Shown piece by piece: positions 1 to 64,000 of a DNA stretch of 64,000 bases. The position numbers and the translations under genes were made by a program. Below the pieces are notes generated by a model. It was not told the origin of the DNA and ran no database searches. It worked only from the letters and a program-made list of their open reading frames with translations. The stretch is from Nematopogon swammerdamellus. Its lineage: Eukaryota; Arthropoda; Insecta; Lepidoptera; Adelidae. The stretch lies in contig OX336350.1 in assembly GCA_946902875.1 (NCBI GenBank), positions 18,776,048-18,840,047 on the forward strand, given 5' to 3'. Positions within the stretch are counted from its first letter, which is position 1. Each line of letters begins with the position of its first letter.

Positions 1-16
1 TAGAACAGTACAGAAA

Positions 17-147
17 TGCCTTAGCGCGGGATCTTGTCCTTATCCCTTAGTCGCATTTTTACTATATACACGGGGAGAGATGCAGTGGGGATATTATTTT
101 TAAATACCGGCCCCACACAGTACTTTTAGTACCGGCCTCACATAGTA
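17..147 (-). mobile_element. SINE-3 head fragment
   Basis: Read on the minus strand, this is the 5' head I call H3, starting 'accgtgtggggccggtac' and running through the 'gtcgtaaaaggcgactaagg' block into 'ataaggacaag', the start of the SINE-3 tail. The first ~22 bases of the head are present twice in tandem, as in the copies at 8281 and 9634. The 3' part is missing at the window edge. Positions 148-356 hold nothing I recognise. Confidence 0.7.
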
Positions 148-356
148 AACATTTCAATGTAATAATTTGCAAATGTTTAGGGGTAGATTTTAATGTCAAG
201 GCCACATGTGGGTTATCGGTCTTCAAATGGATCAAAGTTAAAATTAAAATTATTAAGTAGTTTTAATAACCTCAGGGAACCTTAGGCCCAGAAGGACTCG
301 TTCATTTAATTTCCTAATAAATAAAGCGAACTTTCTACGGCCGCGTAACGTACGTC

Positions 357-562
357 ACACATACATACATACCACACACGCTTTATCCCGACAATCAGGG
401 TAAGCAGAGTAATCGGTGTTGCGTTGCAAGAAATTTGGAAAAATTTCAACACAACATCGACCACCACGCTTAGCAAAGTATTCAGACAAGATAATTAGCA
501 GCAAGTAAGGCACAAAGACCCACCTGCAGCACGACTCGGTGGAAGGAACGTAAGTCAATATA
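357..562 (-). mobile_element. SINE-3 tail fragment
   Basis: This is the minus-strand copy of the SINE-3 3' half (tail T3), beginning on the plus strand with a short CATA repeat that is the element's microsatellite tail. It carries the 'cgaccaccacg' block and a degraded version of the inverted repeat around 'cggtgttgtgctg'. It lies head to head with the plus-strand composite SINE that starts at 566. Confidence 0.7.
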
Positions 563-565
563 TGA

Positions 566-839
566 ACCGTGTGGGGCCGGTACTTTAAAAGAATAGCCCC
601 ACTGCATCGCTCCCCGTGTATGTCGTAAAAGGCGACTAAGGGATATTAGCCCGGGTTGGTACCACCGCACTGAATGAAAGGTCGGTCGAAACGGCTATGT
701 AAATAGTTTGTGTTTTCTGTCCAGTTCAGTGTAGCCGGCACCACCGAAGGGAAGCACTGACGTGGCACCAAGTTCAACCGGTGTTATGGGCTCACATCGC
801 GGATGTTGTAGGTGATGTAGCCAAACGTGTCAGTTTCCA

Positions 840-849
<10 letters not shown>
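566..849 (+). mobile_element. composite SINE: head H3, core, tail T1
   Basis: The element starts with H3 ('accgtgtggggccggtac') and switches at 'aagggatat' to the shared core ('gggttggtaccaccgcactg') and tail T1, ending in 'cagtttccat' plus poly(A). About 40 bases of the core are deleted relative to the copies at 9634 and 42622. The poly(A) is followed by a (TA)n run at 849-872. Confidence 0.8.
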
Positions 850-871
<22 letters not shown>

Positions 872-1113
872 CATATACCTCGAGAACCACTTTATCGATT
901 TACATACGGTTTTGAGTGTTACATTATGTCACTTCTGCAGATGGTTTCACGCTATAAATCAAAACGCTACGTCATCGGCGGCCTGAGCTGTGAGCAAAAA
1001 GTCATGCGCTGCGTAGCCGTGTGGAAAATATATTATATATTTTTTTAATTTAAAAGCGTTCACGCCAGGAAATTGTATTAACCCCCCACGCAAAAAGAAG
1101 GGTGTTATATATA

Positions 1114-1505
1114 AGGTGTTTCGCTGACCATGTCATTAACTTCGGGAGGGTTACATACACACTGAAATAAACACTTTACGTAAGAAAAAAACATATGTTT
1201 ATAGGAGCATTTTTTCTCCTAACAAAAAAATTTAATCAAATAAGTAGCTGTAAAAACCAATCATAGTGACCTTGTGACTTACTTACAACAAACAGCTGTT
1301 CTGCGTTTGAACATAGTACGATCATTGACCCCGTACAATGCAAGTTACCTACTGTTACACACAGGTTAATGTTTAGGTAGCTAACATGTTTTGTTAAATT
1401 TCTCGAAAAGTAATACTATAAACATATTTTTTTTTTGCGTAACGTGTTTATTTGAGTGTCTATGTAACCCTCCCGAAGTTAATGACATGGTCATCGTAAC
1501 ACCCT
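1114..1505. mobile_element. MITE-1 copy A (terminal inverted repeats)
   Basis: A 392-bp non-coding element. Its ends are inverted copies of each other for about 70 bases: 'gaccatgtcattaacttcgg' follows the left end and its complement precedes the right end. It is flanked by 'tata' on both sides, compatible with a TA target as in Tc1/mariner-like elements, but the superfamily is not proven. A second, nearly identical copy lies at 57305-57695. No open frame is present, so it would need a transposase from elsewhere. Confidence 0.85.
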
Positions 1506-1515
1506 ATATAAGTTT

Positions 1516-1960
1516 AACGTGTGTGTATATAGGTGTGTCTGTCTGTGGTACGGATGGACCGATTTGGATGCGGTTTTTTTTATTGGAAAGCGGGTTTAAT
1601 CGAGATGGTTATTAGCTTTTTTATGGAAACTGACACGGTTGGCTACATCACATACAACATCCGTGATGTCAGCCCATAACACCGGGTGAACTAGGTGCCA
1701 CGTCAGTGCTTACCTTTGGTCGTGCCGGCTACACTGAACTGGACGGAAAACACAAACTATTTACATAGCCGTTTCGACAGACGTTTCATTCAGTGCGGTG
1801 GTACCAACCCTGGCGGGTTGAACCCTACCACCTAGTAATGTAAGAAAGGAAGAAACCTACAGTTTCACTTGGCTAGGTTTGTAATTAAATAATCAAGTAA
1901 TTAAAAAAATTAATTATCTTAAAAAGCGGACCGATTTGCATGCGGTTTTTTTTTAAAAAA
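1516..1960 (+). repeat. dispersed repeat with 'accgatttggatgcgg', split by a SINE
   Basis: The block at 1516-1612 contains 'ggaccgatttggatgcgg' after a GT-rich stretch and matches a block at 49107-49205. A related sequence 'ggaccgatttgcatgcgg' occurs at 1928-1945. The SINE-1 fragment at 1617-1868 lies between them. The class of this repeat is not clear from the sequence; it resembles the 3' part of a LINE or Helitron-like family. Confidence 0.5.
1617..1868 (-). mobile_element. SINE-1 fragment (tail T1 and core)
   Basis: Poly(T) followed by 'atggaaactgacacggttgg' marks the 3' end of T1 on the minus strand. It continues through the full tail and into the core ('accctaccacctagta'). The tRNA/5S head is absent, so this is a 5'-truncated insertion. 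Confidence 0.8.
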
Positions 1961-2018
1961 GCTTGAAATAAAAGTTTAATTACAAATAAAAAAAAACTGA
2001 CGCTTAAAAACTCCAAAA

Positions 2019-2150
2019 ATAATTTCTGTTTACTCACTTAAAGGAGTCGGGGGACCGCTAAATAAATAAAATATTAAAAAAAACCCAGAGCTGCGCGGGA
2101 TTTTACTTAGCGGTTCCCCGACTCCTTTATGTAAGTAAACGGAAATTATC
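2019..2150. repeat. fold-back repeat with ~46-bp arms
   Basis: The arms at 2019-2065 and 2103-2150 are inverted copies with a few mismatches; each contains 'aaaggagtcgggg' or its complement. The ~37-base loop contains 'gagctgcgcggg'. One arm plus loop recurs at 5394-5490. It looks like a short MITE or its remnant. Confidence 0.65.
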
Positions 2151-2295
2151 TTTGACTTATTATGGGTCGAGGGTTTTTTAAATTTGTAATTTAACTTTTC
2201 TATGTATTGTTGTTGAGGGGGGAATCGCGAGTAGTCAGTAGGTATTTTGGGGGGCGGGGCAAAGGCCAAGGGGGGAAACGCTACTAGGAGTATAG

Positions 2296-2700
2296 TACTA
2301 GGCCGGCTAAGAGCCACATGTCGCGCTTTAAATAAAAAAAAATCTGTTAAGTGCGACTTTTACTCGCGCATTGAGGTTTCCGTATCTGTCCGCTATTATC
2401 CGCCTATCTTTTGTCTTTCAACAATGCAATGTATAAAAGCCTGTGGCGCCATCTATTATTCAATAGTGTGACCAATCTATTTTTCGGACGTTTGTTGTAT
2501 GGGAGCCACCCTTAATTTTTAACATTTTCTTTTTTTTATTATTTGTTGTTATATCCGCCATAGTAACACATATTCTGTGAAAATTTCAACAGGCTACCTA
2601 TTAAGGTTCAATAGATACAGCCCTCGGACAGACGGACGGACAGACGGACGGCGGAGGCTTAGTAATAGGCTTCCGTACGGGATACGGAAACCTAACAAGG
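2296..2700 (+). repeat. LINE-A tail followed by dispersed repeat D2
   Basis: Positions ~2296-2340 match the 3' terminus of LINE-A ('catgtcgcgcttt' then A-rich). After this comes D2: 'ttcaacaggctacctatta', 'acagccctcggacagacgg', then 'ttccgtacgggatacgg'. The same arrangement is found at 14840-15215 on the plus strand and as D2 alone at 25998-26440 on the minus strand. I see no coding capacity. Confidence 0.6.
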
Positions 2701-2748
2701 TGTGTGTAGCAATGCTTTTGAATACTTTCGGCCGCGTACGTAACTGGG

Positions 2749-3425
2749 TTTCGTAACTGGTTGCGGTAGAAGAACATTTATTCTTCGTTGGTAACTGGTT
2801 TCGGTAGAAGAATATTTATTCTTCGTTTGGTAACTGGTTTCGGTAGAAGAATATTTATTCTTCGTTGGTAACTGGTTTCGGTAGAAGAATATTTATTCTT
2901 CGTTGGTAACTGGTTTCGGTAGAAGAATACTTATTCTTCTTTGGTAACTGGTTTCGGTTGAAGAATATTTATTCTTCGTTGGTAACTGGTTTCGGTAAAA
3001 GAATATTTATTCTTCGTTGGTAACTGGTTGCGGTAGAAGAACATTTATTCTTCGTTGGTAACTGGTTTCGGTAGAAGAATATTTATTCTTCGTTGGTAAC
3101 TGGTTGCGGTAGAAGAACATTTATTCTTCGTTGGTAACTGGTTTCGGTAGAAGAATATTTATTCTTCGTTGGTAACTCGTTTCGGTAGAAGAATACTTAT
3201 TCTTCGTTGGTAACTGGTTTCGGTAGAAGAATATTTATTCTTCGTTGGTAACTGGTTTCGGTAGAAGAATATTTATTCTTCGTTGGTAACTGGTTTCGGT
3301 AGAAGAATACTTATTCTTCGTTGGTAACTGGTTTCGGTAGAAGAATATTTATTCTTCGTTGGTAACTGGTTTCGGTAGAAGAATATTTATTCTTCGTTGG
3401 TAACTGGTTTCGGTAGAGGAATTTT
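2749..3425. repeat. 38-bp minisatellite, about 18 units
   Basis: Tandem array of a 38-base unit starting 'ggtaactggtttcggtag'. Each unit contains the perfect palindrome 'gaagaatatttattcttc' (8-bp arms, 2-base centre). Variants include 'gttgcgg' for 'gtttcgg' and 'aacattt' for 'aatattt', and they are interspersed rather than clustered. There are no spacers, so it is a true tandem repeat and not a CRISPR array. Confidence 0.95.
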
Positions 3426-3429
3426 AATT

Positions 3430-3785
3430 CTTTAAGACATATTGCGCGATGTGCTGGTTTAGCTCGTTTACCAGCAAAATACATAAAAATCGGCTACGCG
3501 GTCCGCTGCAACGCCAAACCCCCATAGCTTAGAAATTTTCCAATAACCAATAACTCTTGACTGGAGATAAAGAAGATATACACGCTTCGCTATCTCTTAT
3601 ATTGCACGCCGAGCGTTGTAAAGCCTGTGACGCGGGACCGCTTACTGGAAATTCAGCGGTTCACGGCGGCGAATGTTCCACTGTGTGAAGGTGTACAGTC
3701 ACCCGTCTAAAAAGCCATGACCGTACTTGGAACTCTGTCGTATTTGAAAGTCGCAGTGTTGGAATATACCTATAACATAACGTCT
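3430..3785. other. no recognised feature
   Basis: About 350 bases of non-repetitive sequence. I see no long open frame, RNA gene or transposon end. Confidence 0.6.
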
Positions 3786-4183
3786 GCCTCGATAGCTCAG
3801 TGGTGCAGACAGTCGACTGTCGCTATTGATGGTTAAGCAACGCTGGGCCGGTCAGTGCTTGGATGGGTCACCCATCCAAGTTCGACCGTTGGAGGCTAAC
3901 CGTGGTTCGGATTCCACGTTAAACTGTAGGTCCCTTTCCTTCTTACCTTACTAGGTGGTAGGGATAATCCTGCCCGGGTTGGTACCACCGCACTGAATGA
4001 AACATCGTCGGTCGAAACGGCTATGTAAATAGTTTGTGTTTTCCGTCCAGTTCAGTGTAGCCGGCACGACCGAAAGGAAGCACTGACGTGGCACCTAGTT
4101 CACCTGGTGTTATGGGTTGACCTCAAGATACTGTAAGTGATTTAGCCAACCGTGTCAGGTTCCATAAAAGAAAACATAAAAAA
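3786..4183 (+). mobile_element. SINE-1, full length, tRNA/5S chimeric head
   Basis: The 5' end 'gcctcgatagctcagtgg' contains a tRNA A-box ('tagctcagtgg'). It is followed by a 5S rRNA-like block starting 'gttaagcaacgctggg' and reaching 'cttggatggg', and then by a tRNA B-box-like 'ggttcggattcc'. The shared core follows, then tail T1, 'cagg ttccat' and an A-rich tail. In this copy the 5S-like box has become a snap-back: 'cttggatgggt' is followed after one base by its own complement. The known parallel is the 5S-derived SINE3 class; placement of the 5S block between tRNA A and B boxes is read directly from the sequence. Confidence 0.85.
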
Positions 4184-4186
4184 TAC

Positions 4187-4283
4187 CCTGCGAAATTTCT
4201 TGCCGGTTCTTCTTCGTGGGTGTAATAATCGAACCGGATAGAACGACTAGTGACAAGTTCGAGTGCAGTCTTACTGCCATCTG
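4187..4283 (+). mobile_element. non-LTR 3'-end fragment ('ttcttgccggttcttctt')
   Basis: The motif 'ttcttgccggttcttctt' followed by 'aatcgaaccgg' also occurs as variants at 41128-41245, 42205-42305 and, reversed, at 14575-14645. This fits 5'-truncated 3' ends of one LINE family. The clade is not assignable here. Confidence 0.45.
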
Positions 4284-4284
4284 A

Positions 4285-4535
4285 ATGATCAATCCTTACC
4301 TATAATAAAATCCAACGTCTGCTTTCTGTCTGAGTGTCTGAGTGTATGTCTGTCTGTCCGCTTATAACTCGAGAACCACTGAACCGATTTTAATAAAACA
4401 AAATTCTACGGATAGCTTGATTCTTCCCATCAACTATAGGCTACTTACTATCACGCTAAATAGCTTATGAGGTTAGCAGTGAAGTGAAATATGAGAGCGG
4501 GCGGAGCCGCGGGCACAGCTTGTAAACAATAAGTT
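4285..4535 (-). repeat. dispersed repeat D1
   Basis: The minus strand reads from 'agctgtgcccgcggctccgc' through 'gatgggaagaatcaagct', 'gttctcgagttataagcgg' and a 'cagaca' tract to 'cagacgttggattttatt'. Other copies are at 11069-11287, 47745-47992 and 58832-59047. Their ends are consistent, so this is a discrete mobile unit, but I see no inverted termini and no open frame. Confidence 0.65.
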
Positions 4536-4615
4536 ATTCAGTCTGACTAATCGTTGCATGAAGCAATACAAATTGGGAAACCTTCATAACAGAACGTCCT
4601 TGGGTTAAATTGAAT

Positions 4616-4880
4616 TAGAAGTCTTCCAAAAGGTCAAGACTGAAGTGAGGCGACGTTTATCGATTGGAGAATCTGAAGTAGAATAGGGCGTGAACAATCG
4701 GTTCCCTTGGCCGGTTTTATAGGTGCTCCGAGCATCGTCCCGAATTACTTGCGCTCTCTCTACCGCCACCCCCGGTCATCACCGCTTCTCCATCGGGTGA
4801 TCCAGTGCGTGTCGTGCTTCGCCCAAGATCCTGGCGAAGAGCGGCGCCGCACGCATCCTGTGCCCCTCCGCGCAGTAAAT
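4616..4880 (+). pseudogene. degenerate LINE-B fragment
   Basis: 'gaacaatcggttcccttgg' followed by 'ttttataggtgctcc' aligns with the LINE-B coding stretch at 10268-10310 (residues RTIGSLSLFYRY). The downstream reading is frameshifted and contains stops, so this is a dead relic. Confidence 0.45.
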
Positions 4881-5021
4881 AAAATATAAAAACTCAAGCT
4901 GCGCCAAATATATATTACGTACTAGATAAATCACTCGGCCAACTAACATGTTCCACCGAGTTGCGGTTCACGATCCTCAAGTCTCTTAGTCGAGCGCGAG
5001 AGGGCGCAGTCGTCGCCTGCC

Positions 5022-5046
5022 AGGCGCGATCGCAGCGATCGCGCCT
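5022..5046. repeat. perfect GC-rich palindrome
   Basis: Twelve-base arms 'aggcgcgatcgc' and their complement are separated by one A. The palindrome contains 'gcgatcgc' twice. Its function is unknown. Confidence 0.9.
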
Positions 5047-5393
5047 CGCCTACTTTAAACTAATACATTTGTCGATGCGAAGGTGCGATGGCGAATCTGG
5101 AGATGAAGTGTTAGAATAAAAAGACAGTATGCACACCGAGACACCGACGCACGAGTGCGATCGTTCTCCCTACCCCTTGTCTCTCTCCCGCACGCTTCCC
5201 GCCCCGCACGAGCCCCCCACACCGGCCGCCAGACCGTCGCCCACACGCTTCCCGCCCCGCGTGCGGTCCCCTCTTACGCTCGAGCTCGACTCTGCGCTCC
5301 GCCTCCCCGCTGCCTTACCCCATACCTCAGCCGCTGGAACACCGCTTCTCTGTATATTTCTTCGGAGCGATAAATCTATATAATATTTCATTT
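5047..5393. other. GC/CpG-rich, pyrimidine-rich stretch without a gene
   Basis: The plus strand is C-rich ('cccgccccgcacgagccccc'). Several overlapping frames stay open, but they differ only through composition bias and show no domain. A purine-rich stretch of similar composition lies at 13670-13820. It could be a CpG-rich promoter remnant or part of an unrecognised element. Confidence 0.35.
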
Positions 5394-5490
5394 AAGAGCT
5401 GCGCGGATATTTATTTAGCGATCCTCCGACTCATTTAAGTTAGTGCCTGAACGGAAATTATTTTTGACTTTTTAAGAGTTTAGGGGTTTT
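5394..5490. repeat. half copy of the fold-back repeat at 2019-2150
   Basis: 'gagctgcgcgg' is followed by 'atttatttagcg', 'ccgactcatttaag' and 'acggaaattattttt', matching the loop and right arm of the element at 2019-2150. The left arm is missing. Confidence 0.6.
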
Positions 5491-5972
5491 TAGGAATTAG
5501 AGCTGGACCTCCTCTCTACTATCTCTTCCGCGGTTTATACTTATCCGAATTTCATACAAAGTTTGTTTCGCGACAAATATAGCTTGCTCTCCCTCGTGTT
5601 GTCTGTCCGTCCATCCCAGCCCGTTGGGTCTAACCTTGTTTGACAGTGGTGACAGGCAGACTGGCACATATCTAGAGCGTCGAGGCATCATGATTATGAA
5701 TTTTTAAAGCGTTTCTTTTTCCGTTGTTGTGGGACCAGACCACGGAGAAAAGAGGTAGAGAAGAGTCGGTCTGAGAAAATTGTGTACCGTGTGCTCACCG
5801 ACTCGGCGCATATATGTCATCGAAGTGGGCACATTGATTCTATAAGTGGGTACGGCATTGCACCAGTTGCGTGCACCGAGTGATCGCGTGTTGCGACCCA
5901 TCTTACGTGGATTAAAATGGTGCCTGATTGGTGGAGAAGCTACGAAATCGTACCTTATGGGAACCGCTGATC
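5491..5972. other. no recognised feature
   Basis: No open frame of interest, RNA gene or repeat end that I can support. Confidence 0.55.
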
Positions 5973-6196
5973 TAAACTGTAGGTCCCTTCTCTTGCCCCT
6001 TACTAGGTGGTGGGCTCAAATTGTATCCAACTGGGTTGGTTGGTACTACCGCACTGAACGAATGATGGCCACATAGCAGCATCGGCTGTGTTTCTCCTAT
6101 TGTCCAGTGCAGCCAGCAATTCAAAGGTTTTTTTTTATATGGAAACTGACACGGTTGGCTACATCACCTACAACATCCGTGATGTCAGCCCATAGG
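5973..6196. mobile_element. SINE-2 core fragment abutted by inverted SINE-1 tail
   Basis: 5973-6122 on the plus strand is the SINE-2 type core ('ctcaaattgtatcc', 'ggtactaccgcactgaa') and the first part of tail T2. At 6129 it switches to poly(T) and the minus-strand end of T1 ('atggaaactgacacggttgg'), which stops at 6196. The junction records a second insertion into a SINE-2 copy. Confidence 0.75.
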
Positions 6197-6701
6197 TAAT
6201 CCTAATTAGTTATGCTTGGTTGAAATGTTATCTATAGGTATTTAAAATATTGGTCGACTTACAGACAAACTCTGCGTGCTCAAAGTTTGCACCGGACAGT
6301 TTATTCTGCAGACAGGGCTCATTAAGCAAACAGTCAACGGTCGCGGTACCAGGTGTAATTTATAATATGTAGGGTAGTTTAGGTACATACGAGTACCTAT
6401 TAGTAAATAATGAACATCCAGCTTTAAGAAAAGAGTATATATATTGATCTGGCCTTGAGCTAACAATGGGATAGCTCCTTGGGCAGACCCCTTTCATATT
6501 TTTTTTTGATGGGCGAATTCACTAAAGTTCAAAGGTTCAAATTACGAAACATTGCGATCTCTTAAGTGGTGAGTAGGAGAGGTTATGGGACTCACGGTTC
6601 CGCTATCAGCTCCTCCTTCAGGATCCTCTTCTTTCAACTGAACGAAGCACAATATCCCTCGATGGTAGGTACCTACGCCAGTATTATAAGTATTCTATGG
6701 T
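6197..6701. other. no recognised feature
   Basis: Mixed-composition non-coding sequence. Short open frames only. Confidence 0.5.
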
Positions 6702-7392
6702 GCAGGCCCGTCTCTTTAGTAATAGGTGCCCGGGGCGAACACAAGCTTAGTGCCCCTCCGTCCGCTGCCGTCCCAGACTCATAACATCATAGGTGATTTT
6801 ATTTTATGCGGCGAGTTTAAATTAATTTTAATTTTTAATTTTATGTCAGTGCACTTAATGTGTAGGTAATATTAGGGTTAAATTAATAAAAAAACATTAC
6901 TTTAAGGAAACATATTTTAATAAAGTAAAGTGTCTAGAGATATAAAGTAGAAAGAAAGTACAGAAATACATAGAACGATTAGATGGAACCAACGGTTTAT
7001 TATAAATTTATTAATGTAGGTGTTAGTCTTAACAGGATAAACAAAAATTACAATGGAATTTTACGAGCTTTTGCGTTGGCGAATGATGATATTACATCTG
7101 TCTCGCTTCGGCGCGCGCCTCACCCTGCTCGCGCGCCCCGACCGGGTCACCAAATTTACCTACTGTACCGAACTCGTGGCAATGCACAATAGCTAGTGTT
7201 TATTTATTATTTATATATATTTTTAAGCAGGTATGTCTTTTGTTTCCGAAGCGTAATTTTAGAGAAAGCTTAGGCGGCGGAGGTGGCGGAAGGAAAGCCT
7301 ATGCGGCAAACGATCGGGGCGCCTGCGGCGCCCCTCTAGCCAGGGCGCCCGGGGCGACCGCCCCGCTCGCCCCGCCCTTGAGACGGCCCTGC
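6702..7392. mobile_element. candidate terminal-inverted-repeat element with GC-rich ends
   Basis: The left end 'gcaggcccgtctctt' is approximately the inverse complement of the right end 'tgagacggccctgc'. Next to each is a 'cgcccggggcgac' or 'gtgcccggggcga' block. The interior is AT-rich without a coding frame. This fits a non-autonomous DNA transposon, but I could not identify a target duplication. Confidence 0.4.
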
Positions 7393-8265
7393 CTACGTGC
7401 CTTCGCTCAGCAAACCAAACGATCCTGGACGTACTCTCGGTTCAGGCAGAACCCCGACAACTTCTCACAATAAGTCATTAACAATATTTTATTTGATAGA
7501 TAGAAATTATTTTATTAAACTTAGCTGGATTTAATTGTTTTGCGGAATACATGTAGAACGCGCGCGGCGCGTGGGTTGACCAACGTTAACTGGCGGTTCA
7601 ATTCAAATTATGAACGGTCAATAGCTGACTATGTACGTATAGATGCGTGAGTACTTGCACTATACCTTTGTTTGTGGTGGGAACAGGAGAGAACGGAGAA
7701 GAAATAGCAATGTTGTTATAAAACAAACAATTTAATATAAATTCGCGATTTCGGCGCGAACATATATATTAATTAGCTAGGCCAGACGAAGAATATCTTT
7801 CCCCACTCCTACAATCCACAGATCTTCAAATCGCGGGTTAATAGCCTTTCCCCAGCGACATTAGTCCACCTCCAAGTCGGACTGGCACCTCCTCGGGGTT
7901 GTGAAATTGGCTGCACCTGTGGCTTCGACCTCGGGCAGAGCCACCCAGTTCGGAAGCAATAAAAATATATATATATTCTTCGTCTGGTCGTTTTAGACTT
8001 GTATTGGTATTACATTACTCCCCACCCAAGTGCATCTCGGAAGAGGGGATAGATGTGTGATGGATGTTGTAGATATGTATATGCATCTTTTTAATTCATT
8101 GTTTCATCAACCGTTTATTGTAGGTTGAGCTCTTCTAAATAATTTTTGTTACAATTTTTGCAGTTTGTATTGCAGCCTGTTGTTGCAAAACTTCTATTTT
8201 TTTTATATCTGCTTCTGATAATTTTTGTATACTTGCTAAGTTCCTAAGCAAATAAATCAATCAAT
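7393..8265. other. unassigned stretch with an inverted repeat
   Basis: A 16-base sequence 'ccagacgaagaatat' at ~7784 recurs inverted at ~7975. Between them lies a region that, read on the minus strand, encodes a short peptide interrupted by stops. It could be a retroelement remnant; the evidence is not decisive. Confidence 0.3.
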
Positions 8266-8280
8266 TGAATTATTAAATGT

Positions 8281-8635
8281 ACCGTGTGGTGCCGGTACTT
8301 GAAAGTACCGTGTGGTGCCGGTACTTGAAAAGAATAGCCCCACTGCATCTCTCCCCGTGCATGTCGTAAGAGGCGACTAAGGGATAAGGACAAGATACTG
8401 CGCTAAAGGGCGACAGGCTAGCCACTTCTCACCTTGGCGCGAGTCCTTCCACCTAGTCATGCAGCAGGTGGGTTCTTCGTGTCTTACTTCCTGATTGATA
8501 GTTGTCTTGTCCGTGTACTGTGCTAAACGTGGTGGTCGGTGTTGTGCTGTAATTTACCAGAGTCCTTATAGCACAACACCGGTTACTCTGCTTACCCTGA
8601 TTGTCGGGATACAGCGTGTGTTATGTATGTATGTA
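8281..8635 (+). mobile_element. SINE-3 complete copy with 15-bp target duplication
   Basis: The 15 bases 'tgaattattaaatgt' at 8266-8280 are repeated exactly at 8636-8650, so the element boundaries are defined. The 355-bp element starts with H3, with its first 26 bases duplicated. It runs through the 'gcgacaggctagccac' block and a tail containing the inverted pair 'ggtgttgtgct' and 'agcacaacacc', and ends in a short TATG microsatellite instead of poly(A). A long perfect duplication indicates target-primed reverse transcription. I see no clear A and B boxes, so whether it is a Pol III SINE or a LINE-derived sequence is open. Confidence 0.9.
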
Positions 8636-8650
8636 TGAATTATTAAATGT

Positions 8651-9093
8651 ACATTTCTTTACAGTCAGGAACGTTCTTCTGTGATTTCTGTAACTTTCTA
8701 TTACTTTAACTTTTATTAACTAACCTGTAACTTTTAAAAAGACTTTCTTAAATTAAAACTCAACCGCGACCGCTAGCGCTGTGCGTAATGAGCCCGCATT
8801 CTAGTTTACGATGTTTTGACAATACTAAACTTTTATCTCTGACAATCTCCGTTGTGTGGTTTACGAGTTATTGTCAGACCCCGCCGCCGCCGCCGGTGCG
8901 TCGGAGCGGTGTCTTGATTCTGCGGCGCGGCGGGGCGATATGGCCAGATGTAAATATTTGTGTAATTTTCAGTTTCAGTTTGCTAACTATAGCTGACGGC
9001 TCTTTCGTGTGATGGACCAAGTTCAGGGCTCGGCTAAAGATGCGAGTTAGACCGCAGTCGAGTTTTCTGGCTCGTTCTCTCTCGCCGTGCATA
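8651..9093. other. no recognised gene; CGG-rich patch
   Basis: AT-rich sequence with a 'ccgccgccgccgccgg' patch at 8881-8897. Nothing else is supported. Confidence 0.5.
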
Positions 9094-10038
9094 TACAGGA
9101 TGTTGTAACGGCCACTACATTAAATTTAGGAAATGACTATTGGGATCGATAGTAATAAAAAAGTCTTTTTTTTATTTCTTTTAAATAAAAAGTTGCAGTT
9201 TTCATACAAACTAATTGTTTAATTTAGTGTAAAAAGGATCTAATGTTCCGCACGAACGTGGGAATGAAAGGCGCGCGGTGAGTGAGCGAGCAGGGACGAG
9301 TGCGCGGAGCGAGGAAATGCGCGGCGGGGGCGGCGGGGGCGTCGCGGCGTGAGTTCTTCGACCCCGACCGTTCCCGCGCCAGCACCCTCCCCTAACGCCG
9401 CCAAATTACACTTGACGAAAACATACATTTCAAAAATTTATATCTCAAAAACTAGACACTTTAGAGGAAAACTTGATTTACTTTTTTGTCTCGGAAAAAC
9501 ACAAGGATTGCGCTGGCGAAATTAATGTTCATTCATGCTCATTCCCACGTTCATGCGTTCATTAGATCCTTTTTAAACTTATTTAAATGGAATTCGGAAA
9601 AAAAATATTTGACTTTTTTGTTACTATTACTGTACCGTGTGGGGCCGGTATTGTACCGTGTGGGGCCGGTACTTTAAAAGAATAGCCCCACTGCATCTCT
9701 CCCCGTGTATGTCGTAAAAGGCGACTAAGGGATATGTCTCCCTTCTTATATCACTAGGTGGTAGGGTTTAACCCGTCCGGGTTGGTACCACCGCACTGAA
9801 TGAAAAGTCGGTCGAAACGGCTATGTAAATAGTTTGTGTTTTCCGTCCAGTTCAGTGTAGCTGGCACGACCGAAGGGAAGCACTGACGTGGCACCAAGTT
9901 CACCCGGTGTAATGGGCTGACATCACGGATTTTGTAGGTGATGTAGCCAACCGTGTCAGTTTCCATAAAAAAAAAAAAAAAACTATTGATCCCAATAATC
10001 TTTTCCTTTTAATGTAGTGGCCGTTGCAACACTCTGTA
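9094..10038. mobile_element. fold-back DNA element, nested SINE in right arm
   Basis: The left end 'tacaggatgttgtaacggcc' is matched in inverse at the right end (10019-10038). The arms are long: 'gtaaaaaggatctaatg' at ~9229 and 'gaacgtgggaatga' are found inverted at ~9532-9575. The flanks read 'ta' on both sides, compatible with a TA target. A composite SINE (9634-9982) interrupts the right arm. Once it is removed the arms pair over roughly 180 bases. The single-copy centre is 9265-9525, GC-rich at 9270-9400. No transposase is encoded. Confidence 0.75.
9634..9982 (+). mobile_element. composite SINE: head H3, core, tail T1
   Basis: H3 starts with a duplicated 5' end ('accgtgtggggccggta' twice). 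It joins the core at 'ctcccttcttat', followed by complete T1 and poly(A). 'actatt' flanks the insertion on both sides as a probable short target duplication in the arm of the surrounding fold-back element. Confidence 0.85.
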
Positions 10039-10179
10039 TATACGTTTCTCAAATTTTCCTCCAATCTTACCGGCCTTCAGCGTTACGGAGCGGGACCACT
10101 GCTTTCCGCCGTACCGGATGTCGTCAGCTGGCAGGTGAACTTCCCACACTCCCGTTTTACTGTCCACCGTCGCGAGAGT

Positions 10180-10690
10180 AGGTAGGTTGGACTCTATCCA
10201 GCGCCGTGCTATCCGTCTAATTGGTGATCCCAAGCTCACGGAGAGACTTGAATCATTGGGCCACAGGCGAACAATCGGTTCTCTTAGCCTGTTCTATAGG
10301 TACTACCATGGACGTTGCTCTGATGAATTGGCTTCTCTCATCCCTCCAGCCCCCATCCGTCTCCGCCACACCCGCCGGACTCGCTCGGAACATCCATATG
10401 TTGTTGACACCCAACTACTAAGAACACATCGTTTTTCGAAATCTTTCCTGTGTCGAACGGCGAAAATATGGAACGGTCTTCCGGTGAGTGTGTTCCCCAC
10501 CACTTATAACCTGGGAATCTTCAAAAGGCGTGTCAATAAATTAGACGACAACCTTTTTGTCCGCCTCATAGCCGGCATGGCGCCTCTCTGAGCGTGGTTT
10601 CGCGAGCAATGGTGTTATTGGCTGTGTCTGATCTTCCGTTGAAGTATTGGGCACAGACACCCGCGCCGGCTGCCTATAAAAAAAAAAAAA
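10180..10690 (+). mobile_element. LINE-B 3' end, C-terminal polyprotein fragment
   Basis: A 134-residue open frame (10187-10591) shows QRRAIRLIGDPKLTERLESL, then a RTIGSLSLFYRYYHGRCSDEL stretch, RTHRFSKSFLCRTAKIWNGL, and FKRRVNKL. This is the region downstream of the reverse transcriptase in insect non-LTR retrotransposons. It is 5'-truncated: no reverse-transcriptase or endonuclease domain precedes it. After the stop come a short 3' UTR ('gagcgtggtttcgcgagc') and poly(A) at 10676-10690. The clade (CR1/Jockey-like or RTE-like) cannot be fixed from this segment. A 3' UTR fragment of the same family lies at 44840-44950. Confidence 0.85.
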
Positions 10691-11068
10691 GGATCCGCTT
10701 ACTCCAACGGTTGTCATCACGACGAGGTCATAATTGAGGAGGTTAGGAACAAAACGTGCTAATTACGTAGTTCCTTTTTTTGGGAAATCAACGAAAACTG
10801 TATATATATAGAAATATCATTTATTGTACTTAAATATAAATTTTACAAAAGGCGGACTTATTAGGTACCTATGGCAATCGCAAGCAACATAATATAAGAT
10901 AGCAACAAAAGAAGATGAAAGAAACTTAATACTAACAAGCAGACGCCAGGCATAATATGTACAGTTAAAATAATATAATATATTACATAAATATAGGACA
11001 TATTAACATACAAAATAAGAATATAATGTAATGACGCATACTTATTTATATGTATTACAAGCTGTGCC

Positions 11069-11287
11069 CGCGGCTCCGCCCGATCTCATATTTCACTTCA
11101 CTGCTAACCTCATAAGCCATTTAGCGTGATAGTAAGTAGCCTATAGTTGATGGGAAGAATCAAGCTATCCGTAGGTTTTTTTTATTAAAATCGGTTCAGT
11201 GGTTCTCGAGTTATAAGCGGACAGACAGACATACACTCAGACACTCAGACAGAAAGCAGACGTTGGATTTTATTATAGGTAAGGATG
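11069..11287 (+). repeat. dispersed repeat D1
   Basis: From 'agctgtgcccgcggctccgc' to 'ttggattttattataggtaa', as in the copies at 4285 (inverted), 47745 and 58832. It sits inside the 2.8-kb inverted-repeat element. Confidence 0.65.
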
Positions 11288-12078
11288 TATTAACAATAGA
11301 TACTCGATAAATAAATTACATAAACTACATAAAGGCCTAACCTTGCCACTTTCTTTAAATTAGTTTTTTTGGCTTAAATCTAGCTTAATTAGAACTATTA
11401 GACGTGAAATAAGTTTTTCTATTTATTGAAATCAGCGCACTAAAAAATAATTAAATCGTAATTGACACGTTTTGATTGTACTCTTCGTAATTGGCACGGT
11501 GGTACCGGCTGTACCAGAGCTGTGCACAATTCGATCCGACTAATCTGTGATCTCTTAGCTATAATTTTTTTATTAATGCTTGGATGCCGGCACCCTTATT
11601 ACGATAATGCAACCGGTCCGCCGGACCGGTCCGTAGCTCCAAATCTGACAGTTCGGCGACTGTTTTATGCGATTTTGGAATGCAACCAGTCCGTGCAACG
11701 GGTATTGCGGTATCAGTCCGCAGATGTGTCATACATTTTACGGCATATTGGTATTACGATCGCATTTGCAGTCGCACAACTGTCAAACTTGCGACCGACC
11801 GCAGCCCGCGAGCTGTCATCCGTGATGCTCCTCCTGAGCAGCATCATAGCACCATTCACGGCTAACGAGCGACGATCTTTTCTGTGTTTTTGGTAGTGAC
11901 ATCGTATAAGTATATTTATAGTGGCTAAAATAAGTAACGTATGTTCATTTATAGTGTTTGAATTATTTTTTAGTAAATTTTGTATTTTAATAGTATTTCT
12001 TAAATATATATAATTTTAACTTGGTCTTGAATTTATATCATATATATTATAGAATATAAAATAGGAATAATAAAGAAA

Positions 12079-12513
12079 ACCTCCCTCTCCCTCTCCCTCT
12101 CTCTCTCCCTCTCCCTCTCCCTCTCCCTCTCCCTCTCCCTCTCCCTCTCCCTCTCCCTCTCCCTCTCCCTCTCCCTCTCCCTCTCCCTCTCCCTCTCCCT
12201 CTCCCTCTCCCTCTCCCTCTCCCTCTCCCTCTCCCTCTCCCTCTCCCTCTCCCTCTCCCTCTCCCTCTCCCTCTCCCTCTCCCTCTCCCTCTCCCTCTCC
12301 CTCTCCCTCTCCCTCTCCCTCTCCCTCTCCCTCTCCCTCTCCCTCTCCCTCTCCCTCTCCCTCTCCCTCTCCCTCTCCCTCTCCCTCTCCCTCTCCCTCT
12401 CCCTCTCCCTCTCCCTCTCCCTCTCCCTCTCCCTCTCCCTCTCCCTCTCCCTCTCCCTCTCCCTCTCCCTCTCCCTCTCCCTCTCCCTCTCCCTCTCCCT
12501 CTCCCTCTCTCTC
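12079..12513. repeat. (CTCCCT)n hexanucleotide microsatellite, ~72 units
   Basis: About 435 bases of almost perfect CTCCCT repeats with small CT interruptions near each end. The minus strand is pure purine, (AGGGAG)n, giving GGG runs separated by AGA without a break, which fits the G-quadruplex and triplex-forming consensus. Three minus-strand frames stay open and would read GE, RE and GR dipeptides, but this follows from the repeat and is not evidence of a gene. Confidence 0.97.
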
Positions 12514-12644
12514 TTGCAAATGCCCACGCAATATTTTTAACTGCCATCAGGAGGTTATTCTGTATGTGAAGCTAAATAACTTTTGTAACAGAAATGTTTT
12601 TTTCGAGACAAAATATTTTTAATATCAGAAATAACTTTGTAGGA

Positions 12645-12725
12645 TTCCACAATCAGGATTAGAACCCACAACCTCCTGCATTGATTATTGAGGGCGGCTC
12701 TTCTGCCTACTAGGCTATTCAAGCA
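12645..12725 (-). tRNA. tRNA-like remnant (A and B boxes)
   Basis: On the minus strand, 'tagcctagtagg' at 12706-12717 matches the A-box consensus and 'ggttctaatcc' at 12656-12666 matches the B box except for one base. Spacing is tRNA-like. It is probably a tRNA pseudogene or SINE head rather than a working tRNA, because the acceptor stem does not pair convincingly. Confidence 0.5.
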
Positions 12726-13539
12726 CACATTAAGAGTGAGATAGCACGAAAGCGGCCGCCATCCATCATATCTTTATGTGTATATATCAGTATGTATACA
12801 TACACCGCCCGACAGCCGCCGCCGCGCCGTGCAGGCAGAAACGCCTTTCCTAAGCAATCCGTAACACAATAAATAATTTGTTCAATCGCTTGTATTAATT
12901 ATCATTGCTTTATGTTCCTATATTTGGCATGTTAAAAGTAACATACGTTATTTATTATTGATTTTAATATATACTTTTACCATTCGTAGTAACATTTTAT
13001 AAGTTTCTTTCAAAATTTGGCACCTTACCTGAACCAACAACCAACCTTTGATGTCGGTCCGCGGGACCGGTCGCAATAACGTAATACCAATTTTGTCCGT
13101 CGCAGTCGCAACATCAACACCAGTCGCAACATCAGCACCATTATCGTAATAAGGGTGCGGGTCCTTCTCCCATTTCTTTAATTTTATTTTCTTGAATTTA
13201 GTGTGGTGTTTGTTGCCATGCTTGAGAAACATAATGATATCAGTCGAAAAAAACATTTTGCAGTAATTGACACGATTTGGTCCGACACACACAATTTTCT
13301 ATGCAAAATGACTCGAACCAAATCGGAAAAAACTATTTAGAAGGAATATTTCAATCACGTAATTGACACATTTTGAACCAACAACTTTGTTTTTTGTGCT
13401 CGATTTAGATAGGAAAACTGCGTTTTTTGATGCAACCAAGCTCGCCAATCTGTAGAATTGGCGATTTTTTACAGAACATTTTTTCTTGGAAATACGTAAT
13501 CGACACGTTTTGTTCCTAACCCCCTCAATTTACAACCTC

Positions 13540-13821
13540 TAGGGAACGTTAGCAAAGTATAGGGGAAACAGCGATAATGCCGATAGTACCTTCCTGAAAC
13601 ATCGAGATATATTAATAGAGGAAGCGCTATGATGAAACTTTCAAGGAAATAAGGTCGCAATATCTGAGGTATGAGGGAAGGGAGCGGGTTGGCGCGGTGA
13701 GGGGAGCCGAGCGGCAGAGGGGGTGTCGGCACGGGGAGCGAGCGGGAGGGGGGAAGCGGAGTTTGAGGCGGTTGTTGCGCGCGGACTGCGTGTGTAGCGT
13801 CGTCGTCGTCGGTGTATCGCA
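13540..13821. other. purine-rich GC stretch without a gene
   Basis: 13675-13800 is G-rich on the plus strand ('gagcgggaggggggaagcgg') followed by 'cgtcgtcgtcgtcgg'. A minus-strand frame of 128 codons is open here but is low complexity and proline-rich. I do not support a gene. Confidence 0.35.
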
Positions 13822-14101
13822 ATCTTAGACGGAGGTTAAACGCTAGGTTTTTCATCAGTTCAGTCCACCAGTCTGGTTAAACCATGGTCAGACTGACCGT
13901 TTAATCTACTTTGATGGATGGATGGTTTGGAATGATGGACCAGACTGATGGATTTTAAAATATTTTGATACTAGACTGATGGCAGACTGATAGTACGAAT
14001 GCATTTTACGTTTGGCGTTAGTCTGGCGTCAATCTGGTCGTGACCAAGGTCACGGACTGAACTGATGCCAAACCTAGTAGCGTGTAACCTCCGTCTTAGA
14101 A
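13822..14101. mobile_element. MITE-3 (fold-back, ~45-bp arms)
   Basis: The left arm 'cttagacggaggttaaacgc' and 'catcagttcagtcc' are found inverted at 14040-14097. The interior repeats 'cagactgatgg' variants and stays partly palindromic ('ggtcagactgacc'). No coding capacity. The target duplication is unclear. Confidence 0.7.
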
Positions 14102-14112
14102 TCACAATCAAC

Positions 14113-14320
14113 TAGGGCAGGGATTGCATCCACACACGCTGCACATATGGAACGCACTCCCTGCCCATATATTTCCTCCCAAATACAGCCTGGGGTTTTT
14201 AAAAAGGGACCTGTCAGGCCGCCATGGCAATCGCAATCCCCGTGCATGACAGAATGTCCAAGGGTATCGTTAGACACCTACTTGTAGGTGAAATGATGCC
14301 ACATATCGCGCTATCCATAA
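14113..14320 (+). mobile_element. LINE-A 3' end, first of two in tandem
   Basis: Contains 'gggattgcatcc', 'ccatatatttcctccc', 'gacctgtcaggc' and the 3' end 'atgatgccacatatcgcgct'. These match the LINE-A 3' end at 46620 and 61184. It is internally deleted and lacks any reverse-transcriptase part. Confidence 0.65.
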
Positions 14321-14334
14321 ACAAAAACTCATCG

Positions 14335-14525
14335 CGCATGCGTACCAATCAGTTCGGCAAATCTTTCCTCTACAGAACCGGTAAACTCTGGAACGCTCTC
14401 CCTGCCCATATATTTCCCGCCAACTGCACAGTATCGGGCCCTTTGAGGATCATGAATAGGCATTGTGTCAGGGCGACATGACATTCGCAACCCCCGTATA
14501 CGACTGAATGCCCATGCTTTATTAT
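14335..14525 (+). mobile_element. LINE-A 3' end, second of two
   Basis: 'atgcgtaccaatcagttcgg' reads MRTNQFGKSFLYRTGKLWNALPAHIFP, the LINE-A C-terminal stretch. It is followed by 'gacattcgcaacccccgt' of the 3' UTR, with no poly(A) before the flank. Confidence 0.7.
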
Positions 14526-14574
14526 TTATTCATCATTCATATGGTAGTACATTACGATTGAATTTGTCCTGTTT

Positions 14575-15215
14575 AGTTTTTACAATCCGTTTCGATTACA
14601 CCCACAAAGAAGAGCCGGGGAGAAACTTCGCAGAGTTTTTTTAAAGTCTTCGATTACAATACATTATGACTAGTTACACAATAGACACCGCTTACAGTAT
14701 TAAGATATAGTTTGAGAGCTAGAATAACTATAATTTTAGTTAGATAATTATTATTCTGACCACATAAAATCAAAAGTAAAATAAAAATAAAATCAGGTGT
14801 ACTTATAGAGCCTTTGTCAGATTTCATTAACATCGTTATACAACTTATGGTTGCCTAGCGCCGCATGTCGCGCTTTCAATAAAAAAACCGGCCAAGTGCG
14901 AGTATGAAATGCTTCATATTAGTTAAAATTCATGATTAGTTCAAATGCTTCAAACTCTTTTCGGTAGATGGCGCGCATACACTTTTTAGTTTCTTATATG
15001 GGGACCCTGTGAACTTTTTACTTTTTCTTATTTTTATTTATTATTTTGTTGTTATATCGGCCATAATAACACATATTCTGTGAAAATTTCAACAGGCTAC
15101 CTATTACGGTTCAAGAGATACAGCCCTCGGACAGACGGACAGACAGGCAGACAGACAGACAGAGGGCGTTGGTTTAGTAATAGGGTGCCGTACGACGGAT
15201 ACGGAACCCTAAAAA
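14575..15215. repeat. LINE remnants and dispersed repeat D2
   Basis: 14575-14645 holds an inverted 'aagaagagccgg' fragment of the family at 4187. From ~14840 the LINE-A terminus ('catgtcgcgctttcaataaa') leads into D2, with 'ttcaacaggctacctatta', 'gggtgccgtacgac' and a CAGA tract. The parallel with 2296-2700 shows that the LINE-A tail and D2 form one recurrent unit. Confidence 0.55.
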
Positions 15216-15547
15216 TACGAACTCAGTTGCGGCCTGATGGCTTCAACTCGATGGAACATGGCTGCCTCTAGAGTACACTCTCTAGTAAGAAGTACGTACA
15301 CCTCGATGTCCTGCCGTGCCGTTTATTTTCGCGCTCAGCTTGCAATCTGACGATCTTGATAGAAGCATCAAAGAACCAGGAGCTTGTTTACTGTCAGATA
15401 GAGTTACGATCGGCGCTATTACTGAAGTATATCCTGTCTGTTGACCTAATTCGCACGTTCTATAGTTTAGCTATTCGCAAGGTATTATTGATGCCAAATG
15501 GATTGGCACTGACACTTTTTCGTATAAATGTTGCTTCACCGTTCGGA
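15216..15547. other. no recognised feature
   Basis: Non-coding flank between D2 and a SINE-2 fragment. Only short frames. Confidence 0.5.
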
Positions 15548-15812
15548 ACCAGTGTAAAACTGTTGGTCCCTTCCCTTGCCCCTCCTTACTAGGTGGTGGG
15601 CTCAAATTGTAGCCGACTGCGTTGGTACAAGCGTACTGTATGTAAGATGGCCGCATAGCAGCCTCGGTTGTGTTCTCCTCTAGTCCAGTATAGCCAGCAA
15701 TCCAGGGAAGTCTCCGGTATGGCACCTACCTTCTCGGAGGTGACATTGGCTGTTCGGAGCATGTGCTTTGGCCCCTCCGACTAAGTCATCCATACCTGAT
15801 TACATAAAAAAA
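15548..15812 (+). mobile_element. SINE-2 fragment (core and tail T2)
   Basis: The core ('ccttactaggtggtgggctc') and full T2 ('ctagtccagtatagccagca', 'cggaggtgacattggctg') end in 'catacctgattacat' plus poly(A). The tRNA head is missing. Confidence 0.8.
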
Positions 15813-15934
15813 TTCCAATTTCATTAATAAATAAATATCATAAAAAAACTTCTAAAGAAAACACACTTCATTATGCAGTTTTATGTACCAGCACCAGCCG
15901 ATAATTGTATATTGTATTGATATGGCCACTTTTT

Positions 15935-16215
15935 ACCACATACGCTGTATCCCGACAATCGAGGTAAGAAGAGTAACTGATGTTGTGCTGCAAAAACTCA
16001 GTTAAATTGCAGTACAACACCGACCACCACGTTTAGTACTTACAGTATTTGTACAAGATACACACACAAGCAGAAAGTAAGTCACGAAGACTTACTTACT
16101 GCATGTCTCGGCGGAATGACCGCGAGAGGTGGCTTTCCTGTCGCCCTTTAGTCACGGCATCCATTGCCCTTAGCCGCCGTTACCGATATGCACGGGTAAA
16201 GATGCAGTTGGACAC
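15935..16215 (-). mobile_element. SINE-3 copy, minus strand
   Basis: Plus-strand order is 'gtatcccgacaatcgaggta', the T3 inverted pair ('gttgtgctgc' with 'gcagtacaacac'), 'gagaggtggctttcctgtcg', then a diverged H3 ('gatatgcacgggtaaagatg'). It is nearly complete but old. Confidence 0.75.
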
Positions 16216-16809
16216 AGTACACAGAATAATAAAACTTCGCGAAAATAATAAAATAAACTTAGCAAACCCTTGCTCATTCTCATCAGTCATTGCTCTCTTC
16301 GCAAACCTCATGTTTTGAAAGTTAGTAAGTAGTAAAAATGTTTTTCAAGCGAGCCTAGATAGATACACATTAGCTGCTTTATAAACTTGAGTTTGTATTC
16401 CAAACACACACAGCAGGAACTCACAGCGGTCGGGCTTGCCCTATTCTATTAAAATTGCCATAGACCACAGAGCATCAAATACCTACCGCCCGCGCCCCCT
16501 ACTAGAGGCGCCCTAAGCGATGTTATTTGAAACCCAATAACCGTACGCTGAGCTGCTAGCGCTTCGTATGTGTGTGTGTGTGTGCTAGTATCGACAATAC
16601 ACACAAAGAGGAGCAAGTTAGGCACACGCACAAAACAAATGCACACGCACAACACACATATGTAAGTCATAGGCCACGCCCACAGGTTTCAACGGCGTTG
16701 TAGAGAAATCGCGCTCACGGCGCCTCTAGTAGGGGCGGGCGCGCGCATTTCATGCTCTGTGCTTTAGACTAACAGGTGCGGTTTACAAAACTAATATTAT
16801 ATTGGTAAC
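16216..16809. other. no gene; short TG repeat
   Basis: A (TG)n run lies at 16567-16583. The paired phrases 'actagaggcgcc' (16501) and 'ggcgcctctagtaggggcgg' (16719) are inverted copies and may bound a small inverted-repeat element of ~240 bases. Otherwise unassigned. Confidence 0.4.
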
Positions 16810-17945
16810 TAGCTTTTGCCCGCGGCTTCGCTCGCGTGAAATTCGTATTTCAAAGGAAGACCTAAGGGCGAGCTGGATTCAGGTACTTAAACGATAAACC
16901 GTCTCGAAGAAAGTGAGTAACTTTTTGAGGCCGAAGGCGGAGTTGCGTTCAGGAAGACGATAAACCTTCTCGAAGACAGTAAGTAACTATGGGCGAGGCC
17001 GAAGGCCGAGCTGCGTTCAGGATGAGGGTACCCTTTTCGAAGAAAGTAAGTAATAGAGGGCGAGGCCGAAGGCCGAGCTGCGTTCAGGAAAACGATAAAC
17101 CTTCTCGAAGACAGTAAGTCGAACACATCTCGGCCTTCGGTCTCGCCCATAGTTACTTACTGTCTTCGAGAAGGTTTATCCTCTTCCTGAACGCAGCTCG
17201 GCCTTCGGCCTCGCCCTTTGTTACTTGGTTTCTTCGAGAAGGTTTAGGATCTTCCTGAACGCAGCTAGGCCTTCGGCCTCGCCTTTTGTTACTTACTTTC
17301 TTTCAGGAAGACCATAAACATTCTCGGAGAAAGTAAGTCACAGAGGGCGAGGCCGAAGGCCGAGCTGCGTTCAGGAAGACGATAAACCTTTTCGAAGACA
17401 GTAAGTAACTATGGGCGAGGCCGAAGGCCGAGCTGCGTTCAGGAAGGGAATAAACCATCTTTAAGAAAGTAAGTAACAAAGGGCGAGGCCGAAGGCCGAG
17501 CTTCGTTCAGGAAGAGGATAACCTTTTCGAAGAATGTAAGTAACAGTGAGCGAGTCCGAAGACCGAGCTGCGTTCAGGAAGACCATAAATCTTCTTGAAG
17601 AAAGTAACTTCTTTGTTACTTACTTTCTCCGAAAATGTTTATCTTCTTCCTGAACACATCTCGGCCTTCGGTCTCGCCCATAGTTACTTACTGTCTTCGA
17701 GAAGGTTTATCCTCTTCCTGAACGCAGCTCGGCCTTCGGCCTCGCCCTTTGTTACTTGGTTTCTTCGAGAAGGTTTAGGATCTTCCTGAACGCAGCTAGG
17801 CCTTCGGCCTCGCCTTTTGTTACTTACTTTCTTCGAGAAGGTTTATAGTCTTCCCGAACGCAGCTCGGCCTTCGGCCTCGCCATTAGTTACTTACTTTCT
17901 TTGAGTACGTTTATCGTCTTAGTGAACGCAACTCATTCACAAACT
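16810..17945. repeat. mixed-orientation array of ~70-bp 'ggccgaaggcc' units
   Basis: About 15 units containing 'gggcgaggccgaaggccgag', 'ctgcgttcaggaag' and 'cttctcgaagaaagtaagta'. Orientation flips at ~17115, ~17305 and ~17607, and at the last flip 'agaaagtaact' meets its complement to form a hairpin. A segment of about 175 bases is present identically at 17125 and 17655. The left end joins 'cccgcggcttcgctcgcg'. Partial arrays are at 21645-21745, 52780-52985 and 54025-54080. Confidence 0.9.
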
Positions 17946-18300
17946 TTCGCGTTTATAATATTAGTAGGATGTATTTTGGGTAGGTTCGGAGTGAGGCCTG
18001 ATTTTAGAAATTATTCCCAATTATCGGATGCATGCAAGTAAATCCGAAAGCAACAGCTAACAATATATAAATTTCTGAAATGTGTTAATTAAGCCCTTTT
18101 ATTTGATCCCCAAGACGGCAACATTAAAAAAATTTTTTTAGGTCATGGACTTTATGTCCTTTAGAGGGCGCCATATACAATTTTATGGGACGTCACATAG
18201 CCTCTATCCAGCGTCAAGACAAGCAAGACGCATCCAACGATACCTCATTTGTCAAATTACGATAAGTAGTTTCGAAGTTATGTATGAGGGAACAGATGAA
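17946..18300. other. no recognised feature
   Basis: Non-coding flank before the CATA microsatellite. Confidence 0.5.
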
Positions 18301-18393
18301 CATACATACATACATACATACATACATACATACATACATACATACATACATACATACATACATACATACATACATACATACATACATACATAC
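18301..18393. repeat. (CATA)n microsatellite, ~23 units
   Basis: Perfect CATA repeats. The preceding 'gttatgtatgagggaacag' resembles dispersed repeat D3, whose other copies carry shorter CATA tracts at the same place. Confidence 0.95.
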
Positions 18394-18779
18394 CGGTCAA
18401 ACACATAACTCTCATTTTCGCTTCGCCGTAGTCGGGTAAAAATAAGAATCTTTTCGCTAATAGTGCGCGCATACTAAACTATGTACAATGTAATAGACAT
18501 ACGATCAAATAACTTAAATCAAATAGGAACTCCAGTTATCCAGTCCAATATCCGCTAACATCGACTTGCAACAACACATTTACCTAAAATTTGTTTGGTT
18601 TGCACCTAAAATTAATCACATAAATACCTAATGAAGTAAACCTCTGGCTCGAGACAATGCATACACACACCGCGCTCGGCCAGACCGTACCCCGCGCCGC
18701 GCGCGCGCCCGCGCCTCCGCCGCCGCCAGCCTCCGCATGATAGCAGCTACAAACCGCCGCCCCCGCGCCGCGCCGCTTT
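18394..18779. other. GC-rich patch, no gene
   Basis: 18665-18775 is dominated by CG dinucleotides ('ccgcgccgcgcgcgcgcccg'). No supported frame. It directly precedes D3. Confidence 0.4.
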
Positions 18780-19090
18780 TATTTCGATTCGATTTGTATG
18801 GGAGCCACATCTTAGCGTAGCCGGAAGTGAATTTTAGTTATCCTGTGTACCGTATAGTAAAATGGGCTTGTACTAAGTTTCATCAAATTCGGATGATGGC
18901 TTAAGGAGTTATGGAGGAACATACATACATACATACATACATACATACAGAAAAGATTTCTAAAAATCGTCAATATAGCTTTAGTATCATATATAGAGGC
19001 TACAAACTCAATATTTCCTAAAACAAAGTAACTTACTCCATGACCATCCCTTACAGATTTATTATTAGTATTGATGATTGATATTAATAT
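18780..19090 (+). repeat. dispersed repeat D3
   Basis: Begins 'tttgtatgggagccacatct', continues with 'taagttatggagg'-type sequence, a CATA tract and 'aaaagatttctaaaaatcgtc', and ends 'catcccttacagatttatta'. Other copies: 23855-24664 (split by MITE-5), 54110-54330 and 55345-55620 (minus). The end 'cccttacag' is the empty site of MITE-5. Confidence 0.75.
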
Positions 19091-19249
19091 TGATTTCCTT
19101 CGCCATTTCGCCTTAGAAAATTTTAATATTATACATTTTATAAGAAGCTTTGCTGCCTAAACAAATATCTGTAGATGCCTTTAATTATTAATTTGGATTT
19201 GACAATATTTTTCGTTAATTTATTAATTCGCTAGGACTTGCGGAAACGA

Positions 19250-19420
19250 CCTAGGAAAGCTCCTTATTGATAAGTCTGGTGACCGACGCGACGTGCCAAG
19301 TCTTTCTTCTTTCAGCGAATAGGGCTAGCCATTCAAAGGGGCAACGCAGCCAGCGTATTGAGCACTGTGGCTGAGTCGGCTGAGTTGGACGAAATGTTTT
19401 ACTTACTGAAATGTTATTAT
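19250..19420 (+). pseudogene. LINE-C C-terminal relic
   Basis: Two frames carry matching pieces: LGKLLIDKSGDRRDVPS, then after a frameshift IGLAIQRGNAASVLSTV. The motif LAIQRGNAASVL also occurs at 41464-41520 and 59440-59480, so these are three 3' ends of one non-LTR family. Clade not assigned. Confidence 0.65.
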
Positions 19421-19562
19421 TTAGTTTTTATTTGTTTATTAAGTTAATTTTGTTTAATGAGTTTTATGCCACTTATCTTGTCACCTATTTATTAATTTAA
19501 TAATTTACTAAATATTGTCTAAAAATAATTTAATAATTATATAATATACAAAAAACGCTATA

Positions 19563-19935
19563 CAGGGTGTATTATGAGCATAGGTCATAAAACAAACCAG
19601 GTACTCCTGAGCCTATTTGGAGCAAAAAAGTTAGATGACATTTTATTCTACGGTGAACTTTTTTTTCATACTAAAATAAAGAGTCTTTTTATTTAGTTTA
19701 ATATAAAAAAAATAGATCACCGTAGAACAAAAGGTCATTAAACTTTTTTGTTCCAAATATGTAGGCTCAGGAGTACCTGGTTTGCTTTATAAGTAAGGTG
19801 TTCCCTAATTAGCTGCAAACATTTTGGGAGGGGTGCATAGTAAACATATTTAAAAAAAAAACTGTTTTTAGCACTAACTTTCGAAAAATTTACAGGACAT
19901 AGACATAATGTTCTGCCCAATCAAAGTGTGCCACC
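19563..19935. mobile_element. MITE-4 (terminal inverted repeats starting acagggtg)
   Basis: 'caggtactcctgagcctatt' at ~19599 is inverted at ~19760-19790, and 'ggagcaaaaaagtt' pairs with 'aacttttttgttcc'. The left end is 'acagggtgt'. The right boundary may be 'gtgttccct' at ~19798 or 'caccct' at ~19931. No coding capacity. Confidence 0.6.
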
Positions 19936-19953
19936 CTAGTGGCGCCTAAATAG

Positions 19954-20342
19954 CTTTTTTTTATGGAAACTGACACGGTTGGCTACATCACCTACAACAT
20001 CCGTGATGTCAGCCCATAACACCGGGTGAACTAGGTGCCATGTCAGTGCTTCCCTTCGGTCATGCCGGCTACACTGAACTGGTCGGAAAACACAAACTTT
20101 TTACGTAGCCGTTTCGACGGACGTTTCATTCAGTGCGGTGGTACCAACCCGGGCGGGTTGAACCCTACCACCTTGTAAAGTAAGAAGGGAAGGGTCAAGG
20201 GACCTACAGTTTTACGTGGAATCCGAACCACGGTCAGCCGGTCGAGCGGTCGAGCGGTCACCCATCCAAATACTGACCGGCCCAGCGTTGCTTAACCATC
20301 AATAGCGACAGTCGACTGTCTGCACCACTGAGCTATCGAGGC
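19954..20342 (-). mobile_element. SINE-1, full length
   Basis: From poly(T) and 'atggaaactgacacggttgg' through T1 and core to the tRNA/5S head, ending at 'ccactgagctatcgaggc'. The 5S-like block is intact except for a local duplication of 'gtcgagcg' near the C-box side. Confidence 0.9.
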
Positions 20343-20417
20343 TGACGAATTAATCGCCTAAAGGCTGATTATTTGAGGCCAATGACTTCTTCTCCTTTTT
20401 ATGTATGCTCTGCAATA

Positions 20418-20494
20418 ATTATTTACCACGTAATTATACGTGGTAAATAATAATTATCACCGAAATCGGTACACGGTGTACCGATTTCGATGAT
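20418..20494. repeat. two adjacent perfect palindromes
   Basis: 20418-20451 has 15-bp perfect arms ('attatttaccacgta') around a 4-base loop. 20461-20489 has 14-bp perfect arms ('cgaaatcggtacac') around one base and extends to 20456-20494 with one mismatch. As DNA these could extrude cruciforms; as RNA they would be strong hairpins. No terminator or gene context explains them. Confidence 0.9.
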
Positions 20495-21393
20495 TATTTT
20501 ATCAATTTATTTATCCTTTTTATAAAAATTTTACATTTTTTTTAAATTGCAACCTAAAATTAATATAAAAATAAAAGGAGTTTCCACCACCAGCGGCGGC
20601 GCAAGCTACCGATGGTCGGGCCCTAGGGAGAGAAACCTCCGGACGATGCGTGCAGTGTCGAGCAGGGCTGCCTTCTGGATCTGGCCCTTGATGATTATTT
20701 ATTATTAGAAAGGGGATACCTTATGGGTGGTCCCATATAAATTTGTTCAAGTTCTGATGATAGCATCCATGAGAAAATAATGAAAATCTAAAATTTGCAT
20801 AAGCATGTGCATGACAAATGGGCGAATAATTCTATACCACGTCAACCGAGTTTGATGAAACTTTTTATGTTGTACTTTAGGGGTTTGAGTCGGTTTTTAA
20901 CGAAAAAGATTTAATATAAACACACTTTTGGGATGCGGGAAAAAGCGCATGGAGGCCGAGCGTCGTCTTTTCATTGATCTGAAGTTAATTGAAAAATATT
21001 AGATGCTTAGTCTCGGTTTAGAGAAGCTCTTTTTAGAGCAATATTCTAGGCTTACAGACTCCCAAGAGGCCTTCGAGGTCGCTGAACTAAGGAGTAAATG
21101 CCTCTACGGTGATTAATGATACCTCTCTTGGATTGCCCACAGATGAACCCTTCAGAGGTCAGGATTACGGTTTCCGCGAAAGCCTATTGACCGTGGTCGA
21201 GGTAATGGGTAAGGGACTATTGGGAGGCCGTATTACCTGTATCCAGATCATTTTAGACGATCAATTTCTTTCGGGTGAAAATTGATATTTATATGAAATT
21301 CTAATCTGAGACCGGGGAGAAATTACCCACTAGGCGTTCTTACTTTAATCTAGAAATTATGTCGTTTACCTGAACGCAGTTTTCAGGTAAACG
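20495..21393. other. unassigned non-coding sequence
   Basis: Includes a GC patch 'caccagcggcggcgcaagc' at ~20589 and a stretch at 20830-20930 ('gtcggtttttaacgaaaaag') resembling common lepidopteran repeats. No gene or clear element end. Confidence 0.4.
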
Positions 21394-21610
21394 ACCAACC
21401 GGTTCTGTAGGTCTTTTATTCACAGAACCGGGAAAATGTGGAAGGCGCTCCCTGCTCATCTATTTCCTCCTAAAAGGGGCGTGAAATGGCTCCTGTCAGG
21501 CCGGCATGGCATTCGCAAACCCCGTGCATCACAGAATGTCCATGGGCATCGTAAGTCACCTACTTGTAAGTGAAACGATGCCACATGTTGCGCTTTCTAC
21601 AAAAAAAAAA
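21394..21610 (+). mobile_element. LINE-A 3' end
   Basis: 'caaccggttctgtaggtctt' and 'cctgctcatctatttcctcc' correspond to the RTNRFCRSF...LPAHLFP segment. The 3' UTR 'ggcatggcattcgcaaacc' and 'cacatgttgcgctttc' lead into poly(A). Confidence 0.75.
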
Positions 21611-21644
21611 ACTTACTGCCTTAATGACCCACGTACTGTTCTCG

Positions 21645-21745
21645 AGAAAGCATATCGTTTAATTAAATGAACGCGGCTCGGCCTTCGGCATTGCCATTAG
21701 TGACTTACTGTTTCGAGAAAGTAGGTATATCTTTTACCTCAACGT
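21645..21745. repeat. short 'ggccttcgg' array remnant
   Basis: Contains 'aacgcggctcggccttcgg', 'tgacttactgtttcgagaaa' and a second partial unit, as in the large array at 16810-17945. Confidence 0.7.
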
Positions 21746-21844
21746 AGTAGCCACACACTGAATAAGGTGGGTTTTTTTTTGGCCACTTCGTCATACTTAC
21801 ACACCATGTGAGCCTGCACGGTGCCCGAAACTGTACTTGAGGGG

Positions 21845-23160
21845 ACATGTTATGTGGGCAGGTGGTCTCTTGAACTCAGTGTCCGAGGTTTGAATCCAGC
21901 CGATATGAACCAATGGGTTTTTTTTCTAACGGAAAAAATTACGTGTAAAATTTACACACACCAGCTGCTTCACCGTTCGGAACCGATGTAAAACTGTAGA
22001 TCCCTTCCCCTGCTCTTTAAGGCTTGGTAGGCTTTAATAGTAGAGCAGTTGTGAAGGGTTGGTACCACCGTACTGAACGTAAGATGGGCGCATAGCGGTC
22101 TTCGGAACCGGTGTAAAACTGTAGATCCCTTCTCTTGCCATTTGGTTGGCTTAAAATGTAGAGCAGTTGTGTGGGGTTGGTACCACCGTACTGAACGTAA
22201 GATGGGCGCATAGCGGTCTTCGGAACCGGTGTAAAACTGTAGATCCCTTCCCCTGCCCTTTAAGGCTTGGTAGGCTTAAATAGTAGAGCAGTTGTGAAGG
22301 GTTGGTACCACCGTACTGAACGTAAGATGGGCGCATAGCGGTCTTCGGAACCGGTGTAAAACTGTAGATCCCTTCTCTTGCCATTTGGTTGGCTTAAAAT
22401 GTAGAGCAGTTGTGTGGGGTTGGTACCACCGTACTGAACGTAAGATGGGCGCATAGCGGTCTTCGGAACCGGTGTAAAACTGTAGATCCCTTCCCCTGCC
22501 CTTTAAGGCTTGGTAGGCTTAAATAGTAGAGCAGTTGTGAAGGGTTGGTACCACCGTACTGAACGTAAGATGGGCGCATAGCGGTCTTCGGAACCGGTGT
22601 AAAACTGTAGATCCCTTCTCTTGCCATTTGGTTGGCTTAAAATGTAGAGCAGTTGTGTGGGGTTGGTACCACCGTACTGAACGTAAGATGGGCGCATAGC
22701 GGTCTTCGGAAGCGGTGTAAAACTGTAGGTCTCTTCCCTTCCCCTTATGGCTTGGTAGGCTCAAATTATAGAGCAGTTGTGTGGGGTTGGTACCACCGTA
22801 CTGAACGTAAGATGGGCGCATAGCGGTCTTCGGAAGCGGTGTAAAACTGTAGGTCTCTTCCCTTCCCCTTATGGCTTGGTAGGCTTAAATTGTAGAGCAG
22901 TTGTGTGAGGTTGGTACCACCGTACTGAACGTAAGATGGGCGCATAGCGGTCTTCGGAAGCGGTGTAAAACTGTAGGTCTCTTCCCTTCCCCTTATGCCT
23001 TGGTAGGCTTAAGTTGTAGAGCAGTTGTGTAGGGTTGGTAACACCGTACTGAACTTAAGATGGACGCACAGCGGTCTCGGCTTTATTCTCCTCTAGTCCA
23101 GTATATAATAGAGCAATCTGAAGGGAAGTCTCCGATATGGCACCATCTCAAACCCAAACC
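21845..23160 (+). mobile_element. SINE-2 with tandemly amplified body (higher-order array)
   Basis: The degenerate tRNA-like head of SINE-2 occurs once (21850-21960, B-box-like 'ggtttgaatcc') and the T2 tail once (23070-23150). Between them the core plus adjoining sequence is repeated about nine times. The recurring junction 'catagcggtcttcggaa' starts at 22092, then after 118, 125, 118, 125, 118, 124, 124 and 124 bases. The 118- and 125-base variants alternate to give a 243-bp higher-order unit repeated about three times, followed by three 124-base monomers. Minus-strand frames stay open across it only because of the repeat. Confidence 0.9.
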
Positions 23161-23769
23161 ACCATCCGGGCGGGTTAAATCCTACCCTCCATATTACGGA
23201 TATCGCAGTAGTCCCTCCGCTGAATGTTTCGCAGACAAATGTATAGTGCTTTGAATAGTTCAAGCCTGAAATACAGTTTATATTAATTGGACTTCTCTCG
23301 AATTGATTATCTTGAAATACCAACATCCTGGAAAATACTTCAAAATGGCATAGGCGGAGCATCAAATCTTCTGGTATGTGAAAAGGTTATGACTTATGAT
23401 ATAATATAATAATATAATAATAGTCTGTTTGTATTAATTTTGTATAGGTATTTTATTTTATAATTATATAAAATTAATGTAAATATGTATCAAAAAACGT
23501 GAAAATAAAGAAAATAATATAACTTTATTTCAGAATATATTAATTCCATAATGCAGTCAGTAAGTCCGTCAGTAATTATTATCTAATACACAATGAAAAT
23601 CTAAATTATCAAAAATTTGCCCACACCCTGCCGTACCTATACTCTATAGCTGGCAAATGGCAGGTGGAGTTGGGTCCAGAATTTAAAAATATGACCAGCG
23701 CCACCTTCCAGAGTGACGGACAGGGTATGGTTCTCAGTTAAATACATTTTCTTACGATATGAGTTATAA
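23161..23769. other. AT-rich unassigned sequence
   Basis: 23165-23200 resembles a fragment of the SINE core ('ccgggcgggttaaatcctac'). The rest is AT-rich, and no gene is supported. Confidence 0.45.
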
Positions 23770-23850
23770 TAAATGTTTGTTGTATTTTGGCAGTGGGCTG
23801 GGCACGTTAGCCGAAGAGACGATGACCGTTGGAGTAACCGTGTCTGATTA
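23770..23850 (+). pseudogene. LINE-D C-terminal relic (RTE-like)
   Basis: The plus strand reads WQWAGHVSRRDDDRWSNRV followed by a stop. The WxWAGHxxRxxDxRW pattern is typical of the C-terminal end of RTE-type endonuclease/reverse-transcriptase polyproteins. Only this tail is present. It is followed directly by D3. Confidence 0.65.
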
Positions 23851-23854
23851 ATTC

Positions 23855-24664
23855 TGTTTGTATAAAAGCCACATCTTAGCGTAACAGGAACTGAATTTTA
23901 CGAGTATTTAGCCTATCCTGTCTGTACGTATAGTGAAATGTGCTTGCACTAAGTTTCATCGAACTCGGAAGATCGGTTTAAGAGTTATGGAGGAACATAC
24001 ATACATACATACAGAAAAGATTTCTAAAAATCGTCAATTTAGTTTTAGTATCATACATAGAGTCTACAAACTTAGTATCTCATAAAACAAAGTAACTTAC
24101 TCCATGACCATCCCTTAAGCTAAGCGCAAACTGGCGCGGTGGTGGCGGTCATAGTGGTGGCGGCCAATGTAGCGGTGGCGGTGGCGTTCAAAAGTCGCGC
24201 AGATCAGAGCGTGCAGATTCGACGGCGGTGGTGCCGCGGTGGTTGCGTAATTTCGTAATTTTCGTACTTTTAACTACAAAATTGAAGGAATTTAACTTTT
24301 TTTTACTCTTAAATTTAACTTTTTTTTATTTGTTACTTTAGTTTTACTTTTTTTGAATTCCGCGTGAGCAGTATTGTATAGAATTGAGTGATTGTAGACC
24401 TCGTTTATAATTATTTCCTCATCGTGTCGTCAGTTCCTATGATTATCCCGCGATCAGATGCTGCAGGCGCGATCTGATCGCCACCGCCGCCACCGCCGCG
24501 ATCGGACCGCGCACTGACCGCATGCGTGCAGCGATCGACCGCGCCAGTGTGCGCTTGCACACACAATTGCATATAACCTATCTGATCGCCACCGCCATCG
24601 CCATCGCCTTGATCGCGCCAGTTTGCGCTTAGCTTAACAGATTTATTATTAGTATTGATATTGA
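23855..24664 (+). repeat. dispersed repeat D3, interrupted by MITE-5
   Basis: D3 sequence runs to 'catccct' at 24115 and resumes after the MITE with 'acagatttattattagtatt', exactly as the uninterrupted copy at 18780-19090. Confidence 0.8.
24119..24633. mobile_element. MITE-5, TTAA-flanked, 20-bp perfect TIRs
   Basis: The termini 'gctaagcgcaaactggcgcg' (24119-24138) are perfectly inverted at 24614-24633, and TTAA flanks both ends (24115-24118, 24634-24637). The interior is GC-rich at both ends, with 'ggtggcggtggcg' on the left and 'ccaccgccatcgccatcgcc' on the right, and AT-rich in the middle. The TTAA target suggests piggyBac-type mobilisation, but the termini do not match a piggyBac end that I know. 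No transposase frame. Confidence 0.9.
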
Positions 24665-24980
24665 TTGATGATGAGTATTGATGATATTTCTCACAGACCT
24701 ACCAGCCATCATGAAACTCAGCTTCTCGCTCTTTGCCGACGATACAATTTTTTTTGCAGACTCTCTTATAAGTCATCATACCATACAAGCCACGCTTGAC
24801 CAAATTCTGCAATGGACAAAAGACTATGGCTACTTTCTCTCAACAGCAGTAAATGTACATCTAATAGGGTCTAAAAATCCAAAGTTCTCATACCTAATAC
24901 ATTGGCGGAAACCAAACCTGAGCTGTGAGCAAAAAAGTCACGCGAAAAATGGAAATTTTGGCTGTTCATACATTTAACTT
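24665..24980 (+). pseudogene. reverse-transcriptase fragment with FADD box
   Basis: An open frame of 99 codons contains MKLSFSLFADDTIFFADSLI and ATLDQILQWTKDYGYFLS. FADD is the catalytic [YF]xDD motif of a non-LTR reverse transcriptase, and the following helix pattern fits RT domain 6-7. Upstream and downstream domains are absent. After ~24850 homology fades into 'cctgagctgtgagcaaaaa', a phrase also found at 986, 54520 and (inverted) 56325. A second relic of the same fragment is at 54330-54570. Confidence 0.75.
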
Positions 24981-25539
24981 TATCTCCAAAAGTATGACAT
25001 TTTTAGCAAAATGAATAGTTTTATGCACAACTACATCAGATTACATATATCGTGAATTTTTTTCATAATTTTCAAACAATCCCTAGTTCGGCGACCAAAC
25101 TGCAGTTTTTTGTGAACTTTTAAACGAAATATTTGAAAGAAAACCGTCCATGCTAAGGTAAGGGGTGGGTAGCTCGCCTTTACGATATGCACGGGGAGAG
25201 ATGCAGGGGATACCGGAACCACACGCTACCAACAATGATCCATATTTTTAGGGTCCCGTCGCAAAATGCGAAAAAAGGGAGCCTTATGGGATCGTTCTTG
25301 TGTCTGTCTGTTGTGTCGGTCACACGCAGATATCTCCGGACCTACTCAACCGATTTCGATGAAACTGACGCCAAATATTAAGTATAATTTTTGCCGCTAG
25401 ATAGATTATAGATAAGTTTGTCTAATAGTCCTGTGGAAGTACAGGGTACCGCAAAAGGTAAACGATTTTTTTTTTTATATAGGTACATATAAATCAAGTT
25501 TCATATTATTCTGTAGGTATTCTTAAGGTAACTATCAAG
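24981..25539. other. mixed repeat fragments
   Basis: 25175-25235 is a minus-strand H3 fragment ('atgcacggggagagatgcag'). 25240-25450 contains 'ccgatttcgatgaaactgac' and resembles a common dispersed insect repeat. No gene is supported. Confidence 0.45.
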
Positions 25540-25735
25540 CAGCAAGTAAGGCACGAAGACACACCTGCTGCATGATTCCGTGGAAGGACCGTGCCAATAT
25601 GAGAGGTGGTTATCCCGTCGCCCTTTAGTATGGCATCTTGTCCTTATCGCTTAGTCGCCTTTTACGAAGAGAGATACAGTGGGGTTATTCTTTTCAAGTA
25701 CCGGCGTCCCCCATACGGTACTATATAAATATTAT
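25540..25735 (-). mobile_element. SINE-3 head half
   Basis: Plus-strand order is 'cagcaagtaaggcacgaaga', 'gcatcttgtccttatcgctt', 'cagtggggttattc' and 'agtaccggcg': the H3 half of SINE-3 on the minus strand, without the microsatellite tail. Confidence 0.75.
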
Positions 25736-25997
25736 TCTCAAAAATGAGGTTACTTTTATCAAAAGAGAATTAAAGTGCCTATATATAGCCTTCCGCTTGA
25801 TTGTTTATTTTTGGACCCAGACTCAGACTCATAAAATAATATCGGACTCACCCGTAACCTCTTGACCGCAGTGTTATATCGGATGCGCGCGGCACGCACA
25901 AACTCTGAAAGGTCGCTGTATAAAAATAGGTGAGGCGTTAAACTTCAGATAAGAGCCGCGATGGACAACCTCTTCCGTGGTTTGAAATCGAGACTTT

Positions 25998-26440
25998 TTT
26001 TAGGTTTCCGTATCCCGTACGGAAGCCTATTACTAAGCCTATTACTAAGCCTACGCCGCCGTCTGTCTGTCTTTTTTAATTTTTTTTTATGGAAACTGAC
26101 GCGGTTGGCTACATCACCAACGACATCCGTGATGTCAGCCCATAACACCAGGTGAACTTGGAGCCACGTCAGTGCTTCCCTTCGGTCGTGCCGGCTACAC
26201 TGAACTGGACGGGTCTGTCTGTCTGTCCGAGGGCTGTATCTCTTGAACCGTAATAGGTAGCCCGTTGAAATTTTCACAGTAATATGTGTTATTTATTATG
26301 GCGGATAAAACAACAAATCATAAAAAAAATTAAAAAGTGAAAAATTTATAAACGTGTTTTTGAAGTTTTTTTTTTTGTTGTGCGGAAACCTCGGTGTGCC
26401 TGTCAGACTCGCGCTTGGTCGGTTTTTTAATAAATCTCAC
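25998..26440 (-). repeat. dispersed repeat D2 with nested SINE-1 tail
   Basis: The minus-strand D2 reads from 'ggtttccgtatcccgtacgg' to 'cttggtcggttttttaa'. It is split at 26083-26213 by a SINE-1 T1 fragment (poly(T), 'atggaaactgacgcggttgg'). 'gtctgtctgtc' on both sides of the insert is a probable target duplication. Confidence 0.7.
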
Positions 26441-26582
26441 TACCTTGGCTATACATACACATGCATAAATATATTATGCTGCTGTCGGTTGATTTGGAGC
26501 TGAAATTTTGAATGGGAATCAACTATACTAGATTAATGTATTTAGTGTTTGTGTTAATGTAGTTAATGTGTTAATGTAGAAA

Positions 26583-26714
26583 GTTTTACGTGGAACCGAA
26601 TCACGGACAGCCTCATCGGTCGAACGCTCACCCACCCAAGTTCTAGAAACGAACCCAGTGCTTAATATCACGAACGGCAGTCGATTGATCGCACCAACTT
26701 AGCTACCGAGGTTG
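26583..26714 (-). mobile_element. SINE-1 head fragment (tRNA/5S part only)
   Basis: Plus strand 'ttttacgtggaaccgaatca' through 'acttagctaccgaggttg' is a diverged inverse of the SINE-1 head. The 5S-like block is eroded. Confidence 0.65.
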
Positions 26715-27275
26715 AAAGCTAGTCACAAGCGGCTGATCAACTTAATTCATGTTAAATTCATATTTGTATGAAATTAATTAATTAATTACAACACAATGTA
26801 AACAATAAAATTTATTGTTATGGTTAATGTACAAATGTCGTCATTTTTATTATCATAACGTCCATTTTAATTATTGCGTTTTGTGATGAATCACAACCTA
26901 CCTCAATGAAAATAGCTAGCAATAGGACGTATGAAGGCTGGCTGGTAAAATGTTATAAGGCGTAGGAGTTAGTTTAGCGCCTGGGTAGTGAGTATAGCAA
27001 AGAGACCGCGTTGCGTATAAATCGTAGCGGGTGGCATGTAGTCAGGCGCAGATAATACAACTTGCATACATTTTGAACAGGAATAGCTAGCAACACCGTA
27101 TAAGCGACAGATGATGATAGATAAGTATTATACGTCGGCATGCAGTAAGATATAGGACGAATTGACTGTATTACATCTACTTTTGTGAATTCGTAGCATT
27201 TTTCAGAGATTAGTTACTGAAGGTTTTAGGGAAATATGGAACGCATTTTTAAGGAAAATTGCTTCAGGCATTGTG

Positions 27276-27371
27276 ATTGGTCGACCAATGGGAGACGCGG
27301 AAATGATGTTAGGGATGATTTCCGATTGGTCGTGGGAGTAAGGGTGGGAGTAAGAAAGCGAGGCTATTTAA
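27276..27371 (+). promoter_or_regulatory. LTR promoter: CCAAT boxes and TATA-like box
   Basis: The perfect palindrome 'attggtcgaccaat' (27276-27289) holds two opposed CCAAT boxes. A third (ATTGG) is at 27325. 'tatttaa' follows at 27365-27371, about 40 bases downstream. Transcription would start near 27395. The right LTR has the same set 11,409 bases further on. This is motif evidence only. Confidence 0.55.
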
Positions 27372-27490
27372 GGGCGTGTAACACGGGAGGAGCACTTTTT
27401 CTGCAGCTGCGAGCCTCGGAGGAACAACTTGCCTGAGCCCCGGTCACCGCTAAGTCGCATCGAGCGCCATTGCTTTTCGGCATCAACGTT

Positions 27491-27499
27491 TCGGTGAGT
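27491..27499 (+). promoter_or_regulatory. candidate splice donor in the LTR leader
   Basis: 'tcggtgagt' gives the G|GTGAGT donor consensus, about 100 bases downstream of the predicted start site. If used, LTR-initiated transcripts would be spliced into the interior. Confidence 0.4.
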
Positions 27500-27700
27500 C
27501 TCGGACGCCGCGCGCTATTTTGGAGTTTTCTAGTTGCAATTCGACCAGTTCTATTAAATTGCATTGTCTTGAAGTCTTCTTTTGGTGGCTGGGCTAGTTT
27601 TGGAAACAATACTGGCTTTTCAGAAATTATTTGCTAGTATTAGGGATGTGAAATATTTTTATATGGACCATCATTGGAGCACTGTGTGGGATGCTAGCTA

Positions 27701-28010
27701 TGCTGAAATATGCATACATGCATACTATTACAGGGCTCTTTTCCCTTTTGGAGCACTGGGTGAGGGAGCGGGTACGCTGAAATATGCATGCACGCCCACT
27801 CACGCAGGGTTCTTTCACGGAATGTTGTGAGGGAAGCGGGTTTTGCTGAAATATGCATACACGCACGATCTCACAGGGTTCTTCCCTGGAACGTTGTATG
27901 TGGGTTGCGGGTTTTGCTGAAATATGCATACGCGCGCACTCATGCGAGGTTCTTTTCCTTTCGATGGAATGTTGGGTGGCAACGCTAGCTATGCTGAATA
28001 AGCATACACG
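27701..28010 (+). repeat. five ~70-bp repeats inside the LTR
   Basis: Each unit contains 'gctgaaatatgcatacac' or a close variant, at 27702, 27776, 27846, 27916 and 27987 (spacing about 70-75 bases). The last unit has 'gctgaataagcatacac'. The same array is in the right LTR. ATGCAT-type sites may bind POU/homeodomain factors; this is a guess. Confidence 0.85.
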
Positions 28011-28168
28011 CTTGTTCGCACAAGATTCAGTTCATTCTCTATGATATCACGAGAAAATGCCTCGTGGTAAGAAGACGTAACATAAGGTCGAAGAGCAACT
28101 GGAATTCTGGCTAAACTATCAAATTATAACGTGGGTAGTTAGGTTCTTCAAACACTAAATTCATATTG

Positions 28169-28541
28169 GTAGGTTAGCCATGTAGCTGTGTGAATTAATT
28201 CTCCTTAGTTCTGCAAGGGAGAGAGGGTTCGCTTCGTGGGAATGAGTAGTATCATAGTGTGTAGTATTTAGTGAGGTAGGTACTAGGAAGGCCAGGTAGG
28301 TACCCCTCAGTAATTCTCCTTAATCCTGCTAGGCCGTGGGGACCTTTTCATTTTATTAGTATTAAAGTCATATGGTAGGTTAGCCATGTAGCTGTGTGAA
28401 TTAATTCTCCTTAATTCTGCAAGGGAGAGAGGGTTCACTTCGTGAGAACGAGTAGTACCATAGTGTGTAGTATTTAGTGAGGTTAGGTACTAGGAAGACC
28501 AGGTAAATACCCCACAGTGGTTCTCCTTAGTCCTGCTAGGG
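28169..28541 (+). repeat. ~165-bp tandem duplication inside the LTR
   Basis: Both copies start 'ggtaggttagccatgtagct' (28170 and 28374), run through 'ttctgcaagggagagagggt' and end 'cctgctagg'. They differ at several bases, so the duplication predates the insertion, and both LTRs carry the same differences. Confidence 0.85.
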
Positions 28542-29441
28542 GGGAGAGGTCCAAATTGTTATGATCTGTTAGAGCGATACCTATTCTATCTGGCGAAGGG
28601 GTGGCGGTACTCTAAGGACCGGTGCAAGCTGAGCTGACCGTCTGAGGAGGAAACCTGTGGTAGCCTTCTTTCGATAGGCAGAGCCCGTCGGACGAAGTAC
28701 TACGAGGTTAGGATAGGGACCACACACACACTTACACACACACGCACGCCTTTAGGATTTGGGGTCCGTAGGGGCCCTAAATCATCCACATTACACCACG
28801 AGTTTCATTTTAAATCTCTTCCTAAGAGAGAAACAGTTTCTTCACAGGATAGGAATCAAAGGGGGCCATTAGGTATACAAAATAGAGCTGCTGGTAGTAA
28901 AGCAGCCCTATATGGATGATGGCCACTGTGAGGAGCGTGGAGAGCCCGGGTGAGGAAACCCGGACTTGTGGAGCTCCTTACTTCCCCCTCCGGGGGGAAA
29001 TTGTTTGAATAATTTGAAAATTACTGGTTGACACAATTTCTGGGAGGAGAGAATACAGACAATTACAATGTGATGGAAGAGACACAGTGATATAGGAGAG
29101 GCGGACTTAGGCAGAAAATTACATATGTATTTAGAATATTATTCGAAGAACAAAGGTTAGGATAGAAAGCTAGGGATTGAGTTAGTACTCTGGGTTATAC
29201 GGTTACACAACGCTTCCTCGAAGAGAGGAAGATACAGGGTCCATCTACACTTAATTCAGTGTATACTTATGTATGCATTGCTTGAGTTTACCTAGAGATC
29301 ACTTGAATGCTAAACGCAGGCCATGTTTTATTTTAGAGGTTACTCGCGGAAGCGTGGAATTTCGGAATAATTATTCGACAACACCTATCGGGTGAAGTAT
29401 AAATACAAAATATACTTTGGTGGGAGGCTAGTTCGTCGCAG

Positions 29442-29458
29442 TGGTGCCTAAGTCCAGG
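29442..29458 (+). promoter_or_regulatory. candidate primer-binding site
   Basis: 'tggtgcctaagtccagg' begins with TGG, as expected for complement to a tRNA CCA end, one base after the LTR. The first seven bases would fit several tRNAs; the rest I could not assign. Confidence 0.4.
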
Positions 29459-29746
29459 ATAGTTCCTACCTAAATCTAGGATACCTAGGGTTCAGAAAAA
29501 AAAGAGAGGGAAAAATGGAAGAAAAATGTAGTTCGTTGCGGTAGTTCAGGACAATAATAGGGGTCTTATATACTCAAAAGCGATAGGAAAAAATCCAACT
29601 CATAGGGAGTAGCGATATAAGTAAATAGCGTTATAGGAAGTGATACCGGGAAAGTGATTAAGTGTGGAATTCGGTGAGGAAATGCGTGAAAAGTGGTTCG
29701 TGGAACGCGATGCTGACTGGCAGTTTCGCGAGAGAAGAGATTTGGA

Positions 29747-29767
29747 CTCCCGCCTACGAGGCGGGAG
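29747..29767 (+). other. leader stem-loop
   Basis: 'ctcccgcct', loop 'acg', and the perfect complement 'aggcgggag'. Its place ~300 bases after the primer site suggests a packaging or dimerisation role, which is inference. Confidence 0.5.
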
Positions 29768-31811
29768 GTTTCGCCGCTTGAAGCTGAGAGTGAGTACATA
29801 TTTCATTTTCCGGCGCGAGTGCAGTCTGTGTACAATTAATTAATTTTCAGAAATATTGTCTACAATTTGCCGACAATGTTGCTAGAAAACCGATTTTAAC
29901 GTGAACGAATTGTCACCAGAAAGTCGACTAGAGATTCATCTTTGAGTTCGTAAAAGAAAATTGCTTACATTTCCTTCTAGGAAGTTCATTATCATTGTTC
30001 TGCGGACAACTAGAAATAGTTAAGTGAAAACCAATTTTGACCAATGGGATGTGAGCGCCGGTGCGGGATGGCGTTCGCTATTGGCTAGAATGAGCAGCGC
30101 CGTGATAGAAAAAAAATCTGTTTGCACGAAGAATGTAGTCGGGTTGAGAGGTGATAGACTAAACAAAGTGGAAGTTAGGGGAATGGTATGTATGAATGGT
30201 GTGAGGCATATTTCTAAGCGGAATGTTAGCAACTTCGTAGAAGTAAGGTGGGGCCAAAGGAAAATATTTTATCCAGAGATTGTGAAACTAAAATCAATAA
30301 TTTATTCCGGGTACACCGCGATATAGCAGGAAGAGGAAAAATTTTTTTTAATGGGTTATCGGAAAAATTGTGCTATAAGCCTAAAAGCCAATTAATTAAG
30401 AATCCTAGAATGAGCTAAAATCAACAATATTGTAGTAAGAATATTCTATGAAAACCTTAGTTGTAAAATTGGATAGCCATTCTACTTAAGTTAAGGCACG
30501 CCAACTGAGCGCGGAGGGCTTCATACCTAAAACACGGAAGTTATGTTCGAAAATAATTTCGTATTGTGTAATAATTAGGTACGCTCGCGCGCGAAATAGT
30601 TTATCGGGGCCAGTTTGAGGCCAATAAAGGGAATTTTCTAGTTGTTTGGTGGAAATGAAGTTGGATGGGGTGTAAGCTTCCTTTGTAAAATAAAAAAGCC
30701 GTAAAATATGTGTGTTTGAAAAGAGTGGTTATGTTTGACCGGGTTCCAACAGACTGATTTAATTTTGGTTGAGATTGTCGCCGAAGAATAAAAAGATTCG
30801 AATCTTTATTTCATTTTAATGGAATGCGAGAAGAATGGAAAAAAAAAAATGTCATTTTGAAAATGTATAATGGATGTTTAGTTAATGATTTGTGTAGTAG
30901 TGATAAGGTGTGCATTTTAGGCTCCAAAGTAGGTATTTCGCGAATTAGTAGCGAGCGACGGTATGGCACCTACTAGTGGGGAGATGGTAGATTAAGATTA
31001 GGGGGATCCCAGTTAATTGATGTGACTAATTAGGTGCCATGTACAAGTGAAGGTTAGTTTGTAAAGTTGTGTCTAGGTCTGACTTTGCGTGTGTGGGCGA
31101 TATGGTACTTACTAGATTAGGTTAGTGGCAAACAAAGGTCATGGTGTACAAGTTGACTAGTGGAAGTAATTAGGTGCCATGTACAATGTTGGTTAGGCCG
31201 TGAGGTTGAGTCTTGGTCAGATTTTGTGTGTGTGTGGCGAATAGAGGCTCTTAGTGAACATGCCGAATACGTGATTCATATCGAGTGAGTGGTTTTGGGC
31301 TTGATTGTATTGTTTGTTTATTGAGAAGGAATGGACTATTAAGTTTGTTTATTTTTGAACTGATTGGCTGGTATGAGGAATGGGGGTTCCAGTTGCTTGC
31401 GGTATGGGGAATGTATGAGTCAAAGGGTTAGAAGGGGGAGTAAGTGCCATGTCGGAGAACGTACCGGACGAGACATTGAATTTTGGTCGGTCATGCATGA
31501 GTGTTTTGGTCGGTCCGTCCGGAATGTGGGACGTATGGATTATAAGGAGTATGGCAATTAGGTGCCATGACAGAGGTCCAGGTTTCGATTTTAGGTTGCG
31601 GTCGTATGTATAGGTGTCAAAAGGTGAGAAGGCCAGTTGGTGAGTGTTGGTGCGATTGGAGGTCGAATTAAGCCTGTCAATTTGTGATCCATATCGAGTG
31701 AGTGGTTTTAGATTTGCCCATAAATGTGTTTGTTTAATTAATTAGACTAATTTATAAATAATATTTGATACATGTGTACATGTTGCACGCGTTGAAAGAA
31801 AACAGTCGGGG

Positions 31812-31882
31812 TGGGCGGAGTGATTGATGTTGTGCGGTGGGAGCTCTGGTGAATTGCAGCACAACGCCGATCACCACGTTTT
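31812..31882 (-). repeat. SINE-3 tail-like segment inside the LARD
   Basis: 'gattgatgttgtgc' and 'gcagcacaacgccgatcacc' with 'acgttttgc' match, inverted, the T3 hairpin region of SINE-3. It is diverged, so it was captured before the recent spread of the element. Confidence 0.55.
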
Positions 31883-31929
31883 GCAAATTATTTTATAACT
31901 AAGTTTGGTTATTGTGCGGGCTACAAGGT

Positions 31930-32740
31930 GGTGTCAGGGGTTTCTAACTTTTCTAAAGGGAAGTGTCAGGGGTTACAAACCTTTTTCCAAAATTATATTG
32001 TCAGGGATTTCGAACTTTTTCAAATTCATGATAAGTCAGGGGTGCTCAAACTTTTCTAAATTTATATTGTCAGGGATTTCGAACTTTTTCAAATTCAGGA
32101 TAAGTCAGGGGTGCTCAAACTTTTCTAAATTTATATTGTCAGGGATTTCGAACTTTTTCAAATTCAGGATAAGTCAGGGGTGCTCAAACTTTACCAAATT
32201 TAGATTGTCAGGGATTTCGAACTTTTCAAATTCATGATAAGCCAGGGGTGCTCAAACTTTTTCAAATTTATATTATCAGGGATTTCGAACTTTTTCAAAT
32301 TCATGATAAGTCAGGGGTGCTCAAACTTTTCTAAATTTATATTGTCAGGGATTTCGAACTTTTTCAAATTCAGGATAAGTCAGGGGTGCTCAAACTTTAC
32401 CAAATTTAGATTGTCAGGGGTTTCGAACTTTTCAAATTCATGATAAGCCAGGGGTGCTCAAACTTTTTCAAATTTATATTATCAGGGATTTCGAACTTTT
32501 CAAATTCATGATAAGTCAGGGGTGCTCAAACTTTTCCAAATTTAGATTGTCAGGGATTTCGAACTTTTCAAATTCACGATAAGCCAGGGGTGCTCAAACT
32601 TTTTCAAATTTATATTGTCAGGGATTTCGAACTTTTTCAAATTCATGATGAGTCAGGGGTTCTCAAAAGTTTCCAAATTAAGTTTGTGTCAAGGATTTCG
32701 AACCATTTCAAAATCGTGACATGTCAGGGGTTTACAACTT
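31930..32740 (+). repeat. 69-bp tandem array with ~206-bp higher-order period
   Basis: The unit contains 'tcaggggtgctcaaac' and 'tcagggatttcgaac'. Starts at 32036, 32105, 32174, 32242, 32311, 32380, 32448 and onward give a 68-69-base period. Three sub-variants ('ctaaatttat', 'accaaatttag', 'ttcaaatttat') recur in order, giving the longer period. Since 69 is a multiple of three, frames stay open with a 23-residue repeat; I do not regard this as coding. Confidence 0.9.
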
Positions 32741-32759
32741 TATTTACAAAAATATTTTT

Positions 32760-33370
32760 GATTTAAGGGAGGCCTCGACATCCCAAGAATATTTCGGAGT
32801 CAGGGGTTCTCAACTTTCGGAATATTTGCTAATTTTAAATATTTTAGGGTTCTCAACTTTAGAAAAATATTTTATTTTTCCTTAGGATATTTAAGGGAGG
32901 TCTTAACTTCCAAACATATTTGCACTTAGCGGTTCTTAATTTTCAAAAATATTTTCAAATTTTGAAATTCTAGGGTCTCAACTTTAGAAAAATATTTTTT
33001 TTTCCCTTAGGATATTTAAGGGAGGTCTCAGCTTCCAAAAATATTTTGAACTTAGCGGTTCTTAATTTCAAAAATATTTTCAAATTTTGAAATTCTAGGG
33101 TCTCAACTTTAGAAAAATATTTTATTTTTCCTTAGGATATTTAAGGGAGGTCTTAACTTCCAAACATATTTGCACTTAGCGGTTCTTAATTTTCAAAAAT
33201 ATTTTCAAATTTTGAAATTCTAGGGTCTCAACTTTAGAAAAATATTTGATTTTTCCTTAGGATATTTAAGGGAGGTCTTAACTTTCAAACATATTTGAAC
33301 TTAGCGGTTCTTAATTTTCAAAATATTTTCAAATTTTGGATTAAGCGGTCCTCAACTTTCAAGAATATTG
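32760..33370 (+). repeat. ~125-bp tandem array, five units
   Basis: The unit contains 'ggatatttaagggaggtctt', 'cttagcggttcttaat' and 'tctagggtctcaactttag'; 'ttaaggg' starts at ~32763, 32891, 33016, 33141 and 33266. Flanking units degrade gradually to ~33530. Confidence 0.9.
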
Positions 33371-34249
33371 CCAAATTTAGAATGGTTTAGGGTTCTCGAC
33401 TTTGGAAATATTTTTTTCGGAAGGTTTAGGGAGGAGTCCGACTTTCAATATGTTTTGAGTTCAGGAGTTCCCAACTTTCAAAGTGTTTCGGATTTTGAAT
33501 ATTTCAGGGGTCTATACTTTAGAAATATTTTTATTCTCTTGGAATGTAAGGGAAGTGTGTTATGTATATTGCACTTAACGCGAATCAAGAACACGGTAAT
33601 GGGCTATTAGAGATATTGTAAGTAATTATAAATTTATACCGTGCAGCGCTGTCACTCGATGCTGGCAGTAGTGAACGAATTCGCTATTCGTTTGATTCCC
33701 ACGATTAAAAAGGGAAGAAAAAAGGAGAAACTTTATTCTAATAAACACCAATACACACGGTCAAACAAAATATCAAATATTGTGTGTGTATACAGGTTCA
33801 ACTCGAGCTTTGATTATTGGATAGACTATCATGAATTGGATGTAATTTATTGTGCTAATTATTAGTTATTTTTAGTAATTTACTTTCTTATCTTTGAACT
33901 TCTGCTCTTGCATAGAGGACATTTTCCTCACAAGCGCAGGCATGTCTGCTCGCGTGCACGAATGATACTTGCGTACTTAGGGATATGTTTTTTTGTGTAG
34001 ACCAGCTTTTTGCAATCGTGAATACATTGGTATTTGGGTGCGTGGGCGTATATTTAATTGTTTACTTACATATCTACTTGTGTGTCTATAGATACCTAAT
34101 TGCGTGCGTACATGCGTGTATGCGTGCAGGCGTTCGTGCGCATATGTAATTGTGTGCGTACTTGCTGATTGGTATGACTATGCTTGCGTATCCGTGCGTA
34201 CATGCATATTACGTGGTTACCTGCGTCGGTAGGGATTGTTGTGGATGCG

Positions 34250-34317
34250 CGGGGACAGGCTTCGAACCCCGGACTGCGGGTGGTTCGTCACTCTTCGGTT
34301 TATGATCTGGCTAAGTA
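34250..34317 (-). tRNA. weak tRNA-like motif inside the LARD
   Basis: The minus strand has 'tagccagatcat' (A-box-like, ~34302-34313) and 'ggggttcgaagcc' (B-box-like, 34258-34270), about 40 bases apart. The stems do not pair well, so at best it is a tRNA relic. Confidence 0.25.
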
Positions 34318-37300
34318 TTTGTGAGTGAGCTGAGTACATCTTAATATTATCCTACTGAAAAAAAAGAGTAAGAAGAGAAAAGAAAAAAAAAATAACCAAA
34401 AGAATAACAAAAGGTAAGTGTATCTCGCAATATTATATTTTAAAATGATAGAACAAGGACTTATAGTTAAATAAGATGCTGATGAAATATTTTGCTACTA
34501 CTCTCAACCATCCAGGGATTGACAGGAAGAAATTCCTATAATGGGATAAGTCCGCCTTTACGCCTCAGGTAAATTGTGTACCGTGCATGTTTCTGTGAGA
34601 TGTGTCCGAACGGTTGGGAATTATTATTTATCTATTTATGTTAAAGAATCTATTTAAAGGAGTTATTTTTATGGGTGAATACTAAACCACATGTTTACAT
34701 AGACTAATCACGTTTTTATAGGGTGTATACTTACATGTACTTAACTATATAATTCTTTTTATAGAATATCAAATCTATAATTAATTATTAGAACGAATGA
34801 GAGGTAGAGGAGTTGAATATTGTTTTAATAATGATTTTTTTCTTTTCAGGAAAATACTTACTCGGTATTTGAGTGCGGTCTATGTTAAAAAAAATTATTT
34901 AGGTTCACATAAATCTACGCGTACCAAAATCAACGAATATTCTTCGATGCACATACGGATTGTAATATTGCAGGGCAATATTGCATTATTATTAATTTAT
35001 AATCAAGATTGAAAAAAATATATATATACGAATTAAACTTGGCGTTTTATTAGGTACACTGGACCATTTAAACGGTGCCCTGTATCTATTCTTATTAGAA
35101 GGTCCTATTGTCTGATATTATGATCGAACAGGTGGTAAAATGTTTCAAGTTATATATAAAATTACTTATAAAATAAGAATCTGGTTTTATTGTTCGGGTT
35201 GTGTGAAGCAGAATACTGTTACACACATCGCCTTGACATTGCGGGGTATTTTATGAGTATCTTAAACTGTTTAAAGTATTGTACGTCGGGTTGATAAATG
35301 CTGTATGAGTTGACGAGTGTTGTGTAAAAAAGTTTTATCATCGTGCTAGCTGAAGGCGGGTAATGTTGAGCGGATCTTTATGCATTTGTTTTGGGTGGTG
35401 AGTTATTTAGGAGAGGTTGGGGTTGGGGAAGATAAATTAATTTTATGGGAGGATGAGCAATGGAGGATACGACGAATCTGGCGGGCGAACGGTGAGCGTT
35501 CAACAATCGTACTAACCTTTATGTTATGCATGTATACTATTATTTAGAACGCGGAATTTGGAAGGCGAAGAATTGGGAGAAGTTTGGTTTGACGTACAGT
35601 AGAGATTTCCTATTTATCTGGTAACTGAAAGGACGACTCCTTTACGGCGTACGCGCACCATATTGTGCCGTAACAAGAGCATACTTGTTGTCTTTAGGGT
35701 TACGGAATGCATATGTTTAGGCGGGCGAGAAAATGGAATAGGTTAAAATTAGATAGAAAATAAAATAAATGTTATAGAATAAAATAGGTATGGTAATGAT
35801 CAAAGATAAAAACTACCTCCTTATCGCAGTCTTAAGGGAATGCGAATCTGTACGTGTAGAACATAGGTTTAGGGAGGGCCGTGATCGTCTAGTTCGTAGG
35901 ACCCTACGTTGTTAGGTTAGTATTGCTACAGTGCGATACTGTTTAACTTAGAGCAGTAGTAGAATAATGATTTATTCACTATTCACTACTGAAATTTCAG
36001 AATTGAAACTGATTCAGTTTGGTAAAATCCGGTAAGGTGGTACGATTTGACTCCGTTTGGTAAAATTCGGTAAGTTTGGTATGAGATGTCGCAATTTAGT
36101 AAAATCGGGTACATGAAGATAGATGTGGAGAAGGTAACGTTTGGTCTACTGAACCGATTGGTCATAAGTAATGGCGTAGGAATTTGGTGAGAGTAGATGC
36201 AACATAACAAGGATAAATAAGCAGGAACAAAGGGAGCAGGAACCTGAGTAAGGAATGCCGGGTGGTGACGAAGGAGTGAGCGATAATAGAGCAGTAAGGT
36301 TAGGTTAGAGGTTAGCCCCATGGGATTGCAAAGCCACGTAGTTGTCATAGGATAGGATAGAGTCCGGCGGGCGAGGTAGATCACTAGGTAGGTTATTTAT
36401 ATTTCTTATGTGCAATATAGGCAGGGAACACATTAAGGAACGATCGACATTTGTTGGACGAGCTATAGAGTAAACATAGTCTGGCGGGCGTATTGCTTGG
36501 GTTGTTACGTAGATAGAATATAGTAAAATAGGATAAGAGAGGAGTTTGGAATAAAGGTTATAGAAAAATATTACTATTGATAGGGTTCCGTTCAAAAGGT
36601 ACTATAGGAAGGGGTAAGGTGAAGTATTACTAACGATAGGGTTCCGTCCACCTCGTACAAGATGAGTAGGTAGGAGGGTCCCTTGAGCGACAGACTAGGG
36701 ATTGGGGTCATGGTTTATATAGGGATAAATAGAGCGTGTACAAAGGGTATATTTCGGATAAAATATCAGTTAAAACAAGTCATTTAATACGGTGCGTTCA
36801 TAGATTAATCACGGACTCTACATAGTCAGGCGGGCGAATAGAGTATGAAAATGAAGTAAAATTGGTAGTTGGGGCGTCGAACGTAGCCGCGGATCGTGTG
36901 TAGGTTGGCGAGTGAAATTATGCTGTCCGGAAGTAAGGACGAGTTAGGAGGTACAATTGTAGATATAGATTCTTAGTATTATTCTGGGGTTAATTAAAGG
37001 ACGGAAACAGTAGAGACTATAGCATATATATAGCTAGGAAATAGAAAGCTCTAACGAATAATACCCGCTACGGACAAATAGGAATAAAATCCTGTTCGGC
37101 GTGGGGGAGTTGAGTTATTGATAATTATGAACAAAAGGTTTTAAGACTTAGAATAGACTTGTTGGTAGATGCTGGGTTTGGATGGTTGTGTAAATACAGA
37201 AATACGCGAGTAAACCATTGGGTATTATAGTGTCTGTACTCGGTAGTGAAACTCCCTTTTAATGAGAGCAGAGCTCTGACCTGAAGGGACTTTTACAATG

Positions 37301-38290
37301 AATCAGGACACATTGGTTTCGATTTTTATTGCATTTCCCATACATTGCTCCGAAAAGAATGTGAACGTAAACTCAGTGTGTTGAACACACGAATGGGACT
37401 TGAAAAATGTGAGGTGAACAAAGCCATTGTGCAGAACTTTACATTCCATCGAGACCTTAATTTGTTCTCACTCGGGAGGGAAAATGTTATCATATACCGA
37501 GGGCGTTCTACACTAAGCAAAAAGGAGCGTTTAAAGTTAGTGGTGACATTTTCCGGTCTATGAAAAGTGATAGAACATAGCAATTTGAACCATTGACCGG
37601 AGCAATGTTGGATGAGATTAAAGTAGAGTCGTGTACAATCAGACTGGGCCCATCCATTCGTCAACGGGTTAGTTAGTTAGCAAAGGTTATGATTCGGAAG
37701 AAGCAAAGTCAATTTAATATTCTCTCAGTAATAATTTCCCAGTTTTCCTGTCTATAACTAGAAAGGTTAAGGTGTTGGAATGTGCGGCGTGTCTAAACCG
37801 GAGGTGGCAAGGTATGTTGTGCGCTCTCCCTGGAGAGAAGTACTGATCCTGCCCTACCAGCGAGGGGTAAGACTACAGGTTTCCTGAGCTGGTGGGAAAT
37901 CTTTCTATGGCATGAAACAGGGTATTAAGTGTTTAGTAATTTCATTTTGAGCTTCTGATGAGTCTAACCTGACTATACTAGGACGAATGCCCATATGTTG
38001 TGTTGTGTGGTCGGGACTGCTTAGCACCCAAAATAAAATGCCACAATCATTCTGGTAAGGGAACAAACACCCTATTAGAAGAAGTTGTTGGTACTACGGA
38101 CCTTCTGGAGAGGGAACGAACACCCTAACAGAGGCACATCTACGAAAAGCAGTACTGCAGCCATAGCATTAATATATGTTGGCGACAGACAGACATAGAC
38201 TATAGTGTGGTGTAGAGACGCTAGTCGCGATCATGGAAGCAGAAAATAAATTCTTTCCCATGCCGCGAAAATCGCCTCTAGGCGGGCGAC

Positions 38291-40847
38291 TGTGATGAAT
38301 CACAACCTACCTCAATGAAAATAGCTAGCAATAGGACGTATGAAGGCTGGCTGGTAAAATGTTATAAGGCGTAGGAGTTAGTTTAGCGCCTGGGTAGTGA
38401 GTATAGCAAAGAGACCGCGTTGCGTATAAATCGTAGCGGGTGGCATGTAGTCAGGCGCAGATAATACAACTTGCATACATTTTGAACAGGAATAGCTAGC
38501 AACACCGTATAAGCGACAGATGATGATAGATAAGTATTATACGTCGGCATGCAGTAAGATATAGGACGAATTGACTGTATTACATCTACTTTTGTGAATT
38601 CGTAGCATTTTTCAGAGATTAGTTACTGAAGGTTTTAGGGAAATATGGAACGCATTTTTAAGGAAAATTGCTTCAGGCATTGTGATTGGTCGACCAATGG
38701 GAGACGCGGAAATGATGTTAGGGATGATTTCCGATTGGTCGTGGGAGTAAGGGTGGGAGTAAGAAAGCGAGGCTATTTAAGGGCGTGTAACACGGGAGGA
38801 GCACTTTTTCTGCAGCTGCGAGCCTCGGAGGAACAACTTGCCTGAGCCCCGGTCACCGCTAAGTCGCATCGAGCGCCATTGCTTTTCGGCATCAACGTTT
38901 CGGTGAGTCTCGGACGCCGCGCGCTATTTTGGAGTTTTCTAGTTGCAATTCGACCAGTTCTATTAAATTGCATTGTCTTGAAGTCTTCTTTTGGTGGCTG
39001 GGCTAGTTTTGGAAACAATACTGGCTTTTCAGAAATTATTTGCTAGTATTAGGGATGTGAAATATTTTTATATGGACCATCATTGGAGCACTGTGTGGGA
39101 TGCTAGCTATGCTGAAATATGCATACATGCATACTATTACAGGGCTCTTTTCCCTTTTGGAGCACTGGGTGAGGGAGCGGGTACGCTGAAATATGCATGC
39201 ACGCCCACTCACGCAGGGTTCTTTCACGGAATGTTGTGAGGGAAGCGGGTTTTGCTGAAATATGCATACACGCACGATCTCACAGGGTTCTTCCCTGGAA
39301 CGTTGTATGTGGGTTGCGGGTTTTGCTGAAATATGCATACGCGCGCACTCATGCGAGGTTCTTTTCCTTTCGATGGAATGTTGGGTGGCAACGCTAGCTA
39401 TGCTGAATAAGCATACACGCTTGTTCGCACAAGATTCAGTTCATTCTCTATGATATCACGAGAAAATGCCTCGTGGTAAGAAGACGTAACATAAGGTCGA
39501 AGAGCAACTGGAATTCTGGCTAAACTATCAAATTATAACGTGGGTAGTTAGGTTCTTCAAACACTAAATTCATATTGGTAGGTTAGCCATGTAGCTGTGT
39601 GAATTAATTCTCCTTAGTTCTGCAAGGGAGAGAGGGTTCGCTTCGTGGGAATGAGTAGTATCATAGTGTGTAGTATTTAGTGAGGTAGGTACTAGGAAGG
39701 CCAGGTAGGTACCCCTCAGTAATTCTCCTTAATCCTGCTAGGCCGTGGGGACCTTTTCATTTTATTAGTATTAAAGTCATATGGTAGGTTAGCCATGTAG
39801 CTGTGTGAATTAATTCTCCTTAATTCTGCAAGGGAGAGAGGGTTCACTTCGTGAGAACGAGTAGTACCATAGTGTGTAGTATTTAGTGAGGTTAGGTACT
39901 AGGAAGACCAGGTAAATACCCCACAGTGGTTCTCCTTAGTCCTGCTAGGGGGGAGAGGTCCAAATTGTTATGATCTGTTAGAGCGATACCTATTCTATCT
40001 GGCGAAGGGGTGGCGGTACTCTAAGGACCGGTGCAAGCTGAGCTGACCGTCTGAGGAGGAAACCTGTGGTAGCCTTCTTTCGATAGGCAGAGCCCGTCGG
40101 ACGAAGTACTACGAGGTTAGGATAGGGACCACACACACACTTACACACACACGCACGCCTTTAGGATTTGGGGTCCGTAGGGGCCCTAAATCATCCACAT
40201 TACACCACGAGTTTCATTTTAAATCTCTTCCTAAGAGAAACAGTTTCTTCACAGGATAGGAATCAAAGGGGGCCATTAGGTATACAAAATAGAGCTGCTG
40301 GTAGTAAAGCAGCCCTATATGGATGATGGCCACTGTGAGGAGCGTGGAGAGCCCGGGTGAGGAAACCCGGACTTGTGGAGCTCCTTACTTCCCCCTCCGG
40401 GGGGAAATTGTTTGAATAATTTGAAAATTACTGGTTGACACAATTTCTGGGAGGAGAGAATACAGACAATTACAATGTGATGGAAGAGACACAGTGATAT
40501 AGGAGAGGCGGACTTAGGCAGAAAATTACATATGTATTTAGAATATTATTCGAAGAACAAAGGTTAGGATAGAAAGCTAGGGATTGAGTTAGTACTCTGG
40601 GTTATACGGTTACACAACGCTTCCTCGAAGAGAGGAAGATACAGGGTCCATCTACACTTAATTCAGTGTATACTTATGTATGCATTGCTTGAGTTTACCT
40701 AGAGATCACTTGAATGCTAAACGCAGGCCATGTTTTATTTTAGAGGTTACTCGCGGAAGCGTGGAATTTCGGAATAATTATTCGACAACACCTATCGGGT
40801 GAAGTATAAATACAAAATATACTTTGGTGGGAGGCTAGTTCGTCGCA
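38291..40847 (+). repeat. right LTR, 2557 bp
   Basis: Same sequence as the left LTR by visual comparison. The one difference I found is a 2-base deletion in 'cctaagaga(ga)aacag' (around 40227, versus 28823). It carries the same promoter motifs, so it could drive transcription rightward into 40848 and beyond. Confidence 0.9.
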
Positions 40848-41127
40848 GTTTCCAGTTTAGATAACTCTCATTTACGTGTTTCAAAGGTCAAAGTATAATT
40901 CTCTAAAAACAACCGCACGCTCTCTTAATTTCAGATGAACTCTGCTCCCCACCGCAGCCACAGCGTAAAAATATTTAGTGAAGTTTATATTTTCTTATCT
41001 CCATATAAATGAATATGGAAAATAAATGTTGTATTTGTGAATTTTTTTTTAGAAATAGTGATGACTCGTACTGTGTAGGCAGTGGCAAACGCTTTTGTAA
41101 ATGTAGACTAAGTGGACGTAAAAAAAA
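40848..41127. other. right flank of the LARD, no gene
   Basis: Begins with the target duplication 'gttt'. A 60-codon frame at 41009 shows no domain. Confidence 0.5.
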
Positions 41128-41561
41128 AGTATCTAGCGTAGTTTCTTGCCAGTTCTTCTTCGCTGCGATAATCGAACTGGCAAAATGCTAAATGTTAAAA
41201 TATGACGAATTCGAGCGCAATGGGCTGTCTATGGATGATGAATAAAGAATAAGTATAACAAAATCGAATTAGAAATGACTTATACATAAAACTTAAAATT
41301 AATAAAATCTCATATCATAATGCATAGAATACAACTACATACAAAATGAGGAGTTTGTCGCTTTTGCCGTGGAGACTGTGTGGAGCCCGGACGCCATAGA
41401 ACTGCTTATGGAGGCGTCCGGTGACCGTGTCGTGCCAGAGCGTTCCTCAAACAAAACATAAGCTTGGCTATTCAGCTAGGGAACGCTGCTTCGGTCCTTG
41501 AGTCGCCTGTCACAGTCCCACTGGGACTAGTTTTTTATTTTAATGTAGTTATTAGTTTGAT
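41128..41561 (+). pseudogene. LINE 3' fragment and LINE-C C-terminal relic
   Basis: 41128-41245 matches the fragment at 4187 ('tcttgccagttcttcttcg'). 41345-41530 carries FVAFAVETVWSPDAIELLMEASGDR and, in another frame, AIQLGNAASVLES: the LINE-C tail also found at 19250 and 59280. Frames are broken, so it is inactive. Confidence 0.6.
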
Positions 41562-42474
41562 TATACTCTCTTGCTTTTGTTTTCTTTGTGTTTTTAATAA
41601 TGTAAACAGCTGTAATAAATGTTTTACAACCCGAATGAAAAAAAAATCAATTTGTATTTCATCCTCTTATTAATGTATCGCTTATATATAACGAATTAAA
41701 TGTTTTTTGTCGATTCTGTTATATCGTATAACTAATAGCATAACTTGATGGACAAACCCAATTTTGCGACAATGTGGTAGTACATAACGGTGAAAATTTA
41801 AAAAACTTTTTCTCTGAATTTCAAAGTACTATTTTTGTTTAAAAATAGTATTAGGTAATCCCACAATACTTTACTCTATGCCTTAATTTTATATTTTTAT
41901 TTTTAAAATTGCCACCGGCTACCTATTACGGTTCAAATGATACAGCCCTTTAAAGTTAGAGCAGACGGACAGAAATTTTTCTTTGTTTGTTTTACATTTG
42001 CCTTGATATATGAAGTATCAAAATTTATAATGGTACTATACACCAGATATTGGTATTTTAAATAGGCAGAGTGGTCAGATTCTAGAGTATTCATGTTTAT
42101 GCTGTAAATATTAATGTTCTTGTGAGCGGTAGTATGGGTTAATTATTGTAAATTACTTTAATATAATACTTATATGGTACTAACAAAACATTGCGACTTG
42201 CGAACTTTGTTTGTGAGTTCTTCTTCGCATTGAATTTAGAACTGGCGGAATTTTCGACATATCCAAGTGTAGGTTACCTACCTATGGATGAAATTATACA
42301 ATAAATAATAAACAATTAATAAAACACAATCAGAACTTTAAGTATAGATTTGATTATAGGTAGGTACGCGTGAATCCACTGTTGAACTATGGCTCAGCGG
42401 TGACCAAGCTGTACAGGCAGATACAAAGTATGGCCGTTACGAGTGTGTTTAGCTTATTTTCAAATTATTTTTAT
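41562..42474. other. AT-rich sequence with small repeat fragments
   Basis: 41905-41965 is a D2 fragment ('accggctacctattacgg'). 42205-42305 is another 'agttcttcttcgcattgaa' LINE fragment. Nothing else is supported. Confidence 0.5.
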
Positions 42475-42608
42475 TTTTTAGGGTTCCGTATCTATGCGTT
42501 ATTAATCCTAAACCATCTGTCCGACGTCTAGGTCTGTCCTACCTTTAAAGGGTTGTCGAACTAGGTTGACATTTTCTAAGAATATGTGTTATTATGGCAG
42601 ATAATATT
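42475..42608 (-). repeat. D2 fragment
   Basis: 'ttagggttccgtatc' through 'gaatatgtgttattatggc' is a diverged minus-strand D2. Confidence 0.55.
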
Positions 42609-42621
42609 CTTTCCGATTCTG

Positions 42622-42940
42622 CACCGTGTTGGGCCGGTACTTTAAAAGAATAGCCCCACTGCATCGCTCCCCGTGTATGTCGTAAAAGGCGACTAAGGGA
42701 TATGACTCCCTTCTTATATTACTAGGTGGTAGGGTTAACCCGCCCGGGTTGGTACCACCGCACTGAATGAAAGGTCGGTCGAAACGGCTATGTAAATAGT
42801 TTTCCCCTTTCCGTCCAGTTCAGTGTAGCCGGCACGACCGAAGGGAAGCACTGACGTGGCGTCAACTTCACCCGGTGTTATGGGCTGACATCACAGATGT
42901 TGTGTAGGTGATGTAGCCAACCGTGTCAGTTTCCATAAAT
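42622..42940 (+). mobile_element. composite SINE: head H3, core, tail T1
   Basis: 'accgtgttgggccggtac' leads through H3, the core joined at 'ctcccttcttatatta', and full T1 to 'cagtttccata'. It is the most complete example of the H3-core-T1 arrangement. The poly(A) is short. Confidence 0.85.
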
Positions 42941-43059
42941 ATATCCTAACAAATAATAAACATAAAAAAAAAACGGCCAAGTGCGAGTCGAACTCGCGCA
43001 CCGAAGGTTCCGCATCGCCATGTCATGGTCAGCGCCACTCACGCCATCTACGCCGATAC

Positions 43060-43218
43060 GACCTAGTAAGGTAAGAAGGGAAGGTACCTACAGTTTTACG
43101 CGGAATCCGAATCACGATTAGCCTCCAACGGTCACCCATCCAAGATCCAAGTACTGACCGCGCCCAGGGTTGCTTAACAACAGTCGACCGACCGCACCAC
43201 TGAGCTACCGAGGTTGAC
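43060..43218 (-). mobile_element. SINE-1 head and start of core
   Basis: 'gttttacgcggaatccgaat', 'cacccatccaagatccaagt' and 'ccactgagctaccgaggttg' are the inverse of the tRNA/5S head. The rest of the SINE is missing. Confidence 0.75.
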
Positions 43219-43222
43219 TACA

Positions 43223-43594
43223 GTGTCCCAAAATTCAACGTGAAGCGGAAACCTGGGAGTAGGCCAGTTTATGACTACCCAGGGAAAAATAAGAAAAAAA
43301 AATCTGAGTCATTTTTTTTTTTTAAACTACAGGCATTCTGGTTTTATTTGGAATAGTTATCAGTAGCAGAGTTATTTAGGCTTCCAATATAAGAATTTGA
43401 ACTAATTATATTTGCAAATTTGTAGTCGTAGTACCTAAAATGTTGTACGAGATGTCAATTTTCAACGTTTTTAAGAAAATGCTCATATTATCATAAAAAA
43501 CAAATGACTCCGATTTTTTTTCCTATTTTTCCCTGGGTAGTCATAAACTGGCCTACTCCCTGGTTCCCGCTTGACGTTGACTTTTGGGACACGT
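43223..43594. mobile_element. MITE-6 (fold-back, ~90-bp arms)
   Basis: 'gagtaggccagtttatgact' followed by 'acccagggaaaaata' (43255-43292) is found inverted at 43528-43567. The ends are 'gtgtccc' and 'gggacac'. The centre is AT-rich and non-coding. Confidence 0.8.
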
Positions 43595-43948
43595 CGTATA
43601 TTGGGAACATCGTCAATATCGGATGTGTTGGTTAAATTCAGCTCACCAGTTGTGCGTCCTCGTAAAGTACACAATGTACCTACCTGTCAGGAATGCACAC
43701 AAATTGCGCTATAAGTGGATTAGCGAATGTGTGGGGCCGGGCGGTGCGGTTGAGCCGAGCTTAAAATACATTTTAGGCTTAATTTGGGGGTGGGTTTATA
43801 TTGAGCTTAACTTTTGGCGATGCGGAGTTTGTATTCGAAATTTGCGGAAATTAATACCGCGAGTGGAGGAGGCAATTTAAATAGAAATTTGTATTGACTT
43901 GTACCTACGAGAAAAATATTTTGTGTTTGCTTCATAATGTTTATTCAC
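43595..43948. other. no recognised feature
   Basis: A 98-codon frame starting in MITE-6 runs through here but has no domain and follows no homology. Confidence 0.45.
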
Positions 43949-44660
43949 ACCGTGTGGGGCAGGTGCTTAGAAAGAATAACCCCACTGAATCTCTGTCCGT
44001 GCACGTCGTAAAAGGTGACTATAGGATAAGGACAAGATGCCGTGCTAAAAGGCGACAGGTTAGCCACCTCTCACATTAGAACGGTACTTCCACCGAGTAA
44101 TGCAACAGGTGGGTCTTCGTGCCTTACTTTTTTTTTTTTATGGAAACTGACGCGGTTGGCTACATCACCTACAACATCCGTGATGTCAGGCCATAACACC
44201 GGGTGAGCTAGGTGCCATGTTAGTGCTTCTCTTCAGTAGTGCCGGCTACACTGAACTGGATGGAAAACTATTTACATAGCCGTTTCGACCGACGTTTAAT
44301 TCAGTGAGGTGGTACCAACCCGGGCGGGTTGAACCCTACCACCTAGTAAGGTAAGAAGGGAAGGGACCTACAGTTTTACGTGGAATCCGAACCACGGTCA
44401 GCCTCCAACGGTCGAGCGGTCACCCATCCAAGTACTGACCGCACCCAGCGTTGCTTCACAATCAATAGCTACAGTCGACTGTCTGCACCACTGAGCTATC
44501 GAGGCTGACAAAACTTGATACTTGCTACTTGATAGTTATGTATCTGGTCCGAATACTTTGCTAAACATGGTGGTCGGTGTTGTGCTGTAATTTACAAAAG
44601 TACCTGCAGCACAACTCCGATTACTCTGCTTACCCCAAAGCGTGTGGTATGTATGTATAT
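43949..44660 (+). mobile_element. SINE-3 interrupted by SINE-1
   Basis: H3 ('accgtgtggggcaggtgc') and the middle block to 'cttcgtgccttactt' are separated from tail T3 ('ttgctacttgatagttatgt' to 'gcgtgtggtatgtatgtata') by a full SINE-1 on the opposite strand (44129-44515). With the insert left out, the order matches the complete copy at 8281-8635. Confidence 0.85.
44129..44515 (-). mobile_element. SINE-1, full length, nested in SINE-3
   Basis: Poly(T), T1, core, and a well-preserved tRNA/5S head ('ccactgagctatcgaggc'). The 5S-like block reads cleanly on the minus strand with its C-box-like 'cttggatgggtgaccg'. The insertion is younger than the SINE-3 it interrupts. Confidence 0.9.
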
Positions 44661-44839
44661 TTATTTATTTGGAAAGGTGAAAAAATATGGGATAAGCCCG
44701 AATAAGGTGGTTGTTTACCTTAGGAAATACATAGCTTATGAAAATGTACCAAGCTTTTTTGAAAAATCTAACTCACAGGCGCCAAGGGCTGTAAAAGAGC
44801 TGTTTAAAGATATCGTTTTTTTATTGTAAACCAACATGG

Positions 44840-45015
44840 GTGGCTGTGCCGAGAGACCAATGGTGCAGTCGAAAGAGCCAAAATCACCTCTCCCCGCGAA
44901 ACCACGCTCAGTTAGGTGCCATGCCAGCAGATTTTAGCCAGATCGTTACAACTCTTCATGCTTATACACACCACACACCCTGTATCCTGACAATCGGGGC
45001 AAGCACAGTAGTCGG
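44840..45015 (-). mobile_element. LINE-B 3' UTR fragment and SINE-3 tail scrap
   Basis: 44840-44950 inverted reads 'ggcatggcacctaactgagc' and 'gtggtttcgcggggagaggt', matching the LINE-B 3' UTR at 10575-10620. 44955-45015 is an inverted T3 end ('gtatcctgacaatcggggc'). Confidence 0.55.
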
Positions 45016-45032
45016 TATTTTTTTATAATTAC

Positions 45033-45305
45033 TTTATGGAAACTGACACAGTTGTCTACATCACCTACAACATCTGTGATGTCAGCCCATAACACCGGGT
45101 GAACTAGGTGCCCTGTCAGTGCTTCCCTTCATTTCATGTCGGCTACACTGAACTGGACGGAAAACACGAAATATTTACATAGCCGTTTCGACCGGCGTTT
45201 CATTCAGTGCGGTGGTACCGATCCGGGCGGGACAAACCCTACCCGCCTAGTAAGGTAAGAAGGGAAGGGACCTACAGTTTTACGAGGAATCCGGACCACG
45301 GGTAT
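45033..45305 (-). mobile_element. SINE-1 fragment (tail T1, core, head stub)
   Basis: 'atggaaactgacacagttg' through the core to 'ttacgaggaatccggaccac'. The 5S-like block and the A-box are missing. Confidence 0.8.
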
Positions 45306-45492
45306 TGTGCTCGGTTTGGTGGCTCTGTCTCCGATAAAACTTTCCAGTTCATAATATTTTGTGCAGCGCCAACTGGGGGCTAAATATGACATTGTTTTAG
45401 AATCCGCCAATGCTTACAGATGTCGCTAGCAGTCTCATCTGGCATGAGTGTCTCTTTTTAGTATAGTATCCCAACTAACATTATGGTGTTAA

Positions 45493-46431
45493 GGGTCTAC
45501 CTCCCTAAATTGTGCCTCTCACTCTAACAATGCGCGTTTTATTTTATTATGAACTATAAAAAAATCCTCTGGGAGAAACATGCATGATAAAATTATTAGT
45601 GCCTCGTGCGAGACTAAATTTAAAGAGGAAAAGCCGAAGTTACTTATCAATAAAAATATTTAATAGTTTTCCTAATTTTATCAAATTGTCTGATACATTC
45701 AATAAGTTTAAATCTGAACTAAAAGAATATTTGACCAGTAATCCTTTTTATTCTCTTGATGAATATTTTAAAGCATGTATAAATAAATCAACAAATGTGT
45801 AATTTATCAGTTATTAAAGAATTGTAGATTTATAGAAGGTTATAACAAAAATATTGTTTTTTTTTTCTACTTGCTCGTGCAGTTGTTATATTTTATTAAA
45901 TTTTAAATTGTATTTTATATTCTTAATTTGTGAGACTGTCTGAAATTTCTCTTTGCTAGATTTATCAAAGATTGTATTTTGTGTTTGTTTTACTTATAGA
46001 TTAAGCTATTTATTGAGTTTAATAATGAACTCATTTTTGAAATTTCAATGTACGTTTTTTAAATGAGAGATTATTTGAAATCTGTATTATTTTTCTTGTC
46101 AATTACTGTATTTTGTATTGTTAATTGTAATATTGTATGCCCATGGGTGTTACCACAATAATTAAATAAATAAATAAATAAATGTTTTTCAATAAAAAAA
46201 CTTGGTATATAATAATAAAAAAAAAACTAAAACTTAATAAACTTTTATATTTTTTTTTCCAATTAATATGTGGAGTACCAAATTTTTTTATTGAAAAACA
46301 TTAATAATTTTATCATGCATGTTTCTCCCAGAGGATTTTTTTATAAGTTTTATAATTTCTTCATAATAAAATAAAATGTATGAAAAACGCGCATTGTTAG
46401 AGTGAGAGGCACAATATAGGGAGGTAGACCC
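45493..46431. mobile_element. TTAA-flanked fold-back element with nested LINE-E
   Basis: TTAA at 45489-45492 and 46432-46435 flanks inverted ends 'gggtctacctccctaaattg' and their complement. The arms include 'gcctctcactctaacaatgc' and 'cctctgggagaaacatgc'. The left arm is split at ~45597 by LINE-E and resumes at ~46186 with 'aatgtttttcaataaaaaaa', matching the inverse of the right arm. Arms are then ~180 bases. TTAA suggests piggyBac-type transposition, but the termini are not diagnostic. Confidence 0.8.
45597..46185 (+). mobile_element. LINE-E 3' end
   Basis: The frame at 45584-45802 reads RKSRSYLSIKIFNSFPNFIKL and FKSELKEYLTSNPFYSLDEYF, the typical C-terminus of insect non-LTR polyproteins of the Jockey/CR1-like type. 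A ~370-base 3' UTR and an AAAT-repeat tail (46163-46185) follow. It is 5'-truncated. Confidence 0.7.
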
Positions 46432-46599
46432 TTAAGACAGCCGTTATAAGAGCTGCAGAGGCCCATTCTTATACAGGTTAAGGTTCTTTAGTGACTTTAC
46501 AATAGCGTTGTAAGTGCTATAAGGGTGGGACAAGAGCTCTGCAGTAGTGACGCGTTATAGTAATCCAATATACCACTTTATGATCTAAAAAACCTGCCG

Positions 46600-46915
46600 T
46601 TAGCACCAATTTGTTAGTTGGGATGGATACCGGGCAGGGACTGCATCCCTACACGCTGGACTTACCGCGGATGCGTACCAACCGGTTCTGCAGATCTTTC
46701 CTCTGCAGAACCGGTAAGTAAACTCGAGAACGCTCTCCCTGCCCGTATATTTCCCCCCAAGTGCAGTCTCGGGTCCTTCGAGAGGGAGCGTCAATAAGCA
46801 CCTGTCAGGCGGGCATGGCATTCGCAACCCCCGCATACGGCCGAATGTCCATGGCCGTCGTTAGACACCTTATGGGTGGCGAGGACACAATGTCGCGCTT
46901 TCAATAAAAAAAAAA
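46600..46915 (+). mobile_element. LINE-A 3' end
   Basis: 'actgcatccctacacgctgg' and 'atgcgtaccaaccggttctg' code for HPYTLDLPRMRTNRFCRSFL-type residues, broken by a 'taagtaaac' insertion. The 3' UTR ('ggcatggcattcgcaaccc', 'caatgtcgcgctttcaataa') ends in poly(A). Confidence 0.75.
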
Positions 46916-47280
46916 TTGTTCTTGCCAAATAAAAAATTAAACGTTTTTTTATTTAAGTAAATCAAGATCAGTTTCAGATTCAGATTCAGTTTTGCGAAGG
47001 GTATAAAACCCGTTGCGCGCCCTGCACGAGTCCTCTGTCGTTTTTCGACATTGTCTGTTCTGCAGTATTTACGTAAGTTTATTTTATTTTATTAATGTTT
47101 TTTATTTGTTCCATAAACATTTATTTTCTATTTTTCACAACAATATGAAGTATAATCCTTCCCGTGTGAACAACTTTTACCCTGTTCACTAGATATTTTA
47201 ATCCCGAGGAACTACACTATGTCCAACTTATGTGGCTCCCTCAACAGAATAGTTTGAAGATCTTCTTGAATATTATATTA
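46916..47280 (+). promoter_or_regulatory. promoter-like stretch, no gene attached
   Basis: 'ggtataaaacccg' at 47000-47012 is a TATA box, and 'ttacgtaagttt' at 47071-47082 is a splice-donor-like sequence 70 bases downstream. This could be a first exon or an LTR fragment, but no coding sequence follows in the window. The remainder to 47280 is AT-rich. Confidence 0.3.
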
Positions 47281-47345
47281 TACTAGCTGTGGCCGCGACT
47301 TCGTCCGCGTGGACTTATTACGCTATCTACCGGGTCCAATTGTAT
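47281..47345 (+). repeat. short dispersed repeat ('cgcgacttcgtccgcgtgg')
   Basis: The start 'ctagctgtggccgcgacttc' resembles the beginning of D1 and of the array at 16810 and is a common start of lepidopteran repeats. It is truncated. Confidence 0.45.
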
Positions 47346-47657
47346 TTTCAAACCATCCAGGGACCCACTTAAAATGTAAAAAGGGACACACAAAATTTTT
47401 CATTGCATATCTGAAAATGGGCCAAGAAGATCGGACTGAAAGAAAACAAAACGCCTATACAAAGTCCCAAGGTTAAATTAGTGCTCACTATAAGTAATAT
47501 GCACCAAGTTGTGCACTGGCAGTGGCGTTGTACCGTGGTAATGGTAAAATTTTCTCTACTTTAAAACTGGCGGCCGTTCTAGAGTCTAGCACTAGGTTTG
47601 GGACCTCTGCCAAATTCGGTCGCAGCGTAACTGCAATGTGGACATAAGCGCTTAAAG

Positions 47658-48189
47658 CAGTGCTATGCAAACTTTTTCTTGCGGCGGACCGGCAATCTCA
47701 AACTGTTTTGTGTGACGGACCGGTATTTTTTTTTATTGTTAACTAGCTCGGGGCCAGGTTTAGTACGGGGTACTAACTGTCCCGCGGCTCCGCACGCTCT
47801 CATATTTGACTTCTCTGCTAACCTCATAAGCCATTTAACGTGATGAAAAGTAGCCTATAATTGATGGGAAGAACCATGATATCCGTAGAAGCAAACTGTA
47901 TTAAAATCGGTTCAGTGGTTCTCAAGTTATAAGCGGACAGACAGACATACAGACAGAAAGCAGACGTTGGATTTTATTAAAGGTAAGGATAAGGATTAAA
48001 ATAAGTTATGTTTTAAGTGTTTACAGTTTCATAACATCTTAACTTAGCACGAGCCAAATTTCTGGACTCTTGCTCTCTGAAAAAAAAAATATCCATCTTC
48101 ATCTTTCCCTCGGCCTCGACGCGGACCGCTTGCTTGCTTGCGGGCCGCGGACCGACACCGGTCCGCAGGCCACCATTTGAGTAGCACTG
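47658..48189. mobile_element. hAT-like MITE with perfect 8-bp target duplication, nested D1
   Basis: 'gcttaaag' flanks both ends (47650-47657, 48190-48197). The termini are 'cagtgctatgcaaac' and the inverse of 'atttgagtagcactg', and 'gcggaccgg' blocks lie just inside both ends. An 8-bp duplication and CA(G)...(C)TG ends are diagnostic for hAT. D1 (47745-47992) sits within it. No transposase. Confidence 0.9.
47745..47992 (+). repeat. dispersed repeat D1 nested in the hAT-like MITE
   Basis: 'cccgcggctccgcacgctct' to 'cgttggattttattaaagg'. Its beginning is altered ('gctcggggccaggtttagta'). Confidence 0.65.
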
Positions 48190-48269
48190 GCTTAAAGCGC
48201 CTTGCGCAAATCGGCTTGACCGCTTTGGCTTTCGGCTTTCGGTCATATACTGTCACTTATATAAAATTA

Positions 48270-48596
48270 AGTACCTACCGAGACCTGGGGGCACTCTGGC
48301 TGGGCGTACTCTGAGGGTACTCTAGAGGTACTCTGAGGTTACTCTGGAGGTACTCGGGGTTGCTCTGGGGGTACTATGGGGTACTATCTCGGATACTATG
48401 GGGGTACTCTGGGCGTACTTTGGAGGTACTCTGGGGGGTACTATGGGGGTACTCGGGGGTACTCTGGTTACACTCTGCGGTACTAGGGAGGTACTCGGGG
48501 TGTACTCTGGGGGTTCTATGGGGGCACTCTGGGCGTACTTTTGAGGTACTCTGGGGGGTACTCTGGGGGTACTCTGCGGTGGTACTCTGGGTGAGT
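48270..48596. repeat. degenerate G-rich minisatellite ('ggtactctggg')
   Basis: Irregular 10-20-base units around 'gggggtactctggggg' and 'gggggtactatggggg'. Runs of four or five G make it G-quadruplex-prone. Frames open on both strands (e.g. 48360-48788) are repeat artefacts at their start. Confidence 0.85.
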
Positions 48597-49106
48597 ACCG
48601 CCGCCGATTGCTGCTCTGCGGTTGAACTCGATCAAGTTGCTCCGGCCTCATCTGAAATATACAGGAGGGATTTCGAGATGAAAATCATGGGTCACACTGA
48701 CGCCGCCAACTTTGATAATAAACTCAAATTTCACGCTAGCAAAACCAAGGACAACTGCACCTACTACATATTGGTCGCATGTGAGTAGTTTCATCGCATA
48801 CCTTGTACCTACCAAACAAACTATTGAAGTTTGTTCAATCAAACAGTTTGAATCGTCCTTCACTCGCGATATGTACCTCTGTCTCCGGAGTGAGATTGAG
48901 AAGCGAAGTTCGCCGCCGGTCCCTTCGGAATGTAACTGATGTATCGCCGCCGACATAAGGAATTCCCGGCACCACCGTCGCCGTCGCCGCCGACGCAAAG
49001 CGGAGTAAATGTAAATTTGTGCCGTGCGACGAATTCCAGATCTCTCACAGAGCACCATAGACTGTATAAGAGGTCTTTCGCGCCAGACGAAAAGATGTAT
49101 GTTATA
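48597..49106. other. unassigned; overlapping frames without a domain
   Basis: Frames of 75-136 codons overlap on both strands and share no known motif. I do not call a gene. Confidence 0.4.
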
Positions 49107-49205
49107 ATTTTAACGTGTGTGTGTATGTGTGTATGTGTACGGGTGTGTCTGATGTGGCATCGTAGCTCCCAAACAGATGGACCGATTTGGATGCGGTTTT
49201 TTTGA
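49107..49205 (+). repeat. dispersed repeat with 'accgatttggatgcgg'
   Basis: A GT-rich lead is followed by 'atggaccgatttggatgcgg', as at 1516-1612. Confidence 0.55.
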
Positions 49206-49559
49206 CAAATCAGAAAGTAAAAAAAAATTTACAAAATTTGTAATTTTTAAAAGCATGATTTTAAATAAAATTATACTCCCCCTTATCTCCGAAACCACTG
49301 ACTCTATAATTTTGAACAAAACAGGAAATATAGTGCCTTTCTTATAGTTTACAGGAAAATCCATAGGAAAATCCTAAGTCTTAAAGTTTTTGTATTTTAT
49401 ATTTGTATTCTTTTATTGCTTCTTTTTATTTAATTATTACTAATGACTCAAAGCGTGAAATTTACAAAATGAACAACTTAATTAATCGGTACATAATTAT
49501 TTACTTAGCGGAAAACTATTCCTCGCGCAAAACATATCAATGAAACCTTTTATTATAAA
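49206..49559. other. no recognised feature
   Basis: AT-rich sequence. Confidence 0.5.
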
Positions 49560-49686
49560 CTACCGGCACGACCGAAGGGAAGCACTGAAAGGGCACCAAG
49601 TACACCCGGTGTTATGGGCTGACATCACGGATGTTGTAGGTGATGTAGCCAATCGTGTCAGTTTCAATAAAAAAAAAAAAAAAAAC
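49560..49686 (+). mobile_element. SINE tail T1 fragment
   Basis: From 'accggcacgaccgaaggga' to 'cagtttcaat' plus a 20-base poly(A). Confidence 0.8.
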
Positions 49687-49989
49687 TAAAACAATCGTAA
49701 GGCAGCACCGCACACCAATCAAATTAAAATCTCGCCTGCTCTATTGCATTCTAAGCCGATAAATCACCTGCTGGAAATTTCCATTAGTGTAGTACGTGAC
49801 ACCCTCTCCCCCGCGCCACCCACACGCCTCTCCTTTCATTCCCCTGACCCCTTAGCTGTTGTTCCCTCTTACTTCATTGCGATAAATCCAAATTTGGCCT
49901 TAGCGACATGCAGTGAATTAAAACTAGAGGCTTTGACAGTGTGACAACTGTCATGAATTTTTTTGTCAACGATGAAGTTCGTAGGTTGC

Positions 49990-50100
49990 TGTGGCCAATT
50001 CCAGAACGCTGTCGCCCTTTAGCACGACATCTTGTCTCTATCCCTTAGTCACCTTTAACGACATGGACGGTGAGAGATTCAGTGGGTCTATTAATTTAAG
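49990..50100 (-). mobile_element. SINE-3 head fragment
   Basis: 'gtcgccctttagcacgacat', 'cccttagtcacctttaacga' and 'gagagattcagtggg' are an inverted, diverged middle and H3. Confidence 0.65.
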
Positions 50101-50865
50101 TGCAGGATGAAGATTAAAACCGCGATGAAAAGCCGTCAAGTTAAGTGAAATTAAATAAAATACATTATTGTTAGGAAAGAGACAGTAGGTAGGTAAAATA
50201 GTAAAATAATACTTCTTATGCGTTACAAAACTAACATTAACTTTGTATAACAATATAAAATAGGACACAGTTTGTAACTTACGTCTCTGATTTTAAATCT
50301 AGCCTGATTTTAAAGAGTGTATTAAAAAGAAAAACAAAGAACAATATAAAGAAAACAATGTTGGTCAATACAAATACGATACGGTTATCTAGCTGTTGTA
50401 AATAGGCTACCCGTCACTTTTGACATATGTCAAACTTCGCTTTCGCCAATTGTCAAAATCTGTCAACGTCATCAGTCATTTCCTAGAAATTGAGGTTAAC
50501 TCACTTACGATGTCTTGAATAATTAGCGAGTCCTAATAGAATACATGATACGTCATTGGTCCTAATATAATAAATCAGCCTGCATGTCCAAGATGCTAAA
50601 TCAGGTAATTCGTGCTGGCTGGAATGATATTTCGGTGCATTTATGCCGGATTTTGTGCTAATAACACTAATAATAGTACAAAATCCGGTCTAATGAGATT
50701 AAACGAAAATTATAGAGAAAGTCAGATTTTTATTTCTTTTGAGATATTACAGTGGAAAACGTGAACAAAAACCGGTCAAGTTGAACCATGTTCACGTGCC
50801 GAGGGTTCCGTCACCGTTGTTTTGCTGTCATCTAATTATATTTTCTACGAAGGTGTGGTTAAACT
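50101..50865. other. no gene; short palindromes
   Basis: 'ttgacatatgtcaa' at ~50420 is a perfect 14-base palindrome. 'ccggattttgt' (50646-50656) is inverted at 50678-50688. Otherwise AT-rich and unassigned. Confidence 0.5.
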
Positions 50866-50940
50866 TTGGATGGGTGGCCGTTAAACCTTTGAAGATGATC
50901 GTGGTTCGGATTTAACGTGAAACCGTTTGCCCTCTCCCCT
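50866..50940 (+). mobile_element. degenerate SINE-1 head fragment
   Basis: 'ctttggatgggtggccgtta' is the 5S-like C-box region and 'cgtggttcggatttaacg' the B-box region. The core is lost after 'aaaccgtttgccctctcc'. Confidence 0.55.
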
Positions 50941-50956
50941 TTTTTTATAATTTTTT

Positions 50957-51965
50957 TTTTTATGGAAACTGACACGTTTGGCTACATCACCTACAACATT
51001 CGTGATGTCAGCCCATAACACCGGGTGAACTTGGTGCCACGTGAGTGCTTCCCTTCGGTCGTGCCGGCTACACTGAACTGGACGGAAAACACAAACTATT
51101 TACATAGCCGTTTCGACCGACCTTTCATTCATTTCACCTGCACTTCATTGTAGATAAGTGCATGATTGTTAGTTTCTCGAGGAAAAATGCTCCAACACTA
51201 CACGATGACATTGAGGGAGTGTGTAAAGCCGCCAGTAGAACATTGGGTGTAGTGTTGCGTCAATCGAGAGATTTTCACAATGCTGACTCCATAAAGCTGC
51301 TGTTTAATTCATTCGTACGAAGTAACCTGGAAAGCAACGCAATCATTTGGACGCCGCATGAGTTTAATTACAAACTGATATTGGAAAAAGTTATAAAAAA
51401 AGTTTATTAGAATGCTTTATTACAAAACGTATAATTATTACCCGTACCTCTTCCCAACTAAATACATATTAGGCATGGTGGGCTACAATTCTATAGAATG
51501 GAGAAGAGATTTAGCCCTCATGTCGTATGCTTACCGCATACTGAATGGCAAAATAAGCAACTCGGACTTTTTACAGAGATTTAAGCTTTACTCACCAGAC
51601 AACTACTTAAGAGCCAGAACCCACGACGTAATGCAACCAATTCCCTCGAGGACCAACTTGCAGTTGTATTCACCTCTGAATAGAGCTATAAATATAATAA
51701 ATAAAATTAATTCGACAGAACCAGAGTTCGACCTATTTAGCAATAGTTTGAATAAATACAAGAGTTATATAGTAATGTAGATTTAAAATAAGGTAAATAA
51801 ATAAATAAATTACGAAATTCAGTGCGGTGGTACTATCCCGGGCGGGTTGAACCCTACCACATAGTAATATAAGAAGGGCGTCATATCCCTTAGTCGCCTT
51901 TTACGACATACACGGGGAGAGATGCAGTAGGGCTATTCTTTCGAAGTACCGGCCCCACACGGTTT
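50957..51965 (-). mobile_element. composite SINE (H3-core-T1) interrupted by LINE-F
   Basis: T1 on the minus strand runs from poly(T) at 50957 to 'cgacctttcattca' at ~51133. The core resumes at 'attcagtgcggtggtac' (~51819) and ends with H3 at 51965. 'attca' on both sides is the target duplication of the LINE-F insert. Confidence 0.85.
51134..51818 (+). mobile_element. LINE-F 3' end (broken C-terminal polyprotein)
   Basis: Two consecutive frames: 51162-51410 reads LHDDIEGVCKAASRTLGVVLRQ and FNSFVRSNLESNAIIWTP, and 51412-51780 reads YNSIEWRRDLALMSYAYRILNGKISNSDFL and NLQLYSPLNRAINIINKI. Together they form the thumb/C-terminal region of a non-LTR polyprotein. The two parts are out of frame by one base at an A-run (~51392-51398), so the copy is inactive. 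It ends in an 'aaataaat' tail and is 5'-truncated, lacking RT motifs. Confidence 0.8.
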
Positions 51966-52198
51966 GTAACTTTTCAGCATGAAGGGGGGGTACATACAAG
52001 AAACTTTTTTTTCAACATCGATCGGTGTGCGTGTCCAACTCGCACTTGACCTTGACTCTTGAGTTTTTTGTGCTGGGCATAAACTTAGGTATTTAGAGGT
52101 GTGTGTGGGTTGTTGTGTGTATGTATGACGTACCTACACGCTATCCTAATGTAATCTATGTTTTATACGAATAACAGATTAGATAGATAGATTTATTA

Positions 52199-52588
52199 AT
52201 TTTTTTTTTTTTTTATGGAAACTGACACGGTTGGCTACATCACCTATAACTTCCGTGATGTCAGCCAATAACACCGGGTGAACTAGGTGCCACGTCAGTG
52301 CTTCCCCCCTTTGATCGTGCCGGCTACACTGAACTGGTTGGAAAACACAAACTATTTACATAGCCGTTTAGACCGACGTTTCATTCAGTGCGGTGGTACC
52401 AACCCGGGCGGGTTAAACCCTACCACCAAGTAAGATTAGGAGGGAAGGGACCTACAGTTTTACGAGGAATCCGAACCTCGGTCAGCCTCCAACGGTCAGC
52501 GGTCACCCATCCAAGTACTGACCGCACCCAGCGTTGCTTAACATTCAATAGCGACAGTTGACTGTCTCCACCACTGAGCTATCGAGGC
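52199..52588 (-). mobile_element. SINE-1, full length
   Basis: Poly(T), T1, core, and a tRNA/5S head to 'ccactgagctatcgaggc'. The 5S-like portion reads 'gttaagcaacgctgggtgcg' on the minus strand, close to a 5S rRNA interior promoter. Confidence 0.9.
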
Positions 52589-52779
52589 TGACGAAGATAG
52601 ATAGAAAATTCTTTATTGCTCCAGTAAACATTAAACAGTAACAAAAACATTGGAAAATTTACATAAGGTGCAAAGGCGGACTTATCCCTTACAGAGATTT
52701 CTTACAGTCAACCTTTGGATGTTTGAGATTCGATAATATAGTGGAATGTAAGTAGGTAGTAGCAAAAGGGTTCAGTTGC

Positions 52780-52985
52780 GTTCAGGAAAACTATAAACCT
52801 TATCGGTGAAAGTAAGTATAAACTATGGGTGAGGCCGAAGGCCCAGCTGCGTTCAAGAAGAAGATAAACCTTCTCGATGAAAGTAAGTAACGCAGAGCGG
52901 CCTTCGGTCTTGCCCTCAGTTGCTTACTTTCTTCGAGAAGGTTTATAGTCTTCCTGAACGTAGCTCGGCCTACGGCCTCGCCCTA
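52780..52985. repeat. 'ggccgaagg' array, three units in two orientations
   Basis: Two units on one strand ('gggtgaggccgaaggcccag') followed by inverted units ('gtagctcggcctacggcctc'). Same family as 16810-17945. The flanks (52589-52779 and 52986-53207) are AT-rich and hold nothing I recognise. Confidence 0.8.
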
Positions 52986-53207
52986 TGACAATTGGAGATA
53001 AAAATAATAATAAGAATACTTATTAATACATACATATAATTACATTCTAGTAAAATATAAGCCATACATGTTTAATACATATAAATTACTAAATATATAG
53101 AATATTATATACAAATAAATATACATACATACATACTTGTCCATCCAGGTAAGTATGAAACAAAAGTGGTTTTTGTTTTGTTATAGCGAGACAAAATTGT
53201 TTTAGGG

Positions 53208-53742
53208 CAGCGGTTCCCAATTATTTTCGTCTACGGAACCCTAAATGATAGTCCTTCTGTTGGCGGAACACCAAGTCAATTAAAAAAGTTAATTAGCTAT
53301 GTAGTGTGAACATAAAAACTAAATTTATGTGACCTATACCTACCTAATTTTTGATACTAAATTGTTGGCGGATTATCATGTTTGATTTGATCAGCAAGAC
53401 TATAATTTGAAATTAAAAACATATTACACGTTTTGATTAGGGAGAGGGTTTTGTGCTTTTTCCGGGCGTAACCCACGGACATAGGCCATAGACATGGGCC
53501 TGACTTAAAATCAGCGTCCCTGAAATCAGTTCCAGGGCTCGGCGGGGAGGGACCAAGACTGTGTCAGGTCAAATCTTTATTGTATATTTATTGTTCTATC
53601 TGTTATATAAACTGTCGTGTGTGTTAAACAAGAAAAATAACACTTATTCATTTTCATTTTAATTTTTAATTTTTTCATTTTTTCATTTTCATTTTCATTT
53701 TCAAACGCTGTGGCCCTTCCGGACACCTTTTGGGAACTGCTG
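53208..53742. mobile_element. hAT-like MITE
   Basis: The termini 'cagcggttcccaatt' and the inverse of 'ttttgggaactgctg' match the common hAT end type, and 'ctacggaaccct' lies just inside the left end. Flanks 'ttttaggg' and 'gataaggg' are an imperfect 8-bp target duplication. The interior is non-coding; 53640-53705 is a 'cattttcatttt' repeat. Confidence 0.65.
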
Positions 53743-54109
53743 GATAAGGGTATACACTTGGACCGGATCTTAAGAGCATTAGACATCGCACATTTTCTGG
53801 AATATTGGAAGGATTTTGCCATAGCTTTCTTAGTTTGTACTCTTGATATAATTTGATTATGTGAGGTCTAAGTCAATTTGTCAAAGACGAGACGATGGTT
53901 GATGCCTATTATGATAAATCAGCGGTATGATTGATCAATCCTAACTTTGTTACATCTTGGTCCGCGACTCGCCGCCCGCGTTATATTTTCACGGTGACGA
54001 CGGTTTATGAAGTATAGGTTCGTTCGCGTGAAATTCGTATTGAAAAGAAGTATGAAAGAAGGCCGAGCTGCGTTCCTGCGTTACCTTTATTTCGGCGCGC
54101 GGAACAATT
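53743..54109. other. no gene; array scrap at 54025-54080
   Basis: 'gttcgcgtgaaattcgtatt' and 'ggccgagctgcgttcctgcg' are remnants of the 16810-type array. The rest is unassigned. Confidence 0.5.
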
Positions 54110-54330
54110 CGGTTTGTATGAGAGCTACATCTTAGCGTAACCGGAACAACATTTTATTTAGTCTATCCTGTGTCACGTAAGTTAAATGTGCTTTTACTAA
54201 GTTTAATCGAATTCGGATATGATCGGTTTAAGAGTTATGGAGGAACATACATACATACAGAAAATATTTCTAAAAATCATCAATTTAGTTTTAATATCAT
54301 AGATATAGTCTACAAACGCTATAACAAACG
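54110..54330 (+). repeat. dispersed repeat D3
   Basis: 'ggtttgtatgagagctacat' to 'atcatagatatagtctaca', with a short CATA run. It continues into a reverse-transcriptase relic, as at 23855-24980. Confidence 0.7.
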
Positions 54331-54570
54331 ATACAAGACGATACAATTTTTTTTTCAGATCCTCTTATAAACTGTCAGACCATACAGGACACCCTTGACC
54401 ATATTATACAATGGAGAAAAGACTATGGCTACTTTCACTCAACAGCAGTAAATGTACAGTACTCCATATAGGGTCCAAAAATCCACAGTTCTCATACCTA
54501 CTACATTGGCGGCAACCAAACCTGAGCTGTGAGCAAAAAAGTCACGCGAAAAATTGAAATTTTGGCAATC
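54331..54570 (+). pseudogene. reverse-transcriptase relic, second copy
   Basis: Broken frames read DDTIFFSDPLIN and TLDHIIQWRKDYGYFHSTAVN, matching the fragment at 24665-24850. The leading residues of the FADD box are lost. The same 'cctgagctgtgagcaaaaaa' phrase follows. Confidence 0.65.
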
Positions 54571-54954
54571 CTTCTCGTAGGTACTATTCAATTATAAATG
54601 ATAAATAATTATAAATAATCAAACCACCACTATTCAATTGAACGGCACACTGCCTAAACATCTGTGAAAGTTTCTTCTCTGTTAGTGAGATATCTATGAT
54701 TTGTTTGTACAACAAAATGTCTTTACCGGAAGGGGCCCGAAGTGACCTTGTCTCTTGACTTCAGTTTGATGAGTTTGTCACTTCAGGAGACGGCCGACAG
54801 AGTGGCCTGGTCGCGAAGTTTGAAATTAAAATGACGCGGTGTTTTGGGCAGTTTTGAATTAATTTATGAATTTATTCATCCGCACGTTTTGATGGGTTTT
54901 TGTAATCGGGCATTTAGCTTTCCCAGTCTCCGTCGTATTTAGCAGTAAAACGGA

Positions 54955-55245
54955 CGCAGATCTCTCCCCGTGTATGTCGTAAAAGGCGACTAAGGGATAT
55001 GTGACTCCCTTCTTATATTACTAGGTGGTAAGGTTTAGCCCGCTCGGGTTGCTACCACCGCACTGAATGAAAGGTGGGTCGAAACGGCTATGTAAATAGT
55101 TTGTGTTTTCCGTCCAGTTCAGTGTAGCCGGCACGACAGAAGGGAACCACTGACGTGGCACCAAGTTCACCCGGTGTTATGGGCTGACATCACGGATGTT
55201 GTAGGTGATGTAGCCAACCGTGTCAGTTTCCATAAAAAAAAAAAA
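54955..55245 (+). mobile_element. composite SINE (partial H3, core, T1)
   Basis: Starts inside H3 at 'gatctctccccgtgtatgtc', with the core join at 'ctcccttcttatatta', complete T1 and poly(A). Confidence 0.85.
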
Positions 55246-55344
55246 GATTTTTCTCCGACTTCGGTCAAGTCCTACCTAACTGCTCAGTCCATATAAGAAA
55301 CGTGATGTATAATTATATTATCATGTTAATAATCAATCAATCAT

Positions 55345-55620
55345 CAATACTAATAATAAATCTGTAAGGGATGGTCATGGAGTAAGTTACTTTGTTTTAT
55401 GAGATACTGAGTTCGTAGACCCTATGTATGATACTAAAACTAAATTGATGATTTTTAGAAATATTTTCTGTATGTATGTATGTTCCTCTATAACTCTTAA
55501 ACCGATCATCCGAATTCGATGAAATTTAGTTCAAACACATTTTATTATACAGGACACAGCTGCCGGCTGTGCGTGCCAGTTCCGGTTACGCTAAGATGTG
55601 GCTCTCATACAAACCCAATT
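55345..55620 (-). repeat. dispersed repeat D3, minus strand
   Basis: 'taataaatctgtaagggatg' is the uninterrupted target site of MITE-5. It continues through TGTA repeats to 'cttagatgtggctctcatac'-type sequence. Confidence 0.75.
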
Positions 55621-56175
55621 AATCTGCCCATCTATTTCCTCCCAAGTATTGTCAGCCTCGATAGCTCAGTGGTGCAGACAGTCAACTGTCGCTATTGAAT
55701 GTTAAGCAACGCTGGGTGCGGTCAGTACTTGGATGGGTGACCGCTGACCGTTGGAGGCTGACCGAGGTTCGGATTTCTCGTAAAACTGTAGGTCCCTTCC
55801 CTCCTAATCTTACTTGGTGGTAGGGTTTAACCCGCCCGGGTTGGTACCACCGCACTGAATGAAACGTCGGTCCAAACGGCTATGTAAATAGTTTGTGTTT
55901 TCCGACCAGTTCAGTGTAGCCGGCACGATCAATGGGGGAAGCACTGACATGGCACCTAGTTCACCCGGTGTTGTGGGCTGACATCACGGACGTTGTAGGT
56001 GATGTAGCCAAACGTGTCAGTTTCCATAAAAAAAAAGTACAGCCTGGGGTTTTTCAAAAGGGGAGTGAAAAGCTCCTGTCAGGCCGGCATGGCATTCGTG
56101 ATCCCCGTGCATCACAGAATGTCCATGGGCATCGTTAGACACCTACTCGTTGGTGAAAAGATGCTACAAGCGCTA
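55621..56175 (+). mobile_element. LINE-A 3' end interrupted by SINE-1
   Basis: 'gcccatctatttcctcccaa' at 55626 continues after the SINE with 'gtacagcctggggtttttc' (56036) and the LINE-A 3' UTR to 'aaaaaagaaaaaaaaagg'. 'aagta' flanks the SINE as a probable short target duplication. Confidence 0.75.
55655..56036 (+). mobile_element. SINE-1, full length, nested in LINE-A
   Basis: The cleanest plus-strand copy: A-box 'tagctcagtggt', 5S-like 'gttaagcaacgctgggtgcg' and 'gtacttggatgggtgaccg', B-box-like 'ggttcggatttc', core, T1, poly(A). Confidence 0.92.
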
Positions 56176-56189
56176 TCCAAAAAAGAAAA

Positions 56190-56285
56190 AAAAAGGTAAG
56201 AAGGGAAGGGACCTAAAGTTTTACGTGGAATCCGAACCATGATCAACCTCCAACGGTCGAGCGGTCACCCATCCATCCAACACAT
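56190..56285 (-). mobile_element. SINE-1 head fragment
   Basis: 'agttttacgtggaatccgaa' to 'gagcggtcacccatccatcc'. The rest of the 5S-like block and the A-box are lost. Confidence 0.7.
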
Positions 56286-56476
56286 ACGCACAGACTTTGT
56301 GTTGCGTATATAATACAAGTTTCGCGTGACTTTTTGCTCACAGCTAAGGCTGCCGAGGATGTGACATTACGATTTATAACTTATAACAATCTTGAGAAGA
56401 GACGGAATGTAAAAGTGAAAACTGTATGAAAATCGATAAAGTGGTTCTCGAGTTATTAGGATATTCATATGTTGTG

Positions 56477-56882
56477 CGGCGGGTGGCCGAGTGGTTTCGG
56501 CATCGGCTTTTCATGCGAGAGGTCCTCGGTTCGAATCCGGTCAGCGTGTACCAATGAGTTTTTTCTAACGAAAAAAATTTACGTGCATACCTACACCTGG
56601 CTGCTTCACCGTTCGGAACCGGTGTAAAACTGTAGGTCCCTTCCCTTGCCCCTTACTAGGTGGTAGGCTCAAATTGTAGCCGACTGGGTTGGTACCACCG
56701 TACTGGATGTAAGATGGCCGCATAGCAGCCTCGGTTGTGTTCTCCTCTAGTCCAGTATAGCCAGAAATCCAGGGAAGTCTCCGGTATGGCCCCTACCTTC
56801 TCGGAGGTGATATTGGCTGGTCGGAGCATGCGCTTTGGCCCCTCCGACTCAGCCACCCATACCGGATTGCATAAAAAAAAAA
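56477..56882 (+). mobile_element. SINE-2, full length, tRNA-like head
   Basis: Starts 'ggcgggtggccgagtggttt' with A-box 'tggccgagtgg', and has B-box 'ggttcgaatcc' at ~56528. The A-box resembles that of tRNA-Ser/Leu, but the body lacks a long variable arm, so I leave the isotype open. The shared core ('aaactgtaggtcccttccct', 'ggttggtaccaccg') and tail T2 follow, then 'accggattgcat' and poly(A). Confidence 0.9.
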
Positions 56883-56896
56883 TTGTCACGTTGGCA

Positions 56897-57090
56897 CGGT
56901 CCTTTCAACGAGTCGTGCAGCGGTGGGTATTCGTGCCTTACTTGCTGCTTGATAGTAATCTAATACTTTGCTAAACGTGGTGGTCGGTGTTGTGCTGTAA
57001 TTTACCAAAGTTCTTGCAGCACAACACCGATTACTCTGCTTACCCCGATTGTCGGGATTCAGCGTGTGTAATATGTATGTATGTATGTAT
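56897..57090 (+). mobile_element. SINE-3 tail fragment
   Basis: T3 from 'gcacggtcctttcaacgagt' through the inverted pair 'cggtgttgtgctg' and 'cagcacaacaccg' (13-bp perfect arms) to the TATG-like tail. Confidence 0.8.
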
Positions 57091-57304
57091 ATAGGTTACA
57101 CGGTCGGTCGCCCGTGGAAATTTCGCTTTATTTATTTGGATAATATTATGATCTGTAGGGTCTACGAAATAAACATTCGAGTAACTTCGAGTAAATTTAT
57201 TTTTCCACCGCTACGAACCTCTTTCGTGGCGTTTCCATTTCATTTGGTTTGGGCTTACTACACCTTTTCTCACTTCGATTGTCACTTTGTGCTATACAAT
57301 ATAT

Positions 57305-57695
57305 AGGGTGTTACGATGACCATGTCATTAACTTCGGGAGGGTTACATACACACTGAAATAAACACTTTACTTAAGAAAAAAACATATGTTTATAGGAGC
57401 ATTTTTTCTCCTAACAAAAAAATTTAATCAAATAAGTAGCTGCAAAAACCAATTATAGTGACCTTGTGACTTACAACAAACAGCTGTTCTGCGTTTGAAC
57501 ATAGTACGGTCATTGATCCCGTACAATGCAAGTTACCTACTGTTACACACAGGTTAATGTGTAGGTAGCTAACATGTTTTGTTAAATTTCTCGAAAAGTA
57601 ATACTATAAACATATATATTTTTTTTGCGTAACGTGTTTATTGGAGTGTCTATGTAACCCTCCCGAAGTTAATGACATGGTCATCGTAACACCCT
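57305..57695. mobile_element. MITE-1 copy B
   Basis: 391 bp, nearly identical to 1114-1505, with 'agggtgttacgatgaccatg' and its inverse at the ends and 'tata' flanks. Compared with copy A it lacks a 'ttac' repeat near ~57474 and has an 'atat' gain near ~57615. The ends here are better preserved. Confidence 0.9.
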
Positions 57696-57883
57696 ATATA
57701 GAGTTTTATGATGAATTGATGACCCAATTACGTATTTAGATTTTAAAACTTACCCCAGTTTTGGGGGACAAATTAAACCTAAAGTTAAAAATAATTAAAA
57801 TTTTAAGTGCATCATTTGGCATATCGTTGAAAAAGGCTCGTTTTAAGGGAATGCAAATAATATATTTAAAATTTAAACTGTCA

Positions 57884-58085
57884 AGTAAAACTGTAGGTCC
57901 CTTCCCTTCTCAGCTTACTATGTGGTAGGATTTAACCCGCCTTCGTGTTTCCTACGTAGTTCAGTGTATCCGGGACGACCAAAGAGAATCACTGATACGG
58001 CACCTAGTTCAGCAAGGTGTTATGTGCTCAGATCGCGGATGTTGTAAGTGATGTAGCCAACCTTGTCAGATTCTATAAAAAAAAC
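57884..58085 (+). mobile_element. degenerate SINE core and tail T1
   Basis: 'aaactgtaggtcccttccct' and 'gtggtaggatttaacccgcc' are followed, after a deletion, by a mutated T1 ('cagtgtatccgggacgacc') and poly(A). Confidence 0.7.
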
Positions 58086-58100
58086 TGTCGTGCAAGTTTT

Positions 58101-58425
58101 TCAACCTCGGTAGCTCAGTGGTGCGGTCGGTCGACTGTTGTTATCCAACCCTGAGCGCGGTCAGTACTTGGACGGGTGACTGCTCGACCGTTGGAGGCTG
58201 ACCGTGGTTCGGATTCCACGTTAAACTCTAGCGTCACTTCCTTTCTTACCTTACTACGTGGTAGTGTTTATCCCGCCCGGGTTGGTGCCACCCAGTACAG
58301 TGTAGCCGACATGAAATGAAGGGAAACACTGGCATGACACCTAGTTCACTCGGTGTTATGGGCTAACATCACGGATATGGTAGGTGATGTAAGCCAACAG
58401 TGACAGTTTCCATAAAAAATAAATA
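58101..58425 (+). mobile_element. SINE-1, diverged copy
   Basis: 'cctcggtagctcagtggtgc' has the A-box. The 5S-like block is shortened on its left but keeps 'cggtcagtacttgg' and 'gggtgac', and 'gtggttcggattccacg' is the B-box. The core and T1 are partly deleted. Divergence marks an older subfamily that shares its 'gaggttgac' start with 43060-43218. Confidence 0.75.
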
Positions 58426-58831
58426 AAAGAAAATGTATTTTCTGAATTTACATATTTTATAAATACTGCTGTTAGCGCTCTCTGTGATGGTCCGTCCATC
58501 ATCTCATCTCATTTTAATAGTTTCTAGTTAAAGTCAACATTTACATTTAGTTCAGTAGGCTTGACTTAAGTCAAGCGCACTCTAAATAAATTGGCTCTCG
58601 AATTGGAGGTGACAAAATAATTTACTTTGAAGTTTTATTAACAGCTGTAGAAGTTAGTACATTTACCTAGCTTATTTGAATTGTTTGCTAATGTTTAGTG
58701 ACCAATTTTATTATCGAGAGCTATGTCAATTCGGGTGTAACAGCTTTGGTATTTTTTTATTAGTTTATTATCCTTTGAAAAGTATAAGTGGCAGATATAT
58801 TAATCTTATATTAATCAGATTTATATATTAA
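58426..58831. other. no recognised feature
   Basis: AT-rich non-coding sequence with 'gacttaagtcaagc' at ~58562, a short palindrome. Confidence 0.5.
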
Positions 58832-59047
58832 CAAGCTTTGCCCGCGGCTCCGCCCGCTCTCATATTTCACTTCACTGCTAACCTCATAAGCTATTTAGCG
58901 TGATAGTAAGTAGCCTATAGTTGATGGGAAGAATCAAGCTATCCGTAGAATTTTGTTTTATTAAAATCGGTTCAGTGGTTCTCGAGTTATAAGCGGACAG
59001 ACAGACACTCAGACAGACAGAAAGCAGACGTTGGATTTTATTGTAGG
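58832..59047 (+). repeat. dispersed repeat D1
   Basis: 'agctttgcccgcggctccgc' to 'cgttggattttattgtaggt'. The best-preserved copy of the four. Confidence 0.7.
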
Positions 59048-59279
59048 TAAAATAAATATATATTAATCATATAATATTCCATTTATTAATCAGAAACACA
59101 AGTTAAAGACGACGGATAAGTTAGGGATGACGGGAAGAGACCGGACGGGATGACGCTGACACCTTGGTCCAGAGGCAGGGCTCTGGTGTGGGACGCTACG
59201 TGCGCAGATACTTGCGTCTTCACGGACAGCTGGCACCGCTGCCGAATCATCCACTCGCTCAAAGCACCAAAAATACTCG

Positions 59280-59520
59280 GCAATTAAAGCTAACTATGAC
59301 TTCCTCGCATTCGCCGTCGAGACTATGGGTGCTTGGAGCAAAGAATCAAACAAATTTGTTCGATCAATAGTTTCAAAATTATTGGAAGTGTCAGGAGTAC
59401 CTAACTGCGAAACATTCCTCAGGCAACGGATAGCCTTTGCTATACAGCGTGGAAATGCAGCGAGTGTTTTAGGTACCCTTCGTGGTCATTTCGGGGACAG
59501 GTTAAACGAATTTTTTTATA
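59280..59520 (+). pseudogene. LINE-C C-terminal relic
   Basis: The frame from 59325 reads MGAWSKESNKFVRSIVSKLLEVSG and RQRIAFAIQRGNAASVLGTL. The preceding bases continue the homology in another frame (DFLAFAVETMGAW). An LRQRIxxAIQRGNAASVLGT motif is a common C-terminal tail of non-LTR polyproteins. 5'-truncated and followed by AT-rich 3' UTR. Confidence 0.7.
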
Positions 59521-59629
59521 TTATTATTCATTTATTATCACATTCACATATTTACATTAATTTTAAATATACAGATTATAAAAATACACCACATATACTC
59601 AAAATTAATATAAAAATAATAAACGGAAT

Positions 59630-60400
59630 ACCGCCGGCGGCGGGAGGCAAGCCTCCAAGCACGCCGGCGGGTGCAGGCCGTTGCTACGGAGCTCTCCGAG
59701 ACGACGCGAGGCAAGCTACGAGCGATAGGTGGTGGTACTAGACACGTAGGCCACCACCACCCCCATCTCGGAGAGCTCCGTATCCACCGGACTGCACGGC
59801 GACGTCGTCGCGCAGCTCTTTAAACTTCTTCCTCTTCGCGCGCGCGTCGCCTGATGTGCGCACAGCACCACCGGTAGCGGGGGCACTAGACGGGACGTGA
59901 GGTCCCGCTGACCCCAAGCTGGCCGATGGTGGACGCCGCCCTCACCGTAGATGTTGTGGCTCGGCCGACGTCAACGCTCCATCTTCGCCGTCGATGAAAT
60001 GCACCGGCGGCGTGGAGCTGGGTGGTGTGGCGTGCGTGTGGTGTTCGAGAAGAAAGGCGGCTCTCGTAGTGGACGACTCAGGCGCGGTGAGGCCGGGCGA
60101 CGCGGTGAGCGGAGGCAATGCTGCTGCGGGCGAGCGGTGGCGGCGGCGGCGTCGAAGTCGAGCGCGGCGGCGGCGGGCCGTCGCTGCAGAGCCTGCTCTC
60201 CATCACGCAGGTCGCGTCCCGGGTGGTCTGCAGCCGCTACTGTTACCAGGCATGTCGAGTTGGGTGGAGTGGTACCAGGGGCGCCGAGCGGCGGCGGCGG
60301 TGGTGATGCCGGCACGGTGCCTCCAACCGTGCGGGTCGCTGCGTCGCTGGAGAAGGGTCCGCGCGTGGCGGAAGCTCGGTAGGGTCGTCCCAGGCAAGAA
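59630..60400. other. CpG- and GCG-rich block with strong hairpin
   Basis: A 17-bp perfect inverted repeat 'tacggagctctccgaga' (59685-59701) and 59766-59782 encloses a second inner pair ('ggtggtgg' with 'ccaccacc'). The block is rich in 'ggcggcgg', and frames of up to 166 codons are open on both strands because stops are rare in such DNA. The minus-strand frame reads KRKKFKELRDD at about 59810-59840, which could come from a retroelement ORF1, but I cannot confirm it. No host gene is called. Confidence 0.45.
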
Positions 60401-61183
60401 GTTTTTAAAAAAAATTTCCAAGAGAAAAAATTTTCGACATGTCGGTTTGACAGCTCTTTTTCTTAATATAATTATTATAGTTTTTAGTTATTAATTGTCT
60501 ATTATGTAATGGTTTTTTTGCTGTTTAATAAATAAAATCATCCCAGTTAAAGAAGGATGTTTCATACAGTCCACTTTTTTCCCTACCTCCAACCCTCCAA
60601 CCCACCACTAACTGACATACCCACTTAGCAAATTTATTTATTTATTTATCTATTAAGAAACTTAACAGCTAACTAATAAACTTCAAAGTTCGCTCGCGTC
60701 AAATTATCACGCGAGCGAAGCCACGGGCAAAATCTACTTGAGAATAAGACTTCCTCAATTCGACTTCATCGCCAAAGTAAGACCACCATAAGTAGAAACC
60801 CCAAGGAGAAACTGTACTCTAAAGAATAAGGTCGTCGATCCATCTGATCTTAGGGTCCTACCAGACCCTTAAGACCCCAAACCCTTTCCTGACGACGCCC
60901 TGGGGGACAGAAGGGCATCTTTTCCTCTTTTTGCGGACCGCCCGTCGCCAGTTTTGAGGGAAAATTCCCAATATCCTTGAAATATTCAGTGCCGTAATAA
61001 CGTTTTTTTCAGGGGGGTGAATACCAACTTGACTCGCACGAGCTGAGGCGGTATCGTCATGTCAATATTTACTACTGGAAGAAGTTGAATTCTAAAAAGT
61101 TCGTTTTTTATATCGCACAAAGGTTTAATATATACATAGATACATCCAATCCAAATATTCACATTTGATTTTTTGTCAACAAT
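60401..61183. other. no gene; CG-rich snap-back
   Basis: 'cgctcgcgt' (~60691) is inverted at ~60709, two facing ends of the 'cttcgctcgcgt' repeat type. The rest is unassigned. Confidence 0.45.
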
Positions 61184-61568
61184 TTGCGACTAGTGGATGA
61201 CCCCGACGTGTCCCGCGATGTAGAACTACTGCAACTCCGTAGGGATGTCGGCGCCCTAAGTGTGTTCTATCGCTTATTATTCCACGGGGAATGCTCGGAG
61301 GAGCTGTTTAACGCGATCCCGCCGTCCCCTTTCCACCTCCGCACAACGCGCACGGGGGAGGGATTGCATCCCTATACGCTGGACTTACCACGGATGCGTA
61401 CCAATCGGTTCTGCAGATATTTCCCCCAAGTACAGTCTTGGTTCCTTCAAGAGAGGCGTGAATAGGCACCTGACAGGGCGGCATGACATTCGCAACCCCC
61501 GCGTACGACGGAATGTCCATGGGCATCGTTAGCCACATTATGGGTGGCTGGGCACGCAAAAAAAAAGA
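61184..61568 (+). mobile_element. LINE-A 3' end, longest copy
   Basis: MRLVDDPDVSRDVELLQLRR, LSVFYRLLFHGECSEELFNAIP and HPYTLDLPRMRTNRFCR form the C-terminal polyprotein. About 50 bases coding for the next SFLCRTGKLWNALP-type stretch are deleted between 'ctgcagat' and 'atttcccccaag', shifting the frame. The 3' UTR and poly(A) (61558-61566) follow. Related to LINE-B in the RRxxGxLSxFYR segment. Confidence 0.8.
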
Positions 61569-61807
61569 AATAAAAAAAATTTCGTCTGCTGAGACAGTCA
61601 GAGAATTGACAGTCCTCTGTCAACCGCCAATCAACAGGGTGCTTATATTGCTCCATGATTAGTTTGAATGACGAGTCACATGGCTCCATAAATGAGAAGG
61701 CGTTCCATAAATGTAACTGAACTATAATCACTTAAGAAATTAAATGCGTAATGTACTTAATGTTTGAAATTTTATAACAAACTAACATAAACAAAAATTC
61801 ACATCAT
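61569..61807. other. no recognised feature
   Basis: Non-coding flank. Confidence 0.5.
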
Positions 61808-61985
61808 TATGCGGAGCAATATATTTCCTCCCAAGTACAGTCTCGGTTGCTTCAAGAGGGGCGGCGTGAACAGGCATCTGTCAGGCTGGCATGGCATTCG
61901 CAACCCCGCATACGACCAAATGTGCGTCGTTAGTCACCTTATGGGTGTTTCTCGGCGCCACATGTTACGCTTACAATAAAAAAGA
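61808..61985 (+). mobile_element. LINE-A 3' UTR fragment
   Basis: 'atatatttcctcccaagtac' to 'cacatgttacgcttacaata' and poly(A). Confidence 0.75.
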
Positions 61986-62014
61986 CGTTTGTACAATAGG
62001 TTTCCGCTCTCAGG

Positions 62015-62135
62015 TGGGCCTTACTTCATGCTTGATAGTTATCTAGTCCGAATATTTTGCGTAACGTGGCGGTCGGTGTTGTGCTGTAATTTACCAGAAT
62101 CCTTCCGGCACAACACCGATTACTCTGCTTACTGT
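62015..62135 (+). mobile_element. SINE-3 tail fragment
   Basis: 'gccttacttcatgcttgata' through 'cggtgttgtgctg' and its inverse. The microsatellite end is lost. Confidence 0.75.
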
Positions 62136-62174
62136 TAAGTAGATGATGATATGTTTATTATTTATTCCTTATTT

Positions 62175-62313
62175 TTCCCTCAAGTTCACTGTAGCCGACA
62201 TAAAATCAATGAAGGGAAGCACTTACATGGTACCTAGTTCACCCGGTGTTATTGGCTGACATCACGGATGTTGTAGGTGATGTAGCCAACCATGTCAGTT
62301 TCCATAAAAAAAA
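62175..62313 (+). mobile_element. SINE tail T1 fragment
   Basis: 'agttcactgtagccgacat' to 'cagtttccat' plus poly(A). The 'gacataaaat' variant resembles the copy at 58300. Confidence 0.75.
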
Positions 62314-62814
62314 TGTATTTCCGCCCCCAATCTTTCACCCAAAACACAAACCTTCGTCCATTTTATTCTTAAATGCGCCTCTGCTGACATTGGGAGTCCT
62401 GCTGCCTGGCGAATCGAATGACGTCATAGTTCGGAGAGGGTAAACACTTAGTAAATTAGGAATTTATGATTGGATTTAGCCACAGCCTTTCCTAAATTAT
62501 TTAAGAAATTGAAGCTAAAAATGTATGCAGTGATTTTCCGTAAGCCTTTGGGGTTTTCGTTATTGAGGTCAATGACCAGGATGTTCCAGAGGTTCTGTTA
62601 TCGTTTCTAGAGAGTTCATTTCCATATTCTGTCTGGTTCGAGTCCTTTCGGGGAACTGGCTTGGTTGTTGACGTAGCAGTGTTACGTGTTATGTAAAATG
62701 GCTACATTGATCATTACGAAACAGTTTTTATTTCATTCTTTTTAGTAATATGACATAAAAAAGAATAATCGAAATCGAATAATCGAAATCGGTTGAAGTG
62801 GTACAGAATTATTC
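62314..62814. other. no recognised feature
   Basis: Unassigned non-coding sequence. Confidence 0.5.
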
Positions 62815-63160
62815 GCCTTGTGTCAAACTGCAAATTGCTGAAAAATTCCACATCACAAAAGTTTTGCTGAAGGTAACCACACACCATAGTAATTTATCAA
62901 ACTGCAAATTGCTGAAAACGTCCACAACAAAAGTTTTGCTGAAGGTAACCACACACCATAGTATTTTGTTGATTTTTCAGAAACCGCTGAATCAATTTCG
63001 ATAATATTTAAATGGGACCACCTCTGAAGTATGACCTACCAAACAAAAAAGAATTTTCAGAATCAGCCCACAATTGACGGAGTAATCGCGTAACAAATAT
63101 GAAAAAAAAAAACATACAGTCGAATTGAGATCCTCCTCCTTTTGGGAAGTCGGTTAAAAA
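62815..63160 (+). repeat. dispersed repeat with 75-bp internal duplication
   Basis: 'caaactgcaaattgctgaaa' occurs at 62824 and 62899, each followed by 'gctgaaggtaaccacacacc'. The end 'cagtcgaattgagatcctcc' and 'gggaagtcggttaaaaatg' is a phrase I know as very common in lepidopteran genomes. Confidence 0.65.
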
Positions 63161-63287
63161 TGTGTTTATTTGTTATAGGTTTAAGCATTAGTTAATTAAG
63201 TTATAAAGAGCTTGGGATTGACAACCGGGGTGTATGTAATAAATAATTCAATAAATAAAAATAAAAAAGATCCTTTAACTATATTTG

Positions 63288-63515
63288 TGATGGCTATTTG
63301 CGTGTGAAGGCAATTTGCGTGTGAAGGAAATTTGCGTGTGAAGGCAATTTGCGTGTGAAGGCAATTTGCGTGTGAAAGCAATTTTCGTGTGAAGGCAATT
63401 TGAGTGTGAAGGCAATTTTCGTGTGAAGGAAATTTGCGTGTGAAGGCAATTTTCGTGTGAAGGAAATTTGCGTGTGAAGGCAATTTTCGTGTAAAGGAAA
63501 TTTGCGTGTGAAGGC
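63288..63515. repeat. 17-bp minisatellite, ~13 units
   Basis: The unit 'tgcgtgtgaaggcaatt' alternates with variants 'ggaaatt' and 'ttcgtg'. Minus-strand frames of 75-95 codons across it are repeat artefacts. Confidence 0.95.
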
Positions 63516-63601
63516 ACGCACACTTGTTTAGCTGCAGGTGACACGGTTCATCGCACTTTGCCGCTTCTAGCGATTGTACCTATATCAACCCCTTTAGTGT
63601 G

Positions 63602-64000
63602 TTTTTTTTATGTAATCCGGTATGCGTGACTGAGTCGGAGGGGCCAAAGCACATGCTCCGACCAGCCAATATCACCTCCAAGTAGGTAGGTTACCATACC
63701 GGAGACTTCCCTGGATTGCTGGCTATACTGGACTAGACGAAAACACAACCGAGGCTGCTATGCGGCCATCTTACATCCAGTACTGTGGTACCAACCCAGT
63801 CGGCTACAATTTGAGCCTACCACCTAGTAAGGGCAAGGGAAGGGACCTGCAGTTTTACACCAGCTCTGAACGGTGAAGCAGCAGGTGTAGGTGTGCACGT
63901 AATTTTTTTCGTCAGAAAAAACTCATTGGTACACGCCGACCGGATTCGAACCTCTGACCTCTCGCATGAGAAGCCGATGCCCAAACCACTCGGCCACCCG
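63602..64000 (-). mobile_element. SINE-2, near full length, cut by window edge
   Basis: Poly(T), T2, core, and a tRNA-like head with B-box (inverse 'ggattcgaacc' at ~63952) and A-box (inverse 'ccactcggcca' at ~63986). Apart from a small insertion ('gtaggtaggtta') in T2 it matches 56477-56882. Confidence 0.9.

What the first reader, a model, noticed from the sequence alone, without database searches (positions are those of the whole stretch)
26882..40847. A young, gene-less 14-kb LTR element (LARD-like) with 2.56-kb LTRs
The direct repeats are almost identical (one 2-bp indel seen), begin TG and end CA, and are flanked by 'gttt'. The 8.85-kb interior encodes nothing recognisable. Identical LTRs mean recent insertion, so the element was probably already gene-less when it moved. 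LARDs are well described in plants; a moth-type LARD of this size with such long LTRs would be unusual. It must be packaged and copied by proteins of a partner element.
Basis: partly seen in the sequence, partly recalled or inferred. Interest (0 to 1): 0.88.

Follow-up and report, generated by a model that had tools for sequence, protein, structure and literature searches.

The report
Gene-less moth retroelement and its partner
A 14-kb gene-less piece of jumping DNA in a moth or butterfly genome is one of many copies that share their ends with, and appear to swap sequence with, a complete retroelement, and that retroelement also carries a gene that seems copied from a host regulator called tramtrack.

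Summary
LTRs 26882-29440 and 38291-40847 differ by one 2-bp indel, run TG...CA and are flanked by GTTT. The 8.85-kb interior shows no recognised gene. It is one of many young copies: ten with both ends read have 4-bp duplications, and nine LTR pairs differ at 9 of 21,575 sites. Eleven loci match a Ty3/gypsy RT probe at 90% or more; the one fetched end to end (20 kb) shares LTRs, leader and 3' end with the gene-less copies and has its coding block where they have a 2.4-kb core. Leaders of both forms interleave in a tree (p-AU 0.0007 against one gene-less clade); the 3'-end tree is not significant (p 0.06). Co-packaging is inferred. Unexpectedly, ten of the eleven coding loci were read for an accessory BTB gene and all ten have it open (pN/pS 0.35); its BTB domain is 62% identical to Danaus tramtrack and lacks the intron of a host tramtrack-like gene. 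LARDs are known, in insects too; the traced pairing and captured domain are new to me. The primer site stays unresolved.

The parts
26878..26881 (.). left copy of the 4-bp target duplication (GTTT)
26882..29440 (+). 5' LTR, 2559 bp, TG...CA, with four copies of a 63-nt unit spaced about 70 bp and two copies of a 111-nt unit 206 bp apart
29441..33614 (+). non-coding leader shared with the coding partner; starts with GTGGTGCCTAAG[T/A]CCAGGATAG, present in the 10 copies for which that site was printed (the eleventh, C25, gave no print)
31983..32731 (+). 69-bp tandem array in the leader
   Evidence: the stretch also aligns in C24
32821..33338 (+). 125-bp tandem array in the leader, also in the partner; repeated alignment blocks suggest its length varies between copies
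33615..36016 (+). private core of the gene-less form, where the coding copy C24 has its coding block; found in 9 of the 10 copies, not in the coding one
36017..38290 (+). 3' non-coding region shared with the partner except for unmatched bits near 36110-36333 and 36493-36625; from 37143 on also shared with a sister family at 71-75%
38291..40847 (+). 3' LTR, 2557 bp
40848..40851 (.). right copy of the target duplication (GTTT)

Best explanation
It is a large non-autonomous LTR retrotransposon (LARD-type) of a lepidopteran genome. Its RNA is most likely packaged, reverse-transcribed and integrated by the proteins of a coding Ty3/gypsy element of the same family. Shown: target duplications, near-identical LTRs, many copies, a gene-less interior, a coding partner sharing LTRs, leader and 3' region, and interleaving of leaders between the two forms. 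Inferred: that the exchange happens by template switching between co-packaged RNAs (gene conversion would also fit), that the shared leader carries the packaging signal, and that the gene-less form arose once, when the coding block gave way to a 2.4-kb core of unknown origin. The partner also carries an accessory protein with a tramtrack-type BTB domain under purifying selection, probably retro-copied from host mRNA. It may bind host BTB factors and so change expression of the element; that last step is a hypothesis only.
For: Perfect 4-bp duplications in 10 of 10 copies with both ends read (one, C23, lies in a TATG repeat and says little). LTR pairs: 9 mismatches in 21,575 sites over 9 gene-less copies; 1 in 2560 for the coding copy C24. 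Of 40 scored leader hits (68 candidates), 21 have a core hit and 7 an RT hit within 20 kb downstream, 0 both, 12 neither (one of the 21 only at 17.7 kb); 0 of 40 scored core hits lie within 20 kb of the 12 RT rows used, one per locus at >=90%. Partner domains: RVT_1, RNase H, H2C2, rve (copy C24); aspartic protease and G-patch (copy C12b). Leader tree of 10 gene-less and 8 coding copies: one gene-less clade rejected, p-AU 0.00068, at least 4 label changes forced by starred branches; by branch lengths coding C12b is about one change from gene-less C25 and about two from C18 over some 1.37 kb. BTB frame open in 10 of 10 copies fetched (10 of 11 loci), pN/pS 0.35 overall, 0.25 in the BTB part.
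Against: No cognate primer tRNA was found: the tRNA-shaped pattern gave 10 matches, each with 2 mismatches, against 4 in the control. No classical polypurine tract precedes the 3' LTR. In the 3'-region tree (10 and 10 copies) one gene-less clade is not significantly rejected (p 0.0635), starred branches force only 1 change, and the labels are clustered more than in most shuffles (13 of 500 as low), although the best tree needs 4 changes. The leader start folds no better than shuffles (z +1.3; 185 of 200 as good). No expression or packaging data. Both coding copies looked at in detail are damaged, and the gag-like frame was named by position only: no Pfam match above cut-off, no relative at E<=0.001. 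Gene conversion between integrated copies could also mix leaders.
Confidence: 0.9

Rival explanations
1. The gene-less copies are decayed or internally deleted coding elements, produced many times over.
For: Leaders of gene-less and coding copies are intermixed, as repeated deletion would give. One separate copy (L058) does look like a deletion derivative that keeps the start of the gag-like frame and the BTB gene.
Against: The 9 gene-less copies fetched share with the window one private 2.4-kb core at the same place, which independent deletions would not give; no gag-pol remnant in the window.
Confidence: 0.04
2. The interior is a captured host locus or long non-coding RNA that uses the LTRs only as vehicle, with its own function.
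For: The 2.4-kb core has no known origin and is preserved across copies.
Against: About 6 of the 8.85 kb is non-coding sequence that the coding copy C24 also has; longest frames are within chance; no Rfam match in the window.
Confidence: 0.1
3. The element primes itself from its own RNA 5' end (Tf1-like, recalled) instead of from a tRNA.
For: An 11-base stretch at 29103 in the LTR is complementary to the sequence just after the 5' LTR.
Against: Six of the ten copies printed (C18, C12, C7a, C4, C23 and the coding C24) have T to A in the putative primer site with no matching change in the LTR; by my own arithmetic 0.02-0.1 such matches are expected by chance.
Confidence: 0.05

Closest known systems
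LARDs of plants (e.g. barley Sukkula, rice Dasheng; recalled, the names also counted in the listing)
   Same: Long LTRs, long conserved gene-less interior, thought to be mobilised by a coding partner (recalled).
   Different: Animal host; here a coding partner of the same family is in the same genome and carries an extra host-like gene.
Wheat RLC_Angela autonomous and non-autonomous sub-families (PMC9744471, passages seen)
   Same: LTRs of autonomous and non-autonomous sub-families cluster together, and exchange by gene conversion or template switching is mentioned.
   Different: Copia superfamily in a plant; here Ty3/gypsy in Lepidoptera.
LARD annotations in insect genomes (honey bee PMC4028053, yellow stem borer PMC10923946; passages seen)
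   Same: Label LARD used for repeats of insects; 8.84% of one moth assembly.
   Different: In the passages seen these are bulk annotation classes; no coding partner is named there.
Ty3/gypsy proteins of Parnassius, Plutella and Arctia (protein hits)
   Same: First 420 residues of the C24 pol frame are 54% identical to Parnassius and Plutella hits and 59% to an Arctia hit (30% covered); unnamed hits reach 64%; many of the 120 listed hits carry the G-patch (PF01585).
   Different: I saw no BTB domain in their Pfam lists, but these are pol proteins and would not show a separate accessory gene.
Tramtrack-group BTB domains (PMC11426971, passages seen)
   Same: BTB domain 62% identical to Danaus tramtrack over 110 aa; arthropod-specific multimerising type.
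   Different: Encoded inside a retroelement; host intron absent; N-terminal FxLRWN motif altered; no other Pfam domain above its cut-off.

Membership tests
LTR retrotransposon | Near-identical direct repeats, TG...CA | tested here: met
LTR retrotransposon | Target-site duplication of 4-6 bp | tested here: met
   10 of 10 copies with both ends read, 4 bp
LTR retrotransposon | Primer-binding site matching a tRNA 3' end | tested here: inconclusive
   Conserved GTGGTGCCTAAG[T/A]CCAGG after the LTR in the 10 copies printed, but no cognate tRNA found
LTR retrotransposon | Polypurine tract before the 3' LTR | tested here: inconclusive
   Conserved but only partly purine sequence ...GGCGGGCGAC in 10 of 10 copies
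LARD | Large interior (over 4 kb) without coding capacity (definition recalled) | tested here: met
   8.85 kb
LARD | Interior conserved across copies | tested here: met
LARD | Mobilised by an autonomous partner | tested here: inconclusive
   Partner with shared LTR, leader and 3' end found, and leaders interleave; packaging itself not testable
Ty3/gypsy (partner) | Pol order protease, RT, RNase H, integrase | tested here: met
   RT, RNase H, H2C2, rve in C24; protease before RT in C12b
Tramtrack-type BTB (partner accessory gene) | BTB domain closest to tramtrack group | tested here: met
   PF00651 E 4.5e-23; 62% to Danaus tramtrack vs 42-48% to the four other BTB proteins compared; no tree was made
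Tramtrack-type BTB (partner accessory gene) | N-terminal FxLRWN motif | tested here: not met
   Reads FSSLSWGG where the host tramtrack-like gene reads FSLCWNN; motif from PMC11426971

The most novel reading that the evidence does not exclude
The partner's BTB protein is an element-encoded decoy or scaffold for host tramtrack-group factors: it joins their multimers without zinc fingers and so frees the family's LTRs from repression. The gene-less copies would then profit twice from the partner, by borrowing Gag-Pol and by being transcribed from the same de-repressed LTRs.
Probability: 0.25. Interest if true: 0.82.

Novelty: new variant of a known kind. Interest (0 to 1): 0.62.

Why it matters
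Non-autonomous LTR elements of this size are mostly studied in plants (recalled), and assigning the partner is hard without experiments (said of wheat families in PMC9744471, passage seen). Here a coding relative sits in the same genome with closely similar LTRs and leader, copies of both forms are young, and their leaders interleave, so parasitism of a retroelement by its gene-less form can be followed in an insect. The partner also shows an LTR element keeping, under purifying selection, a host transcription-factor domain probably acquired through spliced mRNA.

Tried and rejected
Self-priming: an 11-base complement to the primer region in the LTR was found, but the primer-region variant has no compensating change. 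tRNA primer: pattern search gave nothing convincing. RNA structure at the start of the leader: no better than shuffles. Su(Hw)-like insulator sites (motif recalled): TGCATAC occurs 6 times in the LTR against 0.33 expected, but four of the six lie in the ~70-bp repeats and the three longer recalled forms occur 0 times, so not claimed. Tramtrack-site words (recalled) in LTR and leader: no enrichment. Rfam and tRNA scans of the window: nothing. Relatives of the gag-like frame: none at E<=0.001. Literature on a BTB gene inside an LTR retrotransposon. One search found no paper; one (PMC8234988, not opened); some searches listed 15 of 98, 12 of 1,134 and 12 of 15 papers, both of 2. In titles and starts of abstracts I saw no report of such a gene. 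This covers part of the held open-access library, not all print.

Full report
Observation. The two direct repeats are 26882-29440 and 38291-40847; they differ by one 2-bp gap and no substitution, begin TG, end CA, and are flanked on both sides by GTTT. The interior 29441-38290 has no frame longer than 136 aa, within what 200 Markov sequences of the same composition give (95th percentile 159), and no tblastn match at E<=1 to eight native protein pieces of the partner described below. The window holds no Rfam match at gathering score and no tRNA.

A family, not a single oddity. The whole genome (G000, 699 Mb, 39 contigs) holds many copies. The first 519 bp of the LTR gave 40 scored hits of 197 candidates at 99-100%; the first 600 bp of the interior 40 scored loci of 68 candidates at 94-100% (15 further short partial rows); a 601-bp piece of the core 40 scored of 242 candidates, the 39 besides the window at 85-88%. 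Ten copies were fetched, nine of them at both ends; with the window that makes ten with both ends, and all ten have a perfect 4-bp duplication (gttt, taac, catt, gacc, ccac, gttt, ggag, aaag, catt, tatg; the last lies in a TATG repeat). Nine LTR pairs, all of gene-less copies, differ at 9 of 21,575 aligned sites (0-4 per pair). Insertion is therefore recent.

The partner. One copy, on contig 24 (L023-L025, about 20 kb), has closely similar LTRs (about 98-99% to the window's) and ends but carries about 8 kb of other sequence where the window has 33615-36016. That block encodes a Ty3/gypsy pol: RVT_1, RNase H, H2C2 zinc finger and integrase core. A second coding copy on contig 12 (C12b, L029) shows a 314-aa frame, called gag-like by position only, overlapping a pol frame with G-patch and aspartic protease. 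Both have damage: the frames before pol are short in C24, and pol is interrupted by about 2.5 kb in C12b. A 601-bp RT probe gave 21 rows: 11 loci at 90% or more (8 unbroken at 99-100%, one at 95%, two broken in two pieces), one 139-bp fragment, five loci at 75% (a sister family) and two at 66-71%. The C24 copy's own LTRs differ at 1 of 2560 sites, so this coding copy also inserted recently; the LTRs of the other coding copies were not compared.

How the two forms relate. Matching the lists by position, 21 of 40 scored leaders have a core hit downstream within 20 kb (one at 17.7 kb), 7 an RT hit, none both, and 12 neither; two of these 12 (C7b, C23) are gene-less. None of 40 scored core hits lies within 20 kb of the 12 RT rows used, one per locus at 90% or more. 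The shared parts are the LTRs, a 4.2-kb leader with two tandem arrays and most of a 2.3-kb 3' region; the private part is about 2.4 kb. That core was found in 9 of the 10 copies and not in the coding one, so I infer one origin of the gene-less form. Yet in a tree of about 1.37 kb of leader from 10 gene-less and 8 coding copies the two labels interleave: starred branches force at least 4 changes, and a single gene-less clade is rejected (p-AU 0.00068). The 3'-region tree (10 and 10 copies) is weaker: its best tree needs 4 changes and none of 200 bootstrap trees has the gene-less copies on one side of a branch, but starred branches force only 1 change, the labels are clustered (13 of 500 shuffles as low), and the clade is not rejected (p 0.0635). 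The simplest reading of the leaders is template switching between gene-less and coding RNAs in the same particle; gene conversion cannot be excluded. PMC9744471 mentions such exchange in wheat (passages seen).

The accessory gene. Downstream of pol the two coding copies read there have a charged frame of 125-133 aa (coiled-coil-like by eye; no Pfam match above cut-off). Further on lies a 320-aa frame with a BTB domain (PF00651, E 4.5e-23). I read this frame at 10 of the 11 coding loci and it is open at all ten (at C30 the fetched piece ends early; one search reports 352 aa without a stop there). The eleventh locus, C16, was not fetched; one search shows it as two overlapping pieces at 86-89%. 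Over pairs of the 10 copies pN/pS is 0.35 overall, 0.25 in the BTB part and 0.39 in the tail; 17 codons vary silently and 21 change the residue. Older relatives exist elsewhere: two at 65% with stops, and one (C22) at 81% in the BTB part and 50% in the tail. The domain is 62% identical to Danaus tramtrack and 42-48% to the four other BTB proteins compared. A host gene at C12:6881 (L059) matches that Danaus protein at 73% over 368 aligned columns spanning an intron (GT...AG) in the BTB region; the element frame runs straight through that point. Capture from spliced tramtrack mRNA is the natural inference, though another host BTB gene (C4) is intronless there. Two of the five sister loci were read (L041, L042): they have a relative of the 125-133-aa frame (40-44%) but, in place of BTB, another frame of 207-210 aa, and share the 3' region at 71-75%; so the BTB gene was gained here or lost there. 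PMC11426971 (passages seen) reports that tramtrack-group BTB domains multimerise and have wide potential for heteromeric contacts; the element's N-terminal motif is altered (FSSLSWGG where the host has FSLCWNN). A role in binding host BTB factors is plausible but untested.

What stays open. The primer: the sequence after the LTR, GTGGTGCCTAAG[T/A]CCAGG, is the same in the 10 copies printed, but no tRNA gene with the complementary end was found, and self-priming is not supported. The origin of the 2.4-kb core. The cause of the divergent patch in the window's core.

Novelty. LARD is an established class, annotated in honey bee and in a moth (passages seen). Autonomous and non-autonomous sub-families with exchange are described in wheat. 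In the searches I saw no report of a BTB gene in an LTR retrotransposon; those listings were partly capped. I therefore file the finding as a new variant of a known kind.

Noticed in passing
window 34645-35000 (approximate): The window's copy has a patch of the core with about 5-17% mismatches per 150 columns and several gaps against all 8 other copies aligned; elsewhere in the core it is mostly 95-100% identical to them. In the two comparisons among the others that were printed the patch differs by 0-2 sites per 150 columns. It may come from an unseen subfamily by recombination.
   Followed up: partly
window 26882-40847: Strong strand asymmetry: GC skew 0.20-0.28 in all four parts of the element and 0.24-0.25 in three coding parts of the partner, against 0.02 in 10 kb of flank on either side.
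   Followed up: partly
L058 (G000:C22:12520500-12525500): Another kind of defective copy: the start of the gag-like frame is followed directly by the region after pol, with a diverged BTB frame of 281 aa.
   Followed up: partly
window 27685-27961 and 39094-39370: TGCATAC occurs 6 times in the LTR (0.33 expected), four of them in this ~70-bp repeat array.
   Followed up: partly
window 16891-17943: A 68-bp repeat array that switches orientation.
   Followed up: no
window 12081-12514: 434 bp of nearly perfect CTCCCT hexamer repeats.
   Followed up: no
window 21976-23077: Nine copies of a ~120-bp unit, also reported as 4.5 copies of a 243-bp unit.
   Followed up: no
G000:C10:20579628-20638382: Seven BTB-domain frames (31-34% to the element's) within 60 kb, perhaps a host gene cluster.
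   Followed up: no
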